From Acidimicrobiales bacterium (GTDB taxonomy: Bacteria; Actinomycetota; Acidimicrobiia; Acidimicrobiales; Palsa-688), in the NCBI GenBank assembly GCA_036378675.1, contig DASUWA010000046.1, positions 1-64,000 on the forward strand: a DNA stretch of 64,000 nt, written 5' to 3'. This document shows positions 1 through 64,000 of this stretch, piece by piece. Below the pieces are notes generated by a model. That model worked only from the letters and a program-made list of their open reading frames with translations, did not search any database and was not told the DNA's origin. The position numbers and the translations under genes were made by a program. How positions within the stretch are numbered: position 1 is the first letter of the stretch; every line of letters begins with the position of its first letter.

Positions 1-297
1 GAGGGCAGCTGTGAACTCTGCCAGGCAGCTCGCGTCACGGAGTGGTTCTACGAAGACGACATCTGCTGGATCGCGGACTGCGAGATCTGTTACGTACCGA
101 TGGTCGTCTGGCGCCGTCACGCGAGGACACCCCCTCCTGAGGTGCTGTCTCACATGCACGAGCGGCTCGCCCTAGTAGCAGCGGAGCAGCTGACCGTCGG
201 GCACTACGTCGATGACAAAATGCGAAAGATCCCGGACCACTACCACGCCCACGCCCGTCCTGAGGGCGCCTTTTTTGGCCACGGATGGAGGCAGTAG
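1..297 (+). CDS. HIT-like zinc-binding protein, 5'-truncated by the window edge
   Basis: The reading frame is open from base 1 and ends in TAG, so only the last 98 residues are visible. It begins with CxxC (CELC) and continues with a second pair in CEICYVP. Near the end it has DHYHAHARP, an HxHxH arrangement like the active-site strand of HIT-family nucleotide hydrolases/transferases. Proteins with these paired cysteines and the late HxHxH are familiar as small hypothetical proteins of actinobacteria. The substrate is unknown and the true start lies upstream of the window. The assignment to the HIT fold rests on the motif only. Confidence 0.6.
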   Translation, partial: EGSCELCQAARVTEWFYEDDICWIADCEICYVPMVVWRRHARTPPPEVLSHMHERLALVAAEQLTVGHYVDDKMRKIPDHYHAHARPEGAFFGHGWRQ

Positions 298-340
298 GGC
301 CCGGCGGGAGGGGGCGGCGAGAGGACCTATCATCTGACGG

Positions 341-1099
341 ATGTCATTCGTACTGGCCGTTGCTAACCAGAAGGGCGGCGTCGGCAAGACGACGACCGTT
401 CACTCGCTCGGGGCGGCGCTGGCTGAGCGTGGCCGTCAGGTGCTGCTCGTCGACCTCGACCCGCAGGCCTGCCTGACTTATTCGCTCGGCTTGCGCGCCG
501 AGGACCTGCCGGGCTCACTTCACGGTGTCTTGGTAAATCGGCAGCCAGTAGAAGAGATCGTGACCAAGGTGGGTGACGTGTGCGTCCTGCCGTCGACGAT
601 CGACCTCGCGGGCGCCGAGATCTACCTGCTGTCAAAGACAGGACGCGAGTATGCGCTGGCACGAGCCCTGGAGCCGTTGAAGCGCAGCTACGACACCGTC
701 CTTATCGACTGCCCGCCGTCGCTGGGGATCCTCACCATTGATGGGCTGACCGCCGCGGACCAGGTTCTCATCCCGCTCCAGTGCGAGACCCTGTCCCACA
801 GGGGCGTCGGTCAGCTGCTGGAGACGGTCGACGACGTTCGATCGTTCACCAACCCCGGTCTCAAGGTTGCAGGGGTGGTCGCAACGATGTTCGACGGGAG
901 GACTCGCTTGGCGAAGGAGACCCTGGCGTCGGTCATTGACGCTTACGGCCTTGAAGTGTTCGAGCCGCCGGTCCCCAAGTCTGTGCGTGTGGCGGAGGCC
1001 CCCGCCGGCGGTAGTTCCGTGCTCGACCATGCTCCCCACTCGCCGGCCGCGGGTGCCTACCGCGCCTTGGCTGGGGCAATCGAGGAGCGTTTACGGTGA
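341..1099 (+). CDS. ParA/Soj-family ATPase (orphan)
   Basis: The 252-residue protein begins with the deviant Walker A box of ParA/MinD ATPases, KGGVGKTT, at about residues 10-17. It continues with LLVDLDPQ (switch I) and DTVLIDCPPSLG (Walker B region). ParA proteins dimerise on ATP and bind DNA nonspecifically to position chromosomes, plasmids or protein cargo. No parB, CTP-binding partner or parS-like repeat is visible nearby, so this is an orphan ParA whose cargo cannot be named. The next gene starts with GTG inside its TGA stop (GTGA), which implies translational coupling to the zinc-ribbon protein. Confidence 0.88.
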   Translation: MSFVLAVANQKGGVGKTTTVHSLGAALAERGRQVLLVDLDPQACLTYSLGLRAEDLPGSLHGVLVNRQPVEEIVTKVGDVCVLPSTIDLAGAEIYLLSKTGREYALARALEPLKRSYDTVLIDCPPSLGILTIDGLTAADQVLIPLQCETLSHRGVGQLLETVDDVRSFTNPGLKVAGVVATMFDGRTRLAKETLASVIDAYGLEVFEPPVPKSVRVAEAPAGGSSVLDHAPHSPAAGAYRALAGAIEERLR

Positions 1100-1404
1100 C
1101 GGACCGCCGGTCCGACCCGACCGGGAAGCGGGCGCTGTTCAGTGAGCCGGGTCCCCAAGATCGACTCGGTCCAGGTCCTCTCAACGAAGGCAGAGCAGCG
1201 TTGTTCTCGACATCGCCGCGTCGTCCTGGGACCGTGGTCCTCGAGTGCTCGGACTGCAAAGTCCGGTCGCGGGTCTCGCTGGCCGATCTGGCGACGCGTT
1301 TCGCTACAGGTTCTGCCTGGTGGCCGCTCGGGCGCTACCCCCACTGGGTGAGGTGCCCGGCCTGCCGGGGGCGGAAGTGGTGTCGCATCGGTTGGGGAGA
1401 GTAG
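1096..1404 (+). CDS. Small zinc-ribbon protein coupled to parA
   Basis: The 102-residue protein starts at GTG overlapping the parA stop codon. Its first half is polar and disordered-looking and contains the conserved-looking stretch LFSTSPRRPGTVV. The second half carries two CxxC pairs, CSDC and CPAC, about 45 residues apart, as expected for a zinc ribbon. Short proteins of this layout beside a ParA homologue are common in actinobacteria, from memory, but have no assigned function. A DNA-binding or adaptor role for the ParA is an inference from coupling alone. Confidence 0.7.
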   Translation: MTDRRSDPTGKRALFSEPGPQDRLGPGPLNEGRAALFSTSPRRPGTVVLECSDCKVRSRVSLADLATRFATGSAWWPLGRYPHWVRCPACRGRKWCRIGWGE

Positions 1405-1413
1405 CTCCACCCT

Positions 1414-2178
1414 TCAGCCGGCCGTTACCCCGTTGTCGATTGAAAGCACCGCCCCGTGGATCGAGCGCGCCTCGTCAGAAGCGACGAAGCTGAACAACGC
1501 GGCGACTTCCTCGGCGCGCGCTTGGTCCCGGAAGCCGGCGTAGGGAGCCATGAGCGAGAAGTCCGCGTCGGGAGGTATCTGAAAGTTGTGGACCAAGGGA
1601 GTGTCGACTCCTGCGGGGGCGATGGCGTTGACGCGGATATCGGTTTTGACGAACTCCATCGCGAGCGAGCGTGTCAACTGAACGACGCCCCCTTTGGTGA
1701 TGCAGTAGACCGCGGTGTATGCCTGCCCCATCAAGCCTGCGTTCGAGGCGACGTTGACGATGTTTCCGCGCGTCGCCAGGAGATGGGGGATGGCGGCCTG
1801 GCTAAGAAAGAACGGGCCGTCGAGGTTCACGCCCATCATGTGGCGATACTGCGATTCGGTGACGTCGGTAAAGTGCTCGGCCCTGCTTATGCCGGCAATG
1901 TTTCCGAGCACGTCGAGGCGGCCCAGAGCTCGTACGCACTCGTCGACCGCTTCACGGCAAGCTATGCGTTCTGAAACGTCGGCCTGATGGGTGACTATCC
2001 CGGAGGACAACTGCTTGGCAGTCCCTTCCAACCCTGCGGGGTCGATGTCGACGGCGAACACCGAGGCACCTTCCGAAGCGAGCCGCAGAGTTACTGCGCG
2101 ACCGATCCCGGACCCGGCGCCAGTGATCAATGCAACCTTGCCCTCGAAACGCGGCGAAGATCTTTCCGGTTCAGTCAT
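1414..2178 (-). CDS. Short-chain dehydrogenase/reductase
   Basis: A classical SDR of 254 residues, from ATG at 2178. The longer open frame upstream has no SDR homology and is discarded. It has the cofactor loop TGAGSGIG, an NIAG motif in place of the usual NNAG, the catalytic Ser in NVASNAG and the YxxxK pair in YCITK. The C-terminal DNGVTAG is the usual SDR tail. Such enzymes oxidise or reduce hydroxyl/keto groups with NAD(P). The substrate is unknown; lipid or steroid neighbours make a hydroxyacyl or hydroxysteroid substrate plausible. It is divergent from the next SDR across a 232-bp gap. Confidence 0.85.
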   Translation of the reverse strand: MTEPERSSPRFEGKVALITGAGSGIGRAVTLRLASEGASVFAVDIDPAGLEGTAKQLSSGIVTHQADVSERIACREAVDECVRALGRLDVLGNIAGISRAEHFTDVTESQYRHMMGVNLDGPFFLSQAAIPHLLATRGNIVNVASNAGLMGQAYTAVYCITKGGVVQLTRSLAMEFVKTDIRVNAIAPAGVDTPLVHNFQIPPDADFSLMAPYAGFRDQARAEEVAALFSFVASDEARSIHGAVLSIDNGVTAG

Positions 2179-2410
2179 CGCTCGTTCGGCGCGGGCTCGT
2201 CGCGAAGAACGCCACAGGGACGTCGGGAAGCCCAGGAACCGCTGGTGCTCCTCCTCATGCCGGAGGTTCACGCTGGGCGCTCTCGATCCGATGGTCCAGA
2301 CAACGGCAACGACACTAGACGAGTCCGATCTGATACTCGCCGAAGAGAAGGCGAAGATCCGAGGCGATCCAATAGGGTCGGGTACCAATCGGCCCATCAG
2401 GAGGACCCCG

Positions 2411-3304
2411 ATGACGAAGTTCACCACAGCCGACCTTCCCGACATGGCAGGTCGTACCGTGATCGTTACGGGCGCGAACAGCGGCATCGGACTTGCTGCC
2501 GCTCACGCTTTCTCTGGCGCTGGGGCTCGCGTCGTGCTGGCAGTACGCAACCCCGACAAGGGCCGGGTTGCAGCCGACACGATGACGGGCAACGTAGAGG
2601 TTCGGGTCCTCGATCTCGCCAGCCTCGCCTCCGTTCGCGAGTTCGCAGCAGCGTGGGACGGCGAAATCTCTGTGCTGGTGAACAACGCCGGCGTGATGGT
2701 GCCGCCCTTTTCGCGCACCCCCGAAGGCTTCGAAATGCAGTTTGGCACCAACCACCTTGGCCACTTCGCGCTAACCAACCTGCTTCTCGATCGCATCACC
2801 GGCCGGGTCGTGACCGTCTCCTCCTACGTACACAGGTTCGGCAGGATCGACCTCGAGGACCTCAACTGGGAACGCAAGCGCTACCGGCCATGGCGTGCCT
2901 ATGGGCAATCCAAGCTCGCCAACCTGCTGTTCACAGCCGAGCTGCAGCGCCGCCTGGTCGAAGCCGGGTCAACGGTCCTGGCAACGGCTGCCCATCCGGG
3001 TTACGCGGCCACGAACCTTCAGTCTCACAGCGGGCAACGACTCACGGATCTGGGGATGGCGGTGTCCAACCGTTTGTTCGCGCAGAGCGCGACGAACGGC
3101 GCACTGCCGACTATCTATGCCGCGGTTGCGGACATCCCGGGCAACAGCTACGCAGGGCCTCGAGGTTTGATGGAGCAATTCGGTGCTCCGAAGCTGGTCG
3201 GACGTTCGTCCGCGGCGAAGGACATGGAGGTTGCCCGCCGGCTCTGGGACGTCTCCGAAGAGTTGACCGGGGTTCGTTTTCCCCTGACTGCCGGCGCGAG
3301 CTGA
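2411..3304 (+). CDS. Short-chain dehydrogenase, retinol-dehydrogenase/WWOX-like subgroup
   Basis: The 297-residue SDR starts at ATG 2411, preceded by a good Shine-Dalgarno (AGGAGGA about 6 nt upstream), which decides the start against upstream in-frame codons. Motifs are VTGANSGIG, NNAGVM and YGQSKLANLL (YxxxK followed by LANLL, typical of the retinol-dehydrogenase/light-dependent protochlorophyllide-reductase-like group). This subgroup is NADP-linked and is common in actinobacteria with unknown substrates. It ends 2 bp before the convergent nucleosidase gene. Confidence 0.85.
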   Translation: MTKFTTADLPDMAGRTVIVTGANSGIGLAAAHAFSGAGARVVLAVRNPDKGRVAADTMTGNVEVRVLDLASLASVREFAAAWDGEISVLVNNAGVMVPPFSRTPEGFEMQFGTNHLGHFALTNLLLDRITGRVVTVSSYVHRFGRIDLEDLNWERKRYRPWRAYGQSKLANLLFTAELQRRLVEAGSTVLATAAHPGYAATNLQSHSGQRLTDLGMAVSNRLFAQSATNGALPTIYAAVADIPGNSYAGPRGLMEQFGAPKLVGRSSAAKDMEVARRLWDVSEELTGVRFPLTAGAS

Positions 3305-3306
3305 GC

Positions 3307-4020
3307 TCAGCAGGTACGTCCCAGGGTCTCCAGCGTGAACCGGGCGGCCTTCGCTGCAGCGTTCGCCGAGTCACGCCCGAGCCGCAGCAAACCGGGAATC
3401 CGCTGCGGGTGGGTGAGCAGGTGCCGGATGGCGGCAGGCGAGTCGACCGTTCCGTCCGGCCGAAGGAAGGACATCACGGTGGCGTCGGTGAGTCCCTCGT
3501 CGGGGCGGTCGCCGATCACCCGGATAGTCGTCCAAGGGACTCGGGCCTCCTGGCAAGCTTCAGCGACGCCGGACGATTCCATCTCGAGCGCCACGATGCC
3601 CTCCGCCACGAGCTTCGATAATCGTGCCGTGTCAGTGATCAGGTGATCTGCAACTCCAACGGTCCCTTTGCGCACGATGCCTTGCAATGGGTGTGATCTG
3701 AACTTCTCTCCCGACGCCAGATCCACCACCGATTCGGGCACGACGACGCTTCCAACCCGGAGGTCGGGATCAAGCCCCCCGGCGATTCCAGAGACGATCA
3801 CGTGATCGGCCGGAAAGGCGGATAACGCCCTACCGGTGACCGCCCTCGCCACCGCCGGGCCGACACCGAGCCTGACTATCACCACATCCAGGTCGCCGAC
3901 CCGACCGGTGAAGGATCGAAAGCCTTCGTGATCGGCGCGGCGGGATCGGCTGATACGGACCAACGGCCGTAGCTCTGACGTCATCGGCGCCAGGAGAAGG
4001 ACGCGTCCGATCTGGGTCAC
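3307..4020 (-). CDS. Phosphorylase-superfamily nucleosidase (MTA/SAH nucleosidase-like)
   Basis: The 237-residue protein from GTG 4020 has the PNP/UDP-phosphorylase fold signatures: an N-terminal LLLAPMTSELRPL, GVGPAVA, the SGIAGGLDP loop and the VALEMESSGVAEAC segment that carries the ribose/base-binding Glu of this superfamily. Members cleave N-glycosidic bonds of adenosyl compounds or act on hopanoid precursors (HpnG). The specificity cannot be told from sequence. It is downstream of the membrane-protein gene at 4036, 15 bp away on the same strand. Confidence 0.75.
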   Translation of the reverse strand: MTQIGRVLLLAPMTSELRPLVRISRSRRADHEGFRSFTGRVGDLDVVIVRLGVGPAVARAVTGRALSAFPADHVIVSGIAGGLDPDLRVGSVVVPESVVDLASGEKFRSHPLQGIVRKGTVGVADHLITDTARLSKLVAEGIVALEMESSGVAEACQEARVPWTTIRVIGDRPDEGLTDATVMSFLRPDGTVDSPAAIRHLLTHPQRIPGLLRLGRDSANAAAKAARFTLETLGRTC

Positions 4021-4035
4021 CTCTCGGCCCGTGAT

Positions 4036-4716
4036 TTAGGCGAAAGTTTGGACTGCGGCGGCGAGGGCGTCCTCTTGGGACCAGTTCGTATAGAAGTGCC
4101 GGTTGCCCTCCTCCATGATGTCGTGGAACCACCACAGGAAATAGATCCCGAGGCTGAACACGGTCGCCACAACCCGTCCGGCGTAATTGTGCTGTCCCTT
4201 TACCCGGTCAGCGACAGGGAACGCGAGCTGTCTCCCCAGGCGCCCATATATGAGGGCGAGTTCGTACTCGATCCCAACTTCGGCCTGGTCGTGGCTCACC
4301 AGATCCTGGTCGAGGAGGATGAAGGCGACGACGTGAACGATGCCGCCGGCGACGACGGAGAGCAGCAACCAAATGACCGGATCTCGGAACTGGGTGGCGA
4401 GGTTCCTCATCGACGCGAGGTGCATGGATGCACGCTGGAATGATGGTGTCAGCTCCGGCTGGAGGCCTTGGCGCTCGGCTTCGTCCCAAGCCAAGGTAAT
4501 CGCGGCGTCCAGGAGTTCGATTCGTCGCAGATTGTGGTCCCGCATTCGGCGCATCAACTGGTAGAAGACGTAGAAGCCGTAGATGCCGAAGGTGAGGACG
4601 GTCCAGCCGAGCGCGGTCCAGAAGTTGAAGATGTAGTCGCTCTCAACTCGGGTCTGCCACGCAATCCGGAATCTGTCCTGCGCAGTCGCAGCGGGGAAGT
4701 AGGGGCTTGCCATCAC
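4036..4716 (-). CDS. Membrane protein of unknown function (DUF4234-like)
   Basis: About 226 residues with a tandem GTG-ATG start (4716/4713). Hydrophobic segments occur near the N-terminus (FNFWTALGWTVLTFGIYGFYVFY), in the middle (VIWLLLSVVAGGIVHVVAFILL) and near the C-terminus (VATVFSLGIYFLWWFHDIM). The repeated pattern FGIYGFYVFYQLMRRMRDH / LGIYFLWWFHDIMEEGNRH resembles DUF4234-type small membrane proteins. The function is unknown. It is probably co-transcribed with the nucleosidase and divergent from the enoyl-CoA hydratase across 149 bp. Confidence 0.6.
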   Translation of the reverse strand: MMASPYFPAATAQDRFRIAWQTRVESDYIFNFWTALGWTVLTFGIYGFYVFYQLMRRMRDHNLRRIELLDAAITLAWDEAERQGLQPELTPSFQRASMHLASMRNLATQFRDPVIWLLLSVVAGGIVHVVAFILLDQDLVSHDQAEVGIEYELALIYGRLGRQLAFPVADRVKGQHNYAGRVVATVFSLGIYFLWWFHDIMEEGNRHFYTNWSQEDALAAAVQTFA

Positions 4717-4865
4717 ATCGATGCCTCAGAAGGGGCCATGCGAGCCGAACCGTCGACTGCCAGCACCACCCCGATGTCGCCGATATGCATGAACTCAGCA
4801 TGCCATGACTCCGGCGGTCGAACTGTATCCAGACACGACAACTGCCCAGATGTCAGGATGCTCTC

Positions 4866-5711
4866 GTGTCTCTGGGTTCTACCGGGGTGCCGCCGGTCCT
4901 CCTGTCCACCGACGAGGGTGTTGCCGTCGTAACCCTCAATCGCCCGCACCGGGGGAACGCCTGGACCGGGCGAATGGAATCAGAGTTCAGAGCCCTTATC
5001 GCCGAAGCCGACAGCGATCCCGATGTAGGGGTGATCGTCGTCACTGGGGCGGGCCGGCACTTCTGCGTGGGCGCAGATTCGCGGGCATTGGAAATGCACA
5101 GCGAAGCCGGTTCTTACCAGTCGGGCATCGAGGTTCCTCCGGCTCAGCCCGGCAACCCCGACGATCCATCTTCCCAAACCCGGTTCGGGTTCCTTCGCGC
5201 CTTGAACAAGCCGGTGATCGCAGCTGTGAACGGATCGGCGGCCGGTATCGGGTTCGTGATCATGTGTTTCGCCGACGTCCGGTTCGTGGCGTTCGAGGCC
5301 AAGCTGACCGCGGCGGCTCCTAGGTTGGGGTTGCCGGCCGAGTGCGGGATCTCCTGGATCCTGCCCCGTCTCATCGGGCTATCCCGGGCAACCGAGCTGC
5401 TCATCTCGAGCCGTATTCTCCGGGGAAACGAAGCCTCCGACATCGGGCTGGCCCACCGAAGCCTGCCGTCCCACGAGGTCCTGCCGGGCGCGGTCGCCTA
5501 CGCCCGAGCCTTGATCGCCGAGTGCGCCCCGAGCTCGCTTCGAGCAACCAAACAGCAGCTGGCCCTGGACCTCGAACGCTCGCTTCTCGATGCGGATAGG
5601 GATGCCAACGACCGACTGCTGCGAATGGTGGGTAGCGACGACTTCCGCGAGGGTGTAGAGGCGCTCGTACAGCGCCGTCGACCGCGGTTTCGCCAACAGC
5701 CCACGGATTAG
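4866..5711 (+). CDS. Enoyl-CoA hydratase/isomerase family protein
   Basis: The 281-residue crotonase-fold protein starts at GTG 4866. It shows VVTLNRPHRGNAW near the N-terminus, VTGAGRHFCVGAD (oxyanion-hole strand), and INGSAAGIGFVIMCFADVRF-type sequence after NKPVIAAVNG. The first of the two catalytic Glu positions of classical hydratases is not obvious, so the chemistry (hydratase, isomerase or hydrolase) is open. The C-terminal FREGVEALVQRRRPRF is typical. It is convergent with the amidohydrolase, 5 bp away. Confidence 0.82.
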   Translation: MSLGSTGVPPVLLSTDEGVAVVTLNRPHRGNAWTGRMESEFRALIAEADSDPDVGVIVVTGAGRHFCVGADSRALEMHSEAGSYQSGIEVPPAQPGNPDDPSSQTRFGFLRALNKPVIAAVNGSAAGIGFVIMCFADVRFVAFEAKLTAAAPRLGLPAECGISWILPRLIGLSRATELLISSRILRGNEASDIGLAHRSLPSHEVLPGAVAYARALIAECAPSSLRATKQQLALDLERSLLDADRDANDRLLRMVGSDDFREGVEALVQRRRPRFRQQPTD

Positions 5712-5716
5712 AGGAT

Positions 5717-7441
5717 CTAGCGCGCGCCGCGCAAGAGTCTGCCGGGCAGCGCTCCGGTTGCCTCTCCCGACTTGAAGATCACCTCTCCGGCTTTCACGCT
5801 CCACTCGTAGCCTTCCGAGCGCTGCACCAGCCGGGTGGCGCCGCCGGGTAGGTCGGCAGCGACTTCCGGCCGGCGCATACCGATCTTGGCGGCGTCGATC
5901 ACGTTGACATCGGCGACGCACCCGGGAACGAGCCTGCCTCGGTCCGACAGTCCGTACAGATCCGCGGTGGCCGACGTGATCTGCCGAACCGCCTCCTCAA
6001 CAGGCAAGCGCCCATCCCGGCGATCCCTCGCCCAGAAGCTCAGCATGAAAGTCGTGGTCGACGCGTCGCAGGTCTGGCCCGCGTGGGCGCCGCCGTCGCT
6101 CAGCCCATACACGGTGGCCGGATGAACGAGCATCTCTCGCGTCGCTTCGAGGTTCCCGTCGCTGTAGTTGAGCACGGGCGAATTCAGGAGCTGCCGCCCC
6201 TCGTCTTCCATCAACAGATCCAGGAAGGTCTGCCACTTGTCTAGACCTCGTGCCGCGGCGATTCCCGCCACGCTGTCCGCGGGGCCCGGCTCGTAGTTCG
6301 GTGGATCGCCAAGGAGATATGTCCGTTCCGCCGACATGAATCCCATGACGAGTGCGTTCCCGTCGAGGCCTCTGGCGTCCTCGACCAGGCGCGCCTTGAG
6401 CTCGGGGCTGGCTCTCAGCCTGTCGACCTGGTCCTTCCAGGGAAGCAGCCCGATACCGGAGGCGCCCCATGTTGGGGTGAACGCGAACGGGTGGAACGTC
6501 TGGAAGCCGAGGAGAATGGAGACCGTCCGGGCGGTCACTTGCGGCCGGATCGGCACGCCGGCGGCGAGAGCCTCTGCCGCCATATCTAGCAGCTTGCGCC
6601 ACTGGTCCGGGTCGTTGTTGTTCTGGTTGAGAGCAAACGAGATCGGGCGACCGGTCTCAGCCGCCAAGCGACGCATCCAGGCGACCTCGCGCTCGGGCGC
6701 GGCGAGATCCTCGCCCAGTGCCCCGGCCGCCGCCAACTCGAACACGCCGGCACCCAACTCTCCCAGCACGCGACCGATGCCGAACAGCTCGTCCTCGGCA
6801 GCGAATGTCCCCGGCACCGGCTCTCCGTCGATGGCCCGGTGCGCCAGAGTCCGGCTCGTCGAAAACCCCAATGCGCCGGCGCTGATCCCCTCCCTGACCA
6901 GGGCCGCCATCGCCTGGACGTCCTCGCCGGTCGCGGGCTCGTTGTGCGCGCCTCGTTGCCCCATCACATAGGCGCGAACGGCGCCGTGCGGTACTTGGGT
7001 TCCGACGTCCAGCGCCTTTGGCAGCCCGTCAAGTGCGTCCAGGTACTCGGGAAAGCTCTCCCAAGCCCATTTGATCCCGGTAGAGAGGGCCGCACCCGGG
7101 ATGTCCTCCACGCCTTCCATGAGTCCGATGAGCCAGTCCCGCCGGTCAGGATGGCATGGAGCGAAACCCACCCCACAGTTTCCCATCACCACCGTCGTGA
7201 CACCGTGCCAGCCGGTTGGGGTCAGCCACGGATCCCACGTCACCTGCCCGTCGTAGTGCGTGTGAACGTCGACGAACCCCGGAGTAACCAGGGCTCCATC
7301 CGCATCGATCTCCGTCGTGGCCGGCTCATCGACCCTGCCGACGCAGGTGATCAACCCACCGTCGACAGCTACATCCGCTGTCCGTGGAGGGGCGCCGGTC
7401 CCATCGACGACAGTTCCCCCGCGTACGACGAGATCGTGCAT
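5717..7441 (-). CDS. Amidohydrolase family protein (N-acyl-D-amino-acid deacylase-like)
   Basis: 574 residues from ATG 7441 (MHDLVVRGG). A much longer in-frame extension upstream is antisense to the neighbouring SDR and is discarded. The family is recognised from GTVVDGTG near the start, the metal-binding FVDVHTHYDGQ, GNCGVGFAP, and C-terminal SDGGAHAG followed by GRLVPGCVADVNVID. This is the amidohydrolase-3/D-aminoacylase layout common in mycobacteria and acidimicrobia. Actual substrates of these actinobacterial members are mostly unknown, so D-aminoacylase activity should not be assumed. Confidence 0.8.
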   Translation of the reverse strand: MHDLVVRGGTVVDGTGAPPRTADVAVDGGLITCVGRVDEPATTEIDADGALVTPGFVDVHTHYDGQVTWDPWLTPTGWHGVTTVVMGNCGVGFAPCHPDRRDWLIGLMEGVEDIPGAALSTGIKWAWESFPEYLDALDGLPKALDVGTQVPHGAVRAYVMGQRGAHNEPATGEDVQAMAALVREGISAGALGFSTSRTLAHRAIDGEPVPGTFAAEDELFGIGRVLGELGAGVFELAAAGALGEDLAAPEREVAWMRRLAAETGRPISFALNQNNNDPDQWRKLLDMAAEALAAGVPIRPQVTARTVSILLGFQTFHPFAFTPTWGASGIGLLPWKDQVDRLRASPELKARLVEDARGLDGNALVMGFMSAERTYLLGDPPNYEPGPADSVAGIAAARGLDKWQTFLDLLMEDEGRQLLNSPVLNYSDGNLEATREMLVHPATVYGLSDGGAHAGQTCDASTTTFMLSFWARDRRDGRLPVEEAVRQITSATADLYGLSDRGRLVPGCVADVNVIDAAKIGMRRPEVAADLPGGATRLVQRSEGYEWSVKAGEVIFKSGEATGALPGRLLRGAR

Positions 7442-7525
7442 CACACCCCCCGAAGAGTTGACCGAGCGTGGTTCGGACCCCGACATTACGCGAACGCCGA
7501 TGAGCTGTTTGTATTGTCGCCGCTC

Positions 7526-8389
7526 GTGCCATATCAACGACAGGAACCCGGGAACGTCCCTCCTATCGAAGATTGGGCCCGCCTGCTGGACGGACGCGTC
7601 GCCGTCGTAACGGGTGGCGGGGAGGGAATCGGAGGATCCATCGCGAGCCTGTTCGCCCAGCACGGTGCGCTCGTCGAAATCGCCGAGATTGACCCCGACA
7701 GGGCTTCGCAGAAGGTTCGTGAAGTGGAGGCGTCGGGCGGAACCGCCAGGGCGCATGTCGTGGATGTCACCACAGAACGCGGCGTGGACCAGCTCGCGCA
7801 GGCGGTGCTGCAGGCCCACGGCCGGATCGATGTCCTGGTCAACAACGTCGGCGATTACCGGCCGTTGGTGCCTTTCCGCCAGTCCTCCCTGTCGTCGTGG
7901 ACCTCCATGTACGACATGAACCTCCTTCATGTGATCGCCGTGACCAGGGCGTTCATCAACCCGATGATCGATCAGAACCGTGGTGTCATCGTCAACGTGC
8001 ACTCCGTCGAAGGAATGCGGGGTTATCCGAGCGATCCGGTCTACGGGGCGATGAAGGCCGCGGTGGCCCACTTCACCACCTGCCTCGCGGTCCAAGTAGG
8101 GCGATACGGAATCCGGGTCAACGGGATAGGCCCCGACCTCACCCAGACCCCACAGGTGGACTATCTCACCGGCTGGGAGGACGCTGAGCGTCTGTGGCCA
8201 TCGTGGGCGCCGGTCGGACGTCTTGGATGGCCAGAAGACCAGGCGAGAGCAGCTCTGTTCCTCGCCTCGGACCTGTCGTCTTTCGTCACCGGCCACAACG
8301 TCCCGGTCGATGGCGGAACCAAGGCGGGGGGAGGCTGGTTCTACTCTCCGTCCGAAAGGCGATACGTGAACCGGCCCCGGGATCTATGA
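7526..8389 (+). CDS. Short-chain dehydrogenase/reductase
   Basis: A 287-residue SDR. The homologous region starts about 20 residues into the frame (LLDGRVAVVTGGGEGIGG). The nearest in-frame start is GTG 7526; a TTG at 7514 is the alternative. Motifs: TGGGEGIG, NNVGD instead of NNAG, NVHSVEG (catalytic Ser) and YGAMK (YxxxK). The tail after the DGGTKAGGGW motif is about 17 residues longer than usual. It is divergent from the amidohydrolase with only 84 bp between starts, suggesting shared control. The substrate is unknown. Confidence 0.8.
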   Translation: MPYQRQEPGNVPPIEDWARLLDGRVAVVTGGGEGIGGSIASLFAQHGALVEIAEIDPDRASQKVREVEASGGTARAHVVDVTTERGVDQLAQAVLQAHGRIDVLVNNVGDYRPLVPFRQSSLSSWTSMYDMNLLHVIAVTRAFINPMIDQNRGVIVNVHSVEGMRGYPSDPVYGAMKAAVAHFTTCLAVQVGRYGIRVNGIGPDLTQTPQVDYLTGWEDAERLWPSWAPVGRLGWPEDQARAALFLASDLSSFVTGHNVPVDGGTKAGGGWFYSPSERRYVNRPRDL

Positions 8390-8423
8390 GCCGCCCCCGG
8401 CCGACAGGTACGACGCGCCACCT

Positions 8424-9833
8424 CTAGAGCGCGCTGCGAACCTCCCAGAGGTCAGGGAACGCGGGCCGGAAGAGGGTCGATCGAAGATAGGCCGCCCCCG
8501 GCGACCCACCAGTCCCGGATTTGTCGCCGATGGTCCGTTCGACCATCTTCACGTGACGGTACCTCCACTCCTGAAGTCCCTCGTCGAAGTCGACCAGTCG
8601 TTCGGCGACTTGGGCGGGTTCTCCGTCGTCGCGGTACACCTGGAGCAGGACCGCTTGGATCTCTTTGGAAGTTACCCATGCTTCGGTGAAATCTCGGTCC
8701 AGCAACCGGGAAGGAACGAGATATCCCTGCAGTGAAAGGAAGCGCAGAAATGAATCGAACAGCGCGGGCACCTTCATTGCTTCGCTGATCCGCGCTGACG
8801 CCTTGGGGTCGTTGTCGTAGGCCTCGAGCACGTGTTGGTCCCGGCGACCGAGCAGGGCTTCGAGTTCCCGGAACTGCGCCGATTGGAATCCGCTCGAAGC
8901 CTCAAGTCGCCCGCGAAAACCGGTGAACTCCCGCGGGGTCATCGTCTCCAAGACGTCTATCTGCGCTACCGCGACTTTCAGGATGGTGAGCATCCTTCGA
9001 AGCGTGTGCAGCGAATGAGCGGTGTTGCCGGCCTCGAGTTCGATTTGGAGATGTCTCAGCTCGTGCAGCAGTTCCTTGAACCACAGCTCGTAGACCTGGT
9101 GAATGATGATGAACAGCATCTCGTCGTGTTCGTCGGAACGAAGATGCTGCGCAGAGAGAATCTGATCCAGGGCAAGGTAGCTGGTGTATGTCAATGCAGG
9201 CGACGACGCCGCAAGCGAGCGGATCACCTCTTCGTCGTTCAACTGGCTGAAGTCGTCGTAGAACTGTCCGATCGCCGCGAAGGTGCGGGGCGACAGAACG
9301 CTGACGGTTTCGTCCGCGGCACTGGTAAAGCGCTGCTCCCAGCCCAGCGGAGCGACCGGCGCCGCAACCACGACACGCGAGGCCCCTTCGGCGCGGGCGA
9401 CCAGGCTGGCGGCAAGCGCCGTCGAACCAGTCGCGATGCCGTCGTCGACGATCACGGCGACCCTGCCTTCGAGCGGAATACGCGGTCGCCCGTCGCGCAG
9501 GACCCTCGCCCTTCTCTGCAGCTCCTCGCGTTCGCTGTCCTCCACGGCCGCGAGCTGGTCCCTGGATACCGCAGCGTGGCGGATGACGTCTTCGTTTTCG
9601 ACCCTCACGCCGTCCTCGCCGATGGCCCCCATGGCCAGCTCGGGTTGGTAGGGCACCCCCAGCTTTCGCACCAGGATGACGTCGAGGGGGGCCTCGAGTG
9701 CTCGGGCGATCTCGGCTGCGACGGGGACCCCACCCCGTGGGAGGCCGAGAACTACGACCGGCTGGCCGCGCAGGTGCGAGAGGCGTTCGGCCAGAAGACG
9801 TCCTGCCTCTGCCCGGTCGTGGAAGGTCGCCAC
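8424..9833 (-). CDS. Fusion: phosphoribosyltransferase (COG1926 type) + tryptophan 2,3-dioxygenase
   Basis: A single 469-residue frame from GTG 9833. Residues 1-208 form a complete phosphoribosyltransferase: GLPRGGVPVA (29-39) and the PRPP loop VIVDDGIATGSTALA (127-141), ending in the usual FYDDFSQLNDEEV. From about 213 (LTYTSYLALDQIL) to the end lies a complete tryptophan 2,3-dioxygenase: distal His245 in IIIHQVYELWF, substrate region FTGFRGRLEASSGFQS, proximal haem ligand His427 in YRHVKMVERTIG, and TGGS (441-444). TDO opens the indole ring of Trp to N-formylkynurenine. Both halves look intact and the junction has no Met. I know of no established role for this fusion. The gene follows an acyl-CoA dehydrogenase gene by 19 bp on the same strand. 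Confidence 0.85.
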   Translation of the reverse strand: MATFHDRAEAGRLLAERLSHLRGQPVVVLGLPRGGVPVAAEIARALEAPLDVILVRKLGVPYQPELAMGAIGEDGVRVENEDVIRHAAVSRDQLAAVEDSEREELQRRARVLRDGRPRIPLEGRVAVIVDDGIATGSTALAASLVARAEGASRVVVAAPVAPLGWEQRFTSAADETVSVLSPRTFAAIGQFYDDFSQLNDEEVIRSLAASSPALTYTSYLALDQILSAQHLRSDEHDEMLFIIIHQVYELWFKELLHELRHLQIELEAGNTAHSLHTLRRMLTILKVAVAQIDVLETMTPREFTGFRGRLEASSGFQSAQFRELEALLGRRDQHVLEAYDNDPKASARISEAMKVPALFDSFLRFLSLQGYLVPSRLLDRDFTEAWVTSKEIQAVLLQVYRDDGEPAQVAERLVDFDEGLQEWRYRHVKMVERTIGDKSGTGGSPGAAYLRSTLFRPAFPDLWEVRSAL

Positions 9834-9852
9834 CTCCGCCGGACGCCTCCAG

Positions 9853-11124
9853 TTACCTCTGCCTCTGGTATCTCGCTATTTCGGCGCGTCCGACGACCAT
9901 GTGATGCACCTCGTCGGGACCGTCCGCCAGACGGAGTGTTCTCTGGGCCGTGTACATGTCGGCGAGTGGCGTCCACTGCGAAACTCCCGTCGCACCGTGG
10001 ATCTGGATTGCCTGATCGATGATCTGGCACACCCGTTCTGGCACCATTGCCTTCACCGCGCTAACCCACACCCTCGCGTCGGCGTTGCCCATGAGATCCA
10101 TCGCCTTTGCAGCCTTGAGAACCATGAGACGCATCGCCTCGATCTCTATCCGGGCGCGCGACACCCATTCCGTGTTCTTCCCCAGGGCGATTATTGGCTT
10201 GCCGAACGCCTCCCTGGATAGGCCCCGCTCCACCATGAGCCTCAGGGCCTTCTCTGCGGCGCCTACGGACCGCATGCAGTGATGAATCCTGCCCGGACCG
10301 AGGCGCAACTGGGAGATCTCGAATCCTCTGCCCTCCCCGAGGAGGATATTCTCCTTGGGGACGTGGACATCTGTGAAGCGCAAGTGCATGTGCCCGTGAG
10401 GGGCGTCGTCGTGCCCGAACACCAGCATCGGTTCCACTACCTCGACGCCGGGAGTGTCCATGGGCACCAGGATCTGGGACTGCTGTAGATGGGGCGCGGC
10501 GTCAGGATTGGTGCGCACCATCACGATCATGATCTTGCAGCGGGGGTCTCCGGCCCCGGAGATGTAGTACTTCTCCCCGTTGATAACCCACTCCTCGCCG
10601 TCCAGCACCGCGGTGCAGGAGATGTTGCGGGCGTCCGATGAAGCAAGCTCCGGCTCGGTCATCGCGTAGGCCGACCGGATCTCACCAGCGAGCAGCGGTT
10701 CGAGCCATTCCTTTTTCTGCGCGGGTGTACCGACCCTCTCCAGCACCTCCATGTTTCCTGTGTCCGGAGCCGAGCAGTTGAGACACTCCGACGCGAGCGG
10801 GGACTTTCCGAGCTCGAAGGCGATGTACGCGTAGTCGAGGTTGGCGAGGCCTTCGCCGGTGTCGGCGTTCGGGAGGAAGAAGTTCCACAGGCCTTCCGCC
10901 TTCGCCTTGTTCTTGGTCGCCTCGAGCAGGTCCAGCTGCCCGGGCGCGAAGCTCCACCGGTCGGCGTGGCCCTCGCCGAGCGCGAAGTACTTCTCCGACA
11001 TGGGCTCGACCTCTTCCACGACGAACCTCTTCACCCTCTGCAGCAGCGGGCGGGCCTTCTCTGAGATCGACAGGTCGTACAGCTCTCCGCCGAAGTCGTC
11101 GGTGTTGAGCGGGTTCGCGGGCAT
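9853..11124 (-). CDS. Acyl-CoA dehydrogenase (ACAD10/11-like)
   Basis: 423 residues from ATG 11124, preceded by AGAGGAAGG. It contains the FAD/substrate motifs YAMTEPELASSDARN and WVINGEKYYISGAGDP, and the C-terminal IQIHGATGVSQWTPLADMY region. The N-terminus and motif spacing fit the long-chain ACAD10/11-like subgroup of actinobacterial FadE proteins. It catalyses alpha,beta-desaturation of acyl-CoA with electron transfer to ETF; chain specificity is unknown. It is the first gene of a pair with the phosphoribosyltransferase-TDO fusion and divergent from a second acyl-CoA dehydrogenase over 157 bp. Confidence 0.88.
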   Translation of the reverse strand: MPANPLNTDDFGGELYDLSISEKARPLLQRVKRFVVEEVEPMSEKYFALGEGHADRWSFAPGQLDLLEATKNKAKAEGLWNFFLPNADTGEGLANLDYAYIAFELGKSPLASECLNCSAPDTGNMEVLERVGTPAQKKEWLEPLLAGEIRSAYAMTEPELASSDARNISCTAVLDGEEWVINGEKYYISGAGDPRCKIMIVMVRTNPDAAPHLQQSQILVPMDTPGVEVVEPMLVFGHDDAPHGHMHLRFTDVHVPKENILLGEGRGFEISQLRLGPGRIHHCMRSVGAAEKALRLMVERGLSREAFGKPIIALGKNTEWVSRARIEIEAMRLMVLKAAKAMDLMGNADARVWVSAVKAMVPERVCQIIDQAIQIHGATGVSQWTPLADMYTAQRTLRLADGPDEVHHMVVGRAEIARYQRQR

Positions 11125-11281
11125 GGGCCTTCCTCTCTCTCCCCGGGGCGGCCTGTTGGGGCAGACCCGGCTGCGACCTTATTGCCGCGGCCGTCGACCC
11201 GCCATGCCGAGCACCGCTGAGCCAGACCAGGGAACCCCATGCGCTTCGCTCCCTGAACGGGCGCTGGTGCAGAATGCGTGC

Positions 11282-12478
11282 ATGACCGACCCCGCCGCCC
11301 TGCTAGACGACCGGATGGACAAGCTTCTTTCCAAGGCTGACCCGGCGACAGTGCCTCAGGAGGAGTTCAGGGCGCTGCAGTACGACCTAGGACTGGCGTG
11401 GGTGCATTTTCCCGAGGGCCGGGGCGGGCTAGGGATTGTTCCCAGCCTCCAGCGACGGGTCGACGAGCGCCTGCACGCTGCCGGCGCAAAGTCGGCGGGC
11501 AGCCGTCACTTCTTCGGTCTGGCGATGGCTGGACCGGTCGTAGTGACCCATGGCAGCGAGTCGTTGAAGGACCGGTTTCTGCGGCGGATGTTCACCGGTG
11601 AGGACGCCTGGTGCCAGCTGTTCAGCGAGCCGGGAGCCGGGTCGGATCTTGCGGGCCTCGCTTGCAGGGCGGTCCGCGACGGCGACGAGTGGGTCGTGAC
11701 CGGGCAGAAGGTGTGGAACACGCTCGCCCACACCGCCGACAGGGGGATGCTCGTCGCCCGAACCGATCCCGATGCCCCCAAGCACAAGGGGCTCACCTAC
11801 TTCGGGTTGAACATGCACGCCCCCGGGGTGGAGGTTCGTCCGCTCCGGCAGATCACCGGTGAAGCCGAATTCAACGAGGTCTACCTCACCGAAGTTCGCG
11901 TCCCCGACTCGGACCGAATCGGCGAAGTAGGCGAGGGGTGGCGGGTCGCCATGACCACGCTGATGAACGAACGGACCACCATCGGCGGAGGGGGAGGAGC
12001 TCCCGAGCGAGGGACTGGCCCAATCGCCGAAGCCATTCGCGTCTGGCACGACGGGAACGGAGCCGGCCGCGACGCCGCCACCAAGGATCTCCTGATCAGG
12101 CTCTGGATCGAAGCCGAAGCCCTTCGGCTGACCAACATCCGCGCCTCGCACAACCGAAAAGCGGGTAATCCGGGTCCGGAAGGGTCGATAGCCAAGCTCA
12201 TGTTCGCCGAGGTGAACAAACGTATCTACGAGCTGTGCGTCAACATGCTCGGCCCCGCCGGCATGGTCGGATACGACTTCGAGATGAAGCGGGCGGAAAG
12301 CCTCGGCCTGGTCGGGTCTTCGGGAGCATCGCGCAAGATGTTCCTGCGTTCCCGCGCGAACTCGATCGAAGGCGGAACCTCGGAGATCCAGCGGAACATC
12401 CTCGGAGAGCGGGTTCTGGGCCTCGCCGGCGATATCAGGGTGGACAAAGACCTGCCCTGGTCCAAGGTCCCCCGTTAG
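11282..12478 (+). CDS. Acyl-CoA dehydrogenase (FadE-type)
   Basis: 398 residues from ATG 11282. Signature sequences are FSEPGAGSDLAGL (FAD/substrate contact), WVVTGQKVWNT, and the C-terminal NSIEGGTSEIQRNILGERVLGL, where the Glu of IEGGT is the usual catalytic base position. In actinobacterial genomes such enzymes often act on branched or steroid side-chain acyl-CoAs as alpha2beta2 heterotetramers, but no partner gene is adjacent. It is followed 36 bp later by an SDR, likely the same transcript. Confidence 0.88.
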   Translation: MTDPAALLDDRMDKLLSKADPATVPQEEFRALQYDLGLAWVHFPEGRGGLGIVPSLQRRVDERLHAAGAKSAGSRHFFGLAMAGPVVVTHGSESLKDRFLRRMFTGEDAWCQLFSEPGAGSDLAGLACRAVRDGDEWVVTGQKVWNTLAHTADRGMLVARTDPDAPKHKGLTYFGLNMHAPGVEVRPLRQITGEAEFNEVYLTEVRVPDSDRIGEVGEGWRVAMTTLMNERTTIGGGGGAPERGTGPIAEAIRVWHDGNGAGRDAATKDLLIRLWIEAEALRLTNIRASHNRKAGNPGPEGSIAKLMFAEVNKRIYELCVNMLGPAGMVGYDFEMKRAESLGLVGSSGASRKMFLRSRANSIEGGTSEIQRNILGERVLGLAGDIRVDKDLPWSKVPR

Positions 12479-12514
12479 GCGGCTCCCTCCCGATCCGTCG
12501 TAGCATCCCTGCCC

Positions 12515-13372
12515 ATGGAACAAGGAAATTCGCCCGGCTATCAGGGGGCCACAGCGGTCGTCACCGGTGCTGCATCGGGGATCGGGCGGGCTCTCGCCCT
12601 CGAGCTCGCCGGTCGCGGTGCCAACCTCGCGCTGTCGGACGTCAACGATGTAGACCTGGCCGATACGGTCAACCGTTGCGAGGGGGCGGCCAAAGGGACC
12701 GGCAAGGTCCGGGGATTCCACCTCGACGTTGCCGACCGCGAAGCGTTCCTGTCGCATGCGGGCGAAGTCGTCTCGGAGTTCGGTCGGGTCGACATGGTTT
12801 TCAACAATGCGGGGGTGTCAGTCACCGCGACAGTAGAAGAGATCAAATGGGAAGACTTCGACTGGCTGATGGGCATCAATTTCTGGGGCGTTGTGCACGG
12901 GAGCAAGGCGTTCCTGCCTCATCTGATCTCGTCGGGCGACGGCTATTTGGTGAACATCTCGAGCATCTTCGGGTTCATCGGTGTGCCCAGCCAGAGCGCG
13001 TACAACGCGGCGAAGTTCGCGGTCAGGGGATTCACCGAGGCCCTTCGCGAGGAGATGCTGATGGAGCGAAAGCCGGTGACAGTGTGCTGCGTCCATCCCG
13101 GGGGGATTCGCACAAACATCGCTCGGAGCGGCCGAGCCTCGCGGCTGAACGAGGAGGAGAAGCAGAAGATGGCCGCCGACTTCGATCGCATCGCGCGCAC
13201 CAGCCCGGAAAAAGCCGCGAGAACCATCCTGCGGGGCATGGATCGCAAACGCCCACGGATCCTTATCGGCGCTGACGCCTACGCCATCGAGGGAATGGAG
13301 CGTTTGCTCGGGGCTCGCTATCAGAGTCTCGTTGCCCGGGCGGCGAGGCGCAGCCCCGTCGCTACCGCGTAG
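12515..13372 (+). CDS. Short-chain dehydrogenase/reductase
   Basis: 285-residue SDR with TGAASGIGRALA, FNNAGVSV, NISSIFG (catalytic Ser) and YNAAKFAVRGF (YxxxK). The C-terminal part, with TSPEKAARTILRGMDRKRPRILIG and a tail of about 25 residues, is typical of the membrane-associated acetoin/hydroxysteroid-dehydrogenase-like SDRs of mycobacteria. Cofactor and substrate cannot be read from sequence. It sits between the acyl-CoA dehydrogenase and the PIG-L deacetylase with short gaps (36 and 20 bp). Confidence 0.85.
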   Translation: MEQGNSPGYQGATAVVTGAASGIGRALALELAGRGANLALSDVNDVDLADTVNRCEGAAKGTGKVRGFHLDVADREAFLSHAGEVVSEFGRVDMVFNNAGVSVTATVEEIKWEDFDWLMGINFWGVVHGSKAFLPHLISSGDGYLVNISSIFGFIGVPSQSAYNAAKFAVRGFTEALREEMLMERKPVTVCCVHPGGIRTNIARSGRASRLNEEEKQKMAADFDRIARTSPEKAARTILRGMDRKRPRILIGADAYAIEGMERLLGARYQSLVARAARRSPVATA

Positions 13373-13392
13373 TTAGTTCGTAGGCTGAACCC

Positions 13393-14250
13393 ATGGCGCC
13401 CCTAACCCTTATGGTCGTGCACGCCCATCCAGACGACGAGGCGATCAGCACCGGCGGGATCCTCGCGCTCTACGGAAGCGAGGGGATTCGGACGGTCTTG
13501 GTCACCTGCACCGACGGCTCCGCGGGAGACGGTCCGGGTGGGGTAAAGCCGGGCGAGCCCGGGCACGATCCGTCAGAGGTTGCAGCACTCCGGCGCCTCG
13601 AGCTCGAGCGCAGCTGTGACGCGCTGGGAATCAAGCATCTTGAGATGCTGGGGTACACGGACAGCGGAATGATGGGCTGGCCGCAGAACGACGCACCCGG
13701 TTCGTTCTGGCGGACCCCGGTTGCGGACGCGGCAGCCCGGCTCGCCAAACTCTTCGAGCACTACCAACCTCAAGTGGTGGTCACGTACGACTCTAAGGGC
13801 TTCTATGGTCACCCCGACCACATTCAGGCGCACCGGATAACGATGGAAGCCATCGAATCCAGCGGCATTCCGCAGAAGCTTTACTTCACGGCAGTTCCGA
13901 AGAGCTGGTTCGGCGAACTCGCGCAGAGGTTGACCGAGCTCGGTATCGATTTTCCGACGCCGGAGGTGCGCGCGGAGGACGCCGCCGTTCCGGCGGAAGA
14001 TCAGTCATCCGGTCCGGAGGAGTGGGGGACACCGGACGACGAAGTGACCACGGTCGTGGAGGTCGGATCAGCGGTTGACCAGAAGTACGAATCGCTCGAG
14101 GCGCATTCCAGCCAGTCCGACAACATCTTTTTCCTTCGAATGGGCCGAAAGGCTTTCGGCGAGATAATGACGCGCGAGGCGTTCGTCCGGGTTCTGAATC
14201 GTACGAAGGCTCCCGTTCCGGAAGAGGATCTGTTCGCCGGGCTTCGCTGA
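13393..14250 (+). CDS. PIG-L/LmbE family deacetylase (MshB/Mca-like)
   Basis: 285 residues starting MAPLTLMVVHAHPDDE. AHPDDE is the zinc-binding and catalytic motif of the LmbE/PIG-L N-acetylglucosaminyl deacetylases, and GHPDHIQAH (about residues 139-147) supplies the second zinc His. In actinobacteria these include MshB, the mycothiol biosynthetic deacetylase, and Mca, the mycothiol S-conjugate amidase. Size and start fit both, so I do not choose. The GGVKPGEPG insert and the acidic PAEDQSSGPEEWG segment in the second half are not diagnostic. Confidence 0.82.
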   Translation: MAPLTLMVVHAHPDDEAISTGGILALYGSEGIRTVLVTCTDGSAGDGPGGVKPGEPGHDPSEVAALRRLELERSCDALGIKHLEMLGYTDSGMMGWPQNDAPGSFWRTPVADAAARLAKLFEHYQPQVVVTYDSKGFYGHPDHIQAHRITMEAIESSGIPQKLYFTAVPKSWFGELAQRLTELGIDFPTPEVRAEDAAVPAEDQSSGPEEWGTPDDEVTTVVEVGSAVDQKYESLEAHSSQSDNIFFLRMGRKAFGEIMTREAFVRVLNRTKAPVPEEDLFAGLR

Positions 14251-14265
14251 TTACCCATTGCGAAC

Positions 14266-14703
14266 ATGCGAGCAGTCGTGCAACGAGTCGCCTCGGCGTC
14301 GGTCGACGTCGAGGGCAACGTCGTCGGCTCGATCGGCCCGGGACTTTGCGTACTGGTCGGAGTCGCCCACGGGGACGGTGAGACGGCGGCCGACAAGCTC
14401 GCTTCCAAACTGTGGAACCTGCGCATCTTCGAAGACGAACAGGGTTTGATGAACCGTTCGGCTTCCGAACTCGGTCTGCCTCTGCTCGTGGTCAGCCAGT
14501 TCACTCTCTACGCGGACACGAGCAAAGGTCGGCGTCCGTCGTTCGTCGCGGCAGCGCCACCGCCGGAGGCCGAGCCGCTGGTCTCGCGCGTGGTCGAGTC
14601 GCTCCGATCGCTCGGAGCCGAGGTGGCGACCGGGCGGTTCGGTGCCGACATGGCGCTTTCGCTGATCAACGACGGCCCGGTCACGGTGATAGTCGACGCG
14701 TAA
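14266..14703 (+). CDS. dtd: D-aminoacyl-tRNA deacylase
   Basis: 145 residues, the normal DTD length. It begins MRAVVQRVASASVDV and has the two cross-subunit active-site motifs SQFTLYAD (SQxTLxA) and LINDGPVTV (NxGPxT). DTD hydrolyses D-aminoacyl- and glycyl-tRNAs to prevent misincorporation. It starts 15 bp after the PIG-L gene. No unusual features. Confidence 0.95.
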   Translation: MRAVVQRVASASVDVEGNVVGSIGPGLCVLVGVAHGDGETAADKLASKLWNLRIFEDEQGLMNRSASELGLPLLVVSQFTLYADTSKGRRPSFVAAAPPPEAEPLVSRVVESLRSLGAEVATGRFGADMALSLINDGPVTVIVDA

Positions 14704-14752
14704 CGCGAAACCCGTTTGACCGCCAGGGAGCACGCAGGGCAACCTCGGGGCG

Positions 14753-15595
14753 ATGGGGACCTTCGCCCACGACATCCAGGTCGAGCGCCTGAGCGACAAC
14801 AGGTACCGGGCGACTCTCGATCACAGCTGGGACCTGATGCCGCTGCCTCAGGGTGGAATCATCGCGTCGTTCGCGTTGCGCGCGGCGGGGCTAGAGGTAC
14901 ACGATCCGTCGCAGCTGCTCCGCACCTGCACCACCGTGTTCGCCGGCCAGGTTTCTGCCGGGAACCTGGAAATCGACGTGACGGTCCTGCGCCGCGGCCG
15001 GTCGGCGACCCAACTGTCAGCGACGATCCGCAATGAGGGAGCAGCGACCGGCGCGACCGTCGTAGCGGTCTTCGGCGGGCGACGGCCTGGTCCCCATTTC
15101 GTCGACGTCGAACCACCGAAAGTCCCGCCGCCGCTCGACTGCCCTTCGTATCGCGATCCGCCGCCTCCCGGGGTCGAGACGTTCGAGCCGACCCCATTCT
15201 GGGACAAGGTCGAGGGGCGGGCGGCGCTCGGGCATGCACCGTGGGAGGAATACGAGCCCGACACTTCTGACGTCGCCACCTGGCTGCGGTTCGACGACCC
15301 GCCCATCCTCGAAGATGGCTCGATCGACCCTCTCGGCGTCTTCACTCTGGCTGACCGCATGCCGGGCTGCGTGGGCGAGCGGATCGGCCGCGAAGGCCCT
15401 CAATGGTTCGCGCCGAGCGCTGACCTCACCTTCCACTACTTCTCTCCGCTTAGGACCACCTGGATGCTGGCGCACGATCGAGCCCGCTGGGCTGGAGACG
15501 GTTGGGCTTCGGCCGAGAGCACGCTCTGGGACGAGGACGGCGAGCTGGTCGCGTACGCGACTCAATTGATGCTGTTCACCTACCGGTCCGAGTAG
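14753..15595 (+). CDS. Acyl-CoA thioesterase family protein (double hotdog)
   Basis: 280 residues from ATG 14753. The N-terminal half has DHSWDLMPLPQGGIIASFALRA, and the second half has PSADLTFHYFSPLRTTWMLAHDR. This matches the two-hotdog thioesterase-like superfamily seen in mycobacteria and acidimicrobia. These proteins hydrolyse acyl-CoA or act as hotdog scaffolds; chain specificity is not visible. A proline-rich stretch (PPKVPPPLDCPSYRDPPPPG) links the two halves. Confidence 0.75.
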   Translation: MGTFAHDIQVERLSDNRYRATLDHSWDLMPLPQGGIIASFALRAAGLEVHDPSQLLRTCTTVFAGQVSAGNLEIDVTVLRRGRSATQLSATIRNEGAATGATVVAVFGGRRPGPHFVDVEPPKVPPPLDCPSYRDPPPPGVETFEPTPFWDKVEGRAALGHAPWEEYEPDTSDVATWLRFDDPPILEDGSIDPLGVFTLADRMPGCVGERIGREGPQWFAPSADLTFHYFSPLRTTWMLAHDRARWAGDGWASAESTLWDEDGELVAYATQLMLFTYRSE

Positions 15596-15606
15596 CTTCT
15601 CTCGCG

Positions 15607-18600
15607 GTGGATGTCACCGCGGTCGAGCGCATCCGGCGTGACGTGGTGGCGCCGGCGATTTATGCGAGGCGCACGCCGATGGAAGTCGCGGCCCTACACC
15701 TCCATTCCGAGCCCATCGCCGTGAGCGAGGCCCTTCGACGAGGGTTCGCTCCTTTCAACGTGGGGGACCGGTGGGGCGGGATGTGGGACACGACGTGGTT
15801 CCGTTTTCGGGCGTCGGTTCCATCTGGTTGGGAGAACCCGGTGGCGCTGATCCATCTCGGGGGCAGCGAAGTCGTCGGGTTCAGCGCCGAGGGCCTCGTC
15901 CACGACGAGGAGGGCCGGCCGTTCCAGGGCGTCCATCACCGTCACCGCGAGATCGTCCTTGCAAACCGGACAAAGGGCGGCGAAGTGCTGCTGTACGTCG
16001 AGGCTGCGGCGAACCCGATCCCGCGCTGGGATCTCAAGGACTGGTCGGAGATGGGCCCGGACTACGGCGGGCCGCCCCTTTACGTGCTTCAGGAAGCAGA
16101 CGTGGCGGACGCCGACCGGAACGTCGAGGCTCTCCATACCGACATGGGGGTTCTGTTGCAGCTGGCGAAGGCGGACGCTGTACCCGTCGCCCGCAGGGAG
16201 GAGGTGCTCGCCGCGCTGGTCCGCGCGTGTTCGGAGCTCGATCCGGACGACGTCGCCGGGTCGGTCGGGGGGGCACGTGACGCGCTGCTGCCGGCGTCGT
16301 CAGAGCGCTCTTCTTGCTCGCACCGGGTTGTTGCGGTCGGTCATGCGCACATCGACTCTGCGTGGCTCTGGCCGGTCCGGGAGACCAAGCGGAAATGCGC
16401 CAGGACGTTCTCCAACCAGCTGAGGCTGCTCGAGCGGTATCCCGAGCACCATTTCGTCTGCAGCCAAGCGGCGCAGTACAAATGGATGAAGGACGGCTAC
16501 CCCGAGATCTACGCACAGATCAAGGATCAGGTGGGTAAGGGACGGTGGGAGCCGGTCGGCGGTATGTGGGTCGAATCGGACTCAAACGTTCCGTCCGGCG
16601 AATCATTGGTCCGCCAGCTGGTCTTCGGAAAGCGGTTCTTCCGCGATGAGTTCGAGGTGGAGAGCCACGAACTGTGGATCCCGGACGTCTTCGGGTACAG
16701 CGCCGCTTTGCCACAGATAGCGAGCCAGGCTGGCATGTCGGCGATCATCACCCAGAAGATGAGCTGGAACGACACGAATCGGTTCCCACATTCGACCTTC
16801 TGGTGGGAGGGACACGACGGCACCCGGATACTGGCTCACTTCCCCCCGGCGAACACCTACAACGGCGAGTTCACCGTCCGGGAGCTCCTGGCCAGCCGCG
16901 ACAACGATCTTGACCGCCAGCGTTTCGACTCCAGCCTGTATCCGTTCGGGTACGGAGACGGAGGGGGTGGCCCGACGGCGACGATGCTGCAACGGGCCGC
17001 CCGGACGGGCGACCTCGAAGGTCTTCCCAGGGTCTCGATCGGAAGCGTTGCCGACTTTCAGGATTCCGTCGATACCTCGCATCTGGCGACCTGGGTGGGG
17101 GAGCTCTACCTGGAGGCTCATCGCGGAACGTTGACCACGCATGCCGATGTCAAGGTCGGCAACCGCCGGGGCGAGGAAGCGCTCCGCGCAGCCGAAATGT
17201 GGTCGGTCGCGGCGGGCGTCCATCGCGACGAGGAGCTGGAGCTTGCGTGGAAGCTCCTGCTGTTCAACCAGTTCCACGACATCATCCCCGGATCGAGCAT
17301 CGCCTGGGTGTACGAAGATGCGAGGGCGGACTACGCCGAACTGAACCGCGTGACCGGTGAGGTTATCGAGGAGGCGCACCGGCAGATCGTCCCTACGAGC
17401 GACGGTTGGGTGGGGTTCAACCCGTCTTCGTACGATCGTGTCGAACTTGTCGACTGCGACGGCACAGCGGCGGTCGCGCGTGTCCCGGGATGCGGCTGGG
17501 CGGCCGTCAACCCAGCGGCGGCAGACGACGTTTCCGATGTCCTGGCCAAGAGCGGCTTCGGTCGGGCACGAGCCGGTGACGGATGGATCGAAAACGCATT
17601 CCTCCGCGTGACCTGGGACTCCTATGGGTTGCTCACCTCGATATGGGACCGGAAAGCGGAGCGCGAGGTCCTTGAGGAGGGGGAGCGCGGGAACGTTTTC
17701 CAGATCCACGAGGATCACCCCCGAGCCTTCGACGCGTGGGATGTTGACCGCGATTATTTGGAGAGCAAGACCGATCTCACGTGCACCGAGAGCGTCGAAG
17801 TCGTCGAACTCGGACCTTTGCGCGGCGCGGTGCGGGTGGTCAGGCGGTTCGGAGATTCGACCATCTCCCAGACGATGAGCCTCGTCGCAGGATCACGGCG
17901 GGTGGAGTTCCACACCGAAGTCGACTGGCACGAGAACCATCGTTTTCTGAAGGTCGCGTTCCCTGTCGCGGTCCGTTCCAACCGCGCCACCTACGAGATC
18001 CAGCACGGGCACATAGAGCGGGCCACTGTCGAGAACACCAGCTGGGACGCGGCGCGCTTCGAGGTCTGCGCCCACCGCTGGGCAGATCTGAGCGAGCCCG
18101 GGTACGGAGTCGCACTGATCAACGACTCCAAGTACGGCTACGACATTCGCGGAAACGTGATGCGGCTATCCCTGTTGCGCGCGCCCGGCTACCCGGACCC
18201 TCGCGCCGATCGCGGGACACACCGTTTTGGCTACGCCTTGCTCCCTCACGCCGGCGATCTTCGCGACGCGGGCGTCGTCGAGGAGGCCGAGTGGTTCAAC
18301 CTGCCCTTGACGCTGCGCCGAGGCGCGGCCGACGGCGACGGCCGGCTGGTAGAGACCGATCGTCGCGGCGTGAGCGTCGAGGCGGTGAAGTGGGCCGACG
18401 ACGGCAACGGGATCATCGTTCGCATCTGCGAGGTACACGGATCCAGAGGCCCGGTTCAGATCAGGTTGAACCTGCCGCACGGGCCTGTTTGGCGGACGGA
18501 TCTCCTGGAACACAACGAGAGGCGGGTCGAGTCCGCTGGTGAGCGGGGCGCCGGCGGGTCCGGCGCCGGCGGTTCGGCTGTCCTGCTCAGGCTTCGTCCG

Positions 18601-18648
18601 TTCGAGCTCGTGAGCCTGCGTTTCTCCGCAGCCGGGGTTCCCGGCTGA
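15607..18648 (+). CDS. Alpha-mannosidase, glycoside hydrolase family 38
   Basis: 1013 residues from GTG 15607, a normal GH38 length; earlier in-frame codons overlap the preceding gene. The zinc-binding catalytic region is clear: GHAHIDSAWLWPVRE, then WEPVGGMWVESDSNVPSGES, and WIPDVFGYSAALPQ, whose Asp is the expected nucleophile. The C-terminal beta-domains end in FELVSLRFSA. There is no signal peptide, so it is probably cytosolic. Cytosolic GH38 enzymes trim alpha-mannosides from glycans or mannosylated lipids. It is convergent with the thiolase operon, 14 bp away. Confidence 0.92.
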   Translation: MDVTAVERIRRDVVAPAIYARRTPMEVAALHLHSEPIAVSEALRRGFAPFNVGDRWGGMWDTTWFRFRASVPSGWENPVALIHLGGSEVVGFSAEGLVHDEEGRPFQGVHHRHREIVLANRTKGGEVLLYVEAAANPIPRWDLKDWSEMGPDYGGPPLYVLQEADVADADRNVEALHTDMGVLLQLAKADAVPVARREEVLAALVRACSELDPDDVAGSVGGARDALLPASSERSSCSHRVVAVGHAHIDSAWLWPVRETKRKCARTFSNQLRLLERYPEHHFVCSQAAQYKWMKDGYPEIYAQIKDQVGKGRWEPVGGMWVESDSNVPSGESLVRQLVFGKRFFRDEFEVESHELWIPDVFGYSAALPQIASQAGMSAIITQKMSWNDTNRFPHSTFWWEGHDGTRILAHFPPANTYNGEFTVRELLASRDNDLDRQRFDSSLYPFGYGDGGGGPTATMLQRAARTGDLEGLPRVSIGSVADFQDSVDTSHLATWVGELYLEAHRGTLTTHADVKVGNRRGEEALRAAEMWSVAAGVHRDEELELAWKLLLFNQFHDIIPGSSIAWVYEDARADYAELNRVTGEVIEEAHRQIVPTSDGWVGFNPSSYDRVELVDCDGTAAVARVPGCGWAAVNPAAADDVSDVLAKSGFGRARAGDGWIENAFLRVTWDSYGLLTSIWDRKAEREVLEEGERGNVFQIHEDHPRAFDAWDVDRDYLESKTDLTCTESVEVVELGPLRGAVRVVRRFGDSTISQTMSLVAGSRRVEFHTEVDWHENHRFLKVAFPVAVRSNRATYEIQHGHIERATVENTSWDAARFEVCAHRWADLSEPGYGVALINDSKYGYDIRGNVMRLSLLRAPGYPDPRADRGTHRFGYALLPHAGDLRDAGVVEEAEWFNLPLTLRRGAADGDGRLVETDRRGVSVEAVKWADDGNGIIVRICEVHGSRGPVQIRLNLPHGPVWRTDLLEHNERRVESAGERGAGGSGAGGSAVLLRLRPFELVSLRFSAAGVPG

Positions 18649-18662
18649 GCAGTTTCGCAGCT

Positions 18663-19814
18663 CTAGTTCGGCGGTTGGTCCCTCAGCACTCCCATGGCGA
18701 AGTACTGCGCCGCCCCGCCGTAAGCCTGCGCAAGTGCCGTGCGCACGTTGTCGACCTGGTGCTCGCCGGCGAGACCACGGACCTGCAGAGCCGCCTCGGC
18801 GAAGCGGACCATGCCGGACGCGCCGATCGCGTTGGTCGACAGGACCCCGCCTGACGGGTTGACGGGGAACGAACCCCCGAGGTCGGTGTCTCCGCTGTCG
18901 ACCATCTTCCAGCCCTCGCCGGGGCCAGCGATGTCGTGGCCCTCGAGCCACATCGGCTCGTACCAGCTGAACGGAACGTAGAGCTCGGCCATGTCGATCT
19001 GGCTGCGCGGGTCGGTGATGCCGGCTTGGCGGTAGACGTCGTGCGCGCACTCGACACCTGCCTGAGGGCGGACCGGATTGCGGCCCGGAAACTGCCCGAG
19101 CTCGCTTCGCACCGACAGCGCGTGTATCCACGCCGGCTTTCGGGGGGCGCGCCGTGCGCCTGCCTCGTTGGTCAGGATGACCGCGCACGCTCCGTCGGAT
19201 GAGGGGCACGACTCCTGGAACCGGATCGGGTCCCAGAGCATCGGTGATTCCTTGACCTGTTCGAGGGTGAGGTCGGGCATCTTCAGGTGGGCGTAGGGAT
19301 TCTTCGCCGCATTACGCCGGTCCTTCACCGCGACCATCCAGCCGATGTACTCCGGGGCACCCGACTCGTAGATATACGCGCGCATCCACGGCGCGAACGC
19401 GCCGCCGGCGCCGATGCCGCCGGATCGTCCGCCCGCAAGGCCCCACTGGGCGTTGCCCTCGGACTGCTTCTCCCACGACACCGCCAGGACGGTGCCGTGT
19501 ATGCCGGTGATGACGTGGTGGGCGCCGACGATGAACGTCGATCCGCCGACCGAGCCGGCTGTGTGGACCCTGAGCAGCGGCTTCCCCGTCGCGCCGATCG
19601 CGGCGGCGAGGAACAGCTCCGGCATGACGATGCCTTCGAAGGCGTCGGGAGCCTTGCCGATTACGACCGCGTCGATGTCCTTCAGGCTGAGCTCGGCGTC
19701 GGCGAGGGCCCGGTCGATCGCCTCCCGCAATAGGCCGGCTATCGATACGTCGTCGCGGCGCTTCTTGAAGTTGGTCTGACCGATCCCGATTACCGCGCAA
19801 CGTTCCGCCATCAC
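18663..19814 (-). CDS. Thiolase-fold protein B (Ltp3-like) lacking the nucleophilic Cys
   Basis: 383 residues; the tandem GTG-ATG start overlaps the stop of the upstream gene. It has the SCP2-type thiolase fold: VIGIGQTNFKK at the N-terminus and FPVNPSGGVLSTNAIGASG near the C-terminus. Where thiolases carry the nucleophile (NNNCATGS) this protein has VHTAGSVGGST, so Cys is replaced by Gly. The GHP histidine and the last active-site Cys are also absent (AQAYGGAAQYFAMG). Thiolytic cleavage is therefore unlikely. Aldolase or scaffold chemistry, as for Ltp2 with DUF35 partners, fits better. Size and position match M. tuberculosis Ltp3 (Rv3523), from memory. Confidence 0.82.
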   Translation of the reverse strand: MMAERCAVIGIGQTNFKKRRDDVSIAGLLREAIDRALADAELSLKDIDAVVIGKAPDAFEGIVMPELFLAAAIGATGKPLLRVHTAGSVGGSTFIVGAHHVITGIHGTVLAVSWEKQSEGNAQWGLAGGRSGGIGAGGAFAPWMRAYIYESGAPEYIGWMVAVKDRRNAAKNPYAHLKMPDLTLEQVKESPMLWDPIRFQESCPSSDGACAVILTNEAGARRAPRKPAWIHALSVRSELGQFPGRNPVRPQAGVECAHDVYRQAGITDPRSQIDMAELYVPFSWYEPMWLEGHDIAGPGEGWKMVDSGDTDLGGSFPVNPSGGVLSTNAIGASGMVRFAEAALQVRGLAGEHQVDNVRTALAQAYGGAAQYFAMGVLRDQPPN

Positions 19815-20869
19815 TTTCCCTCCAGGACACAGACCAGATTGTGTTGCAGCAAGGGCCCCCCGGTGGCGTGGGCGAGGGCCCTGCGCGCGGAGCCGTTCAT
19901 GATTCTCGCGGCCGCTTCGACGATGCGGACCAGCCCGACGGCCATCACCGGGTTGCCGGCGAGCGGACCGCCCGATGGGTTGATGTTGGACCCCGCATCG
20001 AGGCCGAGAGCGTCGCGGATCACGATCTCTTGCGGGCTGAACGTGGAGGACACCTCGACAACATCTAGCGGTCCTCCGTCGTATCCCGCCTTCCGTGCGG
20101 CGAGGGTCGTTGACGTCGACGACGTGATGTCACGCAGTCCCGGGAGATGCGGTTCGATCCGGTGGTCGATACCCGTTATCCACGCCGGCCTTTCGGCAAG
20201 CTGTCGGGCGCGATCGGCGCGGGCCAGGACTACTGCAACCGCCCCGTCCGAGATCGGCGGCAGGTCATGCTTGCGCAGGGGAGCGCGGTAGTAGGGCTCT
20301 GCGAGCAGCTTGTCCACGTCGACGTCGCCGGACAGCTGGGCGTTCGGGTTGGACTTGGCGTTGTGACGGCTCGTAGCCACTACCTCGGCGAAATCCCGCT
20401 CGGTCGCCTTGCCCGCGTCGAGGACGGCTCGCGCCTGGATGCCGGCCAGCGAGACCGGGTCGAGTCCGAGCGGGGAGAGGTAGTACGGATCGAGTTGCTG
20501 CGCCCACACCTCGGCCGGGTTCGAGGGAGACGACTTGCCGGATCCGAACGCGAGTGCGACGTCTATGTCGCCTTCGAGCAACCGCAGCCAGGCCTCGTAC
20601 ATGGCCCAGGCACCGTCGGCTTCCACGTGGGACTCGGAGATGGGTGGCCAAGCACCAGCGGCTTCGAGATTGGAGACGAACGCGAAGGGTCCGCCGGTCA
20701 GGTAGTCGCAGCTGCCTGCGCAGGTGAACCCGATCTCCCGACGGTCGATGCCGGCCATCGAGATGGCGGCCGTGACAGTGGGGACGAGAAGCTGCACCTC
20801 GCTTTCGTCTGCGTCGCGAACAGACGGCGTTTGGGCGTAACCGACGATGGCGATGTCTGAACCCGGCAT
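19811..20869 (-). CDS. Thiolase-fold protein A (Ltp4-like) lacking the nucleophilic Cys
   Basis: 352 residues from ATG 20869, overlapping the upstream DUF35 gene by one base and the next gene by four. It is SCP2-thiolase-like: AIVGYAQTP start, INPSGGPLAGNPVMAVG in the C-terminal half. The nucleophile loop reads SHVEADGAWAMYEA, so Cys is missing; GHP has become GNP and the C-terminal loop is HATGGPLLQHN. Together with its neighbour it could form a heteromeric thiolase-fold pair binding the DUF35 subunits. It is almost the length recalled for M. tuberculosis Ltp4 (Rv3522, 354 residues), in the same order. Confidence 0.82.
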   Translation of the reverse strand: MPGSDIAIVGYAQTPSVRDADESEVQLLVPTVTAAISMAGIDRREIGFTCAGSCDYLTGGPFAFVSNLEAAGAWPPISESHVEADGAWAMYEAWLRLLEGDIDVALAFGSGKSSPSNPAEVWAQQLDPYYLSPLGLDPVSLAGIQARAVLDAGKATERDFAEVVATSRHNAKSNPNAQLSGDVDVDKLLAEPYYRAPLRKHDLPPISDGAVAVVLARADRARQLAERPAWITGIDHRIEPHLPGLRDITSSTSTTLAARKAGYDGGPLDVVEVSSTFSPQEIVIRDALGLDAGSNINPSGGPLAGNPVMAVGLVRIVEAAARIMNGSARRALAHATGGPLLQHNLVCVLEGK

Positions 20870-21432
20870 CAGAAGATGTGCTCCTTGTAAACGGCTTCGG
20901 TGGCGTCCGGTTCACCCGTTGGCTCGAATGCTTCCACGACGCCCGCGATGCCCCCCCAACCGCGATTGGAGATGCCCTCCGCGGTCCGCTCCTCGCGCGG
21001 CTTCCACACCGCCTTCACCCTCAAACCCATGCGGATCTCCTCGTGGGGGATGCCGACGATGTCCTGGCCGCCGAGCGGAGTGTCCGCACCGTCGAGGAGG
21101 ACCGACGCGTACACGAACGGCTCGGTCGCCTTCTGCCCGTAGTAGGCGACGGGCGTGATGATCGTGAATCCGGTGACCGTGCCCCGATCGACGATCTCCA
21201 CCTCGTCCTCGTCGCCAGTGGCGACGACGCAGAGCGGGCAGTAGCCCTTTCCAGGGACGTAGACCCGCCCGCAGCTTGGGCATTTGTGCCCGATGATCCT
21301 GGCCTCGAGAAGGTTGTCGACGAACCGGTTCAGATTCGGGGTGAGGCGCTCGTGGTAGGTGAGGGAGACGAGATGCTCCATCACCAGGTCCTCCTTGGGC
21401 GCGCCTTCGGCGGAAGTCTTGGTGTCGCTCAT
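20869..21432 (-). CDS. DUF35 zinc-ribbon/OB-fold protein
   Basis: 187 residues from ATG 21432, which forms an ATGA overlap with the upstream stop; this decides the start over 21450. It has the rubredoxin-like zinc site CPSCGRVYVPGKGYCPLC followed by an OB-fold (GTVTGFTIITPVAYYGQK, ADTPLGGQDIVGIP). DUF35 proteins bind acyl-CoA and partner thiolase-fold proteins; in steroid side-chain degradation a DUF35 domain is needed by the aldolase Ltp2. The adjacent thiolase-fold genes make the same partnership likely here. Confidence 0.85.
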   Translation of the reverse strand: MSDTKTSAEGAPKEDLVMEHLVSLTYHERLTPNLNRFVDNLLEARIIGHKCPSCGRVYVPGKGYCPLCVVATGDEDEVEIVDRGTVTGFTIITPVAYYGQKATEPFVYASVLLDGADTPLGGQDIVGIPHEEIRMGLRVKAVWKPREERTAEGISNRGWGGIAGVVEAFEPTGEPDATEAVYKEHIF

Positions 21433-21869
21433 GACTTGGCAGGCTCCCATGACAGGTCGGTGATCAGGCCGTGAGGCTCTTCGCTGAAACGGGCTTGAAC
21501 CCGCATGCCCGTCGCCATCGCATCGATCGATCCCGCATCAACCGGTGACGCGAGAGCCGTATCGGCGCCGTCCGGTTTCACAAGCGCAAACGCAAATGGG
21601 CGCTGAATCGGGTGCTTCGGGCTCGGGTCGTCGACCCAGGTCCAAGCTTCGACGGTTCCCCCGGGTCCCACGGGCACCAAGTCGGGACCCAAAGCGTCCC
21701 CGGTATCAGGGTCGTACTCGACCGGCGGGACAAGCACCCGCCCATCCGACGACTTGATTCCCAGAAGCTTCCCCTTCCGAAGTCCCAAAAGGAAAGGTCC
21801 CATCACTGGCCCGAGAGTCCGGCTGTAGGGGAACTCGAGCTTGGTTTCAGTGGTTCTTAGCTCGGTCAC
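21429..21869 (-). CDS. DUF35-type OB-fold protein without zinc cysteines
   Basis: About 146 residues if started at GTG 21869 (VTELRTTETK); an ATG at 21887 is in frame but lies inside the operator-like palindrome. It keeps the DUF35 outline (FLLGLRKGKLLGIKSSDGRVLVPP, then GPGGTVEAWTWV and FAFALVKPDGADTAL) but the usual CxxC pairs are replaced by KSSDGR. It therefore looks like a zinc-less paralogue of the next gene. In M. tuberculosis the corresponding Rv3521 is one longer protein (about 303 residues, from memory), so the two DUF35 genes here may correspond to its two halves. Confidence 0.75.
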   Translation of the reverse strand: MTELRTTETKLEFPYSRTLGPVMGPFLLGLRKGKLLGIKSSDGRVLVPPVEYDPDTGDALGPDLVPVGPGGTVEAWTWVDDPSPKHPIQRPFAFALVKPDGADTALASPVDAGSIDAMATGMRVQARFSEEPHGLITDLSWEPAKS

Positions 21870-21877
21870 CCTAAAAT

Positions 21878-21891
21878 CAGAACACATTCTA
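21878..21891. promoter_or_regulatory. KstR-like operator, degenerate, between DUF35 operon and LLM gene
   Basis: CAGAACACATTCTA on the plus strand, TAGAATGTGTTCTG on the minus. Compared with the KstR consensus tnnAACnnGTTnnA it departs at two of the eight fixed bases. It contains a TAGAAT -10-like hexamer on the minus strand about 10 nt upstream of the GTG at 21869. It lies between two divergent genes whose M. tuberculosis counterparts share a KstR site. Weakest of the three sites. Confidence 0.5.
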
Positions 21892-21934
21892 GTTCTAGGG
21901 GCAAGGTAGCCCGCGGGTCACTATGGTGTGCCGC

Positions 21935-22972
21935 ATGAAGCTCGGCTTGCAGCTCGGTTACTGGCAGGCACAACCCCCATCCAACGCGCTGGAGCGGGTT
22001 ATCGAGGCGGAGAAGCTGGGCTTCGACATCGTTTTCACAGCGGAGGCTTGGGGTTCCGACGCGTTCAGCCCCCTGGCGTGGTGGGGTGCGTCTACCTCGA
22101 GGATCCGGCTCGGGACGTCGATCGTTCAGATATCGGCGCGGACGCCGACGTCCACCGCCATGCACGCTCTGACCATCGATCACCTGTCGGGGGGCCGCTT
22201 GACACTTGGACTCGGGTTGTCGGGCCCTCAGGTGGTCGAGGGGTGGTACGGGCAGCCTTTTTCCAAACCTCTCGCGCGTACTCGGGAGTACGTCGACATA
22301 ATCCGCCAGGTGCTGGCGAGGGAAGCGCCGGTCAGCAGCCCCGGGCCGCATTTCCCGCTTCCTTACGCCGGCCCCGGATCCTTGGGTCTGGGCAAGCCGC
22401 TCAAGCCCATCACCCACCCGCTTCGTCCGGACGTACCGATCCTCCTTGGGGCTGAGGGTCCGAAGAACGTCGCATTGACGGCTGAGATCGGCGACGGCTG
22501 GCTGCCGATCTACTACTCCCCGAAAGTCGGCGACATGTACCGGTCCTGGCTGGGCGAGGGTTTCGCCCGGCCTGGAGCGCGCCGCAAGCCCGAAGAATTC
22601 GAGATCGCGAGCAATTGCTCGGTGGTGGTGACCGACGAGCGCGACAAGGTGCTCGAGTCGATGAAGCCCATACTCGGGTTCTACATCGGGGGCATGGGGG
22701 CCAAGGAGATGAACTTCCACAAGAACGTGTTCGGTCGGATGGGCTACGAGAAGGAAGCCGACCAGATCCAGGATCTCTTCTTCGAAGGCAAGCGCCATGA
22801 GGCGATCGCCGCGGTGCCTCTCCAGATGGTGGCTGACATCTCCCTGGTCGGAACCAAGGAGCAGATCAGGGACGAGCTTCAGACATGGGAGGAAGCCGGT
22901 GTCACCACGCTGGTCGTCGGTCCTCAGAACCTCGAGGACATGCGGACCATCGCCGAGGTCATCCTCGGCTGA
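21935..22972 (+). CDS. LLM-class F420-dependent oxidoreductase (Rv3520c-like)
   Basis: 345 residues from ATG 21935 (MKLGLQLGYW). It shows the luciferase-like TIM-barrel features: AEKLGFDIVFTAEAWGSDAFSPL, RIRLGTSIVQISARTP and LSGGRLTLGLGLSGPQVVEGWYG. Such enzymes bind F420 or FMN; the presence of fbiC in the window and the actinobacterial subgroup favour F420. Size and divergent placement match M. tuberculosis Rv3520c (about 347 residues, from memory), a KstR-regulated gene of unknown reaction. It ends 14 bp inside the convergent tetR gene. Confidence 0.87.
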   Translation: MKLGLQLGYWQAQPPSNALERVIEAEKLGFDIVFTAEAWGSDAFSPLAWWGASTSRIRLGTSIVQISARTPTSTAMHALTIDHLSGGRLTLGLGLSGPQVVEGWYGQPFSKPLARTREYVDIIRQVLAREAPVSSPGPHFPLPYAGPGSLGLGKPLKPITHPLRPDVPILLGAEGPKNVALTAEIGDGWLPIYYSPKVGDMYRSWLGEGFARPGARRKPEEFEIASNCSVVVTDERDKVLESMKPILGFYIGGMGAKEMNFHKNVFGRMGYEKEADQIQDLFFEGKRHEAIAAVPLQMVADISLVGTKEQIRDELQTWEEAGVTTLVVGPQNLEDMRTIAEVILG

Positions 22973-23591
22973 CTTCGCCGCCGAGGAGCAGCCTGGCCGC
23001 CCGTTCCAACTCATTCCCGACGCTCGAGATCGGCGCCTGGCCGTTGGCCCAGATCATCAACGCCGAGTTCCACACGTGGCTTAGGACCGCGATGACTCCT
23101 TCGAGCTGATCGGGGGACAGGTCGTCGAGAATCGGTGCGGATATCGACTTGATCTGGCCGCGCACCTTCGCGGCTGCGGCCGCGACACCCGGGTCGGGGC
23201 TGCTCAGGGCGCGGACGAGCGCCTCTGCGAGCAACGGGCGTCGTTCGATCGCCCGGGATGCTCTGCGGAGGACGTCGACGAGCCTCTCCTCGGGAGAGTC
23301 ACCGCGTGCAGGCACCCGGGCGAGCCTCGCCTCGAGCTGTGCCGTCCACTCGGAGATCGCCGCAGATATCAGGTGGTCCTTCGACTCGAAGTATCGGTAC
23401 ACGGTCGCCAGCGCGACATCGGAGCGCTCGGCTACCTCTCTCATGTGAACGGCGTCGTAGCCGCCCTCGGTCCCGAGCTCGATCGCGGTCTCGACTATCC
23501 GTTGGCGGCGCGCAACGGACTTCGGCGACAATGGCGAGCCGTCGACCGCTGTCAGCGTGGTGTCTTCGAGGGCGGTCGCCTCGCTCATCAT
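22959..23591 (-). CDS. TetR-family regulator, KstR-like
   Basis: 210 residues with a tandem ATG-ATG start. The HTH region (about residues 38-75) reads AVHMREVAERSDVALATVYRYFESKDHLI, very close to what I recall of KstR (QMRAVAERADVAVGTLYRYFPSK). The C-terminal half also follows KstR: ERRPLLAEALVRAL, then LSHVWNSALMIWANGQ and AARLLLGGE. KstR represses cholesterol-catabolism genes and is released by a CoA thioester of a sterol metabolite. The gene lies 4 bp downstream of the P450 gene, whose promoter carries a KstR-type palindrome, so autoregulation is likely. Target and ligand are inferred. Confidence 0.82.
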   Translation of the reverse strand: MMSEATALEDTTLTAVDGSPLSPKSVARRQRIVETAIELGTEGGYDAVHMREVAERSDVALATVYRYFESKDHLISAAISEWTAQLEARLARVPARGDSPEERLVDVLRRASRAIERRPLLAEALVRALSSPDPGVAAAAAKVRGQIKSISAPILDDLSPDQLEGVIAVLSHVWNSALMIWANGQAPISSVGNELERAARLLLGGEVSRG

Positions 23592-23595
23592 CGTG

Positions 23596-24840
23596 TCAGG
23601 CGGCGACCAGACTCACCGGCAGGTGCTTGATGCCGCCGATGAAGTTCGACCGCAGCCGCGACGGTGTACCGACGGCCTCTACCGACCGGACCCTTGATGT
23701 CAGCTCCTCGAACAGGAGCTTGATTTCCATCCGGGCCAGATTCGCCCCGAGGCAGTGGTGGGGACCTCCGCCTCCGAAAGCGATGTGATCGTTGGGCTGC
23801 CTGGCGATGTCGAAGGAGAACGGATCGGAGAACACGTCCTCGTCTCTATTGGCGGACACGTACCAGATGCCAACCTTCTCGCCCGCTTTCAGCTGGTGTC
23901 CCTTGTAGTCGAGGTCGGCGGTCACGTTCCGCCTGAAGTACATCACCGGGGATGCCCAACGGAGGATCTCCTCGACCGCTGTGTCGATCAGCTCCGGCTT
24001 GGCTTGGAGCAGCGCGTACTGCTCCGGATTTTCAAGGAAAGCGTTCATCCCATGGGAGATGGCGTTGCGGGTGGTCTCGTTTCCCGCGACCGCAAGCAGC
24101 AGGAAGAAGAGGTTGAAGTCCAGCGCGCTGAGTTGGTCGCCATCGACGTCCGCCGACAGGAGCTTGGTGATGATGTCTTCGCGCGGCTCCTCCCGGCGCC
24201 GGTCGGCGAGCTGCTGCGCGTACATGAACATCTCGATCTGGGCCTCTTGAACCTTCTCCTGGGAGACGGCGTACTCAGGGTCCTCGCTGCCGATCATCCG
24301 GTTCGACCAGTCGAAGACCTTGTGCCGTTCTTCGAGCGGTACCCCCATCAGCTCCGCGATCACCTGCAGGGGAAGCTCCGAGGCAACGTCGACGACGAAG
24401 TCGACCTCACCACGCTTTATCGCGTCCTCCACAATCCTTGCCGTCATATCCCGGATGTGAGGCTCCAACATCCCGATCATCTTCGGGGTGAACCCACGGT
24501 TGACCAGCCGGCGGTACCGGGTGTGGGCCGGCGGATCCATTGTCAGCATCAGGTTCCCGCCCTCGCCTACCCACTCCGCTTCGACCTCTGGTTCCTCGAG
24601 CCCGACCACGCCCCCGCGGGCCTGTTCCGACGAGAAGTGCTTGGCATCCCTGCCGATGGCGACGACGTCGTCGTACTTGGTGAAGACCCAGAAGCCGGGG
24701 CCAGCCGGCTCGGGGTGGCGGAAGATCGGAGCGTTCGCACGCAGGTGGGTGAACCATTCATGCGGGATGCCTTCGGTGAAGCGATCCCGGTCGAGCAGGT
24801 TGATCTCCGCCATGAGTTCGGTCGTGCGCACATCGGCCAT
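23596..24840 (-). CDS. Cytochrome P450 (CYP125/124/142-like, putative steroid or branched-lipid hydroxylase)
   Basis: 414 residues from ATG 24840, preceded by GGGGAGGGA, which fixes the start. It has the I-helix oxygen-binding AGNETTRN, the ExxR helix EEILRW, FRRNV and the haem loop FGGGGPHHCLGANLAR with Cys363 as thiolate ligand. The C-terminal SRLRSNFIGGIKHLPV resembles CYP125/CYP124 tails. Mycobacterial relatives hydroxylate the terminal carbon of cholesterol or methyl-branched lipids. A KstR-like operator lies 23-36 nt upstream, and tetR follows in the same operon. The exact substrate is inferred. Confidence 0.88.
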   Translation of the reverse strand: MADVRTTELMAEINLLDRDRFTEGIPHEWFTHLRANAPIFRHPEPAGPGFWVFTKYDDVVAIGRDAKHFSSEQARGGVVGLEEPEVEAEWVGEGGNLMLTMDPPAHTRYRRLVNRGFTPKMIGMLEPHIRDMTARIVEDAIKRGEVDFVVDVASELPLQVIAELMGVPLEERHKVFDWSNRMIGSEDPEYAVSQEKVQEAQIEMFMYAQQLADRRREEPREDIITKLLSADVDGDQLSALDFNLFFLLLAVAGNETTRNAISHGMNAFLENPEQYALLQAKPELIDTAVEEILRWASPVMYFRRNVTADLDYKGHQLKAGEKVGIWYVSANRDEDVFSDPFSFDIARQPNDHIAFGGGGPHHCLGANLARMEIKLLFEELTSRVRSVEAVGTPSRLRSNFIGGIKHLPVSLVAA

Positions 24841-24862
24841 TGGATCCCTCCCCAGACGTAGC

Positions 24863-24876
24863 TGGAACGCGTTCTG
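24863..24876. promoter_or_regulatory. KstR-like operator upstream of the P450-tetR operon
   Basis: TGGAACGCGTTCTG; matches tnnAACnnGTTnnA at seven of eight fixed bases (final A is G). The core GGAACGCGTTC is near-perfectly palindromic. It sits 23 nt upstream of the P450 start codon, where a repressor would block the promoter. It is also 175 bp upstream of the divergent ABC-transporter gene, so effects on that operon are possible. Confidence 0.7.
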
Positions 24877-25050
24877 ATTCATACCATCGCGTTTCCGCTG
24901 GCACAACCTCGGGATTGTTCCGCTGAGCGGCACCCGGGGGTGGAAAAGGAGGTTTGTAGCGAGTAGCGAAGAAGAGACCAAAGAGACCAAAAGGACGTTT
25001 TGGCCGCGTCCTCGCGGCAATTGGCATCGCTAACCGTCCGGGGGGACTCC

Positions 25051-26586
25051 ATGCCGAAGCCTTGGGATGCACGTAACGACCGGCGGGCCGCCGGGTTGCT
25101 CGCGGCCGCCGGTTCACGCGCGAAGGCTGGGCGGGTGCTCGTTGCCGCAGCCGTCGTCGCCGGCCTCGGCCTTGCGGGGTGCGGCCTCAGGGTCCCCAAC
25201 GCCCAGGAGCGCTCAGCGATGGACGCCGCGCTCGGGAAGGGTGGCGGTCAGTCTGGATTCGGCGGCGGCTCCGGAGGGCTGTCCGCAAATGGCACCGCCT
25301 CCGGCGAGAACGGCTCCGTCACCGCCGGCCCATCGACGACTCTCGGTTCTTCCGGCCCGGGGGGATCGGGCGGGCCCGGGCTCGCGGTGGGCTCCGCGGC
25401 CAACGCCGGTGGGGCGGGCGGCGCGGGAAGTGCGGCGCCAGCGGGAGGAAACGGTGGGGCGACCGACGTTGGGGTGACCGCGACGAGCATCACAGTGGGC
25501 AATATCTCCGACCTGGGCGGACCGGTCCCCGGCCTGTTCCAGGGCGGTCCGTACGGGACTCAGGCGTACTTCAACTACGTGAACAGCCAGGGCGGCGTCT
25601 ACGGGCGGCAGCTCAAGCTGGTCACTTCCGATGACGGGCTTCAATGCAGCCAGAACGAGGCTGACTACCAGAACCTGGTCGGCGGCGTCTTCGGTTTCGT
25701 GGGCAGCTGGTCACTCGACGACAACTGCGGCGCCCAGATCATGTCCGGCCATTCCAACGTGCCGATGGTGCAGACGTACCTGAATCCGCAGATGGCCGGT
25801 CTTCCGAATGCATATTCGATGGCGCCCTACGACCAGCAGTTCTATCTGGGGCCGTACCTGTATCTGAAACAGAAGTACCCGGACGCGATCACGTCGGTTG
25901 GAACGATCGTCGGTAACCAGGCGGCCGCGGTCGCGGCCTGGCAGCATCTGAAGGCTGCGATCCAGACCATCGGCTATCAGATCCAGTACGAAGACGACTT
26001 CCCCCCGGCCCAGTCCAACTTCAGCGCCGACGTTCTCCGGATGAAGTCGCAGAACATCAAGATGGTCATTCTCTCGTCGGTGAACGCCCCGGACGCGGCC
26101 ATCTTCTCTCAGGAAGCAGCGCAGCAGGGATACAAGCCGGAGGTATGGGTCTGCGTCGTCTGCTATTCGGGCGGATACATCCAGAACGGAGGAGGAGCGT
26201 CTGCGACCCAAGGCCAGTACGAATATCTGGCGACCGCGGCTTTCCTCAACGACCCCACCGTCCCTGAAGTCGCCACCTACTTGCACTGGATGCATACCGC
26301 ATTTCCCGGCTTCCAGCCCGATCTGTTCTCCACCTACTCGTGGGCGAACGCTGCTTTGTTCGTCCACATCCTCCAGCAGGTCGGTCCGCACTTGACTCAG
26401 AAGGCGGTGCTCGCGGCGCTGGCAGCGACCTCCACTTACAACGACAACGGCATGACGACCACCGCGAACATCAGCGCTAAGAAACCGTCCAACTGCTACA
26501 ACCTGTTCCAGATCCAAGGCGGCCAGTACGTGAAGATGGACGACCCACCGACCGGCTTCCGCTGCGACGGCTACTTCGCAGGCTGA
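25051..26586 (+). CDS. ABC transporter substrate-binding lipoprotein, branched-chain amino acid type
   Basis: 511 residues from ATG 25051, preceded by GGGGGGA. The N-terminus has a basic stretch, a hydrophobic segment and the lipobox LAGC with Cys44, so it should be a lipoprotein on the outer face of the membrane. Residues 70-155 form a Gly/Ser/Ala-rich flexible linker. The periplasmic-binding fold (LivJ type) follows: ITVGNISDLGGPVPGLFQGG, YFNYVNSQGGVYGRQLKLV. Members bind amino acids, amides, aromatic acids or other small molecules; the ligand is unknown here. It is the first gene of the importer operon. Confidence 0.9.
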   Translation: MPKPWDARNDRRAAGLLAAAGSRAKAGRVLVAAAVVAGLGLAGCGLRVPNAQERSAMDAALGKGGGQSGFGGGSGGLSANGTASGENGSVTAGPSTTLGSSGPGGSGGPGLAVGSAANAGGAGGAGSAAPAGGNGGATDVGVTATSITVGNISDLGGPVPGLFQGGPYGTQAYFNYVNSQGGVYGRQLKLVTSDDGLQCSQNEADYQNLVGGVFGFVGSWSLDDNCGAQIMSGHSNVPMVQTYLNPQMAGLPNAYSMAPYDQQFYLGPYLYLKQKYPDAITSVGTIVGNQAAAVAAWQHLKAAIQTIGYQIQYEDDFPPAQSNFSADVLRMKSQNIKMVILSSVNAPDAAIFSQEAAQQGYKPEVWVCVVCYSGGYIQNGGGASATQGQYEYLATAAFLNDPTVPEVATYLHWMHTAFPGFQPDLFSTYSWANAALFVHILQQVGPHLTQKAVLAALAATSTYNDNGMTTTANISAKKPSNCYNLFQIQGGQYVKMDDPPTGFRCDGYFAG

Positions 26587-26591
26587 TCGCG

Positions 26592-28472
26592 ATGAACCAG
26601 ATCTTCACCTTCGGCATAGAGGGCTTGGTTTACGGGTGTCTGTATTCACTCGCGGCATCGGGTCTGGTTGTGACCTATGTGACGTCCGGCGTGTTCAACT
26701 TCGCCCAAGGGGCGATGGGCATGTTCATGACCTTCACTTACTGGCAGCTCGCAGTCGCCTGGCACGTTCCTATGGTTCTGTCTTTGTTGCTCGTGCTGTT
26801 CGTGATCGCGCCCTTTGGAGGCTTGCTCGTCGAGAGGATCGCCATCCGACCTCTTTACGGAGCTTCCTTGGGTCTCAGCCTCGTGGTGACACTCGGGCTC
26901 CTGCTCGGCATCCTTGGCGCGGCGGACGCGCTTTGGTCGACGCAGGTGACCCGCCGTCTGCCCGATCTCCTCGGAACCGGAACAGTGCACCTGTTCGGCG
27001 TCGCGGTCACCTACTTCGAGCTCTTTGTCTTCGCCGCATCCATCTTCGTCGCGGTGGCTTGGTTCGTCTTCAACCGGACGCGGGTAGGCCTCACCATGCG
27101 CGCAGTGGTCGACGACAAGGACCTCACCGCCCGCGCCGGCGCCAACCCGGTGAGAAGCGCGCAGCTCAGCTGGGCACTCGGAGCATCCCTGGCGGCTCTC
27201 GCCGGGATCCTCATCGCCCCGCTTCAATATCTTGACCAGTTCAACCTCACGTTCCTGGTCATTACGGGGTACGCCGCCGCCGTCGTCGGCCGGATGAAAA
27301 GCCTCCCCCTGACCGTCGCCGGCGCGATGCTTCTGGGCCTCATCCAGTCGTACGCGGTGGGATACCTGCCCCCCACTCTGCTGTCGAACCTGAATCCTGT
27401 CCTCCCCATGATCGTTCTGTTCCTGGCGTTGCTCCTATTGCGCCAGGACCGCCTCCAGACCGCACGGCCAGCTGCTACCCGGAAGCGGACTGACATGGGT
27501 CTCTGGCCGTCGATTGCCCTGGGCGTCGGCTTCGTCGGCGTGACGATCGTCCTGTCCAACGTGCTTTCGGCCGGATCTCTTCTCAACTACGGAGAGGGCG
27601 TAGTTGTTGGCGTGGTCCTGCTCTCGCTGGTTCTCCTTACTGGCTACGGCGGTCAGGTTTCGCTCTGCCAGATGACGCTGGCCGGGTTCGGCGCCTTCGC
27701 CATGGGAAATGTCTTCGGTGGAGATTCGGTGTTCGGGCTGCTCGCCGCCGCGGCGTTACCGGCATCGGTGGGCGCGCTTCTCGCTTTCGTGGCACTTCGG
27801 TTGCGCGGCCTCTACCTCGCACTCGCGACTCTCTCCTTCGCGTACGCGATGGACTCGCTCTTCTTCAACAAGGTCCTCGGTTACGGTGGCATCCTCGATG
27901 TCGGCCGGGTATGGCAGAAGTCCCAAAAAGGTTTCCTCATCGAGGTCTCGGTGATCTTCGCGGCGCTAGCTGTCGGTGTCCTTGCACTCAAACGCGGGTC
28001 GTTCGGGCGGCGCCTGGCCGCGCTGAACGACAGCGAGGCGGCGTCTGCCGCGATCGGCATGAACCTGACCGCGACCAAGCTCGCGGTCTTCACGCTCGCA
28101 GCGGCGATCGCCGGCATCGGCGGTGCTCTCTACGGGGGCTGGCAGAAAGAGGTTGGGCCAAGCGACTTTATCGGGCTCGTCAGCCTTTTGCTTCTGTTGC
28201 TGATCACCCTCGCAGGCATCAACACCGTTGGCGGGGCGTTCGCCGCGGCGATGTTCTACGCCTTCTCGCCCGAAATCGCCAAGTACGTTCATATCCCGGA
28301 GTTCCAGCTTCTGCTTGTCGGCGTCGGCGCCGTCTTCGTGGGGCTCAACCCCGGAGGATTCGCCGGCCAGATAGGCATCGCCTGGGACCGCATACGGTTA
28401 CTGGGCGCACGCCGGCCGGCGAGTGTCGCCGAGATGCCCGAGGCAGGGGAGGGACGACTTGTCTTCGACTGA
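26592..28472 (+). CDS. Fused LivH-LivM permease of branched-chain-type ABC importer
   Basis: 626 residues from ATG 26592, 5 bp after the binding-protein gene. Residues 1-290 are a LivH domain (GLVYGCLYSLAASGLVVTY, FNFAQGAMGM). After a short basic cytoplasmic stretch (RQDRLQTARPAATRKR), a LivM domain follows (LLTGYGGQVSLCQMTLAGFGAFA). About 16-18 membrane segments are expected. The EAA-like loop appears as ALNDSEAASAAIGMNLTATKL in the second half. A single-chain permease replaces the usual LivH/LivM heterodimer; this arrangement is frequent in acidimicrobia. Confidence 0.9.
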   Translation: MNQIFTFGIEGLVYGCLYSLAASGLVVTYVTSGVFNFAQGAMGMFMTFTYWQLAVAWHVPMVLSLLLVLFVIAPFGGLLVERIAIRPLYGASLGLSLVVTLGLLLGILGAADALWSTQVTRRLPDLLGTGTVHLFGVAVTYFELFVFAASIFVAVAWFVFNRTRVGLTMRAVVDDKDLTARAGANPVRSAQLSWALGASLAALAGILIAPLQYLDQFNLTFLVITGYAAAVVGRMKSLPLTVAGAMLLGLIQSYAVGYLPPTLLSNLNPVLPMIVLFLALLLLRQDRLQTARPAATRKRTDMGLWPSIALGVGFVGVTIVLSNVLSAGSLLNYGEGVVVGVVLLSLVLLTGYGGQVSLCQMTLAGFGAFAMGNVFGGDSVFGLLAAAALPASVGALLAFVALRLRGLYLALATLSFAYAMDSLFFNKVLGYGGILDVGRVWQKSQKGFLIEVSVIFAALAVGVLALKRGSFGRRLAALNDSEAASAAIGMNLTATKLAVFTLAAAIAGIGGALYGGWQKEVGPSDFIGLVSLLLLLLITLAGINTVGGAFAAAMFYAFSPEIAKYVHIPEFQLLLVGVGAVFVGLNPGGFAGQIGIAWDRIRLLGARRPASVAEMPEAGEGRLVFD

Positions 28473-29250
28473 CCTCACCCACCCTGACCGTCGCGACATC
28501 GACCGGGAGACCGACGTCGGGCGACCGACAGATTCCGACCCGGCCGAGCCAGCCCTCGAGGTCATCGGCCTTCGCGCCGGCTACGGACGCGTCGAGGTCC
28601 TTCACGGAGTGAACCTGACCGTTCCCCGGGGCTCTGTGCTCGCGTTGATGGGCCCCAACGGCGCGGGCAAGACGACGCTCCTCAACGTCGCTTCCGGATT
28701 CGTAAGGCCGACTGCCGGGTGCGTCCACGTGTCCGGGCTCCACGTGAACGGAGTCGCCCCGTACGTGTTCGCCAAGGCGGGGGTATGCAGCATCCCCGAA
28801 GGCCGCGGCACGTTCCCGAACCTGACGGTTCGGGAGAACCTCAGGGTGTTCAGCCACGCCGGCACGGCCACTATGGACTGGATCGAGCATTCCGCGTACA
28901 CGACGTTCCCAAGGCTGGCCGAGAGGAGCAACCAGCTCGCCGGCACCTTGTCGGGCGGAGAGCGGCAAATGCTGTCGATGTGCAGAGCGTTCGTGTCCGA
29001 GCCTGCATTGCTGCTCCTGGACGAAATCTCGATGGGCTTGGCACCCATAATCGTGTCCGAGCTCTACGAGAAGGTCGCCGACCTTGCACGATCGGGCATA
29101 GCGATACTTCTCGTCGAGCAGTTCGCGGCGGCCGCCATGAAGGTGGCGGACTACGCCGCAGTCATGCGGCAAGGACGGATCGAGGTGTTCGGCGAGCCTG
29201 CCGACGTCGCGGGAGCCTTGACCGAGGCATACCTGGGGGTGGCCGGATGA
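28459..29250 (+). CDS. ABC transporter ATP-binding protein, LivF type
   Basis: 263 residues from TTG 28459; the Shine-Dalgarno AGGGGAGGGA just upstream selects it, giving a 14-nt overlap with the permease gene. A polar 30-residue leader precedes the ATPase. Walker A is GPNGAGKTT, the signature is LSGGERQM, Walker B is LLLLDEISMG and the H-loop is lost in favour of LLVEQFA, as in LivF. It would energise uptake through the fused permease with the LivG-type ATPase at 31255. Confidence 0.9.
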   Translation: MSSTDLTHPDRRDIDRETDVGRPTDSDPAEPALEVIGLRAGYGRVEVLHGVNLTVPRGSVLALMGPNGAGKTTLLNVASGFVRPTAGCVHVSGLHVNGVAPYVFAKAGVCSIPEGRGTFPNLTVRENLRVFSHAGTATMDWIEHSAYTTFPRLAERSNQLAGTLSGGERQMLSMCRAFVSEPALLLLDEISMGLAPIIVSELYEKVADLARSGIAILLVEQFAAAAMKVADYAAVMRQGRIEVFGEPADVAGALTEAYLGVAG

Positions 29251-30674
29251 CCCATCACGTCAGGCGGATCGCTCCCGCGGCGAAGCTGCGCAGACTTGCG
29301 ACCGCATCGATCGCAGGGGCGCTCGCCGTCGGTGCTGCCGGTTTCATCGGTGCCGGAGGGCCCGCGTTCGGTCAAACGAGCCCTGGGGCCGGTTCAGCGG
29401 TGCTCAGCTACCTGGTGAGCGTCCAGGCACCGATCCTGCAGATAACCGAGGACGAGCCGAACGCCACCTTCCACCCGGAAGGCGAAGGCGACTGGGGTTA
29501 CAGCTTCGCCTCACTGGATCCTGCAGGGCAGCATGCACTCGCGTCGGTCGTCTGGCCAGGCGCTGCGGCGGGCAACGCGGGAACACTCGTCGAGGTACTG
29601 ACCGGCAACAGCAGCCTTACAGCACTCAACGACCCGGTCCGCGCCGAAGCGACGAGTGGGACACCCCAGACCCAGCAGAACACGAGCGCGCCCACCGGCA
29701 CCACGATGTCCGCCACGGTGCAGCCGCCGGTACCGGGCGACCAGTACGCCGCGGCGAACTCGTCTCTCGGCGGCGGCGGGCTCGGGGCCGCCGGGACGGT
29801 TGGAGCTTCGACGTCGGCGAGCACGATTCACTTCGACTCCTCGACCGGAGCTCTGACGGCGACCGCCCAGTCGGCGGCGTCAGGAATCAGCATCGACGGT
29901 GGTCTGATCACGATCGGTTCGCTTACCTCTAGCGCGCAGGGGACTTCCGACAACGGAGCGCAACCCCAAATGACCGGATCCACTCTTATCCACAACATGA
30001 CCATCGCTGGTCAAAGCGCCTATGTCGACGGGTCAGGAGTGCACCTAGGCCAACCCGGAAGCCCCGCTGCGCCCCCGGTACAAGATGCGGTGAACTCGGC
30101 GCTTCAGCAGGCCGGTATGCAGATCTACTCGACCGTTCCGTCGAAGGTGACCATCGGCCAGGTCGACTATTTCGACGCTTCCTCCCTTCTCTTCTACTGG
30201 GCGCCGCCGGGCGATTCGAGTCACAACAGCTTTACTGCGAGCGTCGGCGGTGCCGCGGTGTCGATGACAGCCGCATCGAGCGCCTTCCAGGGCGGTCTTT
30301 CGAGTGCGAACGCGAGCTCTGACAACACAGGCTCATTCACCCCAGCAGCAACACCGGCTACCTCGCCTGACACCGGAACGGCCGCGGCACCGCAGCTCTC
30401 GTTGCCGACGAACGCCACGCCGGCGCTCAGCTCGCAGCCTCAGATCGCGCCCCCGACCCGGTCGCAGGTGAACCCGCCCACCGCCACCCTTGCTTCGGCG
30501 TCGCTACCGGGTGGCCTCGGTGTGGGATGGATCATTCTCATTGCATTGGCGGGGTTGCTGGGGGCGGTCGGTCTGACCAGGGTGCCCGCTCTGATGGCGT
30601 CATCGACCGCTGCCGGTGCCGCGGGATGCCCGAATCCAAGACGCCTCAGAGACGGTGGAGGGAGTTCTCCATGA
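29247..30674 (+). CDS. Secreted Ser/Thr/Ala-rich membrane-anchored protein of unknown function
   Basis: 475 residues starting with ATG in an ATGA overlap with livF. It has a signal peptide (basic start, LATASIAGALAVGAAGFIG, cleavage probably near AFGQT), a long Ser/Thr/Gly/Ala-rich extracellular part with few charged residues, a Pro/Ser/Thr-rich stalk (about 385-430) and a C-terminal membrane segment GVGWIILIALAGLLGAVGL followed by a short tail ending in basic residues. No domain is recognised. Its tight coupling inside the importer operon suggests an accessory role in ligand capture at the cell surface; that is inference. Confidence 0.72.
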   Translation: MTHHVRRIAPAAKLRRLATASIAGALAVGAAGFIGAGGPAFGQTSPGAGSAVLSYLVSVQAPILQITEDEPNATFHPEGEGDWGYSFASLDPAGQHALASVVWPGAAAGNAGTLVEVLTGNSSLTALNDPVRAEATSGTPQTQQNTSAPTGTTMSATVQPPVPGDQYAAANSSLGGGGLGAAGTVGASTSASTIHFDSSTGALTATAQSAASGISIDGGLITIGSLTSSAQGTSDNGAQPQMTGSTLIHNMTIAGQSAYVDGSGVHLGQPGSPAAPPVQDAVNSALQQAGMQIYSTVPSKVTIGQVDYFDASSLLFYWAPPGDSSHNSFTASVGGAAVSMTAASSAFQGGLSSANASSDNTGSFTPAATPATSPDTGTAAAPQLSLPTNATPALSSQPQIAPPTRSQVNPPTATLASASLPGGLGVGWIILIALAGLLGAVGLTRVPALMASSTAAGAAGCPNPRRLRDGGGSSP

Positions 30675-31258
30675 CTGCGATAGCAACCGAAGCACCGAGG
30701 GAGCGCGAGGCCCGGCTGCTCAAGGTGCTCGGGCGGGCTGGCAGGTTCCGCCTGAACGGCGAGCAGTGGCTGTTCGCGGTGGGCGCGGCGCTTGTTCTCG
30801 CCGGGCTTGCGTGCATCCTCGTGGCGTGGATCGGGACGTCGAGAACCGTCCTGGTGGCGGGCCAGATCCCCTACCTCGTCTCCGGAGGCCTGACCGGTCT
30901 GGGACTGATCTTCCTGGGCGGCTTCCTCTATTTCGGGCACTGGCAGGCGGTGATGGTCAAAGAGAACCGCGCGCGAAGCGACGTCGATCGTGAGAACCTG
31001 ACTCTTTTGCGGGAAAGCATCGAGGAGCTCACTGCGGCGATCCGCGCCGGACTGACTCCGTCTAATGGGGCAGCCGTCGCGGATGTCCGAACCCCGGTCG
31101 CGACCGGTCTGGTTGCGACCGCGAACGGATCGATGATGCACCGGCCGAACTGCGTCGCCGTCGTGGGCAAGGACGGTGTCAGAACGGTGACGGAGGCCGA
31201 TGGGCTCAAGGCGTGCGGGATCTGCCGCCCGCTCGAGCAAGACGCGATGTTCCAGTGA
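30671..31258 (+). CDS. Two-TM membrane protein with C-terminal Cys cluster (Ada-like)
   Basis: 195 residues from ATG 30671 (ATGA overlap with the previous gene, GGAG upstream). Two membrane helices (about 34-54 and 66-88) are followed by a charged helix (92-127) that may be a coiled coil. A small C-terminal module then carries MHRPNC (Cys161), KACGICRP (Cys182, Cys185). The pattern resembles the metal-binding motif of Ada-type domains (C-x20-C-x2-C). Function unknown; it is embedded between the two ATPase genes of the importer and coupled to both neighbours. Confidence 0.7.
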   Translation: MTAIATEAPREREARLLKVLGRAGRFRLNGEQWLFAVGAALVLAGLACILVAWIGTSRTVLVAGQIPYLVSGGLTGLGLIFLGGFLYFGHWQAVMVKENRARSDVDRENLTLLRESIEELTAAIRAGLTPSNGAAVADVRTPVATGLVATANGSMMHRPNCVAVVGKDGVRTVTEADGLKACGICRPLEQDAMFQ

Positions 31259-32007
31259 CGCTTCTGGAGGTCAGAGACGTCGACGTGCACTTCGGCGGCG
31301 TCAAGGCGTTGCAGGGCGTGAGCCTTGCAGCCGAGGAGGGCACCGTCACCGGCCTGATCGGACCCAACGGCGCGGGCAAGACCACGCTCTTCAACGTCAT
31401 TTGTGGCCTACAGGAGGCCGACCGGGGGCAGGTCCTGCTCGGCGGCCAGGACATCGGGACCAGGCGGGCCTACCAGCGCGCCCGTCTCGGTATCGCACGG
31501 ACATTTCAACGCCTGGAAGTGTTCGGTTCCCTCACCGCACGTGACAACATCCTCGTCGCCGCCGAGGTGCACCGCTCCTGGACGCGGACGCGCTATGACC
31601 CGAAGGAAGTAGCCGAGCAGATCCTCGAACGGGTGGGCATTCGCAACGTCGCCGACGAGCAAGTCGACTCTCTTCCGACCGGGCTCGCCCGGCTCGTTGA
31701 GCTCGGACGAGCTTTGGCGACGCAACCCAGGCTTCTTCTTCTCGACGAACCGTCGTCCGGTTTGGACGAGTCGGAGTCCGAGGACTTCGGTCGGCTCCTT
31801 CGCGATCTTGCGTCCGAGGGTCTCGGCGTCCTTCTCGTGGAGCACGACATAGATCTGGTCATGTCGGTCTGCTCGACGATTCATGTCCTGGATTTCGGTT
31901 CAATACTTGCGGTGGGAAGCCCCGGCCAGGTCCAGGCCGACGAACGGGTGAAGGCGGCCTATCTGGGGGTGGAAGCCGGCGTCGAGCTGCCCGCGGCCGG
32001 GGCGTAG
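31255..32007 (+). CDS. ABC transporter ATP-binding protein, LivG type
   Basis: 250 residues from GTG 31255, overlapping the previous stop as GTGA. Walker A is GPNGAGKTT, the Q-loop follows in ARTFQRLEVFGSLTA, the signature is degenerate (LPTGLARLVE, as often in LivG), Walker B is LLLLDEPSSGLD and the H-loop LLVEHD is present. It is the last gene of the importer operon that starts at 25051. Confidence 0.9.
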   Translation: MTLLEVRDVDVHFGGVKALQGVSLAAEEGTVTGLIGPNGAGKTTLFNVICGLQEADRGQVLLGGQDIGTRRAYQRARLGIARTFQRLEVFGSLTARDNILVAAEVHRSWTRTRYDPKEVAEQILERVGIRNVADEQVDSLPTGLARLVELGRALATQPRLLLLDEPSSGLDESESEDFGRLLRDLASEGLGVLLVEHDIDLVMSVCSTIHVLDFGSILAVGSPGQVQADERVKAAYLGVEAGVELPAAGA

Positions 32008-32057
32008 CACTCGCGTCTCCGACTCCTCGCCCGTCCGAGCGAGCCAGTGTTATCCTC

Positions 32058-32071
32058 TATAACGCGTTCTA
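32058..32071. promoter_or_regulatory. KstR-like operator, perfect match, upstream of FMN oxidoreductase
   Basis: TATAACGCGTTCTA matches all eight fixed bases of the mycobacterial KstR consensus tnnAACnnGTTnnA. It ends 16 nt before the GTG start at 32088 and just before the GGGAGGAG ribosome binding site, so bound repressor would sit on the promoter or transcription start. Confidence 0.75.
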
Positions 32072-32087
32072 ATTTTGGGAGGAGCCG

Positions 32088-33230
32088 GTGAAGACCGAGA
32101 TTTGCGAGATGCTCGGGATCGAGTTCCCGATCTTCGCGTTCACCCATTGCCGCGACGTGGCCGCGGCGGTCAGCCGGGCAGGCGGGATGGGCGTTCTTGG
32201 CGCGCTCGCGTTCTCGCCGGAGCAGCTGGAGATCGAGCTGTCGTGGATCGACGAGCACTGCGGGGGCAAGCCGTACGGGGTCGACGTGGTCATGCCGGTC
32301 AAGAGCGCCGACCGGGAGGCCGGCCTGCACGACGAACGCCAGCTTGCCGATCAGCTGCGGGGAATGATCAGCCAGGCGCACTGGGATTACGTCGAGAAGA
32401 TCCTCGCCGACCACGGAGTCCCGCCCCTGCCGGAGGAGCAGGACTCAGGTTCCGCCGGTGACCCGCTCAGCTCGGGAGTGCTCGGTTGGACCGAGGCGAC
32501 GGGAACGCCGCTGATCGACGTTGCGCTGGCCCACCCGATCTCCCTGCTGGCCAGCGCGCTCGGACCCCCTCCGAAGGAAGCCATCGACCGCGCTCACGAC
32601 CAGGGAGTCAAGGTCGCCGCCCTCATAGGCCGCGTCGAGCAGGCGGTCCGGGACGTTCAGAAAGGCGTGGACATCATCATCGCCCAGGGGTACGAAGCGG
32701 GCGGTCACACCGGAGAAGTGGCGAGCATGGTTCTCGTCCCTGACGTCGTCGACGCGGTCGCGCCCGTGCCCGTTCTGGCCGCTGGAGGCATCGCCACGGG
32801 CCGGCAGATGGCCGCGGCGATGGCCCTCGGCGCCCAGGGCGTGTGGACCGGCTCGATCTGGCTGACAGTCACCGAGGCAAACACCAGCGACATCGCTCTC
32901 GACAAACTCCTCGCAGCAACCTCGAGCGACACGGTCCGGTCGCGCGCCCTCACCGGAAAGCCAGCCCGTCAGCTCCGCACCGCCTGGACCGAGGCCTGGG
33001 AGGCGCCCGAGTCGCCCGGCACGCTGCCGATGCCGCTTCAGTTCATTCTGAACAACTACGCCATGCGCAGAATTCAGCGTTCCGGCAATCGGGAACTGAC
33101 GGGCATGCCGGTCGGCCAGGTGGTCAGCCGGATGAACAACGTCCGACCCAGCAAGGACCTGATCTACGACATCATCGAGGAGTACATCGACACGATGAAC
33201 CGGCTGTCAACAACTGTTGACGCCGGCTAA
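32088..33230 (+). CDS. FMN-dependent nitronate monooxygenase/2-nitropropane dioxygenase-family oxidoreductase
   Basis: 380 residues from GTG 32088, preceded by GGGAGGAG. It is a TIM-barrel flavoprotein of the NPD family: LGIEFPIFAFTHCRDVAAAVSRAGGMGVLGA at the N-terminus, QGYEAGGHTGE, PVLAAGGIATGRQMAAAMALGAQGVWTGS (FMN phosphate site). Actinobacterial members include IpdC of the steroid-ring degradation pathway. The KstR-like operator upstream supports a sterol or lipid role, but which reaction is unknown. It is convergent with the M20 gene across a 70-bp repeat element. Confidence 0.85.
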   Translation: MKTEICEMLGIEFPIFAFTHCRDVAAAVSRAGGMGVLGALAFSPEQLEIELSWIDEHCGGKPYGVDVVMPVKSADREAGLHDERQLADQLRGMISQAHWDYVEKILADHGVPPLPEEQDSGSAGDPLSSGVLGWTEATGTPLIDVALAHPISLLASALGPPPKEAIDRAHDQGVKVAALIGRVEQAVRDVQKGVDIIIAQGYEAGGHTGEVASMVLVPDVVDAVAPVPVLAAGGIATGRQMAAAMALGAQGVWTGSIWLTVTEANTSDIALDKLLAATSSDTVRSRALTGKPARQLRTAWTEAWEAPESPGTLPMPLQFILNNYAMRRIQRSGNRELTGMPVGQVVSRMNNVRPSKDLIYDIIEEYIDTMNRLSTTVDAG

Positions 33231-33246
33231 GCGGGCCAGGCCCGTG

Positions 33247-33315
33247 CGACGGCCAGGCGTGGGGTTGGGGTCCCCACGCTCTGGAGGAGGATGGGCTTTG
33301 GGGCCCCATCCGGGG
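33247..33315. repeat. Double-hairpin intergenic repeat, copy at convergent junction 1
   Basis: The stretch contains a first hairpin (CGTGGGG at 33258-33264 with CCCCACG at 33272-33278, loop TTGGGGT), a linker CTCTGGAGGA, and a second hairpin (GGATGGG at 33289-33295 with CCCATCC at 33305-33311). The same arrangement occurs twice in tandem at 62932-63071. It fills the gap between two convergent genes, so a bidirectional terminator or REP-like role is plausible; there is no T-run. Confidence 0.75.
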
Positions 33316-34536
33316 TCATGTCAGAGCCATTGCCGCGTACAGCGCAATACCGGTCGCCATCGCCGGCTCATCGATGACCATCCGGTTGGAGTGGTTCGGC
33401 GCGGGCCGCTCGACCCCCGGCGGCCAGGCGCCGAGGATCGCCATCGCTCCCGGCACGGCCTGTAGGAGATACGAGAAGTCCTCCGCTCCCATCGCCGGAC
33501 TGGGCATCGGCACCGCCCTGTCGCCGATTAGTCCCCGGGCCACAGAAAGGGTTCGTTCGGCGGCTTCGCGGTCGTTGACCGTGACCGGGTAGTTGAGCTC
33601 GACCATCTCGACGGTCGCTCGGCAACCGTGCGCGGCGGCGACGTTCTCCGCAACCTGTTTGATCAAGCCGATTGCGAGAGTTCTCGTCCCCTCGGACACC
33701 GCTCGAACCGTCCCTTCGCATTCCACGATCTCGGGGATGACGTTGAAAGCGGTACCGGCCTGGACCTTGGTCACCGTCACGACCGCAGGGTCGAAGGCAG
33801 GCACGCGCCGGGTGACCATCGCTTGGAGCGCGGTCACGATCTCGCACGCGACCGGGACCGGGTCGCACGCGTCATGCGGCATCGAGGCGTGGCCGCCCGC
33901 GCCGGTGACCGTGATCCGGAACTCGTCCGACGAGGCCAGGATCGTGCCGGGCCGGCAGGTGACGAACCCGCTCGGGACGATCGACGAGATGTGGATCGCG
34001 AAAGCTCGGTCAACCTTTCCGTTGGCGGTGAGCAGTCCCTCGTCGAGCATGACCTTGGCGCCGCCGTGGCCCTCCTCGCCTGGCTGAAACATCAGGATGA
34101 CCTTGCCGCGAAGGTCTTTGCGGTGGTCGTGCAGAACCCTTGTCGCCCCGAGGAGCATCGCTACGTGCGCGTCGTGGCCGCACGCGTGCATCTTCCCGTC
34201 AACTTCCGAAGCGAACGGTAGGTCGGTGTCCTCGGGCATTTCGAGAGCGTCCATGTCCGCTCGTAGCAGCGTCGTCGGGCCCGGCTGGTCACCCTCGATC
34301 ACGCTGACCACCGACGAAAGGGTATGTCCCGTGGTAGCGCCGACCCCCATCGAGTCGAGCTCCTCGAGAATCAGTTCCTGGGTGCGCGGGAGCTCCAGCC
34401 CCGTCTCGGGATGCGAGTGGATGCGCCGCCGGAGGGCCACGGCCTGATTCAGGATCCGCCCCGCGTCTCCGAGGAGCCCCGTGTCGACGGTGCTCTCCCG
34501 GGCGTCACCCGCTGGTTTGTCAACGGTGTGGCTCAC
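33316..34536 (-). CDS. M20D-family amidohydrolase (hippurate/IAA-amino acid hydrolase-like)
   Basis: 406 residues from GTG 34536. Motifs: RRIHSHPETGLELPRTQ, LLRADMDALEMPED, HACGHDAHVAML (metal ligands), FQPGEEGHGGAKVM (catalytic Glu pair), and C-terminal PAMGAEDFSYLLQAVPG. The family hydrolyses N-acyl or N-aroyl amino acids and is dinuclear-metal dependent. The N-terminal 20-25 residues are extra and polar, so a later start is possible. Only 23 bp separate it from the divergent crotonase gene. Confidence 0.87.
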   Translation of the reverse strand: MSHTVDKPAGDARESTVDTGLLGDAGRILNQAVALRRRIHSHPETGLELPRTQELILEELDSMGVGATTGHTLSSVVSVIEGDQPGPTTLLRADMDALEMPEDTDLPFASEVDGKMHACGHDAHVAMLLGATRVLHDHRKDLRGKVILMFQPGEEGHGGAKVMLDEGLLTANGKVDRAFAIHISSIVPSGFVTCRPGTILASSDEFRITVTGAGGHASMPHDACDPVPVACEIVTALQAMVTRRVPAFDPAVVTVTKVQAGTAFNVIPEIVECEGTVRAVSEGTRTLAIGLIKQVAENVAAAHGCRATVEMVELNYPVTVNDREAAERTLSVARGLIGDRAVPMPSPAMGAEDFSYLLQAVPGAMAILGAWPPGVERPAPNHSNRMVIDEPAMATGIALYAAMALT

Positions 34537-34559
34537 ATGGGTGATCCTAGAGTTGCCGG

Positions 34560-35357
34560 ATGGACTTCTCTAGCTTCCAGCAGCTCGCGTTCGAGCGGCA
34601 CGACCGCGGGATCCTCCAGATCACCATCAACCGCCCGGAAAAGTACAACGCAACCGACGAAACGCTTCACACCGAGCTGGCGAAGGTATGGCTGGATGTC
34701 GACGCCGACTCCGACACGCGGGTCGCGGTGATCACCGGTGCAGGGAAGGCGTTCTCGGCTGGAGGGGACTACGGGATGATCGGCCGCATGGTCGGTAATT
34801 ACGAGAGGGTCACCGAGATGCTTACCGAGATGGCCGACATGGTCTACAACGTCCTGAACTGCTCGAAGCCGATCGTGTCTGCGATCAACGGCGCCGCGGT
34901 CGGCGCCGGCCTGGTGGTCGCGCTGACCGCGGACATCTCGATCTGCGCCGAGGACGCGGTTCTCGGGGACGGCCACGTAAAGCTCGGTGTCGCCGCCGGA
35001 GATCACGCGGCCATCATCTGGCCGCTTCTGGCCGGCATGGCCAAGGCGCGTTACTACCTTCTGACGGGGGAGATGCTTACCGGCGCCGAGGCCGAACGCA
35101 TCGGAATGGTGAGTATGTGCGTGCCGAGCGACCAGGTCTTGCCCAAGGCGATGGCCGTGGCGTCGACGCTCGCAGAAGGATCGCAGCTGGCGTTGCGGTT
35201 CACCAAGAAGGCGCTCAACAACTGGGTCAAGCAGGCGGGACCGATCTTCGAACAGTCGGCCGCCTACGAAATGCTCACGTTCATGGGGCCGGACGTGGCC
35301 GAGGGCTTGGCAGCGCTGCAGGAGCGGAGGTCGCCTCGTTTCCCGTCGGGTCAATGA
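34560..35357 (+). CDS. Enoyl-CoA hydratase/isomerase family protein
   Basis: 265-residue crotonase with ITINRPEKYNAT, VITGAGKAFSAGGDYGMI (oxyanion hole) and INGAAVGAGLVVALTADISICAEDA. The loop LGDGHVKLGVAAGDHAAIIWPLL differs from classical hydratases, in which a Glu is expected in this region, and is closer to the 1,4-dihydroxynaphthoyl/ring-cleavage group; the reaction is open. An ATGA overlap couples it to the TesB-like thioesterase, suggesting successive use on the same acyl-CoA. Confidence 0.83.
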   Translation: MDFSSFQQLAFERHDRGILQITINRPEKYNATDETLHTELAKVWLDVDADSDTRVAVITGAGKAFSAGGDYGMIGRMVGNYERVTEMLTEMADMVYNVLNCSKPIVSAINGAAVGAGLVVALTADISICAEDAVLGDGHVKLGVAAGDHAAIIWPLLAGMAKARYYLLTGEMLTGAEAERIGMVSMCVPSDQVLPKAMAVASTLAEGSQLALRFTKKALNNWVKQAGPIFEQSAAYEMLTFMGPDVAEGLAALQERRSPRFPSGQ

Positions 35358-36205
35358 GTTCTGACCAGCCTGGCGCTCCCGTCGCGGGCGATCTCAACGA
35401 GCTGTTCGATCTCGAACGGATCGACGCCGATCTCTTCCGCGGTTTGAACGAGAAGACCGCTCCCGCCCGCCCGGCGCTCTTCGGCGGGCAGGTCGCCGGG
35501 CAGGCCTTGCGAGCGGCTTCGCTCACGGTGCCCGAAGGGAGGATGCCCAACTCGTTCCACGGATACTTCCTCCGCCCCGGTCAGTGGCAGCATCCGGTGA
35601 TCCTCAAGGTGGATCGCGACCGCGACGGGAGGTCTTTTTCCGCCAGGCATGTGAGCGCCGTGCAGGAGGGCAAGGTCATCTTCAGCGCGCTCGCCTCGTT
35701 CCACATTCACGAAGAAAGCCCTGACTTCTCGCAGCCCCTTCCCCCCGCCGCCGATCCGGACGATCTTCCGGCCGAGCGCGCACTTGTGTCGATGTTCGCG
35801 TCGGCGTTCGAGTTTCGTCCTTACCCGCCGGTGCGGCCGTACGGCCCGGAGGACTATCCGCTCCCTGCGAGGGTCTGGGCAAAATCGACGGTGCGACTCC
35901 CGGACGATCCGGTGCTCCATGCTTGCGCGCTCGCATACCTGTCCGACATCGGTTCAGGATTCGCGGACGGCGAGTTGGAGCAGTTTCCCCGCGGCGGGCC
36001 GAGCATCGACCATGCGATGTGGTTCCATCATCCCGCTCGCGTCGACGAGTGGATCCTGCTTTGGATGTGGCCGCTCAAGGCCGGCGGAGCGCGCGGCCTG
36101 TATGCCGGGACCGCGCATGACACGGCCGGACGTCTTCTTGCCGTCTTCAACCAGGAGATGATCTTCGGCCGGGTACGTCCGCCCCCGAACCCCCCGTCCG
36201 TCTAG
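35354..36205 (+). CDS. Acyl-CoA thioesterase II (TesB-like)
   Basis: 283 residues from ATG 35354 (ATGA overlap). It shows the TesB double-hotdog layout: LFGGQVAGQALRAAS, MPNSFHGYFLRPGQ, RDGRSFSARHVSAVQ, and in the second half IDHAMWFHHPARVDEWILLWMW. The Asp and the Thr/Ser-Gln positions of TesB catalysis appear conserved in outline. It hydrolyses medium/long acyl-CoAs. It overlaps the convergent fbiC gene by 4 bp. Confidence 0.88.
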   Translation: MSSDQPGAPVAGDLNELFDLERIDADLFRGLNEKTAPARPALFGGQVAGQALRAASLTVPEGRMPNSFHGYFLRPGQWQHPVILKVDRDRDGRSFSARHVSAVQEGKVIFSALASFHIHEESPDFSQPLPPAADPDDLPAERALVSMFASAFEFRPYPPVRPYGPEDYPLPARVWAKSTVRLPDDPVLHACALAYLSDIGSGFADGELEQFPRGGPSIDHAMWFHHPARVDEWILLWMWPLKAGGARGLYAGTAHDTAGRLLAVFNQEMIFGRVRPPPNPPSV

Positions 36206-38544
36206 GCCGGAGCGACCCGACCGTAGACCGTCGTCCTCTCCTCGAGGGTTCTGCCGAGCGGTTCGACGATCTCGCGAAAGCCTTGTTCGTCCATGCCCTG
36301 CCCATGGCTCGCGCCCGCAGCGCGCGAGATGTTCTCGTTCATGAGGGTCCCGCCGAGGTCGTTGACGCCGGCCATGAGCAACTGGCGGGCTCCGTCGGGG
36401 CCGAGTTTGACCCAGGAAGCCTGGATGTTGTCGATCAATCCGTGGTACGCGATGCGCGCGACAGCGTGCATGAGAACCACTTCGCGCCAGGTCGGGCCTC
36501 GTCTGGCCTTACGCTGCAGGTATATCGGCGCGGCCATGTGGACGAACGGGAGCCCGACGAACTCGGTGAACCCGCCCGTTTCCTTTTGGAGCTCCCTCGT
36601 CCTGACGATGTGACGAGCCCAGTGGACCGGACTCTCGATCGAACCGAACATGATCGTGATGTTCGACCGCAAACCGACCGAGTGTGCGGTGCGGTGCGCC
36701 TCCAGCCACTCGTCCGTGGTGATCTTGTCGGGACAGAGAACCGCCCGTACTTCGTCGTCGAGGATCTCGGCCGCGGTACCCGGCAGCGTTCGAAGCCCCG
36801 CGTCCATCAAACGCGTCAAGTATTCCGCGAGCGGCTCACGCAACCGCCGAGCACCCTCGGTCACTTCGAGCGCCGTAAACCCGTGCACGTGAATCGAAGG
36901 AGCGGCCGCCTTCACCGCCTTGGTGACGTCGATGTAATAGTCCCCGTCGAAGTCGGGATGGATCCCGCCCTGCAGACAAACCTCGGTCGCGCCCAACTCC
37001 CACGCTTCGGCCGCTCTCTGTGCGATGTCGTCGAGGGTGAGCAGGTAGGGGGTTCCCCTCAGATTGAGCGACAAAGGACCCTTGGAGAATCCGCAGAAAC
37101 GGCACTTGAACGTGCAAACGTTGGTGTAGTTGATGTTGCGGTTGCGGACCCACGTGACGACGTCTCCGACCGAGTCGCGGCGGAGATCATCTGCAAGCTC
37201 TGCGACAGCCGATACCTCCGGACCTCGCGCGCTGAACAAGGCAACCAGTTCCTCGACATCCGGCTCCTCTCCGGCCCGAACGCCGGCCAGCACATCCGAA
37301 ACCGCTCCGGACGCGCGAGGCCTACCCGGAAGCAAAACAGGCGGATCGACGTCCGCGCCGGAGTACCACTGCGTGGATCGCCGGCCGACTAGAACTACCT
37401 CTGCTCCGTCCCCCACGTTCTTGTACTCGCCCACCTTCTGCGGGAACGCCGAGCCGGGATCGTCTCGCGCGAGTCCTTCCGCGTCGCTGCGGTCCAGAAC
37501 CGGGAACCGCATCTGATCGTCCAGCCACGCCTCGGGCTTCGACGCGTACTCGGGATAGATGGTCAACCGCGGCACGAGTGCGAGGCCTCGTGACTCGGTT
37601 GCGTCGCGGAGCAGGTCCAGCGCCGGCCACGGCCTTTCAGGGTTGACGTGATCGGCGGTGATGGGGGACACGCCACCCCAGTCGTCGATTCCCGCGTCGA
37701 GTAGAACGGCGAAATCGTCGGACAGGTTCGGCGGCGCCTGGAGGTGTATGTCGGGAGGAAGTATGAGGCGGGCGAGCGCGATGGCGTCGACGAAATCCTC
37801 TTGTGAGCACGCTGGGGCTCGGTGCATAGCGGTCCCGCGCTTCGGGAGGAAGTTCTGGACGATGACCTCCTGCACGTGCCCGTGGCGGGCATGGCTGGCG
37901 GCGATCGCTTCGAGTGCGGCGACGCGGTCGGCCCGGTCCTCGCCGATGCCGACGAGGATCCCCGTCGTGAACGGAATGCGCAGCTTGCCCGCGGCATCGA
38001 GGGTGGCCAGCCGGCGGTCGGGCTCCTTGTCGGGTGAGCCCTTGTGGGCGTCCAGGTCGGGTCGCAGCGACTCGACCATCATTCCCTGGCTGGCCGTGAC
38101 CGCTCGAAGCTGGGCGAGCTCCTCCGGAAAAAGGGCGCCGGCGTTGGCGTGGGGCAGCAGCCCGGTCTCTTCGATCACCAGGCGGCACATCGCTTCGAGG
38201 TAGTCGATGGTCGAGCGGTAACCGTTTTCGTCCAGCCAGCCGCGCGCCACCGGGTGCCTATCCTCGGGGCGCTCGCCGAGGGTGAAGAGGGCCTCGTGGC
38301 AGCCGGCTTCCGCACCTCGCCTGGCGATATCCAAGACCTGCTCAGACGTGAGGTAGGGCGACTCGATCCGAGCTGGTGCCTTGGCGAACGTGCAGTATCC
38401 GCATCGGTCCCGGCACAGCATGGTCAGCGGGATGAACACTTTTGGCGAATAGGTGACCCGGCTCCCGTGCGCCGCGTCGCGTACGGCCATGGCCGTCCTC
38501 AGCAACTCGTCGGGGGGAAGGTCAAGCAGCTCCTCGGAACCCAT
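36202..38544 (-). CDS. fbiC: FO synthase, CofG-CofH fusion
   Basis: 780 residues from ATG 38544. The N-terminal radical-SAM domain (CofG) has its cluster motif CRDRCGYC (Cys44, Cys48, Cys51). The second radical-SAM domain (CofH, from about residue 440) has CTFKCRFCGF. The enzyme makes the deazaflavin FO from tyrosine and 5-amino-6-ribitylaminouracil, the committed step to coenzyme F420. The fused form is typical of actinobacteria. It is monocistronic here and would serve F420 enzymes such as the LLM protein at 21935. Confidence 0.95.
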   Translation of the reverse strand: MGSEELLDLPPDELLRTAMAVRDAAHGSRVTYSPKVFIPLTMLCRDRCGYCTFAKAPARIESPYLTSEQVLDIARRGAEAGCHEALFTLGERPEDRHPVARGWLDENGYRSTIDYLEAMCRLVIEETGLLPHANAGALFPEELAQLRAVTASQGMMVESLRPDLDAHKGSPDKEPDRRLATLDAAGKLRIPFTTGILVGIGEDRADRVAALEAIAASHARHGHVQEVIVQNFLPKRGTAMHRAPACSQEDFVDAIALARLILPPDIHLQAPPNLSDDFAVLLDAGIDDWGGVSPITADHVNPERPWPALDLLRDATESRGLALVPRLTIYPEYASKPEAWLDDQMRFPVLDRSDAEGLARDDPGSAFPQKVGEYKNVGDGAEVVLVGRRSTQWYSGADVDPPVLLPGRPRASGAVSDVLAGVRAGEEPDVEELVALFSARGPEVSAVAELADDLRRDSVGDVVTWVRNRNINYTNVCTFKCRFCGFSKGPLSLNLRGTPYLLTLDDIAQRAAEAWELGATEVCLQGGIHPDFDGDYYIDVTKAVKAAAPSIHVHGFTALEVTEGARRLREPLAEYLTRLMDAGLRTLPGTAAEILDDEVRAVLCPDKITTDEWLEAHRTAHSVGLRSNITIMFGSIESPVHWARHIVRTRELQKETGGFTEFVGLPFVHMAAPIYLQRKARRGPTWREVVLMHAVARIAYHGLIDNIQASWVKLGPDGARQLLMAGVNDLGGTLMNENISRAAGASHGQGMDEQGFREIVEPLGRTLEERTTVYGRVAPA

Positions 38545-38592
38545 ACGCTCGTGAACGCTACCGCCCGGCCGGGATATTTCAGGATGGCGGGG

Positions 38593-39249
38593 TCACGACC
38601 GCGACGAAAGCGCCGCGATCAGAGAGGCAGGCACGGGCGAAACCGTGCAGGACAGCTGAAGCGCCGACTGCCGGGTCGTCAGCTGCATCGGGCAAATCGG
38701 CACGACCGGGCTCCTGGCGAGGTTGAAGGACAACACCCGGTGCCCCACGACGTTGAAGCTGAGCGAGTCGCTTCCGGTCACCGTCACCGACACCGGGATG
38801 GGAACTCCGGCAACGCTCGCTGTCACCGTGTTCCCCGCGATGGTGACCGGGATTCCGGTAGCCGAAGTGATGTCCGAGGCGGTGATGATCAAGCTGGCGG
38901 TGGCGGACGAGATGGAGGTGACCCGAACCTTGTGGTGGTACAGAAGCTTCGACTTGTCGATGTGAACATCGCGGACATGGACGTCTACTCGATCGACGGT
39001 CAAGGGACCGATCGGGACACCACGCAGATCGACTGCGACACTTCGTGCGTCCCCGTCTACGAGGAGGTCGTAGAGGAACGGAAATGAGTTGATGCTGGAC
39101 GAGGTGTTCTGCGCACCGGTGGACGACTTTGCCCGGCTTGCGATCTGATGCTCGGCGATTACGCGCGCCGCGATGTCCGCCCCGACGGCCAGGGCGACGA
39201 TTACGACGATCGTGGTCAGGAACCCAAGCAGGAACACCCGTCGGAGCAA
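38593..39249 (-). CDS. Membrane-anchored DUF2993-type (LmeA-like) protein
   Basis: About 218 residues. Start uncertain: TTG 39249 (LLRRVFLLGFL) is chosen because an earlier ATG at 39381 would overlap the divergent gene, and GTG 39237 is the alternative. One N-terminal membrane segment (LLGFLTTIVVIVALAVGADIAARV) is followed by an exported domain with the DUF2993 pattern: FPFLYDLLVDGDARSVAVDLRGVPIGPLTVDRVDV, and repeated V/T/S beta strands. In mycobacteria the family includes LmeA, which binds phosphoinositides and affects lipomannan maturation. Role here unknown. Confidence 0.75.
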   Translation of the reverse strand: MLRRVFLLGFLTTIVVIVALAVGADIAARVIAEHQIASRAKSSTGAQNTSSSINSFPFLYDLLVDGDARSVAVDLRGVPIGPLTVDRVDVHVRDVHIDKSKLLYHHKVRVTSISSATASLIITASDITSATGIPVTIAGNTVTASVAGVPIPVSVTVTGSDSLSFNVVGHRVLSFNLARSPVVPICPMQLTTRQSALQLSCTVSPVPASLIAALSSRS

Positions 39250-39330
39250 GACGCAGACTTTACGGGCCGCTGGCGCGTCCTGTAGTCGCGGCGCCGCGAG
39301 CGGGGCATCCTTGCGGTTAACGTCCTGCGA

Positions 39331-40206
39331 ATGAACCCGACCCTCGCGAGGAAGACGTGGCGCACGTTGGAACCGGTCCACGGCATGATCTACTTCGTTC
39401 CCGAAGCGGGGGAGCGCTACGAGAAGATCGGCCTGAAGGGCAACCGGATGGGGTACTTCGCGTCTCGGGCCGCGGCGATGGGACCGGTCCCGGCCGAAGT
39501 AGTCATCGCCACCTTCTTCAACTTCTCTCCGGACCTGGTGCGGCGCGCGATACCGGCGGCGTGGGAACTTGCCCGAACCTCGGAGATCCTGGAATCGCGG
39601 CTCGAGGCGGCTGATGCCGCTCTGCGCCGAGGACTGGGCGCCGAACTGCTCGAGTCAAAAGGGCTTCGCGAGGCTGCGGATCTGGCCCGCACGGCTGCAG
39701 AGGCGGCGTCGACGATGCCGCAGGGCAGGCCCCTGTTCGCTGCCCACGCATCCCTTGCGTGGCCGGACGAACCGCATCTCGTCTTGTGGCACGCGCAAAC
39801 TCTGCTGCGCGAGTACCGGGGTGACGGGCACATCGCTTCGCTTCTGGAGGCGGAGCTTGACCCGGTCGAGGCGTTGATCACCCACGCGGCGGCCGGCGAG
39901 GTGGACGTCAGGTTCCTTCGCCCCAGCCGCGCCTGGACCGACGAGGCGTGGGCCGCGGGTATTGACCGGCTCAGGTCCCGCGGGCTCATCGAGCCGGGCG
40001 ATTCCGAAATTGGGTTCACCGAGGCCGGAGCTGAACTACGGCAAAGGGTCGAGGACCATACCGACCTTCTGAGCACCGCCGCATACGCCGCGATCGGCGA
40101 GGACGGATGCAACCGCCTGCGTGAGCTGGGCCGGCCGGTGAGTGTCGCCGTCGTGAACGGAGGCCTGCTCAACGTGGACCCCTCCAGGTTCGCCGAAGAC
40201 GCCTGA
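39331..40206 (+). CDS. SCO6745-family protein
   Basis: 291 residues starting MNPTLARKTWRTLEPVHGMIYFVPEA. The sequence RMGYFASRAAAMGPVPAEVVIATFFNFSPDLVRRAIPAAW is the hallmark of a conserved actinobacterial family (SCO6745, SalK-like). The C-terminal third resembles a winged helix (AAGIDRLRSRGLIEPGDSEIGFTEAGAELRQRVE). No enzymatic function is established to my knowledge. It is divergent from the LmeA-like gene. Confidence 0.85.
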   Translation: MNPTLARKTWRTLEPVHGMIYFVPEAGERYEKIGLKGNRMGYFASRAAAMGPVPAEVVIATFFNFSPDLVRRAIPAAWELARTSEILESRLEAADAALRRGLGAELLESKGLREAADLARTAAEAASTMPQGRPLFAAHASLAWPDEPHLVLWHAQTLLREYRGDGHIASLLEAELDPVEALITHAAAGEVDVRFLRPSRAWTDEAWAAGIDRLRSRGLIEPGDSEIGFTEAGAELRQRVEDHTDLLSTAAYAAIGEDGCNRLRELGRPVSVAVVNGGLLNVDPSRFAEDA

Positions 40207-40220
40207 GGCTCTCCCCTGGG

Positions 40221-40406
40221 TTGCCCGGCCGTTACCTGGGTAGCTGCTCGGCCATGGAACGCATGGACGTTGTTCCGCCTATTCCACGGCCCGACGACCC
40301 GCCGGTGAACCCGTTCCCTGAGCCGGACCCGATGCCACCGACCAAGCCGCCGCCAGAACCGTGGCCAGACCCCGAACCGGTACCGGAGCCGGAGCCGATG
40401 CCGTAG
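40221..40406 (+). CDS. Possible small Pro/Glu-rich protein
   Basis: 61 residues, or 50 if started at ATG 40254. After a short start the sequence is a PxPxP run with Asp/Glu spacers: PPIPRPDDPPVNPFPEPDP, then EPWPDPEPVPEPEPMP. The frame is open and downstream of the SCO6745 gene by 14 bp, with a GC-rich repetitive base pattern that could keep any frame open. Small, low complexity, no homologue recalled; reported with low confidence. Confidence 0.3.
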   Translation: MPGRYLGSCSAMERMDVVPPIPRPDDPPVNPFPEPDPMPPTKPPPEPWPDPEPVPEPEPMP

Positions 40407-40447
40407 CGCGCCGTTTCGGTGGGGCGCGCAGCGGGTAACCGCGCGGC

Positions 40448-40798
40448 ATGGCTACGGAACGGCAGAAGCAAGCGGCTCGACGGAACCTTGAGAAGGCCCG
40501 AAAAGTTCAGAGCGCCAGGGCCGAGGGCAAGAAGATCCCCAAGATGGCACCCGGTATGAGCACCCACGACGAGAATCGCCTTGATGACACCGACTTCGCG
40601 TTTCCCGACGAACGGAAGGAACCCCTGACCGACGCCGCCCACGTACGCAACGCTGTCGCCCGCTTCAACCAGGTCGAAGGGGTCACCGACGCGCAGCGCG
40701 ACCGAGCCTGGAACCGGATCGTGGCGGCGGCGAAGAAGTTCGACATCGAACTCGGCGAGGGCGATTGGAGAGAGTTGACGACAACCTCGCACCGCTAA
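40448..40798 (+). CDS. Small conserved protein (DUF6582-like)
   Basis: 116 residues from ATG 40448. The N-terminus is lysine/arginine-rich (RQKQAARRNLEKARKVQSARAEGKK) and the rest contains the conserved-looking block FAFPDERKEPLTDAAHVRNAVARFNQVEGV followed by RDRAWNRIVAAAKKFDIEL. This block is found in short actinobacterial proteins, from memory, and at the ends of some phage or plasmid proteins. No function is established. A nucleic-acid-binding role would fit the basic N-terminus but is a guess. Confidence 0.72.
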   Translation: MATERQKQAARRNLEKARKVQSARAEGKKIPKMAPGMSTHDENRLDDTDFAFPDERKEPLTDAAHVRNAVARFNQVEGVTDAQRDRAWNRIVAAAKKFDIELGEGDWRELTTTSHR

Positions 40799-40873
40799 AG
40801 CCCCGGCTGTTGGGTTCCGGCTGGTGGCATGCGCCCGCGTTCGCGGACTCCTTCGGGCCGTAGATTCCCGAGG

Positions 40874-41743
40874 ATGGGACAGTTTGCCGCCGGACGTCAG
40901 TTTGCCGGACGTCAGTTTGATGGTCAGGTCGTCCTCATTACCGGAGGAGCGCGCGGCCAGGGTCGCAGCCATGCGTTCAGCTTTGCCAGGGAGGGGGCGG
41001 ACGTAGCCATTCTCGACCTCTGCCGGGATCTGGCCACCATCGACTACCGGCTCTCGTCGCCCTCCGACATGGATGAGACAGCTCGCCTGGTGGAAAAGGA
41101 GGGGGGTCGTTGTCTGGCCATCACCGCCGACGTCAGCAGTCTCTCGGAGACGGAGGCGGCAGTCGCGCGGACCGTGGACGAGCTCGGGCGGCTGGACGTG
41201 CTGATCGCCAATGCAGGAGTGACCGGCGGCGCCCCGATTCAGGTCGCCGGCGCGGAGCAGTGGAAGGACGTGATAGCGGTCAACCTGACCGGTGTGTTCA
41301 ATTCGCTGCGCGCCGCCGCGCCGGTGATGATCAGGAATAGGTACGGGCGGATCATCGCCATCTCCTCGATGATGGGCCGCGGGACGACAGGTGGCATGGG
41401 TGCATACACGGCCTCGAAGTGGGGTGTGATCGGCCTGGTGAAGTCGGCAGCGCAGGATCTCGCCCAATTCGGGATCACCGTCAACGCCGTCGCGCCGGGC
41501 ACGGTTGACACGCCGATGGTCCGCAACGAGGCGTTGATTCGCAAGGTCCGGCCGGACCTCGACAGCCCCACCATGGAGGACGCTGAGAAGTTCCTCGGGA
41601 TGCTCCACGTCCAGCCACAGGCCCTCCTCGACCCGGCAGAGATCTCGGCGGCCGTGATGTTCCTCGCCGGCCCTGGAGCGGCTCACATCACCGGTGCGGT
41701 CCTCGACGTGAGCGCCGGCGCCTCGGCCCGGGTGACCGCCTGA
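40874..41743 (+). CDS. Mycofactocin-type short-chain dehydrogenase
   Basis: 289 residues from ATG 40874. The cofactor motif TGGARGQGRSHA and the inserted loop after the second beta strand (LCRDLATIDYRLSSPSDMDETARLVEK) are the marks of mycofactocin-associated SDRs, which hold NAD non-exchangeably and pass electrons to mycofactocin. NAGVTGG, ISSMMG and YTASKWG complete the SDR set. The N-terminus contains an in-frame 15-bp tandem duplication (AGRQF AGRQF). No mycofactocin biosynthesis gene lies in the window. Confidence 0.87.
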   Translation: MGQFAAGRQFAGRQFDGQVVLITGGARGQGRSHAFSFAREGADVAILDLCRDLATIDYRLSSPSDMDETARLVEKEGGRCLAITADVSSLSETEAAVARTVDELGRLDVLIANAGVTGGAPIQVAGAEQWKDVIAVNLTGVFNSLRAAAPVMIRNRYGRIIAISSMMGRGTTGGMGAYTASKWGVIGLVKSAAQDLAQFGITVNAVAPGTVDTPMVRNEALIRKVRPDLDSPTMEDAEKFLGMLHVQPQALLDPAEISAAVMFLAGPGAAHITGAVLDVSAGASARVTA

Positions 41744-41799
41744 CCAGGTGCACGATGCACGCGCCCGATGCATGTGCCTAATCCATGTGACAGCAAGTA

Positions 41800-41815
41800 T
41801 TTGACTTCAGTCAAA
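41800..41815. promoter_or_regulatory. Inverted repeat TTTGACT-tc-AGTCAAA, putative operator
   Basis: A perfect 7-bp inverted repeat with a 2-bp centre, 44 nt upstream of the ATG at 41859. The left arm contains TTGACT, close to a -35 hexamer, so a bound repressor would compete with RNA polymerase. The regulator is not identifiable from the window; the TetR protein here prefers a different sequence by inference. Confidence 0.55.
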
Positions 41816-41858
41816 CAAAGACGTAGGTTTGGCCTTGAAGAGTAGGGAGGGAGCCTCG

Positions 41859-43136
41859 ATGGGCGCGACCTGGGACACAATCGACCGCTATGTGGTGATC
41901 TCCGCCGACACCCACGCCGGCGCAGAGCTGCACGACTACAAGCCGTACCTGCCGTCCCGGCTTCACGACGAGTTCGACCGGTGGGCGGAGACCTACGTAA
42001 GCCCGTTCGACGACCTGGCGATCGCGACCGCGAAGCGCAACTGGGACAGCGAGTTCCGCCTGGCCGAGGTCGACGCCGATGGCGTCTCCGCCGAGATCCT
42101 CTTTCCGAACACGGTTCCGCCGTTTTTTCCCACCGTGCCGAACATCACCATCAAGCTGCCGCGCAGCCGGGAGGAGTTCGAGCTCCGCTGGGAGGGCGTC
42201 AAGGCCCACAACCGGTGGCAGGTCGACTTCTGCTCTTTGACCCCGGGGCGCCGGCGCGGCCTGATCCAGATGTTCCCCCACGACATCGACTTGGCCCTAG
42301 AGGAGATCCGCTGGGGCGTGGAGCAAGGCTGCTTCGGCGGGGTGCTCATCCCCGCGGTTTCGCCCGGTGATCCTCTGGTGCAGCCGCTGTTCCACACCCG
42401 TTATGAGCCGCTGTGGGCGGGCTGCCAGGATCTCGATATCAGCGTCGTGCAGCACGGAGGGACGGGAAGTCCCGAGATGCCGATGGACCAGCCAGCCTCT
42501 AACCCTGTACTGATCACAGAGATGGCGAGCTGGACCCAGCGGACACTTCCTCACCTGATCCTCGCCGGCGTGTTCGAGCGCTACCCGCGACTTCGCTACG
42601 TTCCGACCGAGCAGGGAACGATGTTCTTGCGCATGCAGCTCGCCACGCTCGACGCGATGGTTCCGAGCATGAAGTCATCCGCGGGTAACCGCACCTATGG
42701 AATCTTCGGCGGTTCGTCGGTCGACGAGCTGACCCTCAGTCCGACCGACTACGTGAGGCGGAACTGCTACTTCGGTGCTAGCGCGATGGCACCCTACGAA
42801 GTCAGCATGGTCGAGATGCTCGGCGAGGATCACTTCATGTGGGGCAGCGACTATCCGCATGAGGAGGGCACCGCACCGCACTCGCGTGAGCTGATCCGGT
42901 GGGCGCTTCACGATCAGCCGGTCGAGAGATGCCGGAAGCTGCTCGCCGGCAACGCGGCCCGGGTGTACGGGTTCGATCTGGACGCGTTGACCCCCATCGC
43001 TCAGAAGATCGGCCCGCTCGTCTCCGAGACGCACAAGCCGTTGGGAGACACCGGCTACATGGCTCCGCCTGCGTTCGGTGGACGGCCGTTCGAGGGCGGC
43101 CTTGCGCTGCACCGCCTGGCTCCAGCCCGCGCCTGA
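41859..43136 (+). CDS. Amidohydrolase family protein (amidohydrolase-2/ACMSD-like)
   Basis: 425 residues from ATG 41859, preceded by AGGGAGGGAG, which fixes the start over an ATG-like codon 30 nt earlier. The metal site begins with VVISADTHAG (DxH) and ends with HFMWGSDYPHEEGT (Asp of the last strand). Internal motifs include LFPNTVPPFFP and VPTEQGT. Members of this subgroup, very numerous in acidimicrobia and mycobacteria, decarboxylate or hydrolyse aromatic or lipid-derived acids; substrates are mostly unknown. Confidence 0.83.
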   Translation: MGATWDTIDRYVVISADTHAGAELHDYKPYLPSRLHDEFDRWAETYVSPFDDLAIATAKRNWDSEFRLAEVDADGVSAEILFPNTVPPFFPTVPNITIKLPRSREEFELRWEGVKAHNRWQVDFCSLTPGRRRGLIQMFPHDIDLALEEIRWGVEQGCFGGVLIPAVSPGDPLVQPLFHTRYEPLWAGCQDLDISVVQHGGTGSPEMPMDQPASNPVLITEMASWTQRTLPHLILAGVFERYPRLRYVPTEQGTMFLRMQLATLDAMVPSMKSSAGNRTYGIFGGSSVDELTLSPTDYVRRNCYFGASAMAPYEVSMVEMLGEDHFMWGSDYPHEEGTAPHSRELIRWALHDQPVERCRKLLAGNAARVYGFDLDALTPIAQKIGPLVSETHKPLGDTGYMAPPAFGGRPFEGGLALHRLAPARA

Positions 43137-43218
43137 CCAGATCTTTCTATTCGTCTGAATCGTAGATAAACCGGAAGCCCGGTCGCTGGCTGGGCAGCCC
43201 GGTTTAGCATGTGACGAC

Positions 43219-45234
43219 ATGAACGGCGTAGACCGATCACTCCCCGATGCAAGTACGGGTTCGTTTGCCACTGAGCGGTCGTGGCCTACCGGAGCGAGTC
43301 CCTTCCCGCCGATCGCGGATTACGCGTTCCTGTCTGACTGCGAGAGCAACTGCCTGATCGCCCCCAGCGGTGCCGTCGAGTGGATGTGCGTGCCCAGGCC
43401 AGACTCTCCGTCCATTTTCTCCGCGATCCTCGATCGCAGCGCAGGATCGTTCCGGCTCGGTCCTTACGACGAGATGGTGCCGGCAGCGCGGCGGTACCTG
43501 CCGGGAAGCTTGATGCTGGAGACCACCTGGCAGACGCGAACCGGTTGGGTGATCGTGCGGGACGCTCTGTGCATGGGGCCTTGGCACAACCTGACTGAGC
43601 GCTCCAAGACCCACCGACGTTCACCGACCGACTACGACGCCGAGCACTGCCTCCTTCGATCAGTGAAATGCGTGAGCGGCTCGGTAGACCTGTCGATGAC
43701 ATGCGATCCGATCTTCGACTACGGGCGGGTCGAGCCGGAATGGAGTTACGAGGGCGACGACTACGGTCATCTCGTCGCCACCGGCGCGGGCGTCGGGGTG
43801 ACCTTGCGGCTCACCACCGATCTTCGGCCCGGAATCGAGCGTCGCGGCCTCAACGCACGGACCCGTATGGTCGAAGGCGAGACCCATTTCGTGGCGCTCT
43901 CGTGGTCGCCGCTCCCGCCGCCAATGACCTTCGACGAGGCCGCGGAACGGATGGCCAGAACGGCCGAACATTGGCGTCAGTGGATCACTCAGGGCGATTT
44001 CCCCGACCACAGGTGGCGCAGTTACCTGCAGCGGAGCGCGCTCACGTTGAAGGGGCTGACCTACGCGCCGAGCGGCGCCCTGCTGGCCGCGCCGACGACA
44101 AGCCTGCCGGAGACCCCTCACGGCGAGCGCAACTGGGACTACCGGTACGCGTGGGTGCGTGACTCGACATTCGCGCTGTGGGGCCTCTACACCCTCGGCT
44201 TCGACCGAGAGGCAGACGACTTCTTCTACTTCATTGCCGACTCCCTGGTCGACGCCCAATCTCTGCAGGTGATGTACGGCGTGGGTGAAGAGAAGGAATT
44301 GGAGGAGCAGACGCTTCCGCATTTGTCCGGTTACGAGGGCGCGTGGCCGGTGCGGATCGGCAACGCGGCGTACAAGCAGAAGCAGCACGACGTCTGGGGA
44401 GCCATGCTCGACTCGGTGCTGCTCCACGCCCGTTCCCGTGCCCAGCTGCAGGAATCGATGTGGCCTCTCTTCAAACGGCAGGTTGAGGAAGCTGCGACAC
44501 ACTGGGAGGAACCCGACCGGGGAATCTGGGAGGTGCGCGGTGAACCTCAGCATTTCGTATCGAGCAAATTCATGTGCTGGGTCGCTCTCGACCGAGGCGC
44601 CCGCCTCGCCCGCATGTTCGACGAGGGTGTGTACGCGGAGAAATGGCAGGCCCTGGCAGACCAGATACACGAGGACATCTGCGACAAGGGACTAGACGAG
44701 AGAGGCGTCTTCGTACAGGCGTACGGGTCGAAGTCGCTCGACGCGTCCGTGCTGTTGATGCCGCTGCTGCGTTTTCTTCCACCCGAGGACGAACGGATCA
44801 AGAAGACGGTTCTGGCCATCGCCGATGAGTTGACATACGAGGGTCTGGTGTTGCGCTACAAGACCGAGGAGACGGACGACGGTCTCGAAGGTGCCGAGGG
44901 CACGTTCACGATCTGTTCGTTCTGGCTTGTGTCTGCGCTTGTGGAGATCGGTGAGGTCGAACGGGCGGTGCGGTTGTGCGAGCGGCTGCTTTCATACTCG
45001 AGCCCGCTCGAGCTGTACTCCGAGGAACTCGATCCGCACACCGGGCGGCACCTGGGGAACTTCCCTCAGGCGTTCACCCATCTGGCTCTGATCAACGCGG
45101 TGATGCACGTGATCCGTGCGGAGCAGGCCGCGATCGTGCCGATCACCGTGCACGGGTCGACGAACGCGCCCGGTTCGATTATCGATGGTCACTCGCCGGC
45201 GGATCAGCCGGTCGACGAGGGCTTTCGCTCCTAG
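43219..45234 (+). CDS. Trehalase/glucoamylase, glycoside hydrolase family 15
   Basis: 671 residues from ATG 43219. It matches the mycobacterial trehalase type (Rv2402): IADYAFLSDCESNCLIAPSGAVEWMCVPRPDSPSIF at the N-terminus, then GERNWDYRYAWVRDSTFALWGL (acid Glu/substrate region) and FTICSFWLVSALVEIGEVERA near the C-terminus with Glu in EGAEGTFTICSFW. No signal peptide; probably cytosolic trehalose turnover. It is monocistronic and convergent with the 45401 gene. Confidence 0.9.
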   Translation: MNGVDRSLPDASTGSFATERSWPTGASPFPPIADYAFLSDCESNCLIAPSGAVEWMCVPRPDSPSIFSAILDRSAGSFRLGPYDEMVPAARRYLPGSLMLETTWQTRTGWVIVRDALCMGPWHNLTERSKTHRRSPTDYDAEHCLLRSVKCVSGSVDLSMTCDPIFDYGRVEPEWSYEGDDYGHLVATGAGVGVTLRLTTDLRPGIERRGLNARTRMVEGETHFVALSWSPLPPPMTFDEAAERMARTAEHWRQWITQGDFPDHRWRSYLQRSALTLKGLTYAPSGALLAAPTTSLPETPHGERNWDYRYAWVRDSTFALWGLYTLGFDREADDFFYFIADSLVDAQSLQVMYGVGEEKELEEQTLPHLSGYEGAWPVRIGNAAYKQKQHDVWGAMLDSVLLHARSRAQLQESMWPLFKRQVEEAATHWEEPDRGIWEVRGEPQHFVSSKFMCWVALDRGARLARMFDEGVYAEKWQALADQIHEDICDKGLDERGVFVQAYGSKSLDASVLLMPLLRFLPPEDERIKKTVLAIADELTYEGLVLRYKTEETDDGLEGAEGTFTICSFWLVSALVEIGEVERAVRLCERLLSYSSPLELYSEELDPHTGRHLGNFPQAFTHLALINAVMHVIRAEQAAIVPITVHGSTNAPGSIIDGHSPADQPVDEGFRS

Positions 45235-45261
45235 CTCGGAGAGCAGACCAGGGCGCCTGAT

Positions 45262-45334
45262 CGGGCGTGGAACTTCGCGTCCGGGCGTGGAATTTGACAT
45301 GAAGTCGCGCAGTTCCACTCCCGAAGCGCGAAGT
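45262..45334. repeat. Direct and inverted repeats between convergent genes
   Basis: CGGGCGTGGAA occurs at 45262-45272 and again at 45282-45292. CGGGCGTGGAACT (45262-45274) pairs with AGTTCCACTCCCG (45311-45323) with one mismatch, and ACTTCGCG (45272-45279) pairs exactly with CGCGAAGT (45327-45334). Alternative hairpins can therefore form in this 166-bp gap between trehalase and the 45401 gene. A bidirectional terminator is the simplest explanation. Confidence 0.5.
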
Positions 45335-45400
45335 CACTCCCAAAAGCGAGCCCATCCGACCCAAAGCGATCGGCGGCCCCCCCGGCGACCGCCTGAACGG

Positions 45401-45952
45401 CTAGAGCCACCCGACCCGAGCGCCGGCGCCGCCCTGGTCATCGGCCGGCGCCCCCGGCGGCTCGGCCAACTCTCCGTTGTGCACGCGCGACAGCAGCGAC
45501 GCGACCGTCGCGGCTATCTCCGCCGCCGCTCGGGCGAGGTCGACCGCGTCGGTTGGTCCCACCTCCTCGGCGCTTATGTCTGCGCCGGCGAGAAGCGACG
45601 GAAGGTCGCGCAGTCTTTCGGTCAGCCAGCCGACCGGATCGGCGCTCAACTCGGGTTCGAACTGACGCTGCCCGGGCTCCCATCCGCGAAAGCTCGGATG
45701 GTGATGGGTGCGGTCGTGGCTTCCGGGTGTCCCGTCGACGGTCTCCAACAGGTCGGCACGCCAGATCGGGCGGTCGATGACGATCGGCTGGGCTGCGTAT
45801 ATCGACCCGGTTAGCGGCGGCCGCTCGAGGAATCTCACCTCCAGCCGGACACCTCGCTCGGCGCCTTCTTGGCCGGGCGCAGGGTCAGGATCCTGGAAGT
45901 AGAGGTCGCTCGCCACCACGCCAACTCGCTCGAATCCCCACGTGTACAGCAC
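45401..45952 (-). CDS. Conserved hypothetical protein (probable DUF7700 family)
   Basis: 183 residues from GTG 45952. The upstream open frame is antisense to surE and is discarded. The block VLYTWGFERVGVVASDLYFQ, PGQEGAERGVRLEVRFLERPPLTGSIYAAQPI, and DRPIWRADLLETVDGTPGSHDRTHHHPSF is conserved in a small bacterial family I believe is DUF7700. The C-terminal third (AVDLARAAAEIAATVASLLSRVHNG) is Ala-rich and probably helical. Function unknown. It is divergent from surE with 42 bp between start codons. Confidence 0.65.
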   Translation of the reverse strand: MLYTWGFERVGVVASDLYFQDPDPAPGQEGAERGVRLEVRFLERPPLTGSIYAAQPIVIDRPIWRADLLETVDGTPGSHDRTHHHPSFRGWEPGQRQFEPELSADPVGWLTERLRDLPSLLAGADISAEEVGPTDAVDLARAAAEIAATVASLLSRVHNGELAEPPGAPADDQGGAGARVGWL

Positions 45953-45994
45953 GGTTGCCGAGCCTAGGGCGCTGCGCGTGGTAACACCTGGGGG

Positions 45995-46858
45995 GTGCGA
46001 ATCCTGGTCACCAACGACGACGGCATTCATTCCGACGGTCTCAGAACGCTCGCGATCGCGATGCGCAGGTTCGGCGACGTGACCGTCGTGGCGCCCGACG
46101 ACGAGTACTCCGGCGCCAGCGCCGCGCTCGGCGCGCTGCACAACATGCACCCGGAGGTGCATCAGATGACCCTGGAGGGGCTCGACCAGGTTTGGGCGGT
46201 CAGCGGCCCGCCGGCGCTCTGCGTGATGTTCGCTCGTCTCGGTGCGTTCGGGCCCCCGTTCGACCTGGTCGTCTCGGGCATCAACCCAGGAGTCAACGTG
46301 GGCCGTTCGGTATATCACTCGGGGACCGTCGGCGCGGCCCTCACGGCGAGGTCCGGCGGCATGACGGGTGTGGCGATCAGCCAGGCGGTTCACGGGTTCG
46401 GGATCGAAGGTCAGGGATGGGACGAAATGCTGCGCGATCAATGCTGGGAGGGAGCGGCCGCAGTCGCTTCGGCAGTAGTCGGGGCTCTCGTCGTTGATCT
46501 GCCGCCGGCGCCGGTCGTTGTGAACGTCAACGTTCCCAACCTTGATGTCGAAAAGATGCGTGGGTGGCAGCGAGCGACCATCGGACGGATTCCTCCGCGG
46601 GTGATTGCAGAAGCTCACCTCGAGCCGAAGGTGGGGCACCCCGGTAGCTTCCGGGTGGTGATGAAGTGGGGGGACGCGGTGTCGTTGCCTGAGGGCACCG
46701 ACGGTGGCGCGGTAGAGCGCGATCTCGTGTCGGTGACGATGCTCGGCAGCTTGTCCGAGTCTGCTGACGCCCACCCGCTCGAAGCCGATGAACTGGCGAT
46801 GTCCGCGATCGCGCGATCACTCGACGACCTGTTCGGCGAGGCGCTGAAGGCCGGTTGA
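45995..46858 (+). CDS. surE: 5'/3'-nucleotidase SurE
   Basis: 287 residues from GTG 45995. The N-terminal ILVTNDDGIHSDGL carries the metal-binding DD pair, and VVAPDDEYSGAS, SGINPGVNVGRSVYHSGTVGAA complete the SurE active site. The family dephosphorylates nucleoside monophosphates and other phosphate esters. The C-terminal part is somewhat longer than in E. coli SurE (253 residues), as is common in actinobacteria. Confidence 0.9.
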   Translation: MRILVTNDDGIHSDGLRTLAIAMRRFGDVTVVAPDDEYSGASAALGALHNMHPEVHQMTLEGLDQVWAVSGPPALCVMFARLGAFGPPFDLVVSGINPGVNVGRSVYHSGTVGAALTARSGGMTGVAISQAVHGFGIEGQGWDEMLRDQCWEGAAAVASAVVGALVVDLPPAPVVVNVNVPNLDVEKMRGWQRATIGRIPPRVIAEAHLEPKVGHPGSFRVVMKWGDAVSLPEGTDGGAVERDLVSVTMLGSLSESADAHPLEADELAMSAIARSLDDLFGEALKAG

Positions 46859-46880
46859 AACCCTTAACCGAACTGTTGGC

Positions 46881-47702
46881 TCACGAAGATCTGAGCCCCA
46901 TCGAGCGGTCAAACTCGCCGGCAGCCTGATAGCCCGCTGCGACGTCGCGCTCGGCTTGGGTCAGCAGCGTCTGGTTTTTCGACTGGACCGCCTGCAGGAT
47001 CTCTGTCGAGCCGTTGTAGAAGTCGTTGATCATTTCGCGCCACGGGGCGGTGGCGGATCCCCCGGGGTTCGGAAGGGAAGACGCGGCGGCCACGTCGCTG
47101 TGCAGGGTCTGCCAGTCGGCAAGCCACTTGCTGGCCGACCCGCCCTGGGCGGGATTGTCCGCGTTCAGGGCGAGCTGATCCTGCTTGATCGTGTTGATCG
47201 TCGCGGAGTGATCGGCGAGCCAGGCGCGCTGGGAAATAGTCGTCGAACCCGAGAATGCGACAAGGATGCCGATCCAGGCAGCGAACCCCAGAAAGCCGAC
47301 GACTACCGGCCATCGGATCATTCGCGGCGGCACGTAATGCCCGACCGCGACCAGCCTCGGCCACGGGGGTCCGCTGACCGCCGCCGGATCGGGTGGAGCG
47401 AACCCGGGGCGGGCCCATTGCTGACCGGCGCCCTGTTGACTGCCCCATTGTTGAGTGCCCCATTGCTGACTGGTCTGCCCCCACTGCTGACCGCGCGGCG
47501 CGTTCCAACCATCCGGTTGTGGAGGTGGTGCGGATTGCCCGGCCGGCGAGCTTTCGCCCCACTCGTCGGGGGGGTAGGGGGTCGACGCCGGTAAGCCGGT
47601 GTTGTGCTCCTCGTTGCCGGGCCGGTCCCATGGGTCGTCCCAAGACGGGCCCGTAGACGGCCCAGGTTTCGGGGGCGGAGGAGGAGGTGGTGTGTCGGTC
47701 AA
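46881..47702 (-). CDS. Pro/Gln-rich membrane protein with exported helical domain
   Basis: 273 residues; start TTG 47702 directly follows the DUF4389 gene by 6 bp. Residues 1-110 are cytoplasmic, proline-rich and contain QQWG/QQWGS repeats. A single membrane segment follows (WPVVVGFLGFAAWIGILVAFSG, about 133-154). The exported remainder is mostly helical and polar, with no recognised domain. Unknown function; the low-complexity cytoplasmic tail resembles those of actinobacterial envelope proteins. Confidence 0.7.
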   Translation of the reverse strand: MTDTPPPPPPPKPGPSTGPSWDDPWDRPGNEEHNTGLPASTPYPPDEWGESSPAGQSAPPPQPDGWNAPRGQQWGQTSQQWGTQQWGSQQGAGQQWARPGFAPPDPAAVSGPPWPRLVAVGHYVPPRMIRWPVVVGFLGFAAWIGILVAFSGSTTISQRAWLADHSATINTIKQDQLALNADNPAQGGSASKWLADWQTLHSDVAAASSLPNPGGSATAPWREMINDFYNGSTEILQAVQSKNQTLLTQAERDVAAGYQAAGEFDRSMGLRSS

Positions 47703-47708
47703 TACGGC

Positions 47709-48320
47709 TCAGGGCGCGGTGTCGAAGGGCGGGTAGGCGTCGGTCAAAAGGTAGAAGTACCCATTCACCCGGAACGCCCAACGGAAGTAACCAATGGCGA
47801 AGCTTCGCAACCCCTCCGGCCAGCGCCCGGTGAACAGGACCGCGAACCACGCGACGGCAAGAGCGAGGAAGGCGATGATCCCGAAAAGGGAGAGGACGAT
47901 GAAATGCGGGATGACCAAGAGTCCCCGGAAGAACGTCGTCAGGCGGTTCCGTTCAACTGCGCGCGCCGACCACAAAGCAGCCGGGTAATCGCCCGGATCA
48001 ACGTGACCGGGAACCGGGCTGAAGCTCGGATACTCCACGGTCCACGCGTACAGGTAGCAAGTGATCCGCCACTGGTAGCGGAGCACTCCCGCGATGTAGT
48101 CAGTCCAGCTGTCGGGCATTCGGCCGGTGAACAGGATGGCGAACCACCCGAGGAAGGCGACGATCTCTGCGCCGATCATCAGCAGGTACAACCAGATCTG
48201 GTGCGGTACTACCAGCAGCCAGTTGACGAGAGGACGCCACCTCTCAACGGTTTCGGGGCTGCTTACGTCGAGACCTAGCGGATACCCGCCGCTTTCATAG
48301 GGGACTGCCGCTGCTGTCAT
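47709..48320 (-). CDS. DUF4389-domain membrane protein
   Basis: 203 residues from ATG 48320. It contains two related membrane units, VAFLGWFAILFTGRMPDSWTDYIAGVLRYQWR and LAVAWFAVLFTGRWPEGLRSFAIGYFRWAFR, each with the FTGR-P hallmark of DUF4389, separated by RLTTFFRGLLVIPHFIVLSLFG. Four membrane segments are expected. Such proteins are typical of acidimicrobia and other actinobacteria; function unknown. Co-transcribed with the downstream Pro/Gln-rich protein. Confidence 0.82.
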   Translation of the reverse strand: MTAAAVPYESGGYPLGLDVSSPETVERWRPLVNWLLVVPHQIWLYLLMIGAEIVAFLGWFAILFTGRMPDSWTDYIAGVLRYQWRITCYLYAWTVEYPSFSPVPGHVDPGDYPAALWSARAVERNRLTTFFRGLLVIPHFIVLSLFGIIAFLALAVAWFAVLFTGRWPEGLRSFAIGYFRWAFRVNGYFYLLTDAYPPFDTAP

Positions 48321-48395
48321 CTCGGAAACTCCCTTCGGGAGATGTCTGGCGCTACGGCGGTTCGGCGCCGACAGTAGCGGGCTGGCGACTCGCCA

Positions 48396-48447
48396 CGGCG
48401 GATGCCGGTTCGCGCTGTAACCGCGAACGCGTCTGCCGAGTTTTTTT
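48396..48447 (+). terminator. Strong intrinsic terminator-like hairpin on the plus strand
   Basis: The outer stem CGGCGGATGC (48396-48405) pairs with GCGTCTGCCG (48429-48438) including two G-T wobbles; after a 2-nt bulge, GTTCGCG (48408-48414) pairs exactly with CGCGAAC (48422-48428) around a 7-nt loop. Seven T residues follow at 48441-48447. The polarity fits plus-strand transcription, although both flanking genes are on the minus strand. Confidence 0.65.
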
Positions 48448-48472
48448 CAGGATGCCGGCGTGAATGCGGCGA

Positions 48473-49126
48473 CTACAGCCGGGCTACGGCGAGAACGTGG
48501 CCGCTGGAATCGACCAGCCGGGCCTCGGTGACCCCCGTCAATCCCGAGGGATCCGGCGTGCTCCACGTCCCGCTTCCCTTCACCAGGTCGAACGAGCCCA
48601 TCGTCGTCACGGTGCCATCGGCGTGGATGACCTCGCAGGTGACCCGGCCGGTCGTGTTGACGCCGTTCACACTGACGGTAAGCCATGACGGATGACCGTA
48701 GGTTTCGACCTCTCCGACCGCGTGGCCGGCTGAGATCAGGTCCGCTTGGGTTTGGACGTGATGGTGAGTCGTGGTCTGACCAGCCATCCACCCGATGGCT
48801 CCGAAGACCAGTGCGACAGCCGCGGCGGCGGAGAGAACCGCAAACCGGCGCGAGTTGATCGGGAAGAGCAAACGCCGGATGCCCGAGTGGGACGCGCTCG
48901 CGAGAACCCGCCGGTCGAAACCAAGAGGCGGTTCGGTGCCCGGCACGAGCTCGAGCAGGCGGTCGGCGACGGGGGTCAGGGATGCGACTTCGGCCGCGCA
49001 CTGCGGGCAGGACCGCAGGTGCATCCGTGCGGATTCCGCCTCGGCTTCGGGGAGTATCCCGAGGGCGAGCTCCGGAGCGAGGTCAATCACGTGACCCTCG
49101 TTGCTGGGTGTGTGTGGCTCAGCCAT
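48473..49126 (-). CDS. Membrane anti-sigma factor with zinc-binding domain
   Basis: 217 residues from ATG 49126, overlapping the sigma gene by 8 bp. The N-terminal cytoplasmic domain (about 1-85) has HLRSCPQC, the H-x3-C-x2-C zinc motif of ZAS-type anti-sigma factors (RskA-like layout). One membrane segment follows (FAVLSAAAAVALVFGAIGWMAG, about 93-114), and then an exported domain of about 100 residues with beta character (WLTVSVNGVNTTGRVTCEV), as in RskA-family sensors. It should sequester the coupled ECF sigma until the exported domain is triggered. Confidence 0.88.
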   Translation of the reverse strand: MAEPHTPSNEGHVIDLAPELALGILPEAEAESARMHLRSCPQCAAEVASLTPVADRLLELVPGTEPPLGFDRRVLASASHSGIRRLLFPINSRRFAVLSAAAAVALVFGAIGWMAGQTTTHHHVQTQADLISAGHAVGEVETYGHPSWLTVSVNGVNTTGRVTCEVIHADGTVTTMGSFDLVKGSGTWSTPDPSGLTGVTEARLVDSSGHVLAVARL

Positions 49127-49670
49127 GGTGCAGTACCCCTGGATCGAGCGCTGAGCGAAGCTTGTGCATCGCGGAGCGGATGCGGGTTTTCGCGGTCCCC
49201 AGCGGAATGTCCTCGGCGTCGGCGACCTGCTGCGCGGTGAAGCCGTAGACGCCGGCCATCACCACCGCCCGGGCCTGCTCTGCGGGTAGCGACCCGATCG
49301 CTTGTCGAAGCTCGGCAGCCGACTCTTTGCGCATCGATAGCTGCTCGGGCTCGTCGAATCCGGGACCCATGAGCCGGACGAGGTCCGACGGGTCGAGAGG
49401 AGTCGACTTGCGCCCCCGGGCGGCGTCCACGGCGAGGTTGTGGGCGATCGTTGTGAGCCAGGTCCGGACCGACCCTCGGGTCGAGTCGAATCCCGGGGCT
49501 GCCCGCCACGCACGCACGAACGTCTGTTGGGCGACGTCTTCGGCCAGGGATGCTTCACCGAGCACGGCCAAGGCAACACCGAAGATGTGCCTTTGGAAGC
49601 GCCTGACGAACGCCAGGCCGACTTCGGGGCCCCCGCCGGCCAACCCGGCGAGGAGGGCCTCGTCGCTCAT
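49119..49670 (-). CDS. ECF-type RNA polymerase sigma factor (SigK-like group)
   Basis: 183 residues from ATG 49670; the longer in-frame extension begins at TTG 49757 and lacks sigma homology. Region 2 contains SLAEDVAQQTFVRAWRAAPGFDSTRGSVRTWLTTIAHN and region 4 contains LPAEQARAVVMAGVYGFTAQQVADAEDIPLGTAKTRIRSAMHKLR. The pair with a membrane RskA-like anti-sigma places it near SigK. The target promoters are unknown. Confidence 0.9.
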   Translation of the reverse strand: MSDEALLAGLAGGGPEVGLAFVRRFQRHIFGVALAVLGEASLAEDVAQQTFVRAWRAAPGFDSTRGSVRTWLTTIAHNLAVDAARGRKSTPLDPSDLVRLMGPGFDEPEQLSMRKESAAELRQAIGSLPAEQARAVVMAGVYGFTAQQVADAEDIPLGTAKTRIRSAMHKLRSALDPGVLHHG

Positions 49671-49833
49671 GCGATCCGCTGGCAGCCCGATTCGCGGCAC
49701 AACCAATGATACGAGCGGGGCGGCGTTTTCGATTGGTCGGCGTTTCCGTTTGTTCAATCGGCGTACAGAGGGCGTTCAGGCGGGCCTTGCCGGCCCGCTC
49801 CGGGAGCGGCCGCAGAAGTGCCTCCGACTCAGG

Positions 49834-51435
49834 TCAGGCGCCGGCGCACGGCCCGACCCCTGCCGTCTTGCGGAACACTTCGCCGACGACGGGGCTGTAC
49901 GGCCGGGGGGATTCATGCTCGGCGTATGACCCGATCGCCACGAGAGTCGGATCCGTGGCGAGAAGACGGTCAACCGACGCCACCTGCGACGTGACCGCCT
50001 TCTGCCAAGCCGATCCTCTCGCGCCGAGCTTGCGTACCGGGTTCACCTCCAGGACGTGGGCGCCGACCGGAAGTGCGGCGATCAAGGGCCCGACGGTCAT
50101 GCACGGGTCGGCGCGCTCCAGGCGCGGCACGATGTTGCGCCAGTCGACGACCGTAGGGTCGGTCACCAAACCAGTGGGGGTCGCATATATCAGACCTTTC
50201 GGGAGGTAGTACGCAAGCACTGCGAGTTGCTCCGTTTGGGTCACGACCACCAGGTCGCCGGGTGCGAGCTCCGGTCTGGATGCGCCGGCTACCGAGCCGA
50301 CGTTGCTCTTGGCGAACGGGAAGCTCGGGTTTGGCAGGAGCGCTCCGATCGCGCTCCACCCGGCCAGCACGGCACAAGTCGATCCGAGAACGACGCGCCC
50401 GGTTTGGCTCGAGCTGAGCGCGCCGGCAGCGGCCAGCAGGATCGGCGCGACTATCACTGCCAGGTACCGAACCGTCCAGGACGGCTCGATCTGCGCCCCC
50501 AGAAAACCCACCACCCCGGTAACCAGCCCGATCCCGCACAGAAGCCCGGCGAGTTGCGACTCCGCAGCCGGTCGGAGCTTGTGGGTGCGCCAAGCTCCGT
50601 ACGCGAGGAACGGAGCGACCGCGAAGTTCAGCGTTCCGCCCAGCGCCGATCCCTGATCCGCGAAGAAGTTCCCGATGTTCGGACGGACCGCCCACGGGGC
50701 CGCCGTGCTGCTCGCCTGGTCGAGGAAGAACGGCAGCCATGGAAGCCACAGTGCGAACGCGGCTGCACCCGCCGCGCACACCTGGGCGGCCAGCCGGCGG
50801 TTCCCCTGGTACCACGCCAGCCCGGCGAGGACGCCGACGGTGACCAGGGTGAGGTAGATGCCCCAGTTGTGTGTGTAGAGAAGGAGCGCGTAGGCAGCTA
50901 CCGCCGCGACAGCGTCGCGAGCGTCTCGGTCGCGTACCGCACGCACCGCGAAGGTGATCCCGACGATCGACAAGACGATGACGATCGGATACATCCTGGT
51001 CTCGGTCGAGTACCACTCCAGAAACGGGTTGGTCGCCATCAGGACGGCCGCCCACCTCCCCCCGCGCCGGCCAAACAGCTCCTTGCCGGACCAGTACGCC
51101 AGTGGGATCGAAAGAAGCGAGAACGTGAGCGGCAGCAGATGGGTGGCGATCTCCGACCGGCCGAACCCGATCATCCAAAAGTGCAGCAGGACGTAGAAGA
51201 GCGGAGGCGAGCCGTCACGTGTCAGCAGGGCGGGGATCTGGGTGACGTGGTGAGACGAGATCCCGATGCTGATGCCCTCGTCGATCCAGTACGACCGGCC
51301 GATGAACGGCACCCGCAATGCGAGAGCGAAGACCACGAGGGCGCCGACCAGGACGCGGTCGGTCTCGACCGCACGGAGCCTGCTGGAGGCGCGCTCGGAT
51401 GGCCTGACTACCAGGACTTCTTGAATCGTGGTCAC
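49834..51435 (-). CDS. Polytopic membrane glycosyltransferase (GT39/ArnT-like)
   Basis: 533 residues from GTG 51435. The first exported loop carries SYWIDEGISIG, the Asp-Glu catalytic position of GT-C mannosyl/arabinosyl-type transferases, and SPPLFYVLLHFW follows. About 10-11 membrane segments extend to residue 380, then an exported C-terminal domain (LVVVTQTEQLAVLAYYLPKGL). Such enzymes move sugars from polyprenyl phosphate donors to cell-wall glycans or proteins. Substrate unknown. Confidence 0.75.
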   Translation of the reverse strand: MTTIQEVLVVRPSERASSRLRAVETDRVLVGALVVFALALRVPFIGRSYWIDEGISIGISSHHVTQIPALLTRDGSPPLFYVLLHFWMIGFGRSEIATHLLPLTFSLLSIPLAYWSGKELFGRRGGRWAAVLMATNPFLEWYSTETRMYPIVIVLSIVGITFAVRAVRDRDARDAVAAVAAYALLLYTHNWGIYLTLVTVGVLAGLAWYQGNRRLAAQVCAAGAAAFALWLPWLPFFLDQASSTAAPWAVRPNIGNFFADQGSALGGTLNFAVAPFLAYGAWRTHKLRPAAESQLAGLLCGIGLVTGVVGFLGAQIEPSWTVRYLAVIVAPILLAAAGALSSSQTGRVVLGSTCAVLAGWSAIGALLPNPSFPFAKSNVGSVAGASRPELAPGDLVVVTQTEQLAVLAYYLPKGLIYATPTGLVTDPTVVDWRNIVPRLERADPCMTVGPLIAALPVGAHVLEVNPVRKLGARGSAWQKAVTSQVASVDRLLATDPTLVAIGSYAEHESPRPYSPVVGEVFRKTAGVGPCAGA

Positions 51436-51538
51436 GCCTGGGGCGCCGCCTTCAAGCCGGTGAACTCGGGAGGGACCCCCAAAGGCTAGCCGTGGCGGCT
51501 CTGGCGGGGGAGGTAGGAGGTCTCGAGCCCCGGCCGGG

Positions 51539-51892
51539 TTATGTAGTCGCGTGGCGCCGGAGGTCCTCCAGGTCCACCCATTCCAGCGCCCGGATGTGGG
51601 TCGATTCGAGGACGACGTCGGGCGCCACGCCGGCGTCGAAGGCCTCCTTCCAGCGGGCTGCGCACAGGCACCACTGGTCTCCGGCTTGGAGGCCGGCGAA
51701 GCCGGGTTGGGGACTGCTCAGGTCGTTGCCGACGGTCTTGCTGTACTCGAGGAACTCAGGCGTGACCTTCGCGCAGACCACGTGAACGCCAAGATCGTCG
51801 GCGCCGGTGTTGCAGCACCCGTCACGGTAGAAGCCGGTCAACGGGTCGTAGTTGCACGGTTCGAGCTCACCGCCGAGGACGTTCTTCGCCAT
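51539..51892 (-). CDS. DUF2237-family protein
   Basis: 117 residues from ATG 51892. Almost the whole protein is the DUF2237 domain: AKNVLGGELEPCNYDPLTGFYRDGCCNTGADDLGVHVVCAKVT, DQWCLCAARWKEAFDAG, THIRALEWVDLEDL. The several conserved cysteines suggest metal binding. Function unknown. Divergent from the response-regulator gene over 50 bp. Confidence 0.85.
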   Translation of the reverse strand: MAKNVLGGELEPCNYDPLTGFYRDGCCNTGADDLGVHVVCAKVTPEFLEYSKTVGNDLSSPQPGFAGLQAGDQWCLCAARWKEAFDAGVAPDVVLESTHIRALEWVDLEDLRRHATT

Positions 51893-51942
51893 GCACCCAT
51901 CCTGACGCATCCTCCCCGCCCTGGAGGGGCAGACTATTTCCT

Positions 51943-52629
51943 GTGAGGATCCTGATAGTGGAGGACGAGTTGTCCATGGCCAACTCGCTCGCGCGGGGTC
52001 TAGAAGCCGAGGGCTACGCCGTCGACGTCGCTTTGGACGGCGAGGACGGCCTGGCGCGCGCCCGTCAGCATCCCTACGACGCGGTCGTCCTGGACCTGAT
52101 GCTGCCGAAGCTCAACGGCTATGCGGTGACAAAGGCGCTGCGCGACGCCGGAGAGCGAGTGCCGGTCCTGATGCTCACCGCCAAACAGGGAGAGTTCGAT
52201 CAGACCGAAGCCTTGGATACCGGGGCGGACGACTTCCTTTCGAAGCCTTTTTCCTATCCGGTGCTGCTCGCCCGGTTGCGGGCCCTGATCAGGCGGGGAG
52301 GGGCACCGCAAGGAGCGGTTCTCGTCCACGGCGACCTGAGGCTCGACTCCCGGGACCACCGGTGCTGGCGTGCGGACGAGGAGGTGACCCTCACACCCCG
52401 CGAGTTCGCTCTGCTCACGTACCTGATGCACCGCCCCGGGGAGACGGTTTCCAAGAACGAGCTTCTCGACCACGTCTGGGATCCTTCGGCAGAGCGCGAC
52501 CCGAACGTCGTCGAGGTGTACGTGGGTTACCTGCGCCGCAAGCTCGACCGGCCCGGCGAGCAATCGCACATCGAGACGGTCCGGAGCTACGGGTACCGCC
52601 TGTGCGGGGCCGCTCAAGGGGCGGCATGA
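51943..52629 (+). CDS. OmpR/PhoB-family response regulator
   Basis: 228 residues from GTG 51943. The receiver has the acidic pair VEDE, the phosphoacceptor Asp in VVLDLMLPKLNG, LMLTAK (Thr) and LSKPFSYP (Lys). The C-terminal winged helix has VTLTPREFALLTYLMHRPGETVSKNELLDHVWD and RLDRPGEQSHIETVRSYGYRL-type ending. It is coupled by ATGA to a histidine kinase, so the two form a two-component system. The signal is unknown. Confidence 0.93.
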   Translation: MRILIVEDELSMANSLARGLEAEGYAVDVALDGEDGLARARQHPYDAVVLDLMLPKLNGYAVTKALRDAGERVPVLMLTAKQGEFDQTEALDTGADDFLSKPFSYPVLLARLRALIRRGGAPQGAVLVHGDLRLDSRDHRCWRADEEVTLTPREFALLTYLMHRPGETVSKNELLDHVWDPSAERDPNVVEVYVGYLRRKLDRPGEQSHIETVRSYGYRLCGAAQGAA

Positions 52630-54104
52630 TCCGGCGAACGCGAGCGGTTTTCTCCGCGGTTCGGCACGCGTTCGACGGGCTTCGCGTACGGGTGACCCTG
52701 AGCGCGGTTCTGGCCGTCGGCTGCGCGCTCGGTGTCTCGGCTGCGATCGTCGAGGCGACTTTCGCGCACGAACGCCAGCACATCCTGGTCACAACCGCGA
52801 ATGAGCAGGCCCGGGTGGTCACCGCGATGAATCCCGAATTGGTCCCGCCGATACAGCTGCCGCCCTCCCAGTCTCTGGAGTCCGGATTGGTGCAGGTTCT
52901 CCACTCGGGCAAGGTCGTCGCCGCAAGCCGGGAATTGCGGCGGGAGCCGCCGCTATGGATTCCAGGCGACCCTCAGGTACAAACCAACGACTACATCCTC
53001 GCCGGCCAGGCCAGGGACGTCCACGTGGTCGAGGTGCCCGTCAGTTTCGGGTCGACCCACGACAACGTAGTGGTGGTCACCTCGCTCGACCAGTACGACA
53101 ACAGCCTGCTCTACGTCCAGCGCCTCCTCGAGTTCGGCCTGCCTGCCCTGTTGCTGGTTCTGGCGGTCATCTGCTGGATGATCGTCGGAAGGGCGCTGCG
53201 TCCCATCGAGGCGCTCCGGAGGGAGGTGGCCGACGTGGCCGCTGTCTCCGGTGCCCATCGGGTGGCGGAGCCACCGACCGACGACGAGGTTGGCCGGCTT
53301 GCCCGGACCCTCAACTCGATGCTCGATCGCCTGGAGGCGTCAACCCTCCGGGAGCGAAGGTTCCTATCCGACGCGTCGCACGAGCTGCGCTCGCCGATCG
53401 CCAACATCCGCACGGAGATCGAGGTCGCACTGCACCATCCGGACCGGACCGAGTGGCCACGGGTCGCCGGTGAGGTTTTGGCTCAGGACGAGCGGATGGG
53501 ACATCTCGTCGAGTCTCTGCTGATGCTCGCCCGTTCCGACGAGGGCCACCTTGCGTCTGTCGACCCGAGTACCGTGCCCACCGATCTCGCAGCCGTGGCC
53601 GATCAGGTGGTCGCCGAGGTCGGCGGCCGCTGCGACGGCGTGTCGGTAGTCGCGGTCACCCACCCGACCCCGGTCGAGGTTCCTGCGGTCTACCTCGAGC
53701 GGATCATAGGGAACCTCGTCGACAACGCCTGCCGCTACGCCGCCTCGCTTGTCGAAGTGAGGGTCACGAGCCACGGCGGTTCCGCTGTTCTCAGGGTGTC
53801 GGACGACGGGCCCGGCGTTCCCGTCACCGACCGCGGCCGGATCTTCGAACGATTCGTGCGCCTGGACGAGGCGCGAGACCGGGTGCACGGCGGTTTCGGC
53901 CTGGGCCTGGCGATCGTCGCCGACCTTTGCCGGGCCTTCGGCGGGACGATCGACATATCTGATGCGGACGGCGGGGGAGCCGTGTTCACGATGTGGATGC
54001 CGCTGTACGCGGGTCCCGTGGCGCCGGCGACTCCGGCGGCCTCCCCAGCTCAGGGTCAGCCCTCGGACTCGGAACCGGACCGCCCTCCGATGGTCAGGAG
54101 CTAG
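52626..54104 (+). CDS. Sensor histidine kinase
   Basis: 492 residues from ATG 52626 in an ATGA overlap with the regulator gene. Two membrane segments (about 25-45 and 165-185) flank an extracytoplasmic sensor of about 115 residues. HAMP follows, then the dimerisation helix FLSDASHELRSPIANIRTEIE with the phospho-His, NLVDNACRYA (N box), VSDDGPGVP (G1) and FGLGLAIVADLCRAFGG (G2). The short C-terminal tail is Pro/Ala-rich. It overlaps the convergent membrane-protein gene by 4 bp. Confidence 0.92.
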   Translation: MIRRTRAVFSAVRHAFDGLRVRVTLSAVLAVGCALGVSAAIVEATFAHERQHILVTTANEQARVVTAMNPELVPPIQLPPSQSLESGLVQVLHSGKVVAASRELRREPPLWIPGDPQVQTNDYILAGQARDVHVVEVPVSFGSTHDNVVVVTSLDQYDNSLLYVQRLLEFGLPALLLVLAVICWMIVGRALRPIEALRREVADVAAVSGAHRVAEPPTDDEVGRLARTLNSMLDRLEASTLRERRFLSDASHELRSPIANIRTEIEVALHHPDRTEWPRVAGEVLAQDERMGHLVESLLMLARSDEGHLASVDPSTVPTDLAAVADQVVAEVGGRCDGVSVVAVTHPTPVEVPAVYLERIIGNLVDNACRYAASLVEVRVTSHGGSAVLRVSDDGPGVPVTDRGRIFERFVRLDEARDRVHGGFGLGLAIVADLCRAFGGTIDISDADGGGAVFTMWMPLYAGPVAPATPAASPAQGQPSDSEPDRPPMVRS

Positions 54105-55795
54105 CCGCCGGATACCACGGGCGCGCACGTGGTCCGGGAAGCGGACCTGAACACCGCAGACAGCTGGATCAATCCGGGCTGGTAGGCCTCCACGGAGGTC
54201 CACCCATCCGGCGCTGGCCCCACGCATCCGGTTCCCGAGGCGATCGACCAGAAGGCGGTGTAGCGAACCCGCACCGTGATCAGGCCGGGTGCGGTCGCGT
54301 CGACGCTGAAATGGTCAGGCGTCAAGGAGGTGAGCTCCCCGCTGCCGGTGGCCAGGCCGGGGCTTCCGTCCACCCGCCAGAGCTTCCACTGAGGGTTCTC
54401 CCAAACGAGGTGGAGGACGCTCACCTGCCCGGAGGCGAGGAGCTTTCCTTCCGCTTTTGCGGCGTAGTCGAGCGGGGCGGCCGGCAGCGCCACGTACTGG
54501 ACCCCTTCGTCGTCGAGCCAGTCGGTGTAGGTCGCCGCAGTCAACGCTCCGGCGGCGTAGAAGAGGGGGTTGTCGCCGACGTCGAGCTGCCGTTCCCAGC
54601 CGCGGGCGAGCGAGACGTAGGGAGCGACGTACGCCGACTCCCAGTGCTCGAGGGTGGGCGGTATCTCGACCCGGATCGGGTCGTCCGCGAACAGCGACAG
54701 CTGGTGGAGCAGCGGTTGGTAGAACGCCGACGTGGTCGCGGGCGCCGTCGACTGAGACGTCACGATCTTCTGGCTCGGGGCCCACTGCCACACGACGAAC
54801 GGAACGATGAGGGCCAGCCCGAGTATCCGCAACCTGTTGGGGATCTCGATCCGCCGGCCCGACATGAACCGCTCGACGATGACCGACCCGCTCAGCCGCT
54901 CGACCGCGGGACCGTTGGCGGTGAGGAAGCAGGCGAGGAGCGGGACTCCGATCGCTCCGGCGAGTCGCGGCGCATTGCCGCCCAAGGGGTTAGGAAATAT
55001 GAAGGAAAAAAGGGAAGCCGCCGCGTACAGAAACGCCCCCACCCTCACTGCGGGGGTGGTCCGCACGAGGGGGGTCAGCGCGGTCAGGCACAGCAACTCG
55101 GTCACGACCAGTCCCTGCCAGGGGAACGGGAAAGGACCGTCGCCTGGGAAGATCAGCCCGGTCACGACGATCACGACCAGCCCCGCTGCCCCGGTGGCGA
55201 TCGTCCAGCCTCGCCGGCCGCTGGCCTTCAGCGCCCACGCGGCACACGCCATGGCGAGGAACGCAGCGGCCAGGGGGGAGAAGAGCGCCGCCAGGACCCC
55301 GAGCGCGAGTGCCGTCCGGCGACGACCTTTTTGCAGTGCGACCAGCGCAGATAGGCCGGCTGCCTCGCCGGCGAGGAAGGGGAGCTGCCCGATCATCACC
55401 GGCAGGACCGTCGAGAAGGCGAAGTACCAGGTTCCGATGGGCCGCGACCCGAAGTAGCCCCGGATCACCCGGTCGAACGCCCAGGTCGCCACCGCCGCCG
55501 AGACGAGAGCCGTCGCCTGGATCCCGATCCGGCTGGCGAAAGCGGGGAAGAGGAGGCTGTAGCTGAGCGGGAAGTTCCCGCCGTACCAGCCGCTGTCCCA
55601 CAACAGGAGCCCGTGTGTCTTGAACAGGGTCACCCTGTACAGCTGGGCCGCCTGATCGACCCCGCGCCAGCCCAACAGCCAGACGGCTGTGGCTAGCAGG
55701 AGCGCGACGGCGGCAGGGGCTAACGCCACCGCATGCTCCTGCCACCAGGCGCGACCGCGTTGGCCGGCGCTCGGAGCGGGGTAAATGACGGCCAT
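54101..55795 (-). CDS. Polytopic membrane protein of unknown function
   Basis: 564 residues from ATG 55795; a GTG at 55831 would add 12 residues. About 9-10 membrane segments occupy residues 15-350, with an extracytoplasmic loop containing LLLWDSGWYGGNFPLSYSLLFP. A long exported C-terminal domain follows (from SQSTAPATTSAFYQPLL). The layout resembles glycosyltransferase-like or DUF6541/MFS-free envelope proteins of actinobacteria, but no DxD/DE catalytic motif is clear. Function unknown. Confidence 0.72.
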   Translation of the reverse strand: MAVIYPAPSAGQRGRAWWQEHAVALAPAAVALLLATAVWLLGWRGVDQAAQLYRVTLFKTHGLLLWDSGWYGGNFPLSYSLLFPAFASRIGIQATALVSAAVATWAFDRVIRGYFGSRPIGTWYFAFSTVLPVMIGQLPFLAGEAAGLSALVALQKGRRRTALALGVLAALFSPLAAAFLAMACAAWALKASGRRGWTIATGAAGLVVIVVTGLIFPGDGPFPFPWQGLVVTELLCLTALTPLVRTTPAVRVGAFLYAAASLFSFIFPNPLGGNAPRLAGAIGVPLLACFLTANGPAVERLSGSVIVERFMSGRRIEIPNRLRILGLALIVPFVVWQWAPSQKIVTSQSTAPATTSAFYQPLLHQLSLFADDPIRVEIPPTLEHWESAYVAPYVSLARGWERQLDVGDNPLFYAAGALTAATYTDWLDDEGVQYVALPAAPLDYAAKAEGKLLASGQVSVLHLVWENPQWKLWRVDGSPGLATGSGELTSLTPDHFSVDATAPGLITVRVRYTAFWSIASGTGCVGPAPDGWTSVEAYQPGLIQLSAVFRSASRTTCAPVVSGG

Positions 55796-55945
55796 GGTGA
55801 GGGCTCGGAGCCGCCCAGAGTTTACTGCCACCGGAGGTTTGCCGGACCGTTACCCGTCCTTCACCCCCGCCAACCGCTTTCGACGGCACGAAACCGGATT
55901 TATGCCCGAACGCGGTAGCGTCCACTCCTTCCGTAAACCTTCCCG

Positions 55946-57193
55946 ATGATCACCGACCCGAGTACCGGCCGAGAGACGGAACAACCGACCGAGCAACCGA
56001 TCGGGCAACCGACCGGCGAAGCGGCTGCCACCCCCAACCTCCGGCGGCGCCGGATCATCAAGGTGGCCGTGCTCGTTGTCGTGCTGGGACTGCTGGCGCC
56101 CGTCGGTTACTCCTACGCCTGCGCGCTGACCGGGCCCGGGACCGACGCCCTCAGCGTCCGGTCGGTCGAGTGGCTCCGGACCCACCATTTTCGGTGGCTT
56201 GTCAACGACGTGGAGAACTTCTGGTACTCCCACCACCGGCCGAAGAAAGGCGGGCTACCGAGCCGCCAGCTGCGAGCGCAGGTCAACGGGAGCAGCGCTT
56301 CAACACCGTCCGTCGTGCCGCCGGTGACCGTTCCGCGGGTAGTCGCCCTTCCGGCGCCGGCGGTTTTGCGCCCGTTCGTGGCCAGCCCCCTGCCTGGCGA
56401 GGGCACCTGGCAACCGATAGGGCTGCCGGTGGACGGGGTCCCCGCGATGTACGCCACCTACATGCGCCCCGACTCGGTCTACACCAGCCTGGTTTCGGCG
56501 GTGGCGTGGATAGATCCCAAGCTGGTGAGCGCGGTTGGGTACGCCGGCGCGGTCGAACCGGGCGGGGCGGGTTGGGCTCATCAACTGCCCATCCCCGACT
56601 CGGTGCGGCCCAGCCTTCTCGCCGCATTCAACTCCGGCTTCCGGATGCAGGACGCGCGCGGCGGGTACTACGACTCCGGCCGCTACGCCCGGCCGCTGCG
56701 CACGGGTGCTGCAGCGCTTTGGATCACGGCTGAAGGGGTGCCTCACGTCGGGGCGTGGGGGCGCGATGCGACGCTGACTCCCGACGTGGTTTACGTGAGG
56801 CAGAACCTCGAACTGATCGTCGACGGCGGGTCGCCGGTCCAGGGACTCGATGTCGGCAGCTCCGCGCAGTGGGGATGGACCGTCGGCAACAAAGTCATGG
56901 TGTGGCGATCGGGGGTCGGCGAAACCGCCAACGGTGCCCTTGTCTACGCGGCCGGTCCGGATCTGAGCACGCACATGCTCGCCGATCTTCTCGCCCGGGC
57001 GGGCGCGGTGCGCGCGATGGAGCTCGACATCAACAGCGCGTGGGTCGACTTCTTCACCTACTCGCCGCCGCCCGCCGGCCTCCCGCCGTCGGACCTGACC
57101 GTGAAGAAACTACTCACGAACATGGTTCCCTCGACGTCGCACTACCTGACCGCGAGCAGCCGCGACTGCATCGCGCTGTTCGCGAGGAGATAG
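55946..57193 (+). CDS. Membrane-anchored phosphodiester glycosidase-like (NAGPA/DUF2233) protein
   Basis: 415 residues from ATG 55946. The first 35 residues are polar (repeats EQPTEQPIGQPT). A membrane anchor follows (RRRRIIKVAVLVVVLGLLAPVGYSYACAL), then a Pro/Val/Ser linker and a C-terminal domain. That domain contains LLAAFNSGFRMQDARGGYYDSG, LIVDGGSPVQ and MLADLLARAGAVRAMELDIN, the outline of the NAGPA/phosphodiester-glycosidase fold. It would act outside the membrane on glycans. The following SRAP gene starts 2 bp downstream. Confidence 0.78.
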   Translation: MITDPSTGRETEQPTEQPIGQPTGEAAATPNLRRRRIIKVAVLVVVLGLLAPVGYSYACALTGPGTDALSVRSVEWLRTHHFRWLVNDVENFWYSHHRPKKGGLPSRQLRAQVNGSSASTPSVVPPVTVPRVVALPAPAVLRPFVASPLPGEGTWQPIGLPVDGVPAMYATYMRPDSVYTSLVSAVAWIDPKLVSAVGYAGAVEPGGAGWAHQLPIPDSVRPSLLAAFNSGFRMQDARGGYYDSGRYARPLRTGAAALWITAEGVPHVGAWGRDATLTPDVVYVRQNLELIVDGGSPVQGLDVGSSAQWGWTVGNKVMVWRSGVGETANGALVYAAGPDLSTHMLADLLARAGAVRAMELDINSAWVDFFTYSPPPAGLPPSDLTVKKLLTNMVPSTSHYLTASSRDCIALFARR

Positions 57194-57195
57194 TC

Positions 57196-57900
57196 GTGTG
57201 CGGTCGCTACACGTCGAGCACGACGATGGAAGACCTGGCCAAGATCTTCCAGGTCGAGGAGATCAGGACCGACCCACTGCCCGCCCGGTACAACGTCGCT
57301 CCGACCCTGCCGGTTTACGCGGTCGCGATCCGTCGGGAGCACCGCGCGCTCGGAACATTCAAGTGGGGGCTGGTTCCGTCGTGGGCGAAGAACCCTTCCG
57401 CCGGCAACCGGATGATCAACGCCCGTGCCGAGGGAATCGAGACCAAACCCGCCTACCGGTCGGCGCTCGCCCGCCGGCGCTGCCTGATTCCCGCCGACGG
57501 GTTCTACGAGTGGCAACGACGCACGGCCGGTGACGGGAGACCCGCCGGCAAGCTTCCGTACGCGATACGCCGGCGTGACGGCCAGCCGATGGCCTTCGCC
57601 GGGCTGTGGGAGGTGTGGCGAGACCCGGAGAACCCCGATGCCGACCCGTTGCGGACATGCGCCATCGTCACGACGGAGGCGAACGATCTGATGGCTCCGA
57701 TCCACGACCGTATGCCGGTCGTCCTCGATCCGGGGGATTGGGATCAGTGGCTCGATCCCCATGTCGCGGCAGAGAAGGCCCAGAGGCTGCTCGTGCCGGC
57801 GCCGTCGGATTGGTTCGAGGTGTTCCCCGTGAGCAGCCGCGTCAACAACGTCGCCAACGACGGCCCCGAACTCCTCGACCCCATACCCCCGCCGCCTTAA
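57196..57900 (+). CDS. SOS response-associated peptidase (SRAP/YedK family)
   Basis: 234 residues from GTG 57196; the start is fixed because the residue after Met must be the catalytic Cys (MCGRYT). It has LPARYNVAPTLPVYAV, FKWGLVPSWAKN, MINARAEGIETKPAYRSA, and IPADGFYEWQ (catalytic Glu), with the late His in PIHDRMPV. SRAP proteins form a covalent thiazolidine crosslink to abasic sites in single-stranded DNA and protect them. It is coupled to the glycosidase-like gene by position only. Confidence 0.93.
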   Translation: MCGRYTSSTTMEDLAKIFQVEEIRTDPLPARYNVAPTLPVYAVAIRREHRALGTFKWGLVPSWAKNPSAGNRMINARAEGIETKPAYRSALARRRCLIPADGFYEWQRRTAGDGRPAGKLPYAIRRRDGQPMAFAGLWEVWRDPENPDADPLRTCAIVTTEANDLMAPIHDRMPVVLDPGDWDQWLDPHVAAEKAQRLLVPAPSDWFEVFPVSSRVNNVANDGPELLDPIPPPP

Positions 57901-57973
57901 AACGACAGCGGGGCGCCGGTTTTTCGGGACAAGTGGTTTCTGCGGGAAAAAAGGCAGGTTCGCGTTCCGGCCG

Positions 57974-59875
57974 CTACCCGTCGGCGGCGTCGCGACGCGG
58001 AAGCGCCTTCGCTATGTCGGCGGCGATGCCGGGGCCGTCCAGCCCGAGTTGGGCGAGGATCCGGTCGGCTTCCCCGTGCGGTATGTACGCGACGGGGATC
58101 CCGAGCACGAGCACCGGAGGCGTCGCCCTGGTTTCGAACAGGTCGGCCATGGCGTCAGTGATGTAGGCGCCGGCGCCTCCGGTCCGTATGCCGTCCTCGA
58201 CGGTGACGACCATCTTGTGACGGCCGGCGTCGGCCAGCATCTGCGGGTCGAGCGGGCGAACCACCCGCACGTCCCAGACGGTCGCTTCGATGCCGTCCGC
58301 CGCGAGGATCTCGGCAGCCTCCTCGGACGCCTCGAGCATCTTGCCGACCGCCAGGATGCAGACCGAGTCAGGAGTATCCGCGTCGCCTCTGCGAACCAGT
58401 CGGGCCTGAAGACCTTCGCCCACCTGATCGGGCGCGACGTGGCGGGCGGCGGTTCTCGGCCAGCGGATGGAGGCCGGCCCCGACAACTGAAGCGCCGTTT
58501 CGAGCATCACCTGCACTTCCTGAGCAGAGGAAGGGGCGAACACGGTCATGCCCGGGACCTTCAGGCACAGCGCCATGTCGAGAACACCGTGGTGGCTCGG
58601 TCCGTCGGGCCCGGTTATCCCGGCGCGGTCGATCGCGAAAACAACCGGCAACCCGTGCAACCCGACATCCAGGTTCAGTTGGTCGAACGCGCGGGTCAGG
58701 AAGGTCGAGTACACCGCGACTACCGGGCGGAGGCCGCCCATCGCCATTCCCGCAGCCGACGTGACCGCGGTCTGCTCAGCGATTCCCACATCGAAGAACC
58801 GGTCGGGCCAACGGTCGGCGAATGGGATCAGCCCGGTCGGTCCAGGCATGGCCGCGGTGATCGCCACCACGTTCGGGTACCGCTCGCCGATCGAGAGCAT
58901 CGCTTCGTTGAATGCTTGGGTGTAGCCGCGAGGGGCGGACCAACCTTCGGGCGGACCGACCTCAGGATCGAAGACCGGAGCGTCGTGAAGGCACTTCTCG
59001 TCGTCGTTTTCCGCGGGAGGGTAACCACGCCCCTTTTGAGTCACGACATGAACGACGATCGGGCCGTCGAAGGAGGCCGCTTGCGATAACGCCTGTTCGA
59101 GGCCGGCGATGTCGTGACCGTCGATCGGGCCGACGTAACGCACACCGAGCGATTCGAAGAACGCGGGCGGCTCTATTACTTCCCTGACCGCGGAGTAGAG
59201 ACCTTGGAGGCTCGAGTAGGCGAGGCCGCCAACACGGGGCAACTCCCGCACCGCTTCCTCGATCCTCGCCCTGACCGAGCTGATCCCGGGATGCAGCCGG
59301 ATCTTGGTGAGGCTTTCCGACAGGCGCGAAATGGTTGGCGCGTAGGAGCGGCCGTTGTCGTTCAACACCACGACGACACGGCTCTCGCTGTGCCCCAGGT
59401 TGTTCAAGCCCTCGAACGCCATCCCGCCGGTCATCGAGCCGTCGCCGATCACCGCGACGATCTTGCGGTCGGGGGTTCCGCTCCGCGCGACCGCGGCGGC
59501 CAAACCGTGCGCGTAGGAGAGGATCGTCGAGGCGTGGCTGTTTTCCACCCAGTCGTGGACCGACTCGGCCCTCGACGGGTAGCCCGAAAGCCCACCGCTC
59601 TGGCGAAGCGTTGCAAACATGTCGCGCCGCCCGGTCAGGATCTTGTGCACGTACGCCTGGTGGCCGGTGTCCCACAGGAGAATGTCGCGAGGGGACGAGA
59701 ACACCCGGTGCAACGCGATGGTCAGCTCGACCGCCCCGAGGTTCGAGCCGAGGTGCCCCCCGGTCACCGACACCGCCTGAACGATGAACGACCGTATCTC
59801 GGCGGCCAGAGCGTTCAACTCGTCGAGCTCAAGTTTGCCTAGGTCAGTCGGCGAGTTGATCGACTCCAGGAGCAT
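57974..59875 (-). CDS. dxs: 1-deoxy-D-xylulose-5-phosphate synthase
   Basis: 633 residues from ATG 59875 (MLLESINSPTDL); the longer frame upstream has no homology. It is thiamine-diphosphate dependent: DTGHQAYVHKILTGRRD, GDGSMTGGMAFEGLNN (TPP/Mg site) and the transketolase-like GLHGLPVVFAIDRAGITGPDGPSHHG and EDGIRTGGAGAYI. It makes DXP from pyruvate and glyceraldehyde-3-phosphate, the first step of the MEP isoprenoid pathway. The polyprenyl synthase gene lies 180 bp away on the same strand. Confidence 0.97.
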   Translation of the reverse strand: MLLESINSPTDLGKLELDELNALAAEIRSFIVQAVSVTGGHLGSNLGAVELTIALHRVFSSPRDILLWDTGHQAYVHKILTGRRDMFATLRQSGGLSGYPSRAESVHDWVENSHASTILSYAHGLAAAVARSGTPDRKIVAVIGDGSMTGGMAFEGLNNLGHSESRVVVVLNDNGRSYAPTISRLSESLTKIRLHPGISSVRARIEEAVRELPRVGGLAYSSLQGLYSAVREVIEPPAFFESLGVRYVGPIDGHDIAGLEQALSQAASFDGPIVVHVVTQKGRGYPPAENDDEKCLHDAPVFDPEVGPPEGWSAPRGYTQAFNEAMLSIGERYPNVVAITAAMPGPTGLIPFADRWPDRFFDVGIAEQTAVTSAAGMAMGGLRPVVAVYSTFLTRAFDQLNLDVGLHGLPVVFAIDRAGITGPDGPSHHGVLDMALCLKVPGMTVFAPSSAQEVQVMLETALQLSGPASIRWPRTAARHVAPDQVGEGLQARLVRRGDADTPDSVCILAVGKMLEASEEAAEILAADGIEATVWDVRVVRPLDPQMLADAGRHKMVVTVEDGIRTGGAGAYITDAMADLFETRATPPVLVLGIPVAYIPHGEADRILAQLGLDGPGIAADIAKALPRRDAADG

Positions 59876-59999
59876 CGCCCGAGGGTACCCCCTCTCCGCG
59901 TGACGGTCTTGCCGGGCGCCGGTCCGGCCTGCCGGGTAGAGAAAAGGCGCTGTACGAACCCTTTCACTACCCACTTAGCGTGGCTAAATGATTCAGGAG

Positions 60000-60022
60000 C
60001 GCCTCCGGCGCGCTCGTCGGGC
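60000..60022 (-). terminator. Weak hairpin downstream of the polyprenyl synthase gene
   Basis: On the minus strand GAGCGCGCCGGAGGCGCTC forms a stem of about 8 bp with one bulge, 33 nt downstream of the synthase stop codon, followed by CTGAATCATTT. There is no proper T-run, so a terminator role is only possible. Confidence 0.3.
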
Positions 60023-60055
60023 GAGACTGTCCCCCAAACTCGTCCGGCGATTCGG

Positions 60056-61141
60056 TCAGCGATCGCGGCCGGCGACGAACTGCGCGACCTCGGCCAGCGC
60101 GTCGATCGCCGGCGCCTCGAGGGGCAGTTCGACCAGGGCCGACATCGCCTGATCGAGTAGCCGGCGAATCGATTCCTCGACTTCCGCCCGGGCGCCGGTG
60201 GACACGATGACCTCCTGCAGATCCCGGACCCCGTCTGCGTCCAGGTCGGCGATGCCGAAGAGCTTTTCGAACAGGTCGCCGGCCGGCCCGCGGGCGCGGG
60301 ACGCCGCCAGGCTGGCGAGAAGGGTCGGCTTGCCCTCGCGCAGGTCGTCGCCTACCGGCTTGCCGGTGAGCCCGGGGTCGCCGAAGACGCCGAGCAGGTC
60401 GTCACGCAACTGGAAAGCCTCTCCCAGCGGCAGCCCGAAAGCCGACAGCCTCGGGGCGAGCTCGCCGAACCGGCCAGGGGCCGCGATGGCGGCTCCAAGA
60501 TGCAGCGGCCTTTCGACCGTGTACTTGGCGGTCTTGTAACGGGAGATGCGCCTTGCACGATCGACGCCCTCTTCGCCGGCGAGGCCGGCCCGGTCCGCCG
60601 CTCCGAGAACGTCGAGGTACTGGCCGACGTTGACCTCGAGACGCATCTCGTCGTACACCACGACCGCTTCGAGTGGCGCGCCGGCGAGGAGGCGGTCGCC
60701 GTAGACCAGCGCCAGGTCGCCGACGAGAACAGCGATGCCGTTGCCGAAACGCTCGGAGTCCCCCGCCCAGCCGAGCCGCCGGTGAAGCGATGCCTGCTCC
60801 ACGTGGACCGCGGGCGCGCCGTGCCGGCGGGCCGATCCGTCGATCACGTCGTCGTGCACCAGCGCTGCCGTGTGCAGAAGTTCGAGGGCGGCCCCCGCAT
60901 CGACGACTCCTGGGTCCGCCGCGTCACCGCCGGCTCCAATGAAGGACCAGTAGCAGAACACCGGGCGGAGCCTTTTTCCGCCTGACAGGACGGATGACCT
61001 CAGGCTCGATAGCGGTTCGCACAGCGCTTCGTCCACCACGCTCCACCGACCGATCTCGAGGTCCAGCAGTTCGGTAAGGCGCTTCTCGACGAGTGGAGCC
61101 ACCAGCGACACCGCCGGCGGCAGCGCTGCCGTCGCGGTCAA
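60056..61141 (-). CDS. Polyprenyl (geranylgeranyl-type) diphosphate synthase
   Basis: 361 residues from TTG 61141, which overlaps the upstream TGA as TTGA. The first aspartate-rich motif is HDDVIDGS and the second is LRDDLLGVFGD; SGGKRLRP near the N-terminus binds IPP. It condenses IPP with allylic diphosphates; product length cannot be fixed because residues ahead of the first DDxxD (LLHTAALV) give only a weak hint. It is coupled to the PAP2 gene, suggesting a common polyprenyl or glycerolipid product. Confidence 0.9.
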   Translation of the reverse strand: MTATAALPPAVSLVAPLVEKRLTELLDLEIGRWSVVDEALCEPLSSLRSSVLSGGKRLRPVFCYWSFIGAGGDAADPGVVDAGAALELLHTAALVHDDVIDGSARRHGAPAVHVEQASLHRRLGWAGDSERFGNGIAVLVGDLALVYGDRLLAGAPLEAVVVYDEMRLEVNVGQYLDVLGAADRAGLAGEEGVDRARRISRYKTAKYTVERPLHLGAAIAAPGRFGELAPRLSAFGLPLGEAFQLRDDLLGVFGDPGLTGKPVGDDLREGKPTLLASLAASRARGPAGDLFEKLFGIADLDADGVRDLQEVIVSTGARAEVEESIRRLLDQAMSALVELPLEAPAIDALAEVAQFVAGRDR

Positions 61142-62064
61142 ACGCCGGTCCTTCCGCCGCAGCGCTCTGGCTGGGCCATAACCGGCTGCGGCAGCAATCT
61201 CATCGCGGCAAGGTCCTTGCGGTTGTAGTAGCGGTCGAGCGACCTGGTCAGCACGCGTGCGAGTACGTATGCCACGGCAAGAACCGCCACGCCGGCGACC
61301 TCGTCGAGGAAGAAGTGGTTGGCGGTGACGACGATGCAGAAGATGGTCGCCAACGGGTGCAGGAACACCACGAGCTTTCCCCACCAAGGCCGGATCACTT
61401 CTGCGAGGGCGAGCGCGCACCAGAGCGCCCAAGCCGTGTGCAGGCTCGGCATCGCCGCGTACTGATTGGACACGTCGTTCACCGGTCCCGACGAAAAGTT
61501 CCAGAAGCCGCCCAACGACTGCAGCGTGTCGACGAAGTGGTAGCCGTGCGGCAGGAGCCGCGGCGGCATAAGCGGAAAGAAGAAGAACCCGAGAAGCGCG
61601 AGGACGTTGGTCAGCGCCAAGGTGTTGCGCCACAAGCGGTAGTGGATCGGGAAAAAGAAGAACAGGAGGAGTAGGACAGCGATCACCGCCACAAAATGCG
61701 CGGTGCCGTAGTAATCGTCCCAAAACCTCATGAACGAACGGTCTCCAAGGAACCAGTGCTGGATCTGCTGCTCGTGAAAGATGCCAAGCACCTTCTCCCA
61801 CCCGATGACCCGTTTGGCGTTGTGGAAGGCCTGGAACTTCGACACCGGGCGGTCGCCTCGGATGTCGCGGACGAGGGTGTACAGCCCGTAGAACACGCCG
61901 ATGATGATCAGCTCCCGCCACCAGTGGGAGCGCATGACCGGCCGGCCCCGGTCCAGGTCGAGTGTCACGTTGTCTTGAACGTCGTGAGGCCCGCCGTGTT
62001 CCAGGTCGTGTCCTAGGCGGTCCGCCAGCTGATGTTCGGCACGATGTTGCTGATTTTCGACCAT
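61138..62064 (-). CDS. PAP2-superfamily phosphatase/transferase (AUR1/inositolphosphotransferase-like)
   Basis: 308 residues from ATG 62064; ATG 61935 (MRSHWWREL) is the alternative. About five membrane segments: IIIGVFYGLYTLV, FVAVIAVLLLLFFFFPI, ALTNVLALLGFFFFPLM, WALWCALALAEVI, LHPLATIFCIVVTAN. The active-site motifs are NQYAAMPSLHTAW (PSxH) and ANHFFLDEVAG (HxxxD). Members dephosphorylate polyprenyl diphosphates or transfer phosphoinositol to lipids. TTGA coupling to the prenyl synthase favours a prenyl or inositol-lipid role. Confidence 0.83.
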   Translation of the reverse strand: MVENQQHRAEHQLADRLGHDLEHGGPHDVQDNVTLDLDRGRPVMRSHWWRELIIIGVFYGLYTLVRDIRGDRPVSKFQAFHNAKRVIGWEKVLGIFHEQQIQHWFLGDRSFMRFWDDYYGTAHFVAVIAVLLLLFFFFPIHYRLWRNTLALTNVLALLGFFFFPLMPPRLLPHGYHFVDTLQSLGGFWNFSSGPVNDVSNQYAAMPSLHTAWALWCALALAEVIRPWWGKLVVFLHPLATIFCIVVTANHFFLDEVAGVAVLAVAYVLARVLTRSLDRYYNRKDLAAMRLLPQPVMAQPERCGGRTGV

Positions 62065-62084
62065 GCGAGTAACCCGCCAGCCTA

Positions 62085-62927
62085 ATGGCTCCCCTGCGTG
62101 GCACCATATGGAGCGTGGGTAAGTCTGGGGGTTGGCGTGTCGCGCTTGTCGCAGCAGTCGCGCTGATCGCCCTGGGCACGGGTTCCTGGATCATGCTGAC
62201 GCCTCACCGGCCGGGTGAGGGCGGGTACGGGCGAGCGGTCGCGGCGGAGCCGTCGTTTTCCGGGGCGGGCGTGACGGGAGCGGCTCCGCCGACCGTCCCC
62301 CAGCCGGCGCCGGCGCCATCGGTCACGCCGACCCTGATTGCGACCCTGTCCGCTGATACGCCCTACAGCAACGTGCCGGGTGGGCCCCCGGTCGGGATAC
62401 TGCCCGCCAACAACCCGTTCGGCGCCCCCAACGTTGTCGCCCTGACCGGCCAGCCCGACTCCTCCGGGTGGGCCCAGGCCGAGCTGCCGGTACGCCCGAA
62501 CGGGAGCCTCGGCTACATCCAGACGTCAGCGTCCACGGTGACCCTGACCGAGACCACCTACTCCGTCAAGGTCAGCCTCGCGTCGAACACCCTGACCGTG
62601 ATGGACGGGAACAACGTTGTCATGACGGTTCCCGCCGCGACCGGCGCCCCCCGGACTCCGACGCCACCCGACCACACCTACCTTTGGGAGCTGATCCGTC
62701 CCGACAACCCCAACGGCGCCTACGGCCCGTACATCTTCGGTCTGGCGGAGTTCTCCGACACGTACTCGGTTTTCAACGGCGGGGACGCACAGATCGGGAT
62801 CCACGGTCAGAACGAGGCCTGGTCGGTCGGCCATCCGGTCTCCCACGGATGCGTGCGCCTCGACAACGGCGTGGTCACCCAGCTGGCGGGCATGCTCCCG
62901 CTCGGAACGCCGGTAACCATCAGCTAA
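62085..62927 (+). CDS. L,D-transpeptidase (YkuD domain) with membrane anchor
   Basis: 280 residues from ATG 62085. A signal anchor (WRVALVAAVALIALGTGSWIML) is followed by a Pro/Ala-rich stretch, a small beta domain (about 80-150) resembling an SH3-like region, and the catalytic YkuD domain: TYLWELIRP, IGIHGQ and VSHGCVRLDNG, with the nucleophile Cys in SHGC. It should crosslink peptidoglycan in a 3-3 manner outside the membrane. Convergent with the hotdog thioesterase across the tandem repeat. Confidence 0.9.
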   Translation: MAPLRGTIWSVGKSGGWRVALVAAVALIALGTGSWIMLTPHRPGEGGYGRAVAAEPSFSGAGVTGAAPPTVPQPAPAPSVTPTLIATLSADTPYSNVPGGPPVGILPANNPFGAPNVVALTGQPDSSGWAQAELPVRPNGSLGYIQTSASTVTLTETTYSVKVSLASNTLTVMDGNNVVMTVPAATGAPRTPTPPDHTYLWELIRPDNPNGAYGPYIFGLAEFSDTYSVFNGGDAQIGIHGQNEAWSVGHPVSHGCVRLDNGVVTQLAGMLPLGTPVTIS

Positions 62928-62931
62928 AACG

Positions 62932-63000
62932 ACGGCCGCCGTGGGGTTGGGGACCCCAGGTTGCGGAGGAGGACGGGTTGGGGCCCGTCCGGGCCGTGTC
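62932..63000. repeat. Double-hairpin intergenic repeat, tandem copy 1
   Basis: First of two tandem copies, each beginning ACGGCCGCCGTGGGGTTGGG. The first hairpin is GTGGGG paired with CCCCA and is weakened by CCCCAGG here; the second hairpin is GGACGGG paired with CCCGTCC (62971-62990). Copy 2 follows without spacing. Confidence 0.75.
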
Positions 63001-63071
63001 ACGGCCGCCGTGGGGTTGGGGACCCCACGTTGCGGAGGAGGACGGGTTGGGGCCCCGTCCGGGCCCGTGTT
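63001..63071. repeat. Double-hairpin intergenic repeat, tandem copy 2
   Basis: Nearly identical to copy 1 (three small differences). Here both hairpins are complete: CGTGGGGT paired with ACCCCACG, loop TGGGG, and GGACGGG paired with CCCGTCC. The GGAGGAGGA segment lies between them. The copy ends over the stop codon of the thioesterase gene on the minus strand. Confidence 0.75.
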
Positions 63072-63447
63072 ATCGCGCCTTGTCCAAGAAGGCGGCCGTG
63101 TCTACCAGCACGCGGGTCACCCGCCCGGCGGCCACCAGGCCGCATTGATCGGTGACGGTCACGTTGAACACGAGCCTCTTGCCCTCGGTGCGGTCCAAGG
63201 TGGCGACCGCGATCACTCGGCTCCCGATCCCGATCGGGGCGACGTGGGTCAGCTCGATCCGAAAACCAACCGACGTCTGACCCTCACCTACCTCACCCGC
63301 AAGCGCCCGCACGGTCGCCTGCTCGCACAGCTCGACAATGCGAGGGGTGGACAGGACCGGCACATCGCCGGTCCCGAGTGAGACTGCAGTATCCGCGGCT
63401 GAGACGACTAGTTCGACCTGCCCGCAGCACCCGATATTGAGAGCCAC
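63070..63447 (-). CDS. Hotdog thioesterase (FlK-like)
   Basis: 125 residues from GTG 63447 (VALNIGCCGQVELVV), which fits the family start; TTG 63486 would add 13 residues. The fold is single-hotdog: SAADTAVSLGTGDVPVLSTPRIVELCEQATVRAL contains the Ser/Thr and Glu, and VGFRIELTHVAPIG the His, of the FlK-type triad. FlK hydrolyses fluoroacetyl-CoA, but relatives act on various short acyl-CoAs or serve as general thioesterases. Divergent from the TldD-type gene. Confidence 0.78.
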   Translation of the reverse strand: MALNIGCCGQVELVVSAADTAVSLGTGDVPVLSTPRIVELCEQATVRALAGEVGEGQTSVGFRIELTHVAPIGIGSRVIAVATLDRTEGKRLVFNVTVTDQCGLVAAGRVTRVLVDTAAFLDKAR

Positions 63448-63560
63448 GAATGGTAACGGTATGCGGGTAGCCTCCGGATGTTCCAATGCTGGTACGCCGG
63501 CCAGGAGACGCGTCGATTCGTACCGGCGCCCCGAACGGCGTCCTGAACGGGAGAAATGTC

Positions 63561-64000
63561 TTGATAGACGAGTCGGTAGTTGAGGGTGTCATCGCAACGG
63601 CGCTTCGCACGGGCGGAGATTTCGCGGAGGTCTTCGCCGAGGACCGGCGGGGCAGCCTCGCCCGCCTTGACGACGGTCGGGTCGAAGAGCTCACTTCGGG
63701 TCGCGAACGGGGGGCCGGCATCCGTGTGGTCGCCGGCGAGACGACCGGATTCGCCCACACCAGTGATCTCAGCGAGTCGGGCCTGAGGGCCGCAGCGGAA
63801 GCGGCGGCGGCCGCAGCCCGTGGCGGCGGCGGGGGGCTCCGGATCGCCCCGCTGTCAAGACTCGAAGCCCCGATGCCCAACTCTGTTGACGTTCTGCCGG
63901 AGAGCGTCCCGAAGTCGGACAAGGTCGACCTTCTGCGGCGGGCCGACGAATCGGCTCGCGGCGCGGGCGCGGCGATCCGGCAGGTCAGCGCGGTCTACGG
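63561..64000 (+). CDS. TldD/PmbA-family metalloprotease, 3'-truncated by the window edge
   Basis: The frame runs from TTG 63561 to the window end without a stop, so about 146 residues of an expected 470-510 are visible. The start is preceded by CGGGAG. It has FAEVFAEDRRGSLARLDDGRVEEL, RERGAGIRVVAGETTGFAHTSDLSESGL and an Ala/Gly-rich segment, the usual N-terminal half of TldD. The HExxxH metal motif lies further downstream, outside the window. TldD/PmbA pairs process modified peptides. Confidence 0.82.
   Translation, partial: MIDESVVEGVIATALRTGGDFAEVFAEDRRGSLARLDDGRVEELTSGRERGAGIRVVAGETTGFAHTSDLSESGLRAAAEAAAAAARGGGGGLRIAPLSRLEAPMPNSVDVLPESVPKSDKVDLLRRADESARGAGAAIRQVSAVY

Follow-up and report, generated by a model that had tools for sequence, protein, structure and literature searches.

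The fused reading frame and its neighbourhood

The window, by which we mean the entire 64,000-nucleotide stretch analysed here, comes from an Acidimicrobiales bacterium whose draft genome (G000; 4.14 Mb in 75 contigs) is 97.3% complete, with a contamination estimate of 0.77%. On its reverse strand, at 8424..9833 (-), lies an open reading frame of 469 amino acids, with a GTG start and no internal stop, that joins a phosphoribosyltransferase (PRTase) to a tryptophan 2,3-dioxygenase (TDO). These coordinates are exactly those given in a preliminary description of the locus, and the claim made there that one uninterrupted frame holds an intact PRTase and an intact TDO agrees with the frame itself, the Pfam matches, the structures and the conserved columns. 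Searched against its own genome, the sequence returns one match, covering residues 1-469 with 0 stops inside and an open frame of 483, and neither half has a second match anywhere in the genome (E 0.001). The reading frame is real and confirmed in the draft assembly; two genes split by a stop are ruled out by its continuity. The GTG start at 9833 is situated 19 bp past the stop codon of an acyl-CoA dehydrogenase (ACAD) gene (9853..11124 (-)), which lies upstream on the same strand, and is preceded at a long spacing of 12 nt by a ribosome-binding-like site, GGAGG (9846..9850 (-)). On the basis of the 19 bp spacing, ACAD and the fusion probably form a two-gene operon.

A genome of the same family (G001) encodes an ACAD and a TDO that are, respectively, 88% and 71% identical to those of the window and are separated by 4.8 kb on one strand, which suggests that the window TDO resides in a related neighbourhood. 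Among the same-family genomes represented in the TDO tree (G001, G012, G013, G018, G022 and G023), only G001 falls within the clade of the window; its PRTase is found on a different contig from its TDO. The genes between ACAD and TDO in G001, named by eye as P450-, LanC-, FAD-enzyme- and RidA-like, have no counterpart beside the fusion, the only similarity being a P450 with 30% identity at 23608-24843. The RidA-like gene (L123:3410-3817, by eye) directly precedes the TDO gene of G001, the stop of the former overlapping the start codon of the latter. A close ACAD occurs in 20 further genomes apart from G000 and G001; their fetched flanks (at most 1.5 kb, with loci L143, L150 and L157 not long enough to include the downstream gene) gave neither TDO nor PRTase, so that the synteny is that of G001 alone. 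A conserved TDO operon was considered as a clue to function and rejected, the neighbours differing among 11 loci (crude gene calls).

The PRTase half and its partners elsewhere

Residues 1-208 (9210..9833 (-)) constitute the PRTase part, which phmmer, fold match and conserved columns assign to the type I PRTase fold in a version resembling TT1426 of Thermus thermophilus (PDB 1WD5). Pfam PF00156 is passed at residues 9-160 (49.7 bits against a cut-off of 26.3), the 1WD5 sequence aligns to residues 4-204 in phmmer, and the model of this half matches the 1WD5 structure with Z 24.2 and rmsd 2.2 over 182 aligned residues at 46% identity. At 62 columns at least 95% of 25 fetched relatives agree, and the window retains all 62. 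Two loops stand out among the conserved columns: VVLGLPRGGV (residues 27-36; 9726..9755 (-)), which presumably has a role in pyrophosphate binding, and VDDGIATGST (residues 129-138; 9420..9449 (-)), which we take to be the PRPP-binding loop and in which V129, D130, D131, G132, A134, T135, G136 and T138 each reach the same 95% level of conservation among the 25 relatives. TT1426 has the full-length fold and the loops in common with the window PRTase, but is a stand-alone chain of 208 residues without a C-terminal partner, whereas the window PRTase carries a TDO. We assume that this half is of the COG1926 type (the TT1426 group), a subfamily for which we know of no acceptor; no open-licence PubMed Central paper containing the term COG1926 was found. 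The PRTase half is predicted to bind PRPP and could possibly serve as a regulatory domain.

The usual partner of this PRTase is of a different kind. Among 26 distinct relatives measured (the window left out, and L136 counted as the same as L008), 21 are encoded by ORFs exceeding 400 aa, with an alpha/beta hydrolase as fusion partner, and the remaining 5, of 212-235 aa, stand alone. All 21 long proteins carry a part similar to a hydrolase encoded by G000 itself, and a Pfam scan of nine long and one short PRTase gave an alpha/beta hydrolase or DLH match in 9/9 long proteins, over the curated cut-off in 7/9. These fusions, present in Acidimicrobiales and other actinobacteria, have the same N-terminal PRTase (54-68% identity to the window) but a DLH-like hydrolase as C-terminal partner, whereas the C-terminal half in the window is a TDO and its chain contains no hydrolase domain. 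Examples are L125:5317-6666, L008:772-2127 and L127:5988-7325, and this arrangement predominates in the fetched PRTase relatives; open-licence papers yielded no account of what it does. Seven further PRTases comprise three with a hydrolase (G250, G180, G132), three with none in the fetched stretch (G389:C39, G085, G010) and that of G001, from whose genome the hydrolase is absent. The PRTase of Rv2030c from Mycobacterium tuberculosis presumably belongs to the same subfamily as that of the window. Rv2030c combines a PRTase domain with membership of the erythromycin esterase superfamily and is reported to be hypoxia-induced; it thus represents another partner choice of the PRTase domain, differing from the window in its partner and in having no TDO (PMC4410610).

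In G000, a stand-alone alpha/beta hydrolase gene is located on a contig of 4,217 bases (C29:265-921; L177:265-921), preceded by an in-frame stop; the contig itself gave no match to the PRTase. Searched in 11 relatives, this hydrolase was recovered from 4, always within a PRTase fusion, and was not found in the other 7 (E 1e-15). The hydrolase tree is unresolved, and in the PRTase and TDO trees neither half has a firm position; a former union of the C29 hydrolase and the window PRTase in one protein does not emerge from them, and C29 could be a contaminant contig. Paralogous amidohydrolase-like genes (named by eye) occur near the fusion in the window (5717-7441 (-)) and near the stand-alone hydrolase (L177:1920-3629 (-)), with 68.5% DNA identity in the best piece of 410 columns.

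The TDO half

Residues 209-469 (8427..9209 (-)) form the TDO part, as judged by Pfam, a TIGR03036 scan, phmmer, fold match and conserved columns. The Pfam family PF03301 is passed with 207.8 bits against a cut-off of 34.9, in two stretches of which the best spans residues 210-336; bacterial TDOs align in phmmer to residues 213-468, and fold matches to them reach Z 25.1-27.1 at 35-38% identity (XcTDO, Z 27). The window retains every one of the 68 columns at which 95% or more of 104 fetched relatives agree. Both this count and that for the PRTase draw on the best-scoring loci that were fetched, after removal of the window locus L001, the duplicates L002, L003, L037, L040 and L136 and the near-duplicate L016, a few duplicates such as L067/L121 staying in. 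Counted on the phmmer alignment to 2NW7, H245 (9099..9101 (-)), R307, H427 (8553..8555 (-)) and T441 correspond to XcTDO positions 55, 117, 240 and 254, which we take to be the distal histidine (His55), the substrate arginine, the haem ligand (His240) and the threonine of the GTGG loop, and all four positions fall in conserved columns. Y216, Y219 and L220 of the N-terminal arm (9174..9188 (-)) align to XcTDO 24, 27 and 28 and are likewise conserved; the diagnostic positions of TDO, in the haem pocket and the arm, are all present.

The published structures give these positions a context: human TDO has His76, the proximal His328 and, from the neighbouring subunit, Tyr42, Tyr45 and Leu46 (PMC5071832); MarE, a relative of TDO, has His55, Arg118 and, again from the neighbouring subunit, Tyr24, Val27 and Leu28 (PMC11904535); and the N-terminal arm lines the active site of the adjacent subunit (PMC5071832, PMC11904535). 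XcTDO (PDB 2NW7/2NW8) and stand-alone actinobacterial TDOs have the fold, the N-terminal arm and the His, Arg and haem-ligand positions of the window protein but, unlike it, no catalytic domain in front, and human TDO has just a short N-terminal extension (the arm residue is Tyr42) where the window protein has a PRTase. No description of a TDO with a catalytic N-terminal partner was found in the open-licence PubMed Central literature searched. The NCBIfam equivalog TIGR03036 scores 285.4 bits on the TDO half, below its cut-off of 390.7; five stand-alone TDO relatives scanned with it also reach just 250-296 bits, so the low score looks like a trait of the subgroup, and the half is not assigned to this equivalog. 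As the only TDO found in G000, this half is taken to be its working TDO, and the fused protein is predicted to assemble as a tetramer with PRTase modules on the N-terminal arms.

Some TDO homologues (L032, L033, L034, L120, L122, L066 and L068-L070), whose hosts include some Acidimicrobiales and Amycolatopsis, give matches of ~630-740 bases, not 780. In G096, G040 and G034 the match is interrupted between residues 329 and 352 or 391 of the fused protein, approximately where MarE is without helices F and G. These shortened homologues might represent a non-TDO subfamily.

The junction

Start comparison, PRTase lengths and the structure model place the junction between the PRTase end and the TDO N-terminus at residues 205-213 (9195..9221 (-)). 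At the join the window reads ...EEVIRSLAASSPALTYTSYL, with the motif (P)ALTYxSYL directly behind the PRTase part. In the stand-alone TDOs of relatives the start codon (chosen by eye) mostly lies 1-13 codons before this motif, which indicates that the join falls at the TDO's own start. The join looks natural, at the natural ends of both domains. In-frame start codons near it occur at residues 198 (TTG), 203 (GTG), 214 (TTG) and 239, none preceded by a ribosome-binding-like site in a simple scan; within residues 150-300 the scan scored a single internal start, ATG 298 in the TDO core, with 4 bases at a spacing of 3. In the AlphaFold model (pTM 0.57) 245/469 residues have pLDDT of at least 90 and both cores are folded; pLDDT is below 50 over the join (residues 181-233), block means in the TDO half are below 60 at residues 291-320 and 431-450, and further weak stretches are 299-303, 310-315 and 438-443. 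The two halves differ mildly in third-position G+C (PRTase part 0.81, TDO part 0.72; ACAD has 0.84), and in both trees the end branch of the window exceeds the median (0.52 versus 0.34, and 0.59 versus 0.38).

Distribution of the fusion

A search for the same fusion in related genomes, as proposed in the preliminary description, recovered it unbroken in G000 and in no other genome of four draws, one of 99 relatives and the others from the order (397 genomes), the phylum (396) and the class (395); the draws overlap, and each includes G000, which alone has an uninterrupted match over both halves. The first draw begins with the genus and family, with no same-genus genome among its members. In the three larger draws, scoring covered the four best candidates in most genomes (for the 397, among the matches listed); a second fusion should have ranked top in them, and a divergent one could be missed. 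Plasmids yielded 239 matching records out of 72,556, with 0/239 covering 80% of the query, and a scan of contig collections gave no fusion among the best 80 of 575 confirmed stretches, all 80 being TDO matches, none of which extends beyond residue 182 into the PRTase half. Of the loci retrieved up to L136, the window locus is the only one with both halves.

Relatives with adjacent PRTase and TDO genes split by a stop, which the preliminary description had named as evidence against a fusion, were not found among these loci or among the matches elsewhere that appeared to reach across the join, and no PRTase-like sequence stands in the open frame before the stand-alone TDOs in any of the 42 loci with at least 60 open codons in front (drawn from 109 TDO rows, the window's and some duplicates included). 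Several candidates were rejected on inspection. The match at 136-469 in G079, with a TAG, contains a TDO only, with PRTase absent upstream; the apparent cross-join matches turned out to be PRTase plus hydrolase with no TDO match in the stretch (G250, G180, G132), PRTase with neither a hydrolase nor a TDO match in the stretch (G389:C39, G085, G010), or PRTase only (G077). No PRTase-TDO protein was found in the open-licence PubMed Central literature, which lends weak support to the earlier statement that no enzyme with this pairing has been described.

Tryptophan breakdown and NAD

A kynureninase (TIGR01814, 271.7 bits against a cut-off of 246.4) is encoded on another contig of G000 (C31:55951-57117). 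TDO and kynureninase, the pair that marks kynurenine catabolism to anthranilate, are therefore both present, and the expected route leads from tryptophan through N-formylkynurenine and kynurenine to anthranilate; formamidase (TIGR03035) gave no match in G000, the control matching 7/14 genomes, none over cut-off. The preliminary description had envisaged a link between tryptophan breakdown and NAD precursors, a proposal that the gene content does not bear out. No match to 3-hydroxyanthranilate dioxygenase (TIGR03037) was obtained in G000, which is moderate evidence of absence because the control matched in only 1/14 genomes, none over cut-off, and NadB is present over cut-off; on these two grounds G000 likely makes NAD from aspartate. 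Quinolinate and anthranilate PRTases have folds other than type I, the fold that the fold search assigns to the PRTase half; their absence from the 50 matches listed for that search in itself excludes nothing.

Origin and possible role of the fusion

The observations are best accounted for by a genuine, lineage-specific gene fusion, yielding one polypeptide with an N-terminal PRTase and a C-terminal TDO, which we consider probable. A false join in the draft, bringing together PRTase and TDO genes of different places or organisms, is unlikely. It would be compatible with an assembly of 75 contigs and a contamination estimate of 0.77%, with the restriction of the join to a single genome among those searched, with the unequal third-position G+C of the two halves and with the presence on the 4,217-base C29 of a hydrolase, the usual partner of the PRTase. 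The reading frame nevertheless runs on through the join, which coincides with the natural ends of both domains. The missing PRTase does not lie at the start of C29 (the contig gave no PRTase match, and an in-frame stop precedes the hydrolase), and neither half has a leftover match elsewhere in G000. Moreover, ACAD and TDO are near neighbours in the same-family G001, so that a chimeric assembly would require two wrong joins flanking the PRTase.

A real fusion could also have a haem half with non-TDO chemistry, like MarE, the 2-oxindole-forming haem monooxygenase of the same superfamily, and the missed curated cut-off of TIGR03036 and the shared fold (8VYY, Z 16.9; PMC11904535) would be in keeping with this. 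We regard it as quite unlikely: bacterial TDOs are closer to the window half (identity 35-38%, Z 25-27) than MarE is (19%, Z 16.9), the helix F/G region aligns to XcTDO without a gap, whereas MarE is without helices F and G (PMC11904535), and G000 has a kynureninase. More unlikely still is a separate TDO made also or mainly by internal initiation at GTG 203 or TTG 198/214, for which the in-frame codons at the junction exist but lack ribosome-binding-like sites in the simple scan, ATG 298 being the only internal start scored in residues 150-300. Metabolic coupling, with the PRTase adding phosphoribose to a product of the TDO branch such as anthranilate or kynurenine, is highly improbable, even with both domains in one chain and an anthranilate-making kynureninase in the genome. 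The PRTase relatives are fused to hydrolases, not to tryptophan enzymes, 3-hydroxyanthranilate dioxygenase gave no match in G000 whereas NadB is present, and we know of no TT1426-type PRTase with an anthranilate- or kynurenine-like acceptor.

Under the preferred reading of a genuine fusion, a PRTase gene, whether it stood alone or had been separated from its usual hydrolase partner, would have lost its end and a TDO gene its first few codons, giving one polypeptide; partner exchange is the simplest story for the pairing. The TDO half would feed N-formylkynurenine towards kynureninase and anthranilate. Y216, Y219 and L220 lie seven residues past the preceding helix of the model (200-209, low confidence) and, being arm positions, tie the PRTase to the arm that builds the active site of the neighbour. 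Human TDO accommodates ~40 residues before the arm, which makes steric tolerance of the fusion plausible. Joined directly to the arm lining the tryptophan pocket of the neighbouring subunit, the PRTase may modulate TDO activity; alternatively, it may simply have been carried along and co-expressed. That it senses PRPP (or nucleotide) status and, by way of the arm to which it is joined, opens or closes the tryptophan pocket of the adjacent TDO subunit is a doubtful proposal; a silent passenger is just as conceivable. PRPP gating, if true, would couple amino-acid breakdown to PRPP, the precursor for nucleotides and tryptophan synthesis.

What is new is the combination of two known families, met in G000 only among the sequences searched. 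The fusion, seen in one draft genome, is very probably real, and at present it stands as a new domain architecture, interesting but no more than that yet. If real, it would constitute a new two-enzyme architecture for TDO and would indicate that a poorly understood PRTase family exchanges partners. The function of the PRTase module is a question raised already by its hydrolase and esterase fusions, and a TDO arm tethered to a PRPP-binding domain would offer a direct handle on it.
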